A stretch of 32,132 bases of DNA from a virus. Of this stretch, positions 1 through 32,132 are shown one piece after another. The translations under genes were made by a program, and so were the position numbers. Within the stretch, counting starts at the first letter, position 1. Each line of letters begins with the position of its first letter. Below the pieces are notes generated by a model. That model was not told the origin of the DNA and ran no database searches. It saw only the letters and a program-made list of their open reading frames with translations. The DNA lies in the IMG/VR virus record IMGVR_UViG_3300034012_000356, positions 1-32,132 of that record, one strand, 5' to 3'.

Positions 1-682
1 CTATTTCAAGCATACGAATTTGTGCGCGTAAATCTTTGATGACTGACTCTGCTTTTTCTTTCTGTATGTCATCTGTACTTGCCGCCATAGCAACAGCTAA
101 CTTGTCCTGCAAGCTCTCGTTCTCTTCGCGCAACTGATTGACCGCCGCCTGCATGGTCTCACGCTGCAACTCACGCTCGTCAAACTCTGCCACCGGATCG
201 GCAGGCTTCTGCTGCTTGGGTTGGCGCGGCTTTTGCTTAGTGGCAACGTTGCCGCTCTTCAGCTCTTTGCGTAGCTGTCCAACGTAGGTATGCGACACGC
301 CGCAAATCTGGGCGATCTGTCGATCAGACATATCCTGCCATTCAATATCCATCAGGATAGTAATCACGCCTTTGCGCTTGTCTTCGTTGGTTGGCCGCTT
401 GCCGTGATTGTTGTTGGCGCTAATGCCAAACAGGATTGCGTCCCGCACCGTGCCGTCGCGCTGATCAGTCTTGATACCCGGCGCTTTGATCCGCTTGCGT
501 GCTAGGTATCGGTGGAAACCGTCGGAAAGCCAGTAGTCAGTACCGTCGTAAAACACTACAACTGGCGGAAATTCGACACCCGCCTGCATCATCTCCGCGT
601 ACTCGGCGACTAGGTTGTCGTCGATCTTGACCCGTGACTGCGTGCCGCCATCAAGGCGGATCTTTTCTAAACTTAAATTCAT
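1..682 (-). CDS. ParB/Srx-fold protein with HTH and coiled-coil tail (3' end cut by window edge)
   Basis: This gene starts at ATG 682 (minus) and is still open at base 1, giving at least 227 residues. Residues 1-90 look like a ParB/Srx N-terminal domain: a short strand-rich start (KIRLDGGTQSR) followed by WLSDGFHRYLA at about 51-61, the dG(F/H)hR signature of the family. Residues 117-142 (MSDRQIAQICGVSHTYVGQL) form a clear helix-turn-helix. A basic Gln/Pro-rich linker and a heptad-like coiled coil (about 165-227) follow. The start is supported by GGGGAG upstream and by a 4-nt ATGA overlap with the preceding small membrane gene. ParB-like proteins in phages can act in partition, regulation or as nucleases, and nothing here decides between them. 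It is the last visible gene of the leftward operon that starts near 2522. Confidence 0.8.
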   Translation of the reverse strand, partial: MNLSLEKIRLDGGTQSRVKIDDNLVAEYAEMMQAGVEFPPVVVFYDGTDYWLSDGFHRYLARKRIKAPGIKTDQRDGTVRDAILFGISANNNHGKRPTNEDKRKGVITILMDIEWQDMSDRQIAQICGVSHTYVGQLRKELKSGNVATKQKPRQPKQQKPADPVAEFDERELQRETMQAAVNQLREENESLQDKLAVAMAASTDDIQKEKAESVIKDLRAQIRMLEI

Positions 683-795
683 TCCCAATCTCCCCAGAAA
701 AAAGCTATCACTGCGACCAATGCGATTAACAACATCAATCCCATCCCGATTAGTACGCCCGCCGCTAGCGGTATGTGCATAGTCCAATCTGTCAT
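679..795 (-). CDS. 38-residue single-pass membrane protein
   Basis: A short gene bridges the putative glycosyltransferase and the ParB-like gene. Its start (ATG 795) overlaps the upstream stop by 4 nt as ATGA, and its stop overlaps the next start in the same way, which is strong positional evidence that it is translated. The product starts MTDWTMHIPLAAG and then runs through a continuous hydrophobic segment (about residues 8-33, Leu/Ile/Val/Ala rich with MGLMLL), ending in WGDWE. An in-frame second ATG at 780 is an alternative start. The topology suggests a lone transmembrane helix in the inner membrane. No family is recognised; a role in anchoring or modulating host envelope functions is possible but not shown. 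Confidence 0.6.
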   Translation of the reverse strand: MTDWTMHIPLAAGVLIGMGLMLLIALVAVIAFFWGDWE

Positions 796-1913
796 ATCAG
801 CAAGTACCTATACACAGGGTTGGCAAGGCTCATGTTGTCTGTATCGCCTCGACTCCACTGCGCCGCGTTAACCAGGTTGGCAGACGGGCAGGAGAAGTTG
901 ACCTTGGCCTCGGTCATCGCCAGATAGTTCTGAAGGATGGGGATACAGGACAGCTTGCGGTTGGGCAGATGATGATACCCGCCCTCGAGTTGGTCTGACC
1001 GATCTATTACGGTCGGGTCACCGCTTGAGATCATGTTGCCGATGGTCGGATCATCTGACAGCAGGTGCCTGCGCCGCACGAACCGGCTCATCCAGTTAAG
1101 CTCCCGCCATATCAGGCCAGCAGGTGGCATGATGGTTTCAGTTTGCAGCTTGTCCCCACCACGCATGAAGATCGTGCCGACATCTGGCTCGGCAGAGTAG
1201 CCCGTGTCAACGTACTGGTTGATGGCAAAGTTAATTTCCATGTACCAGCCCTCTTTCAGGCAGGCAATCTCGCTTGCCACTTCCGATGTAGGGTGCAGCA
1301 TCCGATCCCGCATATCCTCAAATCGAAGCATCGGCAGATTGCCTTTGGTGAACTCAAAGACGTCGGCAAATATCTCCTCGAACGGCTCGTCATACGACCA
1401 CCAGTTGCCGGACAGATCGACCCGCAGTCGATAGCCCTTTAACTCGGCATCAATGGCCGCAGCAACAATGTTTTCAATGATGGAGAACAGGCCGCTGTTG
1501 CGTGGCTGATAGCTGACATGGCCGTGGAAAGCCCTGCCACCGGGTGTTATACATTCACGGGCAAAGCCGCAGAAAAGGTAGAACTCATCCTCCTCAATAA
1601 AATACCGTCGGTTAGCACGCTCGAACCCCATGCACCCTACGATCTCTTGCTTCAGCAGGAAGTTTGCTGGCAACGCTTCCGGCAGCATGAAGTCGATCTC
1701 ATCCCACTCGAAGCAACCCCAGAACGCCATGCGTGCAGCGATAGCAGCCAGCCTGTCGCGTGGACCATACTTCTTGCCCATCTCTAACACCTGATCTATG
1801 CCTGCCAACGGCTGCGTAGCAAGGCCGCGCGTCATGGACTGGACTAACGAACTGACATCCATGCCGAAGTCTGTCGGCTCATGCGGCAGCCGGTATCTGT
1901 GGAATTGGATCAT
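792..1913 (-). CDS. Putative fucosyltransferase-like protein (GT23/FUT8-NodZ-type fold)
   Basis: The 373-residue product has features of the FUT8/NodZ/POFUT glycosyltransferase superfamily in its second half. A helix and strand (about 145-170, ENIVAAAIDAELKGYRLRVD) precede a segment at 246-260 with RGGDK followed by a Glu, resembling the GDP-fucose-binding HxRxxDK..E motif. Then come LLSDDP (285-290), GGYHH (311-315) and a C-terminal block ILQNYLAMTEAKVNFSCPSA (326-345), comparable to the family's final (D)-x-hydrophobic-C-x-SS-N region. The first 140 residues are not recognised. It overlaps both neighbours by 4 nt (ATGA). If the assignment is right it would transfer fucose or a related deoxysugar from a GDP-sugar. 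The HxR residue is replaced by MRG, so divergence or altered specificity is likely. Recognition rests on motifs by eye. Confidence 0.45.
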   Translation of the reverse strand: MIQFHRYRLPHEPTDFGMDVSSLVQSMTRGLATQPLAGIDQVLEMGKKYGPRDRLAAIAARMAFWGCFEWDEIDFMLPEALPANFLLKQEIVGCMGFERANRRYFIEEDEFYLFCGFARECITPGGRAFHGHVSYQPRNSGLFSIIENIVAAAIDAELKGYRLRVDLSGNWWSYDEPFEEIFADVFEFTKGNLPMLRFEDMRDRMLHPTSEVASEIACLKEGWYMEINFAINQYVDTGYSAEPDVGTIFMRGGDKLQTETIMPPAGLIWRELNWMSRFVRRRHLLSDDPTIGNMISSGDPTVIDRSDQLEGGYHHLPNRKLSCIPILQNYLAMTEAKVNFSCPSANLVNAAQWSRGDTDNMSLANPVYRYLLI

Positions 1914-2305
1914 GATGTTCTTTCCTGTAGCTTTTCAAGCGGATACCTGTACAGCTCTACCACTGCTGACTTACGGTTGATCGTTGAGGTGTAGGTGCCA
2001 CTGCCCCACTTGCCGGAAGCCCACGCACAGGCGTTAGATCTGACGTTCTCGGCAGGATATTTGCCGAAAGGAATTTCTACCAAATCACCCGGCTGCATGT
2101 CGGTAATCCACGGCATCACATACTCGCGCATGGTTCCCATCGGCAAGTTCAGCGCGGAAGACCGCTTTGATTTCGGAATGCCTACAACCAGGCTGCCATG
2201 CTCTTCCTTGCCATAGATGACCTTGTACGTGATATACCCCTTGCCCTCTAGCTGCCGAAGGTTCGACAGGGTGGTTTTCAACATCTTTTCAAAAATTGCT
2301 TCCAT
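1910..2305 (-). CDS. Hypothetical phage protein, 131 aa
   Basis: I choose ATG 2305 because AAGGAGG lies just upstream. The open frame extends back to 2368, but those codons overlap the preceding gene and lack a ribosome-binding site. The product begins MEAIFEKMLKTTLSNLRQLE, likely helical, and continues with a beta-rich part that includes ITYKVIYGKEEHGSLVVGIP and QPGDLVEIPFGKYPAENVRS. The C-terminal segment SNACAWASGKWGSGTYTSTI ends in short basic strands, somewhat like small nucleic-acid-binding folds, but I recognise no family. It sits second in the leftward operon and its stop overlaps the following glycosyltransferase-like start by 4 nt. Function unknown. Confidence 0.7.
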   Translation of the reverse strand: MEAIFEKMLKTTLSNLRQLEGKGYITYKVIYGKEEHGSLVVGIPKSKRSSALNLPMGTMREYVMPWITDMQPGDLVEIPFGKYPAENVRSNACAWASGKWGSGTYTSTINRKSAVVELYRYPLEKLQERTS

Positions 2306-2315
2306 CTCTTCCTCC

Positions 2316-2522
2316 TTATGCTTGACCAATGATCCGGCGAGCAATCTCCTCGCTGGCATATTCAACATCCTTGCAGGCGTGACAGATCATCGCCGCCCGC
2401 TCCCGCTCCTCTTCCTGTACTGCCACCGCAAACTGTTGCAGGTCGTGCATGAAGGTTTTCAACCCGCGCACATCCCAGCGATTAGCCTTGTGAAACAACC
2501 GAATCACATCCCCATCCGTCAT
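2316..2522 (-). CDS. Small helical phage protein, 68 aa
   Basis: First gene of the leftward operon. ATG 2522 is preferred because GGAGGT sits 5-6 nt upstream and a sigma70-like promoter lies at 2565-2593; an upstream in-frame ATG at 2600 would start inside the -35 region. The product is mostly helical and contains QEEERERAAMICHACKDVE, a pattern (ERERxAxxC) common in small conserved phage proteins of unknown function and also present in the 66-aa product at 8376-8576. The next gene starts 10 nt downstream of its stop. Biochemical role unknown. Confidence 0.7.
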   Translation of the reverse strand: MTDGDVIRLFHKANRWDVRGLKTFMHDLQQFAVAVQEEERERAAMICHACKDVEYASEEIARRIIGQA

Positions 2523-2556
2523 CTCAACCTCCCTATATCTAGTGAATACTGTACCA

Positions 2557-2568
2557 CTACATCTAGGA
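2557..2568 (+). repeat. Repeat element C, copy 1 (CTACATCTAGGA)
   Basis: Exact 12-bp match to 3226-3237, in the same orientation on the plus strand. This copy overlaps the -10 hexamer and start region of the leftward promoter, the usual place for a repressor operator. Confidence 0.7.
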
Positions 2569-2593
2569 TAGTACCACACATGGTTCTTGTCAA
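2565..2593 (-). promoter_or_regulatory. Sigma70-like promoter for the leftward operon
   Basis: On the minus strand TTGACA (2593-2588) is followed by a 17-nt spacer and TATCCT (2570-2565). The -35 is a consensus match and the -10 matches at four of six bases. Transcription would start near 2558 and give a leader of about 35 nt before ATG 2522, with GGAGGT in the right place. Repeat elements overlap both hexamers, suggesting repression control. Confidence 0.65.
2576..2591 (+). repeat. Repeat element A, copy 1 (ACACATGGTTCYTGTC)
   Basis: This 16-bp element matches 3188-3203 with one mismatch, in the same orientation. Here it covers the spacer and part of the -35 of the leftward promoter. Confidence 0.65.
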
Positions 2594-2706
2594 CACGCAT
2601 CTATTGTGTCATCAGCGTTTAGGTTCCCCATGGGTGATAGCCCCCCTCCTTGCGGAGCACACTCGGGGTTATCCTCCCTGCCCAGACCAGCAATGATGAG
2701 CTGATC

Positions 2707-2853
2707 CTAGCAATCCCAGAAGGCAGCGATTATCTCGATGGGGAAGATGTCTATCACCACTGGCTTCCCCCTCTTGTGCCATCCCTCGCTGACAGGTGGC
2801 GTGGCTCGCAGGCGGGTGAGACCTCGGCCAGTGTATTCTCGACGGCAGCCCAT
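2707..2853 (-). CDS. Possible 48-aa small protein (weak)
   Basis: A short minus-strand frame starts at ATG 2853 and ends TAG 2707. Its product begins MGCRREYTGRGLTRLRATPP and contains GWHKRGKPVVIDIFP, a composition more protein-like than random. Against it, no clear ribosome-binding site precedes the ATG, a strong leftward terminator ends 46 nt upstream, and no separate promoter is evident. The complementary frame is also open, so part of the signal may come from codon symmetry. Treat as a candidate only. Confidence 0.25.
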   Translation of the reverse strand: MGCRREYTGRGLTRLRATPPVSEGWHKRGKPVVIDIFPIEIIAAFWDC

Positions 2854-2898
2854 GCAGGCTCTCTGCTACGCGGTCGGTGCGGTCACTAGCCGGAAATG

Positions 2899-2969
2899 AA
2901 AAAACCCTCAAGGCTTGGTTCTCCGTGTGACGGCACGTTCCCCGAAGGGTGAGAACCAAAGCTTGAGGG
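2899..2969 (-). terminator. Large intrinsic terminator, leftward
   Basis: Inverted arms 2905-2923 and 2951-2969 pair over 19 nt with 17 matches (CCCTCAAG..TGGTTCTC). They enclose a 27-nt loop with its own small CGTG/CACG stem. On the minus strand the hairpin is followed by six T residues (2904-2899). No leftward gene with a clear promoter lies upstream, so it may insulate the leftward operon or end a small RNA. Confidence 0.7.
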
Positions 2970-2987
2970 CTTCAGTTTTGTCTCTGC

Positions 2988-3000
2988 CGTCACAGTGACG
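2988..3000. promoter_or_regulatory. Dyad CGTCAC-A-GTGACG
   Basis: A perfect palindrome of 6-bp arms around one base. A further GTGACG half-site lies at 2927-2932 inside the loop of the large hairpin. It is operator-like, but no cognate protein can be named. Confidence 0.35.
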
Positions 3001-3037
3001 CGCACAGTGTAGGACAGGACGAGATTGTTTGCAACAG

Positions 3038-3069
3038 AAAAAAAACCCCGGAAGGGGAGGTACCGGGGT
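3038..3069 (-). terminator. Intrinsic terminator, leftward
   Basis: The stem ACCCCGG (3045-3051) pairs with CCGGGGT (3063-3069) across an 11-nt loop. On the minus strand it is followed by eight T residues (3045-3038). It is a textbook rho-independent terminator for leftward transcription, although no gene is evident upstream on that strand within the intergenic region. Confidence 0.8.
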
Positions 3070-3158
3070 CAACAACAGCTTGCCAATCACTTCCGCGAAG
3101 AAAGTGGTAGAACAATACCACCTCCCAGCCTACCCTGCAATGTTGTCAATTTGAGTGC

Positions 3159-3170
3159 GTAAACGTTTAC
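3159..3170. promoter_or_regulatory. Palindrome GTAAACGTTTAC (LacI/GalR-type operator-like)
   Basis: A perfect 12-bp palindrome with the central AAACGTTT core typical of LacI/GalR-family operators. It lies about 45 bp upstream of the -35 of the rightward promoter. No LacI-family gene is present in the window, so a host regulator would have to bind it. Confidence 0.35.
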
Positions 3171-3187
3171 ACTTGACCAGCTTGGCA

Positions 3188-3203
3188 ACACATGGTTCCT
3201 GTC
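3188..3203 (+). repeat. Repeat element A, copy 2
   Basis: Matches 2576-2591 with one mismatch (C for T at the 12th base). Here it lies upstream of the rightward -35. Both copies are followed after a short gap by CTATTG. Confidence 0.65.
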
Positions 3204-3215
3204 TGCATAAACCTA

Positions 3216-3244
3216 TTGACATGGCCTACATCTAGGACTACAGT
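3216..3244 (+). promoter_or_regulatory. Sigma70-like promoter for the rightward early unit
   Basis: TTGACA (3216-3221), a 17-nt spacer and TACAGT (3239-3244) precede AGGAGG (3252-3257) and ATG 3265. Repeat element C (3226-3237) fills most of the spacer up to the -10, consistent with operator control shared with the divergent promoter. Confidence 0.65.
3226..3237 (+). repeat. Repeat element C, copy 2 (CTACATCTAGGA)
   Basis: Exact copy of 2557-2568 located between the -35 and -10 of the rightward promoter. Placement in the core of both divergent promoters suggests a common regulator. Confidence 0.7.
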
Positions 3245-3264
3245 TTAGGGCAGGAGGACAAAAA

Positions 3265-4143
3265 ATGAAACTAACCAACAAGCACAACTTGCCACAGACC
3301 TTCGTCAACGTTATCACGCGGCCTACTTATAGCCGCGGCGATAGCGAGATCAGCGTGACAGAGATCCTATCTCCACCGCAGCTAGTGCAACTGCGCCGCC
3401 GTCATGCCGACGAGATCGAAGTAGACGCAGCCGACCAAGTGTGGTCCCTGTTCGGATCCGCCTGCCACAACATTCTTCAGCACGGCAAAGACGACAATCA
3501 TATCGTCGAAGAGCGGCTGTTCACACAGTTCAATAGCTGGCGCATCTCTGGTGCTATCGACCTGCAAGAATTCCAGGCTGACGGTAGCGTCATCATCAGC
3601 GATTACAAAGTCACCAGCGCCTGGGTAGTGCAGCAGGAAAAGACAGAGTGGGTAGATCAGCTCAACCTGTACGCATGGCTAGTCGAGCGCGTGAAGAGTA
3701 CGCCTGTCACCGGCCTGCGGATCATCGGCATCGTGCGTGATTGGAGCCGCAGAGAAGCGGCCATCAAAGACAGCTACCCGCAAGCACCTATCGTCACCAT
3801 CGACATCCCGCTGTGGGACTTCGAGACACGCGAGCAATTCGTGCGCGACAGACTGGCTATGCACAACGAGGCTAATTTCTCGGCAGTCAGCGGCACCATG
3901 CCAGCGTGTACGCCGGAAGAGATGTGGGAGAAGCCAACTACCTACGCCATCATGAAAGACGGCGGCGTCCGTGCGAAGAAGGTATGCGCCACGGCAGAAG
4001 AGGCAGAGCATTTGATAGTAACCAAGTTTCCCGACCACAAGGTCGAGGTAAGGCAGGGCGGCAGGACAAGATGCGAAAGTTTCTGTCAGGTCTCCCCATT
4101 CTGTGAGCAGTACAAACACTACCGCAAGGAGAACAATCTATGA
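3265..4143 (+). CDS. PD-(D/E)XK exonuclease, Cas4/RecB-like, with Cys cluster
   Basis: The 292-residue product carries the ordered motifs of RecB/Cas4-family nucleases: GSACH (64-68, metal-binding His), GAID (96-99), the catalytic core with ISDYK (111-115), and QLNLY (132-136), the QxxxY motif. Cys215 together with the C-terminal Cys270-x3-Cys274-x5-Cys280 resembles the Fe-S cluster ligands of Cas4 and AddB-type nucleases. It has a strong AGGAGG site and is the first gene of the rightward unit. Two genes downstream is an Erf annealing protein, so the likely role is end resection to make single strands for annealing. No cas genes or CRISPR array are nearby, so a phage recombination nuclease is preferred over CRISPR adaptation. 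Confidence 0.88.
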   Translation: MKLTNKHNLPQTFVNVITRPTYSRGDSEISVTEILSPPQLVQLRRRHADEIEVDAADQVWSLFGSACHNILQHGKDDNHIVEERLFTQFNSWRISGAIDLQEFQADGSVIISDYKVTSAWVVQQEKTEWVDQLNLYAWLVERVKSTPVTGLRIIGIVRDWSRREAAIKDSYPQAPIVTIDIPLWDFETREQFVRDRLAMHNEANFSAVSGTMPACTPEEMWEKPTTYAIMKDGGVRAKKVCATAEEAEHLIVTKFPDHKVEVRQGGRTRCESFCQVSPFCEQYKHYRKENNL

Positions 4144-4289
4144 AATATCTGATCGCTATCTGGGCGCTGACCACCGCTGGCATGGTTTGGGCAAGCTGCA
4201 CTAGCCACACTTACTGTGATGCCCGTGGTCGCTGCACCTTTTGTACAACCTGCTGCTACGCAGGAAATTGCACCACCAATTGCAGCTAA
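4140..4289 (+). CDS. Cys-rich secreted micro-protein, 49 aa
   Basis: The start overlaps the nuclease stop by 4 nt (ATGA). The first 18 residues (MKYLIAIWALTTAGMVWA) form a classic signal peptide with a likely cleavage before Ser-Cys; a lipobox-like reading is possible but lacks the usual Leu and Gly/Ala positions. The mature part of about 30 residues holds eight Cys (20, 26, 32, 35, 38, 39, 44, 48) among Thr, Asn and Gly, ending CTTNCS. That density implies disulfides in the periplasm or metal binding. AAGGAG after its stop serves the next gene. No family is recognised. Confidence 0.75.
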   Translation: MKYLIAIWALTTAGMVWASCTSHTYCDARGRCTFCTTCCYAGNCTTNCS

Positions 4290-4301
4290 TAAGGAGAACA
4301 A

Positions 4302-4991
4302 ATGAAAGCCATCGCTTCCGCACTCGTCAAGGCGCAGAAAGAATTTGGACCTGCGCTGAAGACCAGTACCAACCCACACTTCCGTTCGCGCTACGCTGAT
4401 CTGTCGGCCTGCGTGGAGGCAGTGATTGACGCACTTAACAACAACGGCATCTACCTGATGCAGCTCACAGAAGAGCATGAGGCTGGTGTAAAAGTTTCCA
4501 CCACGTTCATCCACGAGTCGGGTGAGCAACTGTCAGGCGGCAGCCTGTTCATGCCAGCCAGCAAGCACGATGCGCAGGGTTTTGCGAGTGCCTTGAGTTA
4601 TGCCCGCCGTTATAGCCTGATGGCGGCCTGTTCAATTGCCCCGGAGGATGATGATGGTAACGCAGCAACAAAGACTGCGCCGCCGCAAGCGGCTCCTAAA
4701 GCAGCGCCGAAGCCTCCAGTTGCGGTGCCAAAGAAGGTATCGGGCAAGGATAGCGAGTGGCAGCTCAAGGTCTCGGCACAGCCTGACACGAACTTTGAAG
4801 ATTGGCTTGCCGTCGTGGTCGAGGCTACTGTTACAGCGCTTGACACGGCAGAGTCTCGTCAGCAGGTGATGGACATCTGGCGCACGAACGCCAACATCTA
4901 CAAGATCGTCGAGCAGCAGGACGCGGCAGCCTACAAGGAACTGACGCAGACATTCGGCACCTACAAGGAGGCATTCAACGATGGAGAATAA
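4302..4991 (+). CDS. erf: ERF-family single-strand DNA annealing protein
   Basis: Single-strand annealing recombinase of the phage P22 Erf family. The N-terminal half carries the family signatures: NPHFRSRYADLSA (24-36) and GFASALSYARRYSLMAACSI (93-112) followed by the acidic DDDGNAA. A Pro/Ala/Lys-rich linker (about 121-148) leads to a helical C-terminal domain (150-229), an architecture common in phage Erf proteins. It has AAGGAG upstream of ATG 4302. With the Cas4/RecB-like nuclease and the SSB-like protein it forms a resection-annealing module that could act in replication, circularisation or recombination with other phage DNA. Confidence 0.9.
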   Translation: MKAIASALVKAQKEFGPALKTSTNPHFRSRYADLSACVEAVIDALNNNGIYLMQLTEEHEAGVKVSTTFIHESGEQLSGGSLFMPASKHDAQGFASALSYARRYSLMAACSIAPEDDDGNAATKTAPPQAAPKAAPKPPVAVPKKVSGKDSEWQLKVSAQPDTNFEDWLAVVVEATVTALDTAESRQQVMDIWRTNANIYKIVEQQDAAAYKELTQTFGTYKEAFNDGE

Positions 4992-5271
4992 GTATCCCAA
5001 CAGTGGGCGGCTGAACTACAGCCAGAAGAAACTTCACCCCAAGTCGCCGGATCTGTACGGCAGTCTGACGTTAGAACGCCAGTATGTGAAGGAACTGCTG
5101 GAGGCAACAGACTCCGACGACATTCTAGTGAAGCTGGATGCTTGGCAGAACGACGGTCAATACGGCACCTACTTCTCTCTCAAGGTAAATACTTGGAAGA
5201 AGCCTGACGCTGCCACACCACCGAAGCCTATGCCAGAACCACCGGCTGATGACAGCGACGTGCCATTTTGA
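4981..5271 (+). CDS. SSB-like small DNA-binding protein
   Basis: The 96-residue product ends in an acidic Pro-rich tail with DDSDVPF at the very C-terminus, the tip used by bacterial SSB proteins to recruit partner enzymes. The preceding part (ILVKLDAWQNDGQYGTYFSL) is compatible with a short OB-like beta structure. It overlaps the Erf gene by 11 nt and is served by AAGGAGG inside that gene. The location next to Erf and a nuclease supports a role in coating single strands during annealing. It is shorter than typical SSB (about 150-180 aa), so it may be a reduced phage version. Confidence 0.65.
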   Translation: MENKYPNSGRLNYSQKKLHPKSPDLYGSLTLERQYVKELLEATDSDDILVKLDAWQNDGQYGTYFSLKVNTWKKPDAATPPKPMPEPPADDSDVPF

Positions 5272-5278
5272 GGTAGCT

Positions 5279-5482
5279 ATGGATCATCTTATTGATTACC
5301 TGTTGAGTGAGTACAACATCCGCAATGACGCAGCGCTTGCGCGTTTGTTGCAGGTTCATCCACCAACAATCTCGAAGCTGCGGAACGGTCGTACGCCGTT
5401 ACAGGCCACCATGATTTTGCGCATTCACGATACGTTTGGTATGTCGATAGCGAATATCAAACGGATTGCGTATGGCGTCTAA
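5279..5482 (+). CDS. Small helix-turn-helix regulator, 67 aa
   Basis: The start is ATG 5279, with GAGGT just upstream and a 7-nt gap from the previous stop. Residues about 16-40 (DAALARLLQVHPPTISKLRN) match the helix-turn-helix of Cro/CI-type DNA-binding proteins; LQVHPPTISKLRNGRTPL is the recognition helix region and its wing. Its small size fits a Cro-like or antirepressor-type phage regulator. It could be the protein that binds the repeats in the 2557-3237 region, but no sequence evidence ties them. Confidence 0.75.
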   Translation: MDHLIDYLLSEYNIRNDAALARLLQVHPPTISKLRNGRTPLQATMILRIHDTFGMSIANIKRIAYGV

Positions 5483-5789
5483 GTCACCGACGCAGCGCAG
5501 CCTCGAGTATCTGCGGGAGCTTGGCTATTACTGCGAGGTGGTGGAGAAGTGGAACCCGTGGAGCCGCGTACGTCAGGACCTGTGGGGCTGGTGCGACATC
5601 TTGGCGATCCGTCGGGATGAAGTGCTGGCCGTGCAGGTAACAGCATCTGGCGTTGCGGCAAGGATCAAGAAGATACAAGAGTCGGACACCGTCCTGCGGG
5701 TGCGCGAAGCTGGCATTCGTGTGGAGGTCCACGGCTGGACTAAGCGGGCTAACGGCAAGTACGCATTGAGAGTGGAGGATATAAGTTGA
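5472..5789 (+). CDS. PD-(D/E)XK-like nuclease/resolvase-type protein, 105 aa
   Basis: ATG 5472 overlaps the HTH stop by 11 nt. The product has the layout of small restriction-endonuclease-fold proteins found in phages: an N-terminal helix (QRSLEYLRELGYYCEVVEKW), then RQDLWGWCDILAI (35-47) giving the motif Asp, and VLAVQVTASGVAARIKKI (53-70), where Gln replaces the usual Glu in the (D/E)xK position. A C-terminal VHGWTKRANGKYALR follows. The family is often annotated as Holliday-junction-resolvase-like or VRR-like. The Q-x-T variant core seems conserved in this phage group as far as I recall; activity is unproven. Confidence 0.65.
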   Translation: MASKSPTQRSLEYLRELGYYCEVVEKWNPWSRVRQDLWGWCDILAIRRDEVLAVQVTASGVAARIKKIQESDTVLRVREAGIRVEVHGWTKRANGKYALRVEDIS

Positions 5790-6211
5790 GCGAACACCCA
5801 CAGTTTGAAGCAGTCAAGGTTGGGATCAAGCAGGACAACAGCGGTTACATCCTGACCCTGCGCATACACCCAGACGACCTGGACGAGCGGATCATGCGGG
5901 ACTTTGTAGGCGCACGGTACATGACCGTGATGGTCAGGCTGAACGAAGAAGATCGGCCTATGAACCGTGAGCAGGAGTTGGCAAGGGACATGGTGCGCAT
6001 TTCTGGAATGCTGTGCCGGGATCCAGGGTTCTGGCAGTTCTTGCAGGAGTCCAACCAGATTATTGAGAGATCAGAGAAGGAGGCAACATCATGGTTGAAA
6101 ACGTATCTGAAGGTAGAAAGCCGCGCCGACATTTCAAAAAGTCAGCAGGCGGTGGAAAAGATGCTGGGGATCAAACAGGAGTTCGTGTCGTGGAAAAATC
6201 GAGCAGACTGA
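5786..6211 (+). CDS. Conserved phage protein, 141 aa, TTG start
   Basis: The start codon is TTG 5786, overlapping the previous stop as TTGA, with GGAGG properly spaced upstream; no better ATG exists near it. The N-terminal part resembles a recurrent phage family in which a beta-rich segment around LTLRIHPDDLDERI is followed by GARYMTVMVRLNEEDRP. The second half is helical (QELARDMVRISGMLCRD, FWQFLQESNQIIERSEKEA) and ends in VSWKNRAD. Members tend to sit beside nucleases in phage early regions; function unknown. Its last 121 nt overlap the next gene in another frame. Confidence 0.7.
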   Translation: MSEHPQFEAVKVGIKQDNSGYILTLRIHPDDLDERIMRDFVGARYMTVMVRLNEEDRPMNREQELARDMVRISGMLCRDPGFWQFLQESNQIIERSEKEATSWLKTYLKVESRADISKSQQAVEKMLGIKQEFVSWKNRAD

Positions 6212-6480
6212 TTCCGTACTCCGTCTATCTGTCGGAGGAGGTTCACACTGCGCTGAAGGAGAAGGCTCGTAACAGACAGGCCAGCAAGGTCGTGCGCGAT
6301 GCCATCACCATGATCCTCGAAGGCAGCGATCAGTTCTCGTCTGGCTACAAGCAGGGACTGCGTGATGCTATGGACATCATTCACAAGGATGACCTAGCTA
6401 GTACCGTGGCTGTTCATGACCGCAAGATCGCAGATCATTTGATCGACCAGATTGAGGGACTGATTGATGAACAGAGATGA
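6091..6480 (+). CDS. Ribbon-helix-helix DNA-binding protein, 129 aa
   Basis: Residues about 37-77 (SSRLIPYSVYLSEEVHTALK, then KARNRQASKVVRDAI) read as an Arc/MetJ-type ribbon-helix-helix: a strand pairing as a dimer, then two helices. The first 36 residues are strongly basic (GRKPRRHFKKSAGGGK). A helical C-terminal tail follows (GYKQGLRDAMDIIHKDDLAS). ATG 6091 has a strong AAGGAGG seven bases upstream. A GTG at 6190 with AGGAG upstream would avoid most of the overlap with the preceding gene, so two starts are possible. It is the second DNA-binding regulator candidate in the rightward unit. Confidence 0.7.
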   Translation: MVENVSEGRKPRRHFKKSAGGGKDAGDQTGVRVVEKSSRLIPYSVYLSEEVHTALKEKARNRQASKVVRDAITMILEGSDQFSSGYKQGLRDAMDIIHKDDLASTVAVHDRKIADHLIDQIEGLIDEQR

Positions 6481-6712
6481 CATCATCCGCATGGCGCGGG
6501 AGGCTGGCGGCGATGACTGGGGAATATTCCGTGACTTCATGCCAGAGATTGAACGCTTCGCCAAGCTAGTCGCAGCAGCAGAGCACAAAGCAATACTTGA
6601 AACAGTGAATGAACTAACAGGCGCTGAACAATATCGCAACGCTATGTTTTCTGATGGCTACGACTACGCGCTGGGGCATGTAAAGGAATTCATTGAAGGC
6701 CGTGCGCCATGA
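6467..6712 (+). CDS. Small conserved phage protein, 81 aa
   Basis: ATG 6467 (14-nt overlap with the previous gene) gives MNRDDIIRMAREAGGDDWGI and later ERFAKLVAAAEHKAILETVN. This is the common arrangement of a family of small phage proteins in which an MAREAG helix is followed by LERFAxLVAAAE. GAGGGAC upstream supports the start. The C-terminal part (SDGYDYALGHVKEFIEG) is helical. The biochemical role of the family is unknown; its members usually occur among early or DNA-metabolism genes. Confidence 0.7.
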   Translation: MNRDDIIRMAREAGGDDWGIFRDFMPEIERFAKLVAAAEHKAILETVNELTGAEQYRNAMFSDGYDYALGHVKEFIEGRAP

Positions 6713-6728
6713 CGAAAGAAAAGAATAT

Positions 6729-7361
6729 ATGAGTTACATCATTGCAAGCCTACCGCCAATTAAGTGCTTCGTTCGCAAGGAGTTCCTGTACAACTTTACG
6801 AAGGGGCATGGCGAACTGGAGCCAGCGATCTGGGTGAGCATCAAAGCACTGCGGGGACAGGTATTCCGTATTGAGTCGCTGCTACCTAACTACGGGGCCT
6901 TGTACGACAAGCTACCAATCCACGCCTATGTTTGGTCAGAGGATCATGGCGACCTGCCTATTGATACCTTGCAGCTATGGGATTGCATGGGCTATCGCTT
7001 CACCGTGGTGGAGAAGATCGGCTTACGCAATCTAGGTGTGAAATTCTTGGGTAAAGACAAGCAGTGGCATTTCGGGCGGTACATGTTTACGGTGGACTTC
7101 TGTGCCGATGGCATGGACGTAGACACCGGCTTTACCGAACAAGCCGAGGAACACAAATCTTTTAACTTTATCCAGCTAGACAACGGACAGTTTGCTACAC
7201 AACCGAACAACCGATGCCTTTGGTATGACCAGAGCTTGATTACCTCTGAAACAAAGTTCCCCGACTTTCAGGCGGCGCAGAAGTTTTGGACGGTGGATGG
7301 AACTCGCAAGTGGTCAGCAGGGGATGATTGGTTTTATAGCATTGAGGAAAAGAACGCATGA
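6729..7361 (+). CDS. Conserved hypothetical protein, 210 aa, upstream of glycan cassette
   Basis: The start is taken at ATG 6729 (MSYIIASLPPIKCFVRKEFL), 16 nt after the preceding stop; a TTG at 6693 with AAAGGA upstream is an alternative. The product is rich in aromatic residues and short strands (HAYVWSEDHGDLPIDTLQLW, FGRYMFTVDFCADGMDVDTG) with no recognisable enzyme motif, signal peptide or membrane segment. I believe similar proteins occur in other environmental phages but cannot name a domain. It ends by a 4-nt overlap with the first glycosyltransferase, suggesting translation coupling with the cassette. Confidence 0.65.
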   Translation: MSYIIASLPPIKCFVRKEFLYNFTKGHGELEPAIWVSIKALRGQVFRIESLLPNYGALYDKLPIHAYVWSEDHGDLPIDTLQLWDCMGYRFTVVEKIGLRNLGVKFLGKDKQWHFGRYMFTVDFCADGMDVDTGFTEQAEEHKSFNFIQLDNGQFATQPNNRCLWYDQSLITSETKFPDFQAAQKFWTVDGTRKWSAGDDWFYSIEEKNA

Positions 7362-8128
7362 TCGACGGCAAGCCCACCATCATGATTGGCACGCCTGCTT
7401 ACGGCGGTGCCATGTTCATGGAATACGTAGACAGTATGCTGCGCAACGTCAGCTTCCTTGAGAGCAAGGGCATCAAGACACGCTGGCAATTCATGAACAA
7501 AGAGGCGCTGATCACTCGCGCCCGCAACGAGATCGCTCGGTATTTCTTGGATGAAACCCAAGACGATTACCTGATGTTTGTTGACGCCGATATCTGGTTC
7601 CCGACAGACGGAATCTACAAGCTACTCCAGCACAACAAGGAAATAGTGTGCGGTATCTATCCCAAGAAGTTTATGTTTTGGGATCGCATCCGGCAGGCAG
7701 CGTTGCGGGGGGAGCAGGACATCGACAAGTTCGGCTGCTCGTATGTACTCAACGCCGTGGACGATCAGGGTGATCCAGACAAAGTACCGCTGGGGCCAGA
7801 CGGCCTGGTAGAAGTTATGCACGGCGGCACAGGGTTCATGATGATCCACAGAAGCGTGTTCAAGGCGCTGCGATTCAAGGTGCCCACCTACCGCACCAGC
7901 CTGATCACGAACCCAGCGAACGGCCAGTTCCTTGCGCCGCTCACCCGCGAGTTCTTCGGCACCAGCATTACAGAGCTAGGACTGCTGTTGTCAGAGGACT
8001 ATCACTTCTGTGAGCTGTGGAAAAAAGAGAGTGGCAGAATATACGCCGATCCCACTATCGAGTTACGCCACGTAGGACAGCATGTCTTCGCGGGTGATCT
8101 CATGCGGGCTGGAAGAAATAACACTTAG
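7358..8128 (+). CDS. GT-A fold glycosyltransferase-like protein (paralogue 1)
   Basis: The 256-residue product is a GT2-like enzyme without membrane segments. It shows an N-terminal nucleotide-binding strand (TIMIGTPAYGGAMF), ITRARNEIARYFL (52-64), the metal-binding DAD (76-78, in MFVDADIWF), CGIYPKK (98-104), GGTGFMMI (156-163) as the acceptor-side loop, and LSEDYHFC near the C-terminus with an acidic catalytic-base candidate. The same series of blocks occurs in the product of 10243-11007, so the two are paralogues. The start overlaps the previous gene by ATGA with GAGG upstream. Donor and acceptor sugars cannot be read from sequence. It is the first gene of the glycan cassette. Confidence 0.8.
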   Translation: MIDGKPTIMIGTPAYGGAMFMEYVDSMLRNVSFLESKGIKTRWQFMNKEALITRARNEIARYFLDETQDDYLMFVDADIWFPTDGIYKLLQHNKEIVCGIYPKKFMFWDRIRQAALRGEQDIDKFGCSYVLNAVDDQGDPDKVPLGPDGLVEVMHGGTGFMMIHRSVFKALRFKVPTYRTSLITNPANGQFLAPLTREFFGTSITELGLLLSEDYHFCELWKKESGRIYADPTIELRHVGQHVFAGDLMRAGRNNT

Positions 8129-8136
8129 GAGGAAAC

Positions 8137-8379
8137 ATGTTACGAGATGGACAGTTCATCAAGGAACCGCCGCCAAAGATCGGCAGCCACTATGTGCCGC
8201 AGTTCTATCAGACGGTGCAGGAAAGAAGCGGAGCGATAGAAAGCGAGAACAAATGGGAAGCGTTCTACCGCAAGAACATCTCTTCGTTTGACGTTGGCGC
8301 AATCATGATTCTGATGTACGTGGGACTCGCCCTCGTCGTTGCCGTCCTGCGCGAGTTGTTTCACCTGTTGTTTGGATGA
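8137..8379 (+). CDS. Small membrane protein, 80 aa
   Basis: An excellent site (TAGGAGGAAAC) precedes ATG 8137. The N-terminal 50 residues are soluble and mixed-charge (GSHYVPQFYQTVQERSGAIE). Residues about 53-79 form one transmembrane helix (VGAIMILMYVGLALVVAVLR) with a short FHLLFG end. The predicted topology is a single-pass inner-membrane protein with a cytoplasmic N-terminal region. No family is recognised. It sits between two glycosyltransferases and could tether them, which is inference only. Confidence 0.7.
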   Translation: MLRDGQFIKEPPPKIGSHYVPQFYQTVQERSGAIESENKWEAFYRKNISSFDVGAIMILMYVGLALVVAVLRELFHLLFG

Positions 8380-8576
8380 GCCGAAGGTTATTTCAGATGG
8401 CAAACGAAGCCGCAGAGGGTGAAGACCTGATCTACGCGCCGGACGCTGCCGCTATGGCGTGGATGCGGAAGTTTTCGAAGATGGTCACGCTGACAGAACG
8501 GGAACGCTGCGCCGCGCTTTGTGAGGATTTGGGATACACGCAGGCCGCAGAAGCAATCAGAAGGGGAGAAGAATGA
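8376..8576 (+). CDS. Small helical phage protein, 66 aa
   Basis: ATG 8376 overlaps the previous stop by ATGA, and the last codons overlap the following fucosyltransferase start the same way. The protein is helical, with LTERERCAALCEDLGYTQAA in its second half, the same ERERxAxxC pattern as the 68-aa product at 2316-2522. Such proteins are frequent in phages and lack a known role. Two copies of the pattern within one window suggest a shared small-protein family. Confidence 0.65.
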   Translation: MSRRLFQMANEAAEGEDLIYAPDAAAMAWMRKFSKMVTLTERERCAALCEDLGYTQAAEAIRRGEE

Positions 8577-9523
8577 AGGTAGGCATCCATAACCATTATG
8601 AGTTCATCACCCGCGACGGATACCTATTCAAGGACGAGAACAGTGACGTAGGCCACAACCTGCTGCGTCCGTGGATGGAGCTGCACAACATGTGCAAGCT
8701 AACCGGTATCCACCTGTACACGCTTGACCAGGTGGATCCACGAGAACTGGACTTCGTAATCTACATGGACCGCCCGCGTGTCGAGCCGGACATCGGCAAC
8801 GCCCGCAAAGCACTGGTGCTGTACGAGCCGCCAGCCATCCTGCCGGACAACTGGGATCCCGCCTACCATGACCAGTTCTCCCAAGTGCTGACATGGAACG
8901 ACGAGCTTGCAGGCAAGGACATCTACGAGAAGCACAACTTCACCGTGGACTGGGAAGCCCGGCAACGTTGCCACATGACGGAGGAAGATTTCCGCGCCCG
9001 CAAGTTGCTGACCATCATCCAGTCAGCCAAGAACATGCAGTTCTCCGGCAGCCTGTACACCAAGCGGATCGAAGCCATCCTCTGGTTCCAGCAGAACGAC
9101 ATGTTCCAGTTCGACCTGCATGGCTACGGGTGGAATATTAAAAACTTCCACTGCTACAAGGGCAAGACAGAGAACAAGCTGAAGACGTACAGCAACTACC
9201 GGTTCGCCCTGACGTTCGAGAATTGCGACAACGCCGTCGGCTATATCAGCGAGAAGATCCTAGATGCCTTCATGGCAGGCATCGTGCCGGTGTACTGGGG
9301 TGCGCCCAACGTCACCGACCACATCCCGCCCGAGTGCTTCATCGACATGCGGCATTTTGATGGCTGGCAAGATTTACACGGCTACCTCACCAGCATGGAC
9401 TACGCCCGCTACGCCGAATACCTTGAGGCCATTGACTCATTCATCCTGTCAGACAAGGCTAATCAATTTAGCAACGAGCATGAAGTCAAACAACTGTACC
9501 GACTGATAGAGAGGAACCGATGA
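8573..9523 (+). CDS. GT10-family alpha-1,3/1,4-fucosyltransferase
   Basis: The C-terminal half holds the GT10 donor-binding signature: YRFALTFENC (209-218), GYISEKILDAFMAGIVPVYW (223-242), GAPN (243-246) and IPPECFID (251-258), matching the FEN-(x)-YxTEKl-A-xxxGxVPVxxG..N pattern that binds GDP-fucose. The N-terminal half is a divergent acceptor domain ending in FSGSLYTKR, the equivalent of the family's hinge region. At 316 residues it is a compact soluble enzyme with no membrane anchor. GGGGAG precedes ATG 8573, and ATGA overlaps link it to both neighbours. It should transfer L-fucose or a GDP-linked analogue to a glycan. No GDP-fucose synthesis genes are visible, so the donor would come from the host or from elsewhere in the genome. 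Confidence 0.88.
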   Translation: MKVGIHNHYEFITRDGYLFKDENSDVGHNLLRPWMELHNMCKLTGIHLYTLDQVDPRELDFVIYMDRPRVEPDIGNARKALVLYEPPAILPDNWDPAYHDQFSQVLTWNDELAGKDIYEKHNFTVDWEARQRCHMTEEDFRARKLLTIIQSAKNMQFSGSLYTKRIEAILWFQQNDMFQFDLHGYGWNIKNFHCYKGKTENKLKTYSNYRFALTFENCDNAVGYISEKILDAFMAGIVPVYWGAPNVTDHIPPECFIDMRHFDGWQDLHGYLTSMDYARYAEYLEAIDSFILSDKANQFSNEHEVKQLYRLIERNR

Positions 9524-10233
9524 ACATCGCCGTAGTCACCAGCACACGAGGCCGCGAGACGATCCGGCAGGCTATAGACAGCGTGAAGGCGCAAACCATA
9601 AAGGCTAGGCATTATGTCTTCGCACACGGTAAAGATTGTTGGGACGCTACGACGACAGCTACAGCGGGCAGTGACGTTGATGTTGTTTATCTTCCAGTTG
9701 CCAACGGGGGTGGGGGTTATGCTATGGCTCCTGTTTACGCTGCTGCTCCTTATTTGGTCGGTGAAGACCTGATCTTCTACCTCGACGACGACAACTTCTA
9801 CGACCCTGACCATATCGAATCCATCGTCAACCTGATGGAGCAGCATGAACTTGGCTGGGCGTACAGCCTGCGCAAGATCGTGGACAACGACGGCAACCCA
9901 GTCTGCGAGGACAACTGCGAGTCTCTCGGCTGCCACCGGAACTCACACGGGCATTACTTGGTGGACAACTCATGTTACGCCGTGCGTACAGAACACGCCC
10001 GCCAGCACAGCCATGCGTGGTACGTACCCATCGTATCTGACCGCTCGTTTCAAGCTGCGCTGATGCAGGCCAAGATCAAGTGCGGCACTACCGGCAAACA
10101 CAGCGTTAGCTACCGCCTGTCTAGCGACGGCAGCGGCGGCATGACCAAAGAGAAATTCCTCGGCAACAACGAGTGGATGGCACAGCATCGTCCGGGCTTT
10201 GAATGGACAAAAAAGCAGATCTTTAACTTCTAG
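9520..10233 (+). CDS. GT2-like glycosyltransferase
   Basis: The product begins MNIAVVTSTRGRETIRQAID, the nucleotide-binding start of family-2 glycosyltransferases, and has the metal-binding DDD at 89-91 (IFYLDDDNFYDPDH). An acceptor loop region follows with several Cys and His (VCEDNCESLGCHRNSHGHYL), which may bind metal. At 237 residues it is short for GT2 and has no membrane segment. The start overlaps the GT10 gene by ATGA, with GAGAGGAAC upstream. It is probably the third sugar-adding enzyme of the cassette, with unknown donor and acceptor. Confidence 0.8.
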   Translation: MNIAVVTSTRGRETIRQAIDSVKAQTIKARHYVFAHGKDCWDATTTATAGSDVDVVYLPVANGGGGYAMAPVYAAAPYLVGEDLIFYLDDDNFYDPDHIESIVNLMEQHELGWAYSLRKIVDNDGNPVCEDNCESLGCHRNSHGHYLVDNSCYAVRTEHARQHSHAWYVPIVSDRSFQAALMQAKIKCGTTGKHSVSYRLSSDGSGGMTKEKFLGNNEWMAQHRPGFEWTKKQIFNF

Positions 10234-10242
10234 GAGAATGGA

Positions 10243-11007
10243 ATGGCAAAACTTTTTGTGGCGACCCCGATGTACGGCGGCCAGTGCTTTGGCTACTTTG
10301 CACAGTCAATCATGACCTTGCAGAACATGCTGCGTGAGAACCGCGTAGACATGGCGTGCAGCTTTCTGTTCAACGAGTCGCTCATTCAACGCGCCCGCAA
10401 CGCGCTGGTCCATGGCTTCCTGAAGACAGACTTCACGCACATGATGTTCATCGATGCGGACATCCACTTCGATCCCAAAGACGTGCTGCCCATGCTGCTG
10501 TCCGACAAGCCGATCATCTGCGGCATCTATCCCAAGAAGGAAATCAACTGGTCGAACGTCCATGCAGCCGCGCTGGCAGGCGTACCTCCACAGGATCTGC
10601 GTAAGTACAGCGGTTCGTTCGTGGTCAATCTGGTCAACTACCAGAACGAGCAGCGCGTAGAACTGGACAAGCCGGTAGAGATTTGGAACGGCGGCACGGG
10701 CTTCATGATGATCAAGCGCGAGGTCTTCGAGCAGCTCAAGGAACACGTGCCCACCTATGTCAACGACACCAACGATCTTGGCGGCAACATGGGTAATGAC
10801 CGTATCCATGAGTTCTTTGCTACCAGCATCGAGCCGCTGGGCGAGCGCCTGTTGTCCGAGGACTACCACTTCTGCAAGATCTGGCGCGACCATTGTGGCG
10901 GCACAGTCTGGGCAGCACCCTGGGCGCAGCTTGCACACATCGGCACCCACAAGTTCGACGGCATCTTGACAGAGAAGCCACAGGCTCCTAAACCACAAGA
11001 GGTGTAA
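10243..11007 (+). CDS. GT-A fold glycosyltransferase-like protein (paralogue 2)
   Basis: Paralogue of the 7358-8128 product, with the same ordered blocks: TPMYGGQCF at the start, IQRARNALVHGFL (48-60), DAD (71-73, in MMFIDADIHF), CGIYPKK, GGTGFMMI and LSEDYHFC near the end. Differences concentrate between the blocks, suggesting different acceptors or donors. AGGAG lies six bases before ATG 10243; another in-frame-independent ATG at 10238 is too close to the site. The C-terminus has a Pro/Lys tail (EKPQAPKPQEV). The stop is immediately followed by the RfbH-like start. Confidence 0.8.
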   Translation: MAKLFVATPMYGGQCFGYFAQSIMTLQNMLRENRVDMACSFLFNESLIQRARNALVHGFLKTDFTHMMFIDADIHFDPKDVLPMLLSDKPIICGIYPKKEINWSNVHAAALAGVPPQDLRKYSGSFVVNLVNYQNEQRVELDKPVEIWNGGTGFMMIKREVFEQLKEHVPTYVNDTNDLGGNMGNDRIHEFFATSIEPLGERLLSEDYHFCKIWRDHCGGTVWAAPWAQLAHIGTHKFDGILTEKPQAPKPQEV

Positions 11008-12246
11008 ATGTTTACAGCCGGACAGACTTATATCCCTGCCTCCGGGCAGGTGGTAGGCGACCGCGAGAAGGAGCTGATGCACGAAGCTGTCGACCGTGGC
11101 TGGTTGACGGCAGGCGCATTCAACCGGCAACTGGAAGAAGGGCTGACCAAGTTCTTAGGCTGCAAGGCCGTGAGGACTACCAGCTCTGGCAGCTCTGCCA
11201 ACCTGCTGGCCTTCTCTGCCCTGACCAGCCCGTCGCTGGGCAAGCGGGCAATCCAGAGGGGCGATGAGGTAATCAGCGTTGCCTGCGGCTTTCCCACCAC
11301 CATCGCGCCGATCATCCAGTTCGGTGCGGTGCCGGTGTTCTTGGATGTCAACAGCACCCTGAACATCGACACCCGTGCGCTGGAGCAAGCCATCACCAGC
11401 AAGACCAAAGCCATCATGATTGCGCACACGCTAGGCAATCCGTTCAACGTGGATGCCATCATGGATGTGGCAGACAGGTACGGTCTGTGGGTTATCGAGG
11501 ACTGCTGCGACGCGCTAGGTGCCCGCTGGCGTCATCAGAACGTCGGCACGTTCGGTGATCTCGCCACCCTGTCTTTCTTCCCGGCGCACCACATCACCAC
11601 GGGCGAAGGCGGGGCGGTCATCATCAACAACACCAAGCTGTCCCGACTGGTCGAGTCCTTCCGCGACTGGGGCAGGGACTGCTGGTGCGAACCAGGTAAG
11701 AACAACACCTGCAAGCGCCGGTTCGATCAACAGTTTGGCGAACTGCCCTACGGCTACGATCACAAGTATGTCTACACCCATCTGGGCTACAACCTGCGGA
11801 TCACCGAGATGCAGGCGGCTTGCGGCGTGGCACAGCTTGAGAAGCTGCACCAGTTCATCTCTGCCCGTAAGAGCAACTATGGGTTCCTGCGTGAGCGACT
11901 CGATACCTATGAGGAGTTCTGGCTGCCCACAGTCTACGCAGATGCGTCGCCTAGCTGGTTCGGCTTTCCCATCACGGTATCGCCGACCGCCAAGTTCACC
12001 CGAGATGCGCTGACCCAGTTCCTTGAGAGCCGTCAGATCGGATGCCGCCTGCTGTTTGCTGGCAACGCTACCAAGCAGCCGTTCTTAAAGGGTCAAAACT
12101 ACCGCGTCCACGGCACGCTAGAGAACACGGACTACGTGATGAACAACACGTTCTGGCTGGGCGTACAGCCTGCGCTGACAGAGGAGATGCTGACCTATGT
12201 CTGCGACACCATCGACACCTTTTTCAAGGATCAAGCATGGACATAG
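11008..12246 (+). CDS. rfbH: RfbH/E1-type CDP-4-keto-6-deoxyglucose 3-dehydrase
   Basis: A 412-residue DegT/DnrJ/EryC1-fold enzyme of the special RfbH (AscC/E1) branch. The usual PLP-binding Lys is replaced by His in SFFPAHHITTGEGG (His194/His195), so PMP acts as a dehydrating cofactor instead of a transaminase cofactor. The [2Fe-2S] ligands are complete: Cys167, Cys225, Cys227 and Cys235 give exactly C-x57-C-x1-C-x7-C, and the block FRDWGRDCWCEPGKNNTC is diagnostic. The enzyme removes the 3-hydroxyl of CDP-6-deoxy-4-keto-hexose in 3,6-dideoxyhexose synthesis. Its reductase partner (E3/RfbI) is not seen. The start follows the previous stop directly, with GAGGTG upstream. The distal end overlaps the transketolase subunit start by 10 nt. 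Confidence 0.93.
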   Translation: MFTAGQTYIPASGQVVGDREKELMHEAVDRGWLTAGAFNRQLEEGLTKFLGCKAVRTTSSGSSANLLAFSALTSPSLGKRAIQRGDEVISVACGFPTTIAPIIQFGAVPVFLDVNSTLNIDTRALEQAITSKTKAIMIAHTLGNPFNVDAIMDVADRYGLWVIEDCCDALGARWRHQNVGTFGDLATLSFFPAHHITTGEGGAVIINNTKLSRLVESFRDWGRDCWCEPGKNNTCKRRFDQQFGELPYGYDHKYVYTHLGYNLRITEMQAACGVAQLEKLHQFISARKSNYGFLRERLDTYEEFWLPTVYADASPSWFGFPITVSPTAKFTRDALTQFLESRQIGCRLLFAGNATKQPFLKGQNYRVHGTLENTDYVMNNTFWLGVQPALTEEMLTYVCDTIDTFFKDQAWT

Positions 12247-13097
12247 CCAAGGGCGCACAAGCAGTGTTGTCTGATGAAGACTGGTATGAAACTCAGTTGC
12301 TGACGCGAGAACGAGTGGAGGCGCTTGCCAGACACATTCGGATGGATAGTCTCAAGATGGTTCACCGGGCGAAGGCCAGCCATATCGGCAGCGCTTTATC
12401 CTGCGCTGACATCCTAGCCGTCTTGTACCACGGCTTCATGAAGGTCAGGGGAGATAAGCGTAGCCGGTTCATCATGTCGAAAGGACACGCCACTGTAGCG
12501 CTCTACGCAGCGTTGAAGCACTCTGGCTACGACCTTGACCTTGAGACTTACGGGCAGGATGGTTCTGACTTGATGCACCACGCAAGCCACAAGGTGCCGG
12601 GTGTCGAATTTTCGACAGGCAGCTTGGGACATGGCCTACCGTACGGCGTCGGTTTGGCACTAGCATCCAAGCGCAAGCGGGAGAACTGGCCGGTGCGTGT
12701 GCTCGTATCTGACGGAGAGTTACAGGAAGGCAGCAACTGGGAGGCTATCCAGTTTGCTGCTCATCACAAGCTATCCAATCTGACCATGATCGTGGACTAC
12801 AACAATTTGCAAAGCATCACCACGGTTGAAGAGACGCTGGACATCGGCCCGCTTGCCAGCAAGTTGCAGACGTTTGGTTGGAAGGTTAAGGTCATCGATG
12901 GACACAATCACCAGCAGATCTTCCGGGCGATGGTGCAACTGTTTCCATCCAAGAAGGACGAGCCGCCTGCCGCCTTGATCTGCAAGACCGTCAAAGGCAA
13001 GGGCGTGTCATTCATGGAGAACAAGGTGGAGTGGCATTACAAGTATCCGAACGACGAGCAACTAGCGCAGGCATTAGCGGAGGTGCAAGGTGCGTAA
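12237..13097 (+). CDS. Transketolase N-terminal (TPP-binding) subunit
   Basis: The true start is ATG 12237, which overlaps the RfbH-like gene by 10 nt; the frame is open further upstream but inside that gene. The 286 residues form the PP domain of transketolase: SHIGSALSCADILAVLY (active-site His), MSKGHATVALY (second His), TGSLGHGLPYGVGLAL, and the TPP/metal motif SDGELQEGSNWEA followed by IVDYNNLQ (Asp, Glu and Asn ligands). The canonical GDG is SDG here. It lacks the Pyr and C-terminal domains, which are in the next gene; the two presumably form a heterotetramer as in two-subunit bacterial transketolases. With RfbH beside it, its two-carbon transfer may serve deoxysugar branching rather than the pentose phosphate pathway. 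Confidence 0.92.
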   Translation: MDIAKGAQAVLSDEDWYETQLLTRERVEALARHIRMDSLKMVHRAKASHIGSALSCADILAVLYHGFMKVRGDKRSRFIMSKGHATVALYAALKHSGYDLDLETYGQDGSDLMHHASHKVPGVEFSTGSLGHGLPYGVGLALASKRKRENWPVRVLVSDGELQEGSNWEAIQFAAHHKLSNLTMIVDYNNLQSITTVEETLDIGPLASKLQTFGWKVKVIDGHNHQQIFRAMVQLFPSKKDEPPAALICKTVKGKGVSFMENKVEWHYKYPNDEQLAQALAEVQGA

Positions 13098-13941
13098 CGC
13101 ATTCATGGAAGAGTTGACTGCCGCTGCTACCGCTGGCAAGCCGGTGATGCTGATCGTCGGCGACTTGGGTTGGGGCGTAGTGGAAGAGTTTGCCAAGCGG
13201 TTCCCGAATAACTTCATCAACGCTGGCGTGGCAGAGCAGAACATGATGGGCATGGCTGCTGGGCTGGCGGCAGAGGGCTACCACGTCTTCTGCTACAGCA
13301 TTGCTAACTTCCCGACCTTCCGCTGCGCAGAGCAGATCAGGAACGATGTGGACTATCACAACCTGCCTGTAACGGTTGTGGCGGTCGGCGGCGGCCTAGC
13401 CTACGGCAGTCTTGGGTACAGCCATCATGCAGTACAGGACTATGCCCTGATGCGGTGTATGCCAAACATGCTGATCGCTGCGCCGGGTGATGATTACGAA
13501 GCCCGCGCCTGCGTGCGGTATCTCATAGACAACCCGCAGCCATCTTATCTACGGCTAGGCAGGGGCGGAGAGAGCAACATCCACACAGAGATTCCAACCA
13601 TCGAGCCGGGTAAATGGATTCATCTGGTTACCATCGCAGGCGATCTTGAGGGTGTGGGCTTTGTATCTACCGGCACGGCTGGCAACGATATGTCCAAGCC
13701 GGGTGAGTACTTCCGCCTGCCGATGTGGGGCATGAAATACAAGAACATGCAAGCACAACAATTACGCCACTTGAATTCTGTAATAACCCGCGAGGATCAT
13801 TTGCCCGACGGTGGCTTTGGTAGCTGGATGCTAGAGGCTCTGCACAAGTACGACGTTGTGCTGCGCATGGAGGCGCTAGACCCAAAGATCTGCGGCATGG
13901 TTGGTAGCACCGATTACCTACTTAATCAGGGGAAACTATGA
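13090..13941 (+). CDS. Transketolase C-terminal subunit (Pyr + C-terminal domains)
   Basis: The start is GTG 13090, with GGAGG upstream and an 8-nt overlap with the partner subunit; ATG 13105 is an alternative. The Pyr domain is clear: AGVAEQNMMGMAAGLAAEGY contains the Glu that activates TPP. YSIANFPTFRCAEQIRNDVD and the GSLGYSHHAVQDYALMRCMP segment follow, carrying the His pair typical of split transketolases. The last 100 residues form the C-terminal regulatory-fold domain. At 283 aa it completes the 286-aa partner; together they total 569 residues against about 660 for single-chain bacterial transketolase. Operon position after RfbH suggests a dedicated sugar-branching function. Confidence 0.92.
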   Translation: MRNAFMEELTAAATAGKPVMLIVGDLGWGVVEEFAKRFPNNFINAGVAEQNMMGMAAGLAAEGYHVFCYSIANFPTFRCAEQIRNDVDYHNLPVTVVAVGGGLAYGSLGYSHHAVQDYALMRCMPNMLIAAPGDDYEARACVRYLIDNPQPSYLRLGRGGESNIHTEIPTIEPGKWIHLVTIAGDLEGVGFVSTGTAGNDMSKPGEYFRLPMWGMKYKNMQAQQLRHLNSVITREDHLPDGGFGSWMLEALHKYDVVLRMEALDPKICGMVGSTDYLLNQGKL

Positions 13942-14849
13942 AGATCGTTATCATGGGGGCAAGCAGTCAAATTGCCCGCGACTTGATCGTATCGTTTAGC
14001 GACGAGCACTTCCTTGAACTGTTCTCGCGGGATCCGAGCGCAACCAGCCGGTGGATGGTCGAGCGCAACTTGCAGAAATTCTTTTCCCGCCCGTATTCTG
14101 ATTGGCGGTCTTTGTCCAACAACGCTGACGTCATCATCAACTTTGTCGGCGCAGGCAACCCAGAGCGCATCAAGCAGATGGGCAGCAACATCTTCCAGAT
14201 CACGGAAACGTTCGACAAGATGGCGCTGGACTATCTGGTCGAGAACCGCGACTGCCAGTACATCTTCATCAGCAGCGGTGCAGTGTTTGGCGATAACTTC
14301 TCTACCCCGGCAGACAACGCCAAGTGCGCTGTATTCCCTATCAACAATATCCTGCCGCAGCACTACTACGGATTAGCCAAGCTAACCGCAGAGACACGGC
14401 ACAGAGTCACATCCGGCAATATCATCGACGTGCGCATCTTTAATTACTTCAGCCATACCACTGACCTGCGCAATCGATTCATGATCAACGACATGATCCG
14501 GGCAGTCAAAGAAGGCACCGTCTTTCGCGCAGACCAAACACCTATTGTCCGTGACTACGTCGGATCACTAGACTTTTACCAGATGATTAACGTCCTGCTG
14601 AAGCGGAATGTAAACGTTGCCATCGACTGTTACAGCCGTCAGCCCGTGACCAAGAACAAGTTGCTGGAGACGATGAGCCAACGGTATGGAATGAAGTATG
14701 AGATTAGCCATACGCCCGTGGGGCTTCCTGCAACCGGCGTGAAAGAGAATTATTATTCTACGAACATGGAGGCATACACATTAGGATATAGACCGACGCT
14801 GAGTTCTTTGGAAACGATCTATCTTGCAGCAGACAAACTCCTCAAGTGA
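13938..14849 (+). CDS. NAD(P)-dependent epimerase/reductase (extended SDR)
   Basis: The 303-residue product has a Rossmann start, MKIVIMGASSQIARDLIV, in which GASSQIA replaces the usual GxxGxxG; IINFVGAGNPE is the equivalent of the adenine-ring loop. The catalytic residues are visible: Ser in FISSGAVFG (110-118) and Tyr144-x3-Lys148 in YYGLAKL. The C-terminal substrate domain contains RDYVGSLDFYQMINVLLKRN. It starts by ATGA overlap with the transketolase subunit. The glycine-loop variation is seen in sugar-nucleotide reductases, so it may reduce a 4-keto or side-chain ketone formed by the upstream enzymes. This is the last enzyme of the cassette. Confidence 0.85.
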   Translation: MKIVIMGASSQIARDLIVSFSDEHFLELFSRDPSATSRWMVERNLQKFFSRPYSDWRSLSNNADVIINFVGAGNPERIKQMGSNIFQITETFDKMALDYLVENRDCQYIFISSGAVFGDNFSTPADNAKCAVFPINNILPQHYYGLAKLTAETRHRVTSGNIIDVRIFNYFSHTTDLRNRFMINDMIRAVKEGTVFRADQTPIVRDYVGSLDFYQMINVLLKRNVNVAIDCYSRQPVTKNKLLETMSQRYGMKYEISHTPVGLPATGVKENYYSTNMEAYTLGYRPTLSSLETIYLAADKLLK

Positions 14850-14985
14850 TCGTTGGTGCGCGTACTGTTATAGCTTCAGGCGTACGCCAGGCGGCTACTT
14901 CAAAATAGTAGGTAAGCGTCGGCAGTGGATGTGTAAAGAATGCTACTCAAAAATAAGGCCAAAAAATGTGGTGCCCGACATGTGA
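14824..14985 (+). CDS. Four-cysteine zinc-ribbon micro-protein, about 53 aa
   Basis: A short frame, easily overlooked, reads through the gap between the SDR and the next gene. It contains RWCAYCYSFRRTPGGYFKIV and then KRRQWMCKECYSKIRPKN, two CxxC pairs 22 residues apart, which is a complete Zn-ribbon. The stop is TGA at 14983. The only usable start in frame is TTG 14824, inside the SDR gene, with a weak GGAAA upstream, so the exact start is uncertain. It overlaps the SDR by 26 nt and the next zinc protein by 20 nt. A nucleic-acid or protein-binding role is likely for such a fold. Confidence 0.6.
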   Translation: MQQTNSSSDRWCAYCYSFRRTPGGYFKIVGKRRQWMCKECYSKIRPKNVVPDM

Positions 14986-15169
14986 CAAACCTACCCAAGT
15001 AATCGACACCCGTAAGTATCAAGACGTTTCCCGTACCTTCGACTTTGTGCAGCGCCAGCGGATTTGCCGCGAGTGCAACCAGCGGTTTCAGTCAATCGAA
15101 ATACCGCAGGAAGTATGGGAGCGGCACTATGACCCGAACCTAGAGGCAGAGCAGATTGAAAACGATTAA
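14966..15169 (+). CDS. NrdR-like zinc-ribbon protein, 67 aa
   Basis: The product MWCPTCDKPTQVIDTRKYQD followed by FVQRQRICRECNQRFQSIE matches the N-terminal zinc ribbon of the NrdR repressor family: CPxC, VIDxR, an R-rich connector, CxxCxxRF. The ATP-cone domain that follows in true NrdR is missing; the remainder is an acidic tail ending in EQIEND. Such stand-alone ribbons occur in phages and may regulate transcription or bind DNA. No clear ribosome-binding site is present, so translation may be coupled to the preceding small frame, which overlaps it. Confidence 0.8.
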   Translation: MWCPTCDKPTQVIDTRKYQDVSRTFDFVQRQRICRECNQRFQSIEIPQEVWERHYDPNLEAEQIEND

Positions 15170-15443
15170 GCAGTACATGAACGAAGTAGCCAACATTGGC
15201 TGCGTACTCTGCCATCACCTTGGCTACGGTCATACGCCTGCTCACCTGCACCACCCGCGGGATGCGGTGGGCGGGGCGCAACGGGCTTCTGACTGGCTTG
15301 TGATTCCGCTTTGTCCAGAGCACCATCAGGGGCAGTCTGGCTACCACGGGTTAGGAAGCAAAGGCTTTTATACACGGTACAAGCTTACCGAATGGGATCT
15401 GATGGCGATGACTATTGAGCTGCATCAGAAATCTAAAGATTAG
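15156..15443 (+). CDS. Ref-like HNH nuclease, 95 aa
   Basis: The start is TTG 15156 (14-nt overlap with the zinc-ribbon gene, GAGG upstream). The product has the Ref/HNH layout: VANIGCVLCHHLGYGHTPAH with the CxxC zinc pair, LHHPRDAVGGAQRASDW with the HH motif, and VIPLCPEHHQGQSGYHGLGS with the second zinc-binding C..HH. This matches the C-terminal catalytic domain of phage P1 Ref, a RecA-dependent endonuclease, but without its long N-terminal part. It is the last gene of the rightward unit and its end overlaps the oppositely oriented giant gene by 11 nt. A recombination or DNA-processing role is likely. Confidence 0.85.
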   Translation: MKTIKQYMNEVANIGCVLCHHLGYGHTPAHLHHPRDAVGGAQRASDWLVIPLCPEHHQGQSGYHGLGSKGFYTRYKLTEWDLMAMTIELHQKSKD

Positions 15444-18400
15444 CCATTGCCCGCAACCGCTTGACATCCATATCTTTCAGCACCTTCCATTCAAGCTCGC
15501 GCATCTTTCTTATCTCTTCTGCCTTTCTTTCTGCCGAGAACTGTGACTCCGGCGCGTTGTTGACATAGACGATGTACTTGCGAATCTCACCAAGCTCCCG
15601 ACCTATCTTGTTGATGTCCTTGGCCATGCCAGCTCGCATCACAAAGTCTTTGTCCTTCAATGCTTCTTGTATGTCTTTTGGATTTCTGTTCTCGATATCC
15701 TTCAGCGTCATTGCGGCTTTGTTGCACTCTTCCTGCAAGACATAGAAGTCAGTCTTCAAGCTGTTCTCGCTGGGCTTGGATATGAACGAGCTGGTTCCTG
15801 GGACGCTGTTCAACATCTCGCGGAACGACATCTCTGGGCGTTCTACCTCTGGATCGTTGTGCAATACCTTGTTGGTCAACATCAACACCAAGCCGCCAAA
15901 CGAACCCAGATAGCCTCGCATCAAGTGATCAAACCCAATAGGAGAAATCAGATTGGACTTGCCAGCCAACTTACCCAGTTCAGACGTGGACTCGTTGAAC
16001 TGGCGGTACTTCTCCATCTTTGACTGGTAGTACGGAACCAAGTCTCGAGCCATAAAGAAGTCTTTGTTCAGCGCAACCTCTACTGTTGGCTTGAATATCT
16101 GTGGCAACAATGTCGGGCTGAAGACGGATGATGTAAACCACGAAGCCATAGAGTCGCGCATCTTCCTTGCGTCCTGAAACCCCTTCTCAGTTATCAACAA
16201 GTACAGATGTTCTGAAAGAACCTTTGGCAACAAGAAGGCATCCTTACGCAGCGGAATGGACAGGCCGCCAGATCCGGGAATCATTAGCAGTCTATCTCTG
16301 ACTTGCGTCGGCTTCTTCAGGTAATCCTCATCATCGCTGTTAGCTATTGAGTACAAAACGGACAGCGTCATGACTGCTGCATTCATGTAGATCAGTGTTT
16401 TTATACCTTCCATGCGATCCTGCGGGGATATGCCGACGCCAGTTACGGTTTTGACCGTCACGTCCATAGCGGCAAGATAGGCGTTGAAGAACGGTACTGT
16501 TTGCCCAAAAATACGCAGCAACGGGTTAGTCCCCATGTTGCGGAAGTGAATGACGTTAAACGCCTTCTCGATGGCTTCAGCTTCTGACAATCCCGCCTGC
16601 ATAGATGCTTCGTACACCGCCTGACGAACGGCGTTGTCACCAGCCATAGCAAAGTGTTTCAAGCCACGCTTGGCGTTAGTCAGTATCTGCTTGGTAACAC
16701 CAGCCTGCTTTAACAGCCCGGCCTCAATCTCTGCATCCTTCAGGGCGGCAGATGCCATGAATTCCTTTACGCCCACTACACCGATCTTCTTCAGGCGCTC
16801 GTGCGTTTTGCTCATGCCAACCAACGTTTTGCCAAACTCCTTGGCGGCAAGGAACGGTATACGCAGTGCGTACTGTGGCTTTAGTCCAGAGGTGAACATG
16901 GCTGAGTAGGCATCCGCTGGCACCTGTGCAACGGTAAACAGCGGGAACATAACAACGGTATCTCGCAGCGTGTTGCTGAACTTGGCGGCTGTTTTAAAGA
17001 CCGGCAACGCTACGCTCTCCAGCCCACGGAAAGCTGGGATAAACATCGGGTCGGATACGTTGTAGTACTCCAGCTTGCCTTCGCGCCACGCTTTGACAAG
17101 GTTCTTTGCCTTCTCTGGGCTGGAAACCTTTTCAGCCATGCCAAAGTCAACCAGCGCATCCACCAACGCAATAGTCGAACGGTTGCGCACGCCACGATTA
17201 ATAGCGTACTGCGTCCACATTGCCATGTTGTCAAAGATGTTTGCTACCGGAAGCTCCGATCCTCTCAGGCGCTTCTCCTTTGCCTGAACTTGCAGTCCAC
17301 GCAGGAAGCCTTTGGGATTGGTGTCAGCCTCGTCATCCATCTCACGGCGGAACGGCACGTAGTCGGTAACGGACAAGAGGTCGCTTGCCTCTTCTTCTGT
17401 CCAGAGACCGGTATCCACCATGACTCTGGCTGCGTTCTCGCGCATCTTGTTCCATGTGGCATCAATGTCAGCCAGCTCTGGAAATTGGTTGAACAAATCA
17501 AGACCAAAATCAATCTGATCCTGACTCATGTGAATCCACTTAAGTTTCCTTCTTAAGCGGTTTGCTTCTCTAACATTCTTCTGGGCATAGTTGTCCCGCA
17601 TCTCCTCGCGGATCTGCTCGTTCAACTCTTGCAGTCCTTGCAGTCGGCGAGCCTCAAATGCTCGATGCGCGATAAGCTTGGCTTGATCAAACGTCAGGCC
17701 GTAAGCATTTGCCATTTCATCCGTTTGTCTGGCAAGCGTAGACAGCTTGGCATCCTCGTCGTTGACAGCTTCCCACTTCAGCAAATCCTCATTCCACTTG
17801 GAGTCGCCATACAGCACGTGGTTGGTTGCAACCGCATCCGCATGATTGGTCTGGGATAGGCTGACGTTCAGCAAGTATCCAATGACTTCTTCATTGCCAA
17901 GACCTGCCTGCCTGATAGCACGTTGAATGTTGTTGTTGAGCGCTCGGTCAGAGGCAAACACTTGGGTGCCAATATTGTCTATCCAACGGGTGTATGTCTG
18001 CTTTGCCGCCTGAATAGAGGCAGATGGATTGTTAATGGCATCGTTTACATAAGACGACGCCGTAGCAAACATGCCCGGTGCCTGCGGTCTTTCACCCAAG
18101 CCTAGTCGCTGCATTTCATCTAGAGCATCCTTGGCCTGCTGCGTTGGCTGGCGCTGGTTCGGCCCAACCATGAAGTAGCTCTCAGATTCTGCCAGCATAG
18201 CTTCAGACTTAAATGTGCCGTCTGCTTTTGCAAGGCTATCCAGCGCACGAATAAGCGGCGCGTCTGATGGCAAGCCAACCAATGACTTCAGCTTCTGCGA
18301 CAGTTCGCGTAGCCACTGCTTCAGCTTGTTAATGGTTCCCTGGCTGAAGTCGTAGCGGTTCTGAACTATGCGGGAAGCGTTGACAGCCCAGAATTCAGAT

Positions 18401-21400
18401 GGGTTAACGTACTGATAAAACTCGTACTCTATCCTTCCATCTTTGATCATCTTCAACGCAGCACGCATTTGCTGGTTGCTCGACAGGTCTTCGATGAAGT
18501 GATAGTTGTAAAGCAAATCAAAGAAGTTCTTCAGGTCTTGGTCTGTTCCCTTTTCCGCCTTTTTCATGGCGCTCATGAAACTCTTTGTCCAAGCCTTGGT
18601 AATCTCCTTCTGAACTTCAACCGGCATCATCCGTTCCATGTGGTGCATGAACTCATGGATGATGGTCTCCCCTCGAATATCTGGTCGTTTTAGTAACGTG
18701 GATATTCTGGTAAAGGGATCGTATGAGCCAGACACGCCGCGCTCAGACTTGGTGGGCTGCCGTATTGATATGCCAAGGTCATCAAACAATCTGTAGTTTT
18801 GTCTTATGAACCATTCAGCTAATTCAAGATCTTCTATGGACAAAATACCTTGCTTTGCCGCCTCGGCTAAACGTTGTTTTATTTCTAGAGCGCCTCTAGA
18901 TTTTTGAGATATTTTTTCTTTGTTGACGTCTTCTTCAACTGCTCGTGTAATAGCTGCGGTGTGCTGTTCTTCGGACATCAGCCCATCGCGCAGCATCTTG
19001 TTTATCTTCTTGATCTTGGCCTTGAAAGACGGGCTACGCTTAGACCGCTCGCCAACAGTAGAAGAATTAGACAGATCAACGTTTTCATATTGGACTGTCT
19101 GTCCAAAACTTTTTTCGCGAATCTTTTTCATTTCCGCAAGGACGTCACCCTGAACTTGGGCATCCAACGGATCAATGTTTGGATCGCTTAACATCTCTTC
19201 GATGCTTTTTACTGTTGCATTAAATGAGTCTGCTACCGCTAACGCATCAACCAACGCAAGCTGCCTAATTGCGTTTTTATATACCTCCGACTCCTTTGGC
19301 TGGGAGTACGCCGCAAGGTCTGGGTAATCTTTTAGTACGGCTGCTGAAACAGGCTGATTGTTGCGCAGGGCGTTGATAACAGCAGACTTGTGCTTGATAT
19401 CCTGCACACGCCTGTTAAATTGATTTGCAATAGACGGTGCATAATTTGAAATGGCGCTAACCAATCCGGCCTTGTTGCCAGACTTTGCAACGCCAATCTG
19501 TTTTGCCAACTCCTGCAACTGGCGCACAGTCATGGCGTTCAGTTGTTCTTCTGTCAGGTCTTGAACGGCTAGCAAGTTCTCTTGTATTTTGAGTAACTTT
19601 TCTGCGTTGCGCTTTACGTCTTTAACTCTAACGTTGTACGTCGAGGCTAAGTTGTTTATCAACTTTTCGCCATAGGTGTCGATCAATTCCTTGACCGACA
19701 TCAGCTCCCCGCTCTCATTTGTAAACGAGAAATTTTCGGGAAGAATTTGTCTTGGAATTTGACCAAGAGATTCTTGATCTTGTTGGTATTCATTTTTGGT
19801 CATCTCGATAGGAGACCTTGCAACACCAGCACTTGGCGCAGCGGACGCTTCAGCAGTAACAACCTCTTCTGCCTTGGGGTATGCAGCACCCAAAGAATCC
19901 ATCAAGCTGAATATCTCTGCGTCAAACTCCGGGCTTCTGTACGATTCGTCAATGTTGAACACTGGCTCAAACAGAGTGCCATCTGGCGCTTCATATTTGG
20001 AGAAGAACACAGAACCAACGACTTCGCCCACCTCGTTATGCACGAACAGTTCGCCGTTGTCGTTCAAATCTTCCATGGCAACAATGCTCAACTCACCGAC
20101 CGGCGACTGAATGACAGTGCCCTTGCCAGCGGCATAGGCCGTTGCCACATCCTCTTCAACATCGGCAAAGTCGCCTTCCAAAGAAGACACTTGCGTTGCT
20201 TCCAGCCTGGGTTCTGCCAGCGTCTGATTGATCGCTTGCGGCGTGACGGTGGCTATATCGCCAGTCATCACCGGCGAGTTTAGGAACTCCGTAACACGAG
20301 TACGAATACCTTCGCTTAGTTTGGGATTCTGACTGTATGCCTCCAGAGTCGTCCGCACCTCTTCGCGCTGCTCTGGGTTGTTCAGATCCTTGCCGATCAA
20401 CTCGGTACGAATCTTTCTGTTTGTCTTGCCTATACCCATCGAAACGAGGTTTTCCTCGGAGAACGTGGTAGGCGCTACTTCAGTCTCCGCAACAGCCGGT
20501 GCTACCGCTTGGCCCTCTGGCGGCTCTGGAGGAGCTACAGGCGGGGCTGCTGCGGAGCGATCCATAACATCTGCTATGGCGGCAATATCTGTAGGCTGTG
20601 CGCCCGCCATACGACGCGCTGCCTCTTCCCGTATGCCTTCCGGGGTAAATGATCTTCCTGCTACGTCCTCTTCAATAGCCCGCGCTATTTCTCGGTTCTT
20701 GGCAAACTCGGTTCCACGGTAAACCGCGCCCGCCGCCTTCGCGCCGCCAGTGGTAACACCCGTTAGCAATAAAACATCTGGCAACACTTCCTGCGCAGAC
20801 TTCTTCAGGTCGTCGATATCCGTGAATGAACGCTTGGGTTGATTCGACATACCAGCATCAACCTCAACGTTGTGCTGGCCGGTTTGTGTAACCGTCTCTG
20901 TGCTTAGTTCATTAACAAACTGGCCGCCAACTTTTGCCATGTCGGACAGCAGCCCTTTAATTCCAGGTGCCGCTTCCTTGAACAAAGAAGCCCCAAGCTT
21001 TGCGCCTATCACGTTGCCCAAGGCTTCTGGCAACGCTTCCCACAAACCATGCTCACGAACCATGGACTCGTAGTTCTTGGCAACCTTGATGAACTGGTCG
21101 TCTGTTAATGGCTTGCCGGTGGTTTTTTCTGATGCGGCGTCTAGCGTATCCCGCAGATCGCGCAGGAAAGCGTTGGTGTCCATCCGGTATGCAGCAAGGC
21201 CGGAAGCCGCGCCGCCGGCAACGTATCCACCAACAGGCGTTGTGCCGATAGCAGCGGGAACGCCAGCGGCAAGACCAGCTCCCATGCTGACCAAACTAAA
21301 CGACAAGTTCTGGGGCAGGTTGCGTAGTTTTTCTCTGGTGATGCCTAGTAGGTATTCTTCCTCTGCACCCTCAAATCCACGCTCTGCTTTTGCTACCTTG

Positions 21401-21861
21401 CGAGCTTCCTGAATTGCGGTGTCTTTCCAGTCTTTCTCGCCAAAGACAACCGCCGGATCGTTACCTTCTAGGGCGGCAGCAACCGCTGCTTTGGCCTGAA
21501 CTGGCGTGTTCTTGGTGGCAACAAATACATCCTCGCCAACCTTCTTGGCTAGGCTGTGTCGAGCAGTTGCCTCTTCTGTTAGGAAGTCGTACCAGCGCCC
21601 TTCTTCTTTTTTCTTTTCTTGCGGCGTTGGAGTTTGCTTCTCTGCCTTGTCTATAAACGGATTGGCCTGCGTGTCTTTTGCAACAGGCTCCTCAACTGGC
21701 ACTCCGCCAAATGACTTGGCTGCCTCGAGATAGTTGACAGACTTCGTGTCTTGGATTGGTGTACCACCAAACTCTTTGGCAGCAGACAAGTAATCGATAC
21801 CAGATGGTTCCGTTGGTATTGGCGACCCACCAAATTTTTTTGCCTCTGCCAAATAGTCCAT
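15433..21861 (-). CDS. 2142-aa large polyvalent virion protein with zincin-like motif
   Basis: A giant protein, probably carried in the virion and delivered with the DNA. Regions by approximate residue: three N-terminal repeats (2-57, each [D/N]YL..AK.FGG.P); a Gly/Ala-rich hydrophobic segment (186-225); a Rho-N/SAP-like segment (769-804, LNAMTVRQLQELAKQIG then GLVSAI); a zinc-protease-like part with ETIIHEFMHHMERM (His1069-Glu1070-x2-His1073) and NPSEFWA (1153-1159), whose Glu could be a third ligand; and a C-terminal part (about 1500-2000) resembling the LPD38-type domain of large polyvalent proteins, with NPLLRIFGQTVPFFNAYLAA and a hydrophobic stretch near 1825-1841. The ATG at 21861 has no good ribosome-binding site and probably relies on coupling to the upstream stop 3 nt away. 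Ejection or host-takeover roles are inferred. Confidence 0.8.
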   Translation of the reverse strand: MDYLAEAKKFGGSPIPTEPSGIDYLSAAKEFGGTPIQDTKSVNYLEAAKSFGGVPVEEPVAKDTQANPFIDKAEKQTPTPQEKKKEEGRWYDFLTEEATARHSLAKKVGEDVFVATKNTPVQAKAAVAAALEGNDPAVVFGEKDWKDTAIQEARKVAKAERGFEGAEEEYLLGITREKLRNLPQNLSFSLVSMGAGLAAGVPAAIGTTPVGGYVAGGAASGLAAYRMDTNAFLRDLRDTLDAASEKTTGKPLTDDQFIKVAKNYESMVREHGLWEALPEALGNVIGAKLGASLFKEAAPGIKGLLSDMAKVGGQFVNELSTETVTQTGQHNVEVDAGMSNQPKRSFTDIDDLKKSAQEVLPDVLLLTGVTTGGAKAAGAVYRGTEFAKNREIARAIEEDVAGRSFTPEGIREEAARRMAGAQPTDIAAIADVMDRSAAAPPVAPPEPPEGQAVAPAVAETEVAPTTFSEENLVSMGIGKTNRKIRTELIGKDLNNPEQREEVRTTLEAYSQNPKLSEGIRTRVTEFLNSPVMTGDIATVTPQAINQTLAEPRLEATQVSSLEGDFADVEEDVATAYAAGKGTVIQSPVGELSIVAMEDLNDNGELFVHNEVGEVVGSVFFSKYEAPDGTLFEPVFNIDESYRSPEFDAEIFSLMDSLGAAYPKAEEVVTAEASAAPSAGVARSPIEMTKNEYQQDQESLGQIPRQILPENFSFTNESGELMSVKELIDTYGEKLINNLASTYNVRVKDVKRNAEKLLKIQENLLAVQDLTEEQLNAMTVRQLQELAKQIGVAKSGNKAGLVSAISNYAPSIANQFNRRVQDIKHKSAVINALRNNQPVSAAVLKDYPDLAAYSQPKESEVYKNAIRQLALVDALAVADSFNATVKSIEEMLSDPNIDPLDAQVQGDVLAEMKKIREKSFGQTVQYENVDLSNSSTVGERSKRSPSFKAKIKKINKMLRDGLMSEEQHTAAITRAVEEDVNKEKISQKSRGALEIKQRLAEAAKQGILSIEDLELAEWFIRQNYRLFDDLGISIRQPTKSERGVSGSYDPFTRISTLLKRPDIRGETIIHEFMHHMERMMPVEVQKEITKAWTKSFMSAMKKAEKGTDQDLKNFFDLLYNYHFIEDLSSNQQMRAALKMIKDGRIEYEFYQYVNPSEFWAVNASRIVQNRYDFSQGTINKLKQWLRELSQKLKSLVGLPSDAPLIRALDSLAKADGTFKSEAMLAESESYFMVGPNQRQPTQQAKDALDEMQRLGLGERPQAPGMFATASSYVNDAINNPSASIQAAKQTYTRWIDNIGTQVFASDRALNNNIQRAIRQAGLGNEEVIGYLLNVSLSQTNHADAVATNHVLYGDSKWNEDLLKWEAVNDEDAKLSTLARQTDEMANAYGLTFDQAKLIAHRAFEARRLQGLQELNEQIREEMRDNYAQKNVREANRLRRKLKWIHMSQDQIDFGLDLFNQFPELADIDATWNKMRENAARVMVDTGLWTEEEASDLLSVTDYVPFRREMDDEADTNPKGFLRGLQVQAKEKRLRGSELPVANIFDNMAMWTQYAINRGVRNRSTIALVDALVDFGMAEKVSSPEKAKNLVKAWREGKLEYYNVSDPMFIPAFRGLESVALPVFKTAAKFSNTLRDTVVMFPLFTVAQVPADAYSAMFTSGLKPQYALRIPFLAAKEFGKTLVGMSKTHERLKKIGVVGVKEFMASAALKDAEIEAGLLKQAGVTKQILTNAKRGLKHFAMAGDNAVRQAVYEASMQAGLSEAEAIEKAFNVIHFRNMGTNPLLRIFGQTVPFFNAYLAAMDVTVKTVTGVGISPQDRMEGIKTLIYMNAAVMTLSVLYSIANSDDEDYLKKPTQVRDRLLMIPGSGGLSIPLRKDAFLLPKVLSEHLYLLITEKGFQDARKMRDSMASWFTSSVFSPTLLPQIFKPTVEVALNKDFFMARDLVPYYQSKMEKYRQFNESTSELGKLAGKSNLISPIGFDHLMRGYLGSFGGLVLMLTNKVLHNDPEVERPEMSFREMLNSVPGTSSFISKPSENSLKTDFYVLQEECNKAAMTLKDIENRNPKDIQEALKDKDFVMRAGMAKDINKIGRELGEIRKYIVYVNNAPESQFSAERKAEEIRKMRELEWKVLKDMDVKRLRAMANL

Positions 21862-21863
21862 GG

Positions 21864-23222
21864 TTATTTTAGTCCAACTTGTTGCCTATATGCGTCAGCT
21901 TCTGCTTGAGTGTTAAATCTAATTGCGCCTTGTGGTGTTTGAACTACGACTCCATCGCCAGTCGGCGCAGCACCGGGTCTACCATAATATTGATCGAACA
22001 ATTTCATTTTTGCCTTGATGTAATCGTCCGAAGTAAGCTTAGGATTCTTTTGAAGAAGAGCTTGCTTTTCAATTACCGACATATCATTCCACTCTTTTTC
22101 AAGAGCTAACGCATATTTAGCACGAGCCTCCGCTTTTCCAGAAGTGGTGCGCATCCGCTCGTAAGTTTCACCCAATGTTGGCGGATTTTCTGGATTCTTG
22201 GCGACTTCTTCTGCGTGTATTGCGGCGAGCAATTTTTGCTCTGCGCCAGGCGCACCAGCAGCAATTTTTTGAGATGTAATTTGTGCGTTCGCACCAATCT
22301 CCGCAGTTCTGATTTGCGTATCTTGCTGCGTTTTGGTTTTGAACAAATCAACTTTGTTCTTAACGCCATCATTAAGCGCTTTAACATAGTTTTCTTCGTT
22401 AGCTTGCAACTGCTTTTTGGCCTCTTCAACTCGAGAAAGATCTTTATCTGCGTTGGATTTTTGATAAGCAGCCTCGGCAATCTTAAGATCACGCAGGCTC
22501 TTTTTCATTTCTTTCTCTGATGCTTTGATTTCCTTTAGCGATGATCCGTAGCTAGCAAGCGCTTGCTGTGCTGCTGTTGAAGCAGTTTGGAATTCTTGTC
22601 CTTGACGAGCGCCCATCAAACCAAATCCAAACTGAAGAAGCGCCATACCTTTGGCTTCGTTTTTTTGTTTGGCAAAATCTTCTTTGTCTGCCATGACGTC
22701 TTTGCGCAAATCTTCGTACAGGGTTGGGTTTAATCCTGCTAGTCGCTCCGACTCCCTTCTCATTTCGGCAGCCTTGGTAAGATCAATTTGTTCTGGCGCT
22801 TTTGCCCTATATACAGGGACTTCGCCTTTTCCAATATCAATATTGCTCGGCAAATACGTTGGCTGTGGTTGACCACCGTCAGCAAATGCCACGATCCCAC
22901 CACCAGCCATTTCGGTAATCCCGCTTGGCAACGCTGCCACGCCCGCGCTAGGTGGCGGCGCACCCGGTGCTGCCATAATGCCCGGCGGCATCTGGCCTTG
23001 TGCGGTTGTAGGCGGCTGCGGAGAAAGCACGTCTTCTACAACTGTAGTCTGCGGAGGCCGCATGGCAGACTGGGCGATGCGGTCAATCATCATGCCCGCC
23101 ATCAGAGCCTTCTGCGGCTCCAACATGCCCATCTGCACCATACGCGCCAAGTCAGGCTTGCTGTACTTGGTTGCCAGCTCGCGGATCTCGTCTATCCGCA
23201 CACCAAAGTCATCGCGCTTCAT
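21864..23222 (-). CDS. Virion-associated coiled-coil protein, 452 aa
   Basis: The N-terminus (MKRDDFGVRIDEIRELATKY, then LARMVQMGMLEPQKALMAGM) is helical. A Pro-rich low-complexity stretch follows, with ALPSGITEMAGGGIVAFADG near 97-116. Residues about 170-330 form a long charged coiled coil (KEIKASEKEMKKSLRDLKIA, KKQLQANEENYVKALNDGV). A small C-terminal domain (VVVQTPQGAIRFNTQAEADA) ends the protein. AAGGGG precedes ATG 23222. The GGGIVAFADGG motif has counterparts in the next two virion proteins upstream in the operon. Position between a giant internal-type protein and other structural genes suggests an internal or ejected virion protein; the base composition here is more AT-rich than in the rightward unit. 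Confidence 0.7.
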   Translation of the reverse strand: MKRDDFGVRIDEIRELATKYSKPDLARMVQMGMLEPQKALMAGMMIDRIAQSAMRPPQTTVVEDVLSPQPPTTAQGQMPPGIMAAPGAPPPSAGVAALPSGITEMAGGGIVAFADGGQPQPTYLPSNIDIGKGEVPVYRAKAPEQIDLTKAAEMRRESERLAGLNPTLYEDLRKDVMADKEDFAKQKNEAKGMALLQFGFGLMGARQGQEFQTASTAAQQALASYGSSLKEIKASEKEMKKSLRDLKIAEAAYQKSNADKDLSRVEEAKKQLQANEENYVKALNDGVKNKVDLFKTKTQQDTQIRTAEIGANAQITSQKIAAGAPGAEQKLLAAIHAEEVAKNPENPPTLGETYERMRTTSGKAEARAKYALALEKEWNDMSVIEKQALLQKNPKLTSDDYIKAKMKLFDQYYGRPGAAPTGDGVVVQTPQGAIRFNTQAEADAYRQQVGLK

Positions 23223-23224
23223 CC

Positions 23225-24358
23225 TTAACCCCTTGACAGATGGTTAATCGCTAGGTCAGCTAATCCGCCGCCTGCGTAGCTAGACATCAGACCACCCTCT
23301 TTGCTGCCAAACAATTTGCTTGCCCCATACAACGCTGTGCCTATGCCCGCTAACTGCGCGGTCGTAGACGGCGGCGCTTGATAGACAGCCTGTGTAGTCT
23401 GCGTTGGAACACCAGCAATCATCTCTTTGGCAAACGCTAACTGCTCGTACGGATACTTCTTCTGCCGCAGGAAGTCTTCGTACTGCTGCGTAAGCCGCTG
23501 CTGTTCCAGCGCTTGATACTGCTGACCAACACTTTGCAGCGCGTTGATGATGTCTTTCTGTTGCCCAAACTGTGCTTGACCCAAGCCGCCCAGTTGCTGT
23601 GCTGCTGCTAGCTGTTGCTGTAATCCTTGCAGAGCAAGTCCTGCACCATATTGCCGTGATGCTTCTGTCTGCCGCTGTGCTTCCAGTGCTCGCTGCTGTT
23701 CTGCTTGGTACAAGTTCTGCGCCTGCTCGTAAGCGGCCTGCGCACCACGCGCTTGTATGTCACCTATCTGTGTACCAAGATTGCGCTGACGCTCTGCTTC
23801 CAGAATAGCCTGCCGACTACCACCAAACGCACCAGCGCCTACCGCCTGTGCCTGCTGTTTTGTGCGCTCAATGTCAGACTGACGCCTTGCTTCACGCGCC
23901 TGTATGTCCACCACGTTCTGGTAGTACGGCGACATGTACGTCTCTGCCGCACCAGGCTGTGTGAACGAGCCAGTCTGGAACTGACTAGGGATGTAATTGA
24001 TGTCGCCCGCCCGCAAGCCAGCAGCACCAGCAAACTGCGTAGCAGCACCAAGCTGTTGCGCTGGTCCAAGGTTAGCAACCGCCTGCTGCGCGGTAACTTG
24101 GAACGGATCGAATCCAGCTATGCGCTCCCGCGTGTACGGCTGGTACTCCGTCTTGGACGCACGAATAGCGTTCTTGGCAAGATCAATAACATCACCCCGC
24201 ACTTCAGGCGGGTAGGTGTATTGAATGTTGGTAGTGTTAGCAGGTGGTCCAGGCGGCGCACTACCACCACCATAGATGCGACCACCGGGTTTTAGCCGGG
24301 TGGCGCATTCACCAAACGGTTCGCCAAATGCTTCAAGTGCTCTGCGCGAATAGTTCAT
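23225..24358 (-). CDS. Virion-associated Gln/Ala-rich coiled-coil protein, 377 aa
   Basis: The N-terminus (MNYSRRALEAFGEPFGECAT, then RIYGGGSAPP) resembles a recurrent start of structural proteins in environmental podoviruses. The middle is strikingly rich in Gln and Ala (GALALQ-type heptads such as GLQQQLAAAQQLGGLGQAQF), giving a long amphipathic helix or coiled coil. The C-terminus returns to Gly-rich GGLMSSYAGGGLADLAINHL. GAGGT precedes ATG 24358. This composition is typical of T7-like internal core proteins, but homology is not established. It is separated from the GNAT gene by 2 nt. Confidence 0.7.
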   Translation of the reverse strand: MNYSRRALEAFGEPFGECATRLKPGGRIYGGGSAPPGPPANTTNIQYTYPPEVRGDVIDLAKNAIRASKTEYQPYTRERIAGFDPFQVTAQQAVANLGPAQQLGAATQFAGAAGLRAGDINYIPSQFQTGSFTQPGAAETYMSPYYQNVVDIQAREARRQSDIERTKQQAQAVGAGAFGGSRQAILEAERQRNLGTQIGDIQARGAQAAYEQAQNLYQAEQQRALEAQRQTEASRQYGAGLALQGLQQQLAAAQQLGGLGQAQFGQQKDIINALQSVGQQYQALEQQRLTQQYEDFLRQKKYPYEQLAFAKEMIAGVPTQTTQAVYQAPPSTTAQLAGIGTALYGASKLFGSKEGGLMSSYAGGGLADLAINHLSRG

Positions 24359-24360
24359 AA

Positions 24361-24819
24361 CTACCTCTGCAATATCTTTGTGTACAGCTTATCAGTGTGC
24401 TTGTAACCCAGATATTCAAACAAACGTGAATTGTCCAAATGTATCTTGGTGTGCATGATGATTCTGTCCACACCAATCTCTTTCAAGACTTCTTCCGCGT
24501 ACTTAAACATCTTGATTCCGATGCGCCCTTTGCGGTACTCCGGTTTCAAATAATAAATATCTTCAAATGCGGTTATGCAAGTTTTGTAATGCAAGTGCGG
24601 CTGGATAATAAAAATGATGTACCCAATTAACTCATCACCATCCATGCAGTTGATACATATCAACCAACCCATCTGTGCCATTTGTGCGTACCGGTCGTAA
24701 TCCGGTGCCATCGGAAAATCCTTGGTTACGCACAACTCATCGTAGTGAGCTGGAAATATTTCTTCCAGTTGTTTTGCAAACTCGAACGGGTTAACTGCTT
24801 TGTACGTTATCTCACTCAT
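24361..24819 (-). CDS. GNAT-family N-acetyltransferase
   Basis: The 152-residue product has the GNAT layout: an N-terminal strand-helix part, a beta-bulge region (DELIGYIIFIIQPHLHYKTC), motif A with EDIYYLKPEYRKGRIGIKMF (about 86-105), where RKGRIG matches the (R/Q)-x-x-G-x-(G/A) pyrophosphate loop, and a C-terminal IIMHTKIHLDNSRLFEYLGY with the family's Asn and the YLGY motif. It starts by a 4-nt overlap with the 1222-aa gene and lacks its own ribosome-binding site, so it is translated with virion proteins. Acetyltransferases at this position occur in some podoviruses; the substrate (virion protein, host target or glycan) is unknown. Confidence 0.85.
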   Translation of the reverse strand: MSEITYKAVNPFEFAKQLEEIFPAHYDELCVTKDFPMAPDYDRYAQMAQMGWLICINCMDGDELIGYIIFIIQPHLHYKTCITAFEDIYYLKPEYRKGRIGIKMFKYAEEVLKEIGVDRIIMHTKIHLDNSRLFEYLGYKHTDKLYTKILQR

Positions 24820-27800
24820 GCAGGCAGGAGGCTACGAGATTTACTATCCACAGCCACCTTGCCCTTTCCTACGGTCTTGCCCCTGCGTTTCTGAATCCTT
24901 TCCATCATGGCGTACAACTGCCGCGCTCCTGCATCTGTGGAACCGTTGCCAAGTTCTGACACGATCCGCGCTGGGATCACAAACTCACCATCAGCAAGAC
25001 GAGCAGGCTGCCTGTTGCCAATAGAAGCAGGGATAGAATCAGATACTCCATCGCCCGGCCCTTTCAGTAAACGTCCACCATCAGAGTAATCGCCCAAGTG
25101 ATACCCGCCGCCAGCATAACCACCCGCTGCCATAGTTGCTGTGCGGTTCTGTTGCAGATTCTGCGCTTGCGCCATCAACATCTGCTCTTCTGGTGTCAGC
25201 GCAACCGTCTGCGTAGTTGTGCCCGGCAACACCGGTGTTGGCGGTGTGTACGCTTGTGGCGCAGCAGCAGACTGCAAGGTGATCAAGCCCGGCGTCACGT
25301 TCGAGAACGGCGCAGCCAACACGGCTCCTTGGCTAGGTGTAAACGTTAGCCCCTGTCGCAGGTCAGGCATCTTCTGCGATAGTTGCGAATACAGCCCTGT
25401 CAGACCAAGCTCTTTGTTTGGATCACGGTACGGGAACGCTTGACCTGTGACGTCACGAATGAAGCGGATATCCGGCGTTTCCGCTGCTGGCAAGAATTGC
25501 GGACGATAGATATTGCCTGCAACGGTCGCAATATCCTGTTGCATTTTCTCATCCATAACAGGCCGCGCGATGCCGCCACCAGTTGGGGTGTAGCTAGCAT
25601 AAGCCTGCATGTATGCCTGATCAGCAGCAATCTCTTCCGGCGTTTTTACTCGCGGCGCTGTTGGCGCTGACGTAAATCCAGTGCCACCAGAAATAGGCGT
25701 TGTGCCGGGCAGCGTGCCGATGCCAGTCGTAGTGCTTGGCGCACCCGCACCCGGCTGTTGTACGGCAAAACCAGATCCACCTACACCAGAAGGCTGCGCT
25801 TCCGGCTGATAGATACGCTTCTCAAGATACTCCGTGCTGTTGAGCAAGTTGGTGCGCAACGCAGCAACAGGCGTTTTTCCAGATACAGCAGCATCGTATT
25901 CAGCCTTGGTTGGCTTGCGTCCGAGCACTTCACCATACACGTCAGCAATCTCAACTGGTGTAGGTCCAGTTGGAGGCGGTTTGGTTGCAAGATCTAACTG
26001 ATTTTGCAGGTTAAGCTGATATGAATTTTTGCCATTCCTATCGACATGCCCAGTTAAGGCATTACGAAGGTGAGCAAATGTAGGATATGAACCAGCGTTA
26101 ACTCCCTTTATAAAACCCGCAAGTTCGCCGTCATCCATCTCACGGCCCCAGTAGTACTTGGCCTGCGCTTGTATTTCATCTGCGGTAAATGGCTTGCTGC
26201 GTGCAGTTAAATGGTCTAGTGCCGTTCCGCCAATTGCATCTGCAAAACCTTGGAGGCTAGCGCGATTACCTACATACTGCTGTAGTTCGGCTGCTGTTGG
26301 TTTGCGACCAACAACTTCTTCAAATACCGACGTTACATCGGCAGCAGTCAAATTTCTAGCCGTGGTATTCCAACCTTGGGTGGCATTTGTTACAGCACCA
26401 ACTTTTGGCGGTAATGCATTGATTGCTTGACTTACCCATCCTGAACCTTCGGCGGTCATTTTTGTTTCAAACGTTGGCGCTCTTGCCGCAGATGTTTCTC
26501 TAGAACGAGCTAATGACTTCTCACCCTCTTGATACGCCTGTAACGTGTCTTTGGCAAAACCTGCTACTCCAGAAAACTGTTCGCCCTTGGCAGTCGTCTT
26601 GCCTTCTTTGTCAATCAGGCCAGCCGCTACCATCGCGTTCACCAACTTGATAGAGTCAGCCGGTTTTGGTTCGCCGGTCACGCCGGTCAGTACAGGAACG
26701 ATGTTGGTCTGGAATATCGCTGCTTCTTGCTTCTGCGCAGTTTCAGCATCCAGCCTAGCTTTGATTTCTTTCGCAAACTCTGAACCTGCCAAGCCTGGTA
26801 TGCCGGGCACAGTGGGCACGTTGTTAACGAAGTTTGCCAACAGCGCATTTATCTGCGCTTCTTCGTTGGTTTGTGCAGCGGTTATTGCTGCCGCTTTTTT
26901 CGGATCTTCGAAGTTAGGATCTGTTCTCGGAATTTTGCCGTAGACAGTTTCAACCGCTTGCGTCAGGTCATCAGTTTGACCCGCGATAGCATTTTGCAGC
27001 AGGCCAACAACATCCTCGAATCCCGGTTTGGGTTCACCCTTGGCGTCCAAATACTGTGGCAGTTGTCCTCGCAACGCCATCAGTTCGTTCCGCTCTTTTG
27101 TTAGCAACGGCGCGTAAGTGGCGTAAACGTTTGTATTCGTCCAACCACCTTTTGGTTCAGCAATACTGTCAATGTCAAAAGGCTTGACCGTACTATTGAT
27201 TAGTTTTTCCTGTGCCGCGTAGGCTGTCTGTCCAGCAGCAATCTGCTGTGGGGTCGGACCACCATTTGCTAACGCCACCACACCACCGCTTGCCATGCCG
27301 GGCGCACCGCTGTACGGAGAGACCGACGCATCTGTTGATGGATAGATGACGTTCTGCGCTATAGGGCGCTCTGATGGGTTGGCGTAAGTTGGTGTCTGCT
27401 GGAACGCCATCGGATATCTGTTGTTGTCCATCAGCGCGTTCTGCCGCGACATATTTTCTACTGGCAACGTTGCCAATCCGCCGTCTGCTGCGCGGAAATA
27501 GCCGCGTTCTTTTGAGCTGCCCGGCTCTATGGCGCTTGGGTTGTAGGGACGCACATAGTCAAACGGCGTGTATTCGTAAGGCGCTTCTTCCGGTGCGCCC
27601 GGCTGCTTTGGCTTGTACATGGCAAGTGTGCCTACACCGCCAGCAATCAGCGGGTTTTTGTACTTTTCTAGCCACTCTTTTCTAAACGCTTCGTCTTCTT
27701 TTGATCCGCTAAACAATTTGCCAAGCGTGTTTGATGCGCGATCATAAGCGCCAGACACGCCTTCTTTAACGGAACTCAAGACGCTAGGAGTAGGGGGTGG

Positions 27801-28484
27801 CGCAGCGCCGCCATACGGCACTGGGTTCACCATGCCTTGACCGCCGTAATTTATATTTCCAGCGATGAGCTGGCCTGATGCTGGATTGGTGACAGCACCA
27901 GCCGGTGCTAATGTAGATGTTGTCGGCGTTGCATAACCTGTAGTAGTTGCCGCTTGCAATCCCGGCGGCACATTAACTCCTGCTGTTCCTGCCGCACCTG
28001 CTGCACCTGCTGTACCTGCCGTGCCTGCTGCTCCGCGAGTGGCGCTGGCAGCGAATGCTTCTGGCTTTGTATATGCAGACATTCCTAACCCAGCACCGGC
28101 TTTCGAACTACTTGCAGCGCCTGCGCCGATTAGACCCTCCGCCAAGCCTGCGCCACCATAAGCGCCCAAGCCCATCATCAAGCCTTTGCCCAAGCTGCCT
28201 GTAGCCGCCGTGCCAACTGCACCCACCATCAGTCCAGCTTGAAGCGCACTAGACGCAAGCCCAATACCGGCTGGACCCAAGAATGCGCCCGCCACCATGG
28301 GCAGAATCGCACGCAAGAACCCAGCTTCCGGCAAGCCAGTTTCTGGGTTGATTGTCAGACTTCCGCCGTGCGCCATCGCCAACGACTGCAAGCCGCTAAC
28401 CTCGCCGGGAGTCATGTGAACGAGGACGGTATCGTCGCCCCTACCGGCGCTTTGAAGATGTTGGGCTAGGGTGTGCAGACTCAT
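24816..28484 (-). CDS. 1222-aa structural protein with VHMTPGEV start and DUF4214-like repeats
   Basis: ATG 28484 (AAGGTG upstream) is preferred over ATG 28538, which lies inside the preceding gene. The N-terminus (MSLHTLAQHLQSAGRGDDTV, LVHMTPGEVSGLQSLAMAHG) reads as a conserved phage structural start. Next come hydrophobic Gly/Ala segments (about 55-130) and a collagen-like Gly-Ala/Thr run (about 152-169). A Gly motif MASGGVVALANGG lies near 397-409. Three related helical units occur at about 713-752, 768-812 and 844-888, each with [V/A]xxx[V/Y]xGR[K/E][P/M] and resembling DUF4214 repeats. The C-terminus has GPGDGVSDSIPASIGNRQPA followed by LADGEFVIPARIVSELGNGS, a conserved end of such proteins. 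Probably a tail or internal virion component. Confidence 0.75.
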   Translation of the reverse strand: MSLHTLAQHLQSAGRGDDTVLVHMTPGEVSGLQSLAMAHGGSLTINPETGLPEAGFLRAILPMVAGAFLGPAGIGLASSALQAGLMVGAVGTAATGSLGKGLMMGLGAYGGAGLAEGLIGAGAASSSKAGAGLGMSAYTKPEAFAASATRGAAGTAGTAGAAGAAGTAGVNVPPGLQAATTTGYATPTTSTLAPAGAVTNPASGQLIAGNINYGGQGMVNPVPYGGAAPPPTPSVLSSVKEGVSGAYDRASNTLGKLFSGSKEDEAFRKEWLEKYKNPLIAGGVGTLAMYKPKQPGAPEEAPYEYTPFDYVRPYNPSAIEPGSSKERGYFRAADGGLATLPVENMSRQNALMDNNRYPMAFQQTPTYANPSERPIAQNVIYPSTDASVSPYSGAPGMASGGVVALANGGPTPQQIAAGQTAYAAQEKLINSTVKPFDIDSIAEPKGGWTNTNVYATYAPLLTKERNELMALRGQLPQYLDAKGEPKPGFEDVVGLLQNAIAGQTDDLTQAVETVYGKIPRTDPNFEDPKKAAAITAAQTNEEAQINALLANFVNNVPTVPGIPGLAGSEFAKEIKARLDAETAQKQEAAIFQTNIVPVLTGVTGEPKPADSIKLVNAMVAAGLIDKEGKTTAKGEQFSGVAGFAKDTLQAYQEGEKSLARSRETSAARAPTFETKMTAEGSGWVSQAINALPPKVGAVTNATQGWNTTARNLTAADVTSVFEEVVGRKPTAAELQQYVGNRASLQGFADAIGGTALDHLTARSKPFTADEIQAQAKYYWGREMDDGELAGFIKGVNAGSYPTFAHLRNALTGHVDRNGKNSYQLNLQNQLDLATKPPPTGPTPVEIADVYGEVLGRKPTKAEYDAAVSGKTPVAALRTNLLNSTEYLEKRIYQPEAQPSGVGGSGFAVQQPGAGAPSTTTGIGTLPGTTPISGGTGFTSAPTAPRVKTPEEIAADQAYMQAYASYTPTGGGIARPVMDEKMQQDIATVAGNIYRPQFLPAAETPDIRFIRDVTGQAFPYRDPNKELGLTGLYSQLSQKMPDLRQGLTFTPSQGAVLAAPFSNVTPGLITLQSAAAPQAYTPPTPVLPGTTTQTVALTPEEQMLMAQAQNLQQNRTATMAAGGYAGGGYHLGDYSDGGRLLKGPGDGVSDSIPASIGNRQPARLADGEFVIPARIVSELGNGSTDAGARQLYAMMERIQKRRGKTVGKGKVAVDSKSRSLLPA

Positions 28485-28515
28485 AACGCACCTTTGAAAA
28501 ATTTTGTCAATCGTA

Positions 28516-29175
28516 TCACGCAGGCAACCTTGAAACAAAGGTTACTGTGCTGATTACAGAAGGAATTGATGGCCGAACATACGGGCTTGACTGCGCCACT
28601 TTATATCCCAAACTCACAGCAGAATCTGTAGATGTCCATACCAAATCAATAACAGTATTCGCCTCTACTGGTATTACGAAATTCCAAGCTGCCACCGCCG
28701 CACCATTTGTGCCGCCATGCTTGCTAGGTATTGTTACCTGTGTTGCCGACTCGTAAACATCTGTGCCGCCAACTCGTGCCCACACAAACACATCGTGCGC
28801 TTGTGAGTCGGTATTAAAAAACTGGGCGCTAAACTGGTAGTTATAAACGCCGGAATAATCAACCCTGACGCTACCGTTCGACAACTGTGTAGATAATGTT
28901 GCATTAGCATCGGTATTGTTCAGCGTTATGATAGTGACGGTATTGGCTGTAGTATTTTGAGACACGTTGGAAAAAAACGCGCCGCAAGGAAGGCTGACAA
29001 ACCTGCCGCCGCTATTAGAAAGAAACGTTGCCACCACCCCATTAAGCTGCTGAAAGTATAGACGTAGTACGTTGTTAAGCTGGTCTTGATACTGACGGCT
29101 GTAATCTACCGACCCAACCGGTAGCGCCGGAACTGCCGGGACAATGATCTTATTAGTAATGGCAGTGTTAGCCAT
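28516..29175 (-). CDS. Beta-rich virion protein (possible tail fibre/appendage), 219 aa
   Basis: The start at 29175 directly follows the TAG of the 711-aa gene, with GGGAGG upstream. After a short helix (DYSRQYQDQLNNVLRLYFQQ, about 24-43) the protein is almost entirely short strands rich in Ser, Thr, Asn and Val (VRVDYSGVYNYQFSAQFFNT, DVFVWARVGGTDVYESATQV, VIPVEANTVIDLVWTS). This fits a jelly-roll such as those in C1q-like or phage appendage domains. The helix may trimerise. The late-operon position after the nozzle-like protein suggests an appendage or decoration subunit. No enzyme motif is visible. Confidence 0.65.
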   Translation of the reverse strand: MANTAITNKIIVPAVPALPVGSVDYSRQYQDQLNNVLRLYFQQLNGVVATFLSNSGGRFVSLPCGAFFSNVSQNTTANTVTIITLNNTDANATLSTQLSNGSVRVDYSGVYNYQFSAQFFNTDSQAHDVFVWARVGGTDVYESATQVTIPSKHGGTNGAAVAAWNFVIPVEANTVIDLVWTSTDSAVSLGYKVAQSSPYVRPSIPSVISTVTFVSRLPA

Positions 29176-31311
29176 CTACCGCCTCCCATCAGCACGCACA
29201 TCAATTCTAGGAGCGCCTAGCTGCCATGCACAGCCAATCTGGTTAGAGCTGACTTTGAACGCCATCTGCCGCCCGCGAATCCGGGTGTACACAATCTCCG
29301 TGAACTCCTGCACCGTGTAGTTCCGCTGGGTAGCGTAAGACTGCGCAGACTGAACGGTGGGCGAAGCCGCTACGCCATACGGCGCACCAGGGTTCTGTCG
29401 TGGCCTTACGCTAAACGTAACCTCTGGCTTGGCAGGCGCAGCACTGTCAGATCCGTCAAACGTAATATCAGGAATCATGCGCCACACAAAACCAAAGTTG
29501 TGGCCGTTGCCAATATCAAAGTCTGACGACTGGATGTATGAATCTATCGGATTGATGGTGCCGTTAACCTCAACGTCATCGTTACCATTCTCATGGAACA
29601 CGATGGTGTTATTGTAGGTAGCTGCCATCGGGTAATTGCGTAGCGGGCTATCCAGCCAAGCGCTGCGATCCAACGTGCCGTAGTACCAGACCTTGTCCAG
29701 ATAATTGAAGATCACGTACCGGTTGACCGTCGTGCTGTCGGCAGAGCAGTAGAACCACCAGATTTCGCTGTAACCCTCGTTGCTGCCGCAGAATACTTGG
29801 TAGCTCTGCTCTAGGTTGATGTCGCCGTACACGTACTGCCGCAGGGCGCATGGCAACGTTTCCACTCGGCCTGTGTAAACGTAAAACTTGTCCAGACCCA
29901 TCCAGTACACGATATTGTTCGCCGCCCCAATAGCGTTCGGACCAATGATCGAAATGTTGTTGGACAGGATGTTAAAGCCCCAGACAAACGGTGGACCCAG
30001 ATACTGCATGGAATATGCCGCCGCATCTGTCAGGACTAAAATCTCCTGCCGTGTTTGAATGGCGGTCACAATCGTGGAACCGCTGGACAGTTGGTAGCTG
30101 CCAGCCTGGTTGGTAATCGCAGGCGTCCAAGTGCTGTAGCTTTCCTGATCTGACCAGCGGATCAGCATCGGGTTCTGCTCGGAACTACCGTAATCGTTAG
30201 CACCCATGGCAATCACAAACCGTGAGGCGTCCGACACCATAACTTGCGCTGCAACCACAGGGCAGTCTGCATCGGTCTGATACACACCAGACGACGTGGG
30301 CGACAGCAGTTTGGCTGGCTCATTAAACAGCAGCACATTAGCGCCGGTGTACTGCGGTATCCACAAGTACAGCGGACCGTTGCGCGGGCTGATGATTAGA
30401 TATTCACCGAAGTTTGCCTGCGACCACAAGCGTAGCTGCAAGCCAATACTACTGGCGGACGACTGCCCCCAGCCGGTAAATGTGTTGGCGTTGTACACCA
30501 CCGTGCTATTGGCGTGCGACGTCGCTACCGTGCCGTTCGCCCCGCGTGTTGCGCCGGTAAATACCACCGCCGTGTTGCCAGTATAGGTAGCAAGTTCTCG
30601 ATCTATCAACACAGTGCCGGTGGCATTCGAGAACCCAGTAGTAGACACCACAGCAATATTGGTGTTGCTTGAGTTCAACGACGCTGACAACGTAGTCTGC
30701 TGCGCACCGGTTACAAAGCCGCCCCACAAGCCCGTGCCCCAGCCGGTGACGTAGCTGTAAACAGCAAGACCCGTGTTGATCTGATACACCGCTGTAACAG
30801 TGCCGCCGCCGGTCGCGCTTGATGTTGCCGCCGTATCGGCTTCAATGGTGTACTGGCTGTTGCTGATATAGGTGACCTGATACTCACCGTTCAGATTCAA
30901 CCCGCCAACCGTTGTTGCGCCGGAGAAAGTCACGAAGTCGCCGGTAATAGCGCCGTGATCTGCATCCGTTACTGTGACAGTCTTGGAGCTTGCGACTGTC
31001 GTAAACGGATCTGTCAACGTAACCGTGGATCTGACGGGCGTGATGTCGTTGTAAACGCCACCAGATTCAATGTAGTACTTCAGGTTCGTGCCAACACCCA
31101 GCAGGTTATAGCCCTTGAGTGTGACCCAGTTGATTAACCCACGGGCAACGCCGAGGTAAGTGTTAGGCGTAATCGGCAGCCAGCCGCCCAGCTTTTGTGG
31201 ATAGCCAGAACGAAACCGTATCTTGTCGCACTCGTACCAGCCGCCTTCGTTTGCAAGCGTGGTGCCCTCACGGTTGATGCCGGGGCGAAATTGTAAAAGC
31301 TGTAACGGCAT
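29176..31311 (-). CDS. 711-aa phage structural (stabilisation/tail-nozzle type) protein
   Basis: The N-terminus (MPLQLLQFRPGINREGTTLA, NEGGWYECDKIRFRSGYPQK) and the C-terminus (RGRQMAFKVSSNQIGCAWQL, GAPRIDVRADGRR) both match a widespread phage structural family. Proteins of this family are usually annotated as stabilisation or tail-tube-B-like (nozzle) proteins; assignment is by pattern recognition. The interior is beta-rich with repeated blades (LINWVTLKGYNLLGVGTNLK; YSMQYLGPPFVWGF; NEGYSEIWWFYCSA), consistent with a propeller. Residues about 100-170 hold an Ig/FCCH-like insert (GDFVTFSGATTVGGLNLNGE). GGTGGG precedes ATG 31311. Confidence 0.8.
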   Translation of the reverse strand: MPLQLLQFRPGINREGTTLANEGGWYECDKIRFRSGYPQKLGGWLPITPNTYLGVARGLINWVTLKGYNLLGVGTNLKYYIESGGVYNDITPVRSTVTLTDPFTTVASSKTVTVTDADHGAITGDFVTFSGATTVGGLNLNGEYQVTYISNSQYTIEADTAATSSATGGGTVTAVYQINTGLAVYSYVTGWGTGLWGGFVTGAQQTTLSASLNSSNTNIAVVSTTGFSNATGTVLIDRELATYTGNTAVVFTGATRGANGTVATSHANSTVVYNANTFTGWGQSSASSIGLQLRLWSQANFGEYLIISPRNGPLYLWIPQYTGANVLLFNEPAKLLSPTSSGVYQTDADCPVVAAQVMVSDASRFVIAMGANDYGSSEQNPMLIRWSDQESYSTWTPAITNQAGSYQLSSGSTIVTAIQTRQEILVLTDAAAYSMQYLGPPFVWGFNILSNNISIIGPNAIGAANNIVYWMGLDKFYVYTGRVETLPCALRQYVYGDINLEQSYQVFCGSNEGYSEIWWFYCSADSTTVNRYVIFNYLDKVWYYGTLDRSAWLDSPLRNYPMAATYNNTIVFHENGNDDVEVNGTINPIDSYIQSSDFDIGNGHNFGFVWRMIPDITFDGSDSAAPAKPEVTFSVRPRQNPGAPYGVAASPTVQSAQSYATQRNYTVQEFTEIVYTRIRGRQMAFKVSSNQIGCAWQLGAPRIDVRADGRR

Positions 31312-31313
31312 TT

Positions 31314-31775
31314 TTACCCACCTGACTTGTACGGGCGTGTGCCCTTCTTGTCGATGATCAGCGCCATTTTTCTAGGCTTTCCGTCTGTTGCGTTCGGGAT
31401 GCTGACATGCGTCCATCCACCGCCACGCACCGGATCTGAAAACTCACGGATAACCTGATCGTATGGCAACGTTGACGCAATGATACGCTTTACCACCTGA
31501 TCTGGGATCATTCCAGACACACGAATATCTGCTGCCGTACCGTGGCAATGTTGACTGGTCTTCGACCCCTTGATTGCCGCATTAACCTGCGGGCTGCGGT
31601 AAGCAGAGTTGATGCTAATCGGCTTGCCCAGCAACGCTCGCAACGATTCCAGAAATGCTGCCAAGCGCTTGAGATTCAGCAGGTGCTCGTTCTGCGGAGT
31701 ATTGTCTAGCTCGTGCCGTGCCGCATAGTCGCTGACGGTCATTTCCTCCAGCGTGAAGTTCGGCGAAAGCTTCAT
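31314..31775 (-). CDS. Endolysin, M15-family D,D-peptidase
   Basis: The 153-residue product is a compact M15 (VanY-like) peptidase. Zinc ligands are visible: His76 and Asp83 in SQHCHGTAADI, and His123 in WTHVS. SAYRSPQVN (57-65) and the DQVIREF segment (106-112, with the catalytic Glu111) complete the pattern. It has no signal peptide, so release needs a holin, and it overlaps the holin-like gene by ATGA. It should cleave the peptide cross-links of host peptidoglycan at lysis. The C-terminal KPRKMALIIDKKGTRPY may aid wall binding. Confidence 0.9.
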   Translation of the reverse strand: MKLSPNFTLEEMTVSDYAARHELDNTPQNEHLLNLKRLAAFLESLRALLGKPISINSAYRSPQVNAAIKGSKTSQHCHGTAADIRVSGMIPDQVVKRIIASTLPYDQVIREFSDPVRGGGWTHVSIPNATDGKPRKMALIIDKKGTRPYKSGG

Positions 31776-32132
31776 TTCTTCATCAGCTCCTTGGTCTTGT
31801 CCTTGCTGCTTTGGCTAGAACCAAAGAAGAAGTTCAGGATGGTAGCCACCACCGTACCAAGGATAAAGCCGAGAACCGTATCGACAAACCGGATGTTTTT
31901 CTCCGGGATATCGGCGACCGTGATGAGAATGATGTAGCTAACTGCGAACACCGACCAGAACGCTGCAAACAGATAGACGAACCGGCGCACCACAGGGTCA
32001 GCGTTCTCCATCGCCTTCTCCTGCATGTCCCGCGCATCCTGCGTGTTCTTCAGATCAATCTCTGCCATGAACTCTGCGTGCTTCATAGCAGCCATCTGTA
32101 TCTCTGCTAGCTTGCCGTCGTCCAGCACGCCG
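31772..32132 (-). CDS. Holin-like membrane protein (5' end cut by window edge)
   Basis: At least 119 residues; the frame is still open at the right edge, and the only nearby start is GTG 32128, so the true beginning is probably outside. The N-terminal part is a charged helix (MAAMKHAEFMAEIDLKNTQD). Two hydrophobic segments follow: FVYLFAAFWSVFAVSYIILI and VDTVLGFILGTVVATILNFF. A Ser/Lys-rich tail (GSSQSSKDKTKELMKK) ends it. Two helices, a short basic tail and position beside the M15 endolysin fit a class II-like holin or a related phage lysis protein. Confidence 0.7.
   Translation of the reverse strand, partial: GVLDDGKLAEIQMAAMKHAEFMAEIDLKNTQDARDMQEKAMENADPVVRRFVYLFAAFWSVFAVSYIILITVADIPEKNIRFVDTVLGFILGTVVATILNFFFGSSQSSKDKTKELMKK

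Follow-up and report, generated by a model that had tools for sequence, protein, structure and literature searches.

Whether a phage can encode the branching of a sugar by a transketolase is the question raised by four genes in the IMG/VR virus record IMGVR_UViG_3300034012_000356, of which positions 1 to 32,132 (the whole stretch of 32,132 nucleotides, here called the window) were analysed. An earlier note had placed an E1/RfbH-type 3-dehydrase, the N and C subunits of a split transketolase (TK-N and TK-C), and an SDR at positions 11008 to 14849, and these four open reading frames, the last an extended SDR, were indeed found there in that order on the + strand, on which the subfeatures of the cassette and the glycan genes upstream of it also lie. 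The favored reading, with a probability of roughly 0.7, is that the four genes constitute a phage-borne sugar-branching cassette that makes a CDP-linked branched sugar; no enzyme has been assayed, and both donor and product are inferred. The pattern to which the cassette can be compared is the yersiniose pathway, in which RfbF, RfbG, and RfbH are combined with YerE and a reductase to supply the O-antigen of Yersinia pseudotuberculosis O:VI and others (PMC12247030, PMC4753412). The two have in common an RfbH-type 3-dehydrase and, by inference for the phage, a ThDP-dependent two-carbon branching at C4 of CDP-4-keto-3,6-dideoxyglucose and a subsequent ketoreduction (PMC12247030, PMC4753412). In contrast to that pathway, the ThDP enzyme of the window is a split transketolase, which belongs to a different superfamily and has a probable ketol donor, and the cassette is carried by a phage without RfbF or RfbG, whereas bacterial relatives have the ThDP enzyme and reductase beside RfbF, RfbG, and RfbH.

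The first gene (11008..12246) encodes a protein of 412 a.a. that scores 637 bits against the NCBIfam RfbH equivalog NF011936 (cut-off 423) and has the E1 dehydrase, CDP-4-keto-6-deoxyglucose 3-dehydrase (3bcx/3bb8), as its best match in the PDB (E 8e-156). The C-x57-C-x1-C-x7-C cluster ascribed to it is exact (Cys167, Cys225, Cys227, and Cys235), the codons of this [2Fe-2S] cysteine cluster spanning 11506..11712, and His194 (codon 11587-11589) does occupy the position of the PLP-enzyme lysine, which the aligned chain 3bb8 retains. By score and residues the protein is a bona fide RfbH 3-dehydrase, its 3-dehydrase activity being inferred. RfbH or related dehydrases are carried by other phages as well, namely the rfbH of sargassum viruses, described as a phage-encoded O-antigen gene (PMC11295528), and the E1-like dehydrases of cyanophages.

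Adjacent genes of the cassette overlap by 10 (RfbH/TK-N), 8 (TK-N/TK-C), and 4 nt (TK-C/SDR), a pattern that resembles, as far as sequence can tell, a translationally coupled operon. The start of TK-N, given as 12042 in the program-made list of open reading frames, had to be corrected to the ATG at 12237, and the homologue in L002 begins at the equivalent point. The reading frames of RfbH, TK-N, and TK-C are kept in other phage contigs at 57-95, 58-91, and 66-89% identity, respectively, and are therefore not chance open reading frames. An artefact of contig assembly was also rejected: the GC content of the cassette genes (0.51-0.59) is near that of the flanks (0.52-0.55), and the order RfbH-TKN-TKC-SDR recurs in three other contigs, while a fourth begins inside TK-N. 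Upstream lies a glycan island, which starts with a GT2-like protein (7358..8128, the second phrog_1574 member) and continues with a GT10 (fucosyltransferase-family) glycosyltransferase (8573..9523; PF00852, 60.8 bits) and a GT2-type glycosyltransferase (9520..10233; PF00535), the latter two conserved in relatives; a glycosyltransferase-like protein (phrog_1574, 10243..11007) directly precedes RfbH and stands beside it in most core phage relatives.

TK-N (12237..13097, 286 a.a.) comprises the ThDP-binding domain (PF00456, 117.7 bits) and is best matched in the PDB by a solved split transketolase (6yak, E 1.2e-63). TK-C (13090..13941, with a GTG start) comprises the pyrimidine-binding domain (PF02779, 111 bits) and matches the split transketolase chain 6yaj (E 9e-34). 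The separate ThDP-binding and pyrimidine domains, the ThDP motif, and the catalytic glutamate, all features of the split type of the transketolase superfamily, are thus present in the pair. Against the NCBIfam transketolase equivalog, whose cut-off of 488 is set for the one-chain protein, TK-N and TK-C score 240 and 87 bits, both below it, but low scores are to be expected of split subunits from their length alone. According to the residue map, TK-N keeps the equivalents of E. coli TktA H26, H66, H100, D155, N185, and H261; Glu49 of TK-C (codon 13234-13236) corresponds to the catalytic E411, and the equivalent of H473 is likewise retained. On the other hand, TK-C carries glycine in place of H461 and leucine in place of D469. 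While the canonical split transketolase of Carboxydothermus hydrogenoformans (6yak/6yaj) has the two-chain architecture and ThDP motifs in common with the window, 6yaj retains both of these residues. The H461 equivalent is glycine in all 83 subfamily sequences, and D469 is replaced by leucine, methionine, glutamine, or histidine, again in 83 of 83. The pair has thus retained the residues for ThDP and the ketol donor and has lost residues for the aldose-phosphate acceptor. Because the whole subfamily, and not just its CDP-linked members, displays this loss, it supports a non-canonical chemistry of the subfamily as predicted from alignment, rather than a CDP substrate as such.

The earlier note had suggested that a transketolase stands where YerE would be expected, 3' of RfbH, and the related phages bear this out, as sister phages hold YerE-like or split acetolactate-synthase (ALS)-type enzymes in exactly that slot. 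Among 26 phage contigs, counting the window itself, whose RfbH has 56% identity or more, the ThDP slot after RfbH contains a transketolase pair in 4, a single-chain YerE-like enzyme in 6, a split ALS-type pair in 14 (two of them truncated or broken), a more distant ALS-type protein in 1, and none in 1. In blastn, the window is 96.9% identical to L007 over 7357-12230, as far as the end of RfbH, with similarity resuming at 86.7% identity from 13939, at the SDR start codon; in L007 a YerE-like gene takes the place of the entire exchangeable segment (12231..13938). The difference between the two is confined to the ThDP gene(s), and the same holds for L008 and L020. On the RfbH tree, the transketolase state has changed at least four times. 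A lack of conserved gene order in related phages, which would have counted against the proposal, was not found.

The phage protein in the YerE slot has its best PDB match in 8rph (E 1.5e-111), which is the YerE-like carboligase JanthE (PMC12188165). Such carboligases (YpYerE, PpYerE, ErwE, JanthE), relatives of which fill the slot in sister phages and in bacterial operons, belong to the decarboxylase superfamily and use alpha-keto acid donors, whereas the window pair has a different domain set: of PF02776, PF00205, and PF02775, all three of which are carried by the slot protein of the sister phage L009, TK-N displays only a marginal, sub-cut-off PF02775 and TK-C none. The pair is YerE-like by position, yet it is not a YerE. 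It could still draw on pyruvate, as do YerE, DXS, and, by proposal, AviB1/AviB2, in which case the same pathway would yield a yersiniose-type acetyl branch, the pair merely standing in for YerE as a non-homologous enzyme with no novel chemistry. This reading is improbable. In its favor, the pair occupies the YerE slot, TK-C has detectable similarity to DXS, a pyruvate user, and two-subunit ThDP enzymes have been proposed to add pyruvate-derived acetyl branches in antibiotics (PMC4753412). Against it, the closest matches of both TK-N and TK-C are split transketolases and not E1-alpha/beta or DXS. The equivalent of TktA H100, which contacts the donor C1 hydroxyl in transketolase, is kept in the pair and has no aligned counterpart in E. 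coli DXS.

Bacterial O-antigen-type operons display the corresponding exchange, in the form RfbF-RfbG-RfbH-[TK pair or YerE]-SDR. RfbF and RfbG lie within 10 kb of 17 of the 19 bacterial transketolase relatives with at least 48% identity, and RfbH of 11; four loci (L070, L071, L072, and L074) have RfbH-TKN-TKC-SDR as in the window, with RfbF-RfbG 5' where the contig reaches. Two cultured bacteria, Aquitalea pelogenes CCM 7557 (L083) and Defluviimonas nitratireducens (L077), likewise carry RfbFGH next to a transketolase pair. Of 398 genomes from a single phylum, 10 were matched in a search anchored on the SDR alone, and all 10 fall within the 97 RfbG carriers (hypergeometric P 5e-7). Nine of these neighborhoods were fetched, four with a YerE-like enzyme and four with a transketolase pair; the one remaining genome, that of L071, has a transketolase pair. 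That the pair represents an auxiliary metabolic gene of the ordinary kind, placed beside RfbH by chance and shuffling pentose phosphates to supply nucleotides like the cyanophage transaldolase, was rejected as very improbable despite its membership of the transketolase family and the fact that phages do carry pentose phosphate enzymes: one slot is exchanged with YerE-like enzymes, the transketolase recurs with RfbF, RfbG, and RfbH across phyla, and the sugar-substrate-binding equivalents of H461 and D469, both kept by the canonical split enzyme, are lost.

RfbH is not within reach of the RfbF-RfbG-TK genes in seven loci (L078, L081, L082, L084-L086, and L193), and about half of 80 transketolase relatives sit in polysaccharide loci without CDP-glucose genes, where they must have other acceptors. 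The subfamily is thus not tied to one substrate, and the window pair might, for instance, take CDP-4-keto-6-deoxyglucose as its substrate ahead of RfbH or in its place, or act at another carbonyl, giving a different branched sugar. This is quite unlikely here, given that RfbH directly adjoins and overlaps the pair, in the window as well as in its sister phages and in the best of the bacterial operons. In addition, RfbH requires a C4 ketone by its E1 chemistry and should hence act before branching at C4.

The SDR (13938..14849; PF01370) has the conserved Tyr144-x3-Lys148, and its AF2 model has a pLDDT of 91.4. By Foldseek, VIA (Z 31.0 with 8v4h, the next entry at 29.2), and sequence profile, its best match is the CDP-glucitol reductase of Campylobacter jejuni (8v4g/8v4h), a CDP-sugar reductase with which it has only about 16-17% identity and which acts on a different CDP-sugar. 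A phmmer search of the PDB with the SDR sequence alone returned no match; only profile and predicted structure did so. The SDR is probably a CDP-sugar ketoreductase of the branched product, its reaction being inferred. It is also weakly similar to RmlD-type 4-ketoreductases, and 3,6-dideoxyhexoses are known to be made by RfbH together with a C4-reductase SDR, so that abequose, paratose, or similar could be made with the transketolase pair uninvolved. There is little to recommend such a plain dideoxyhexose, as it leaves unexplained why 25 of the 26 phage slots are filled by a ThDP enzyme and why one and the same SDR stands beside YerE-like or transketolase genes in bacteria.

The earlier note had left it to be checked whether genes for CDP-glucose synthesis lie elsewhere in the genome. 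Neither RfbF nor RfbG was found in the window or in the 18 records of related phages, and the substrate must hence come from the host. A PF00175-type reductase domain, expected of an E3-type partner of RfbH, was absent from the 13 phage records searched. The gene at 6693-7361, a 'ferredoxin' by PHROG 3704, was not counted as this reductase, as it has no Pfam match and no visible cysteine-cluster motif. The phage pathway is not self-contained, and everything depends on the host, with the caveat that phage records may be incomplete. A search of 50,697 public phage records turned up matches to TK-C at no more than about 35% identity, most of them in short records without annotation, and none to the SDR.

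From the gene identities, operon order, slot exchange, bacterial operons, and kept and lost active-site residues, which are read directly from the sequences, a sugar-branching route is inferred, as are its substrate, donor (hydroxyacetyl or acetyl), order of steps, product, and the use of that product. RfbH would take the C3 oxygen off host-made CDP-4-keto-6-deoxy-D-glucose, giving CDP-4-keto-3,6-dideoxyglucose. The split transketolase, of a polysaccharide-associated subfamily, would then, by means of ThDP, transfer a ketol unit of two carbons (hydroxyacetyl) to the C4 ketone, with hydroxypyruvate or a ketose phosphate as the donor, the carboligation that YerE performs from pyruvate. In the resulting CDP-octose, the SDR may reduce the ketone brought in with the branch, or a different carbonyl, and the neighboring glycosyltransferases may then transfer the sugar to a glycan of a surface or of the virion. 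By exchanging the ThDP gene between RfbH and SDR, phages would switch the chemistry of the branch and keep the rest.

Hydroxyacetyl transfer to a keto sugar has likewise been proposed for the split transketolases of miharamycin and amipurimycin in Streptomyces (PMC12247030). According to a 2025 review, sugar branching by transketolases is an unproven proposal, with 13 candidates, all from Streptomyces and none characterized (PMC12247030). The enzymes described here differ from these in their setting, which is a phage and the RfbFGH operons found across many Gram-negative phyla, and in having the exchange for YerE as evidence. In an Actinoplanes EPS cluster, a split transketolase stands beside DegT genes, and no function was proposed for it (PMC13390465). 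In the papers searched, no phage ThDP sugar-branching cassette was found, nor a transketolase with RfbH in an O-antigen context beyond reviews and expression studies.

The slot exchange, observed in phages and, independently of them, in bacterial operons, is the first strong comparative evidence found for sugar branching by transketolases, a matter that the 2025 review treats as pending, with candidates from Streptomyces only (PMC12247030). It points to small, two-chain enzymes that can be assayed directly, for which the CDP-sugar acceptor is defined and the reductase partner identified, and the SDR family is a candidate for the uncharacterized ketoreductase step of branched-sugar pathways. 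At somewhat better than even odds, these data suggest that a split transketolase subfamily of many phyla, borrowed by phages, builds C-C bonds on CDP-ketosugars with a ketol donor, giving undescribed 4-C-hydroxyacetyl (when reduced, 4-C-dihydroxyethyl) 3,6-dideoxy sugars, and that phages, which trade this one sugar-pathway enzyme as a module, swap transketolase for YerE-type enzymes and so change the branch of a surface sugar.

The cassette comprises four plus-strand open reading frames that, as the earlier note had claimed, are real and follow one another in order, with overlaps of 10, 8, and 4 nt at the RfbH/TK-N, TK-N/TK-C, and TK-C/SDR junctions: (i) RfbH, an E1-type CDP-4-keto-6-deoxyglucose 3-dehydrase (11008–12246), which scores well over the equivalog cut-off and carries the full Cys cluster and His194 that had been read from the sequence; (ii) TK-N (12237–13097) and (iii) TK-C (13090–13941), each best matching a different chain of a split transketolase of solved structure, which bears out their original assignment; and (iv) an extended short-chain reductase, SDR (13938–14849). 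For the predicted SDR model (pLDDT 91.4) the best match is CDP-glucitol reductase (8v4h), which a profile search also picks out (E 5.6e-10). The glycan island upstream comprises two phrog_1574 proteins and GT10 and GT2 glycosyltransferases. The window is an IMG/VR virus record, and a structural protein in it resembles those of 52–65 kb podovirus-like phages (DSL-LC04, Pelagibacter phage HTVC023P, Roseobacter phage CRP-901). The 'ferredoxin' label (PHROG 3704) on 6693–7361, which has neither a Pfam match nor an evident iron-sulphur motif, is probably misleading.

RfbH relatives were gathered from viral contigs and the slot between RfbH and SDR was compared. The core phage relatives have the island in common, while the RfbH-SDR stretch varies. 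The slot holds a TK pair in the window, L008, L012, and L019 (and in L003, a contig beginning inside TK-N), a single-chain YerE-like enzyme (593–596 aa) in L007, L009, L010, L011, L015, and L020, and a split acetolactate synthase (ALS)-type pair (~335 + 243 aa) in 12 contigs, besides a truncated one in L014 and one with broken frames in L047; the co-occurrence sought in phages does recur. In L025 the ALS-type protein is more distant, and L030 has no ThDP enzyme. The best solved relative of both the YerE-like and split ALS-type forms is 8rph, the YerE-like JanthE (PMC12188165). The window and L007 are 96.9% identical in DNA over 7357–12230 and 86.7% from 13939, with unrelated ThDP genes between; L008 and L020 show the same exchange edges, and between L019 and L016 the SDR is exchanged as well. 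On the RfbH tree the TK label forces at least 4 changes, with TK/YerE and TK/split-ALS sister pairs, yet the phage TKs form one clade. Together, this suggests that a single phage TK lineage moves from phage to phage by recombining into a fixed slot.

Several sister contigs carry further genes. A 2OG-Fe(II) oxygenase-like gene (PF13759; L013:7191–7745) separates RfbH from the split ALS-type pair, and in L021 a protein starting MIQFHRY (8956–9948) occupies the SDR position; it resembles the protein at window 792–1913 (minus strand), which starts in the same way, and neither has a Pfam match. Genes resembling GDP-mannose 4,6-dehydratase and GDP-fucose synthase, named from sequence without a family search, follow GT10 in L012 (2157–4059) and L010 (2614–4513); the GDP-fucose for GT10 may therefore be synthesised by some of the phages themselves. 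In distant viral contigs (L035:4851–7182, L157, L168, L170, L173) a TK pair adjoins RfbH or another DegT-family protein, and in several of them TK-C is only ~160 aa (the pyrimidine domain alone).

Used as a query against genomes, the TK-C alignment yielded 80 bacterial loci. Within 10 kb, the 19 TK loci of at least 48% identity had RfbF (glucose-1-phosphate cytidylyltransferase) and RfbG (CDP-glucose 4,6-dehydratase) in 17 cases and RfbH in 11. Three (L070, L071, L074) have RfbF-RfbG-RfbH-TKN-TKC-SDR in the window's order, L072 begins within such an operon, and the TKs of these four fall among those closest to the phage clade. About half of the 80 belong to polysaccharide loci that lack CDP-glucose genes. 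These loci (L098–L149, about 40) often have a priming glycosyltransferase, and in Clostridia an aldo/keto reductase, beside the TK, which suggests further TK-made sugars.

In an independent search of 398 genomes from the phylum of L071's genome, the SDR alignment matched 10, all within the 97 that bear RfbG (P 5e-7; the null ignores phylogeny). The nine neighborhoods fetched held a YerE-like enzyme (four), a TK pair (four), or neither (one, where genes for acetaldehyde dehydrogenase and a DmpG-type aldolase were present). In L189 the YerE-like enzyme matches 5ahk very closely (E 1e-234), the Pseudomonas protegens YerE-like carboligase. Judged by gene content, the TK/YerE exchange thus also exists outside phages. 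Two SDR operons that also encode acetaldehyde dehydrogenase and DmpG/HpcH-type aldolases (L196:5587–8542, L192:6320–7102) could, by analogy with erwiniose, provide longer hydroxy-keto-acid donors.

Aligned with E. coli TktA, the TK subfamily keeps the equivalents of H26, H66, H100, D155, N185, H261, E411, and H473, and has lost those of H461 (to G) and D469 (to L, M, Q, or H); H100 has no aligned equivalent in E. coli DXS. In transketolase structures, H100 touches the donor C1 hydroxyl, and H461 and D469 touch the sugar-phosphate or acceptor side. This residue pattern fits a ketol donor combined with a non-canonical acceptor, but the entire subfamily shows the change.

YerE chemistry is already established, and TK branching has been put forward, untested, for Streptomyces antibiotics (PMC12247030). 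RfbH in phages is also known (PMC11295528), and cyanophage records likewise show RfbH-type genes; the best RfbH match in the phage collection, the short contig OR851175.1 (2570 bp, filed as Salmonella phage), is probably host DNA. Among the open-access papers searched, there was no report of TK as the branching enzyme in RfbFGH operons or of TK/YerE slot exchange.

The CDP-glucose genes sought elsewhere in the genome, RfbF and RfbG, were absent from the window and 18 related phage records, and neither a PF00175 domain nor a tyrosine integrase was found in 13 phage records; all these records are linear and may be incomplete. It is inferred that these phages are lytic and that the host supplies the CDP-sugar substrate. 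In the proposed route, whose activities are inferred and have not been shown, RfbH would convert CDP-4-keto-6-deoxyglucose to CDP-4-keto-3,6-dideoxyglucose, TK would give the 4-C-hydroxyacetyl product, and SDR would reduce this to a dihydroxyethyl product, which the glycosyltransferases would then take.
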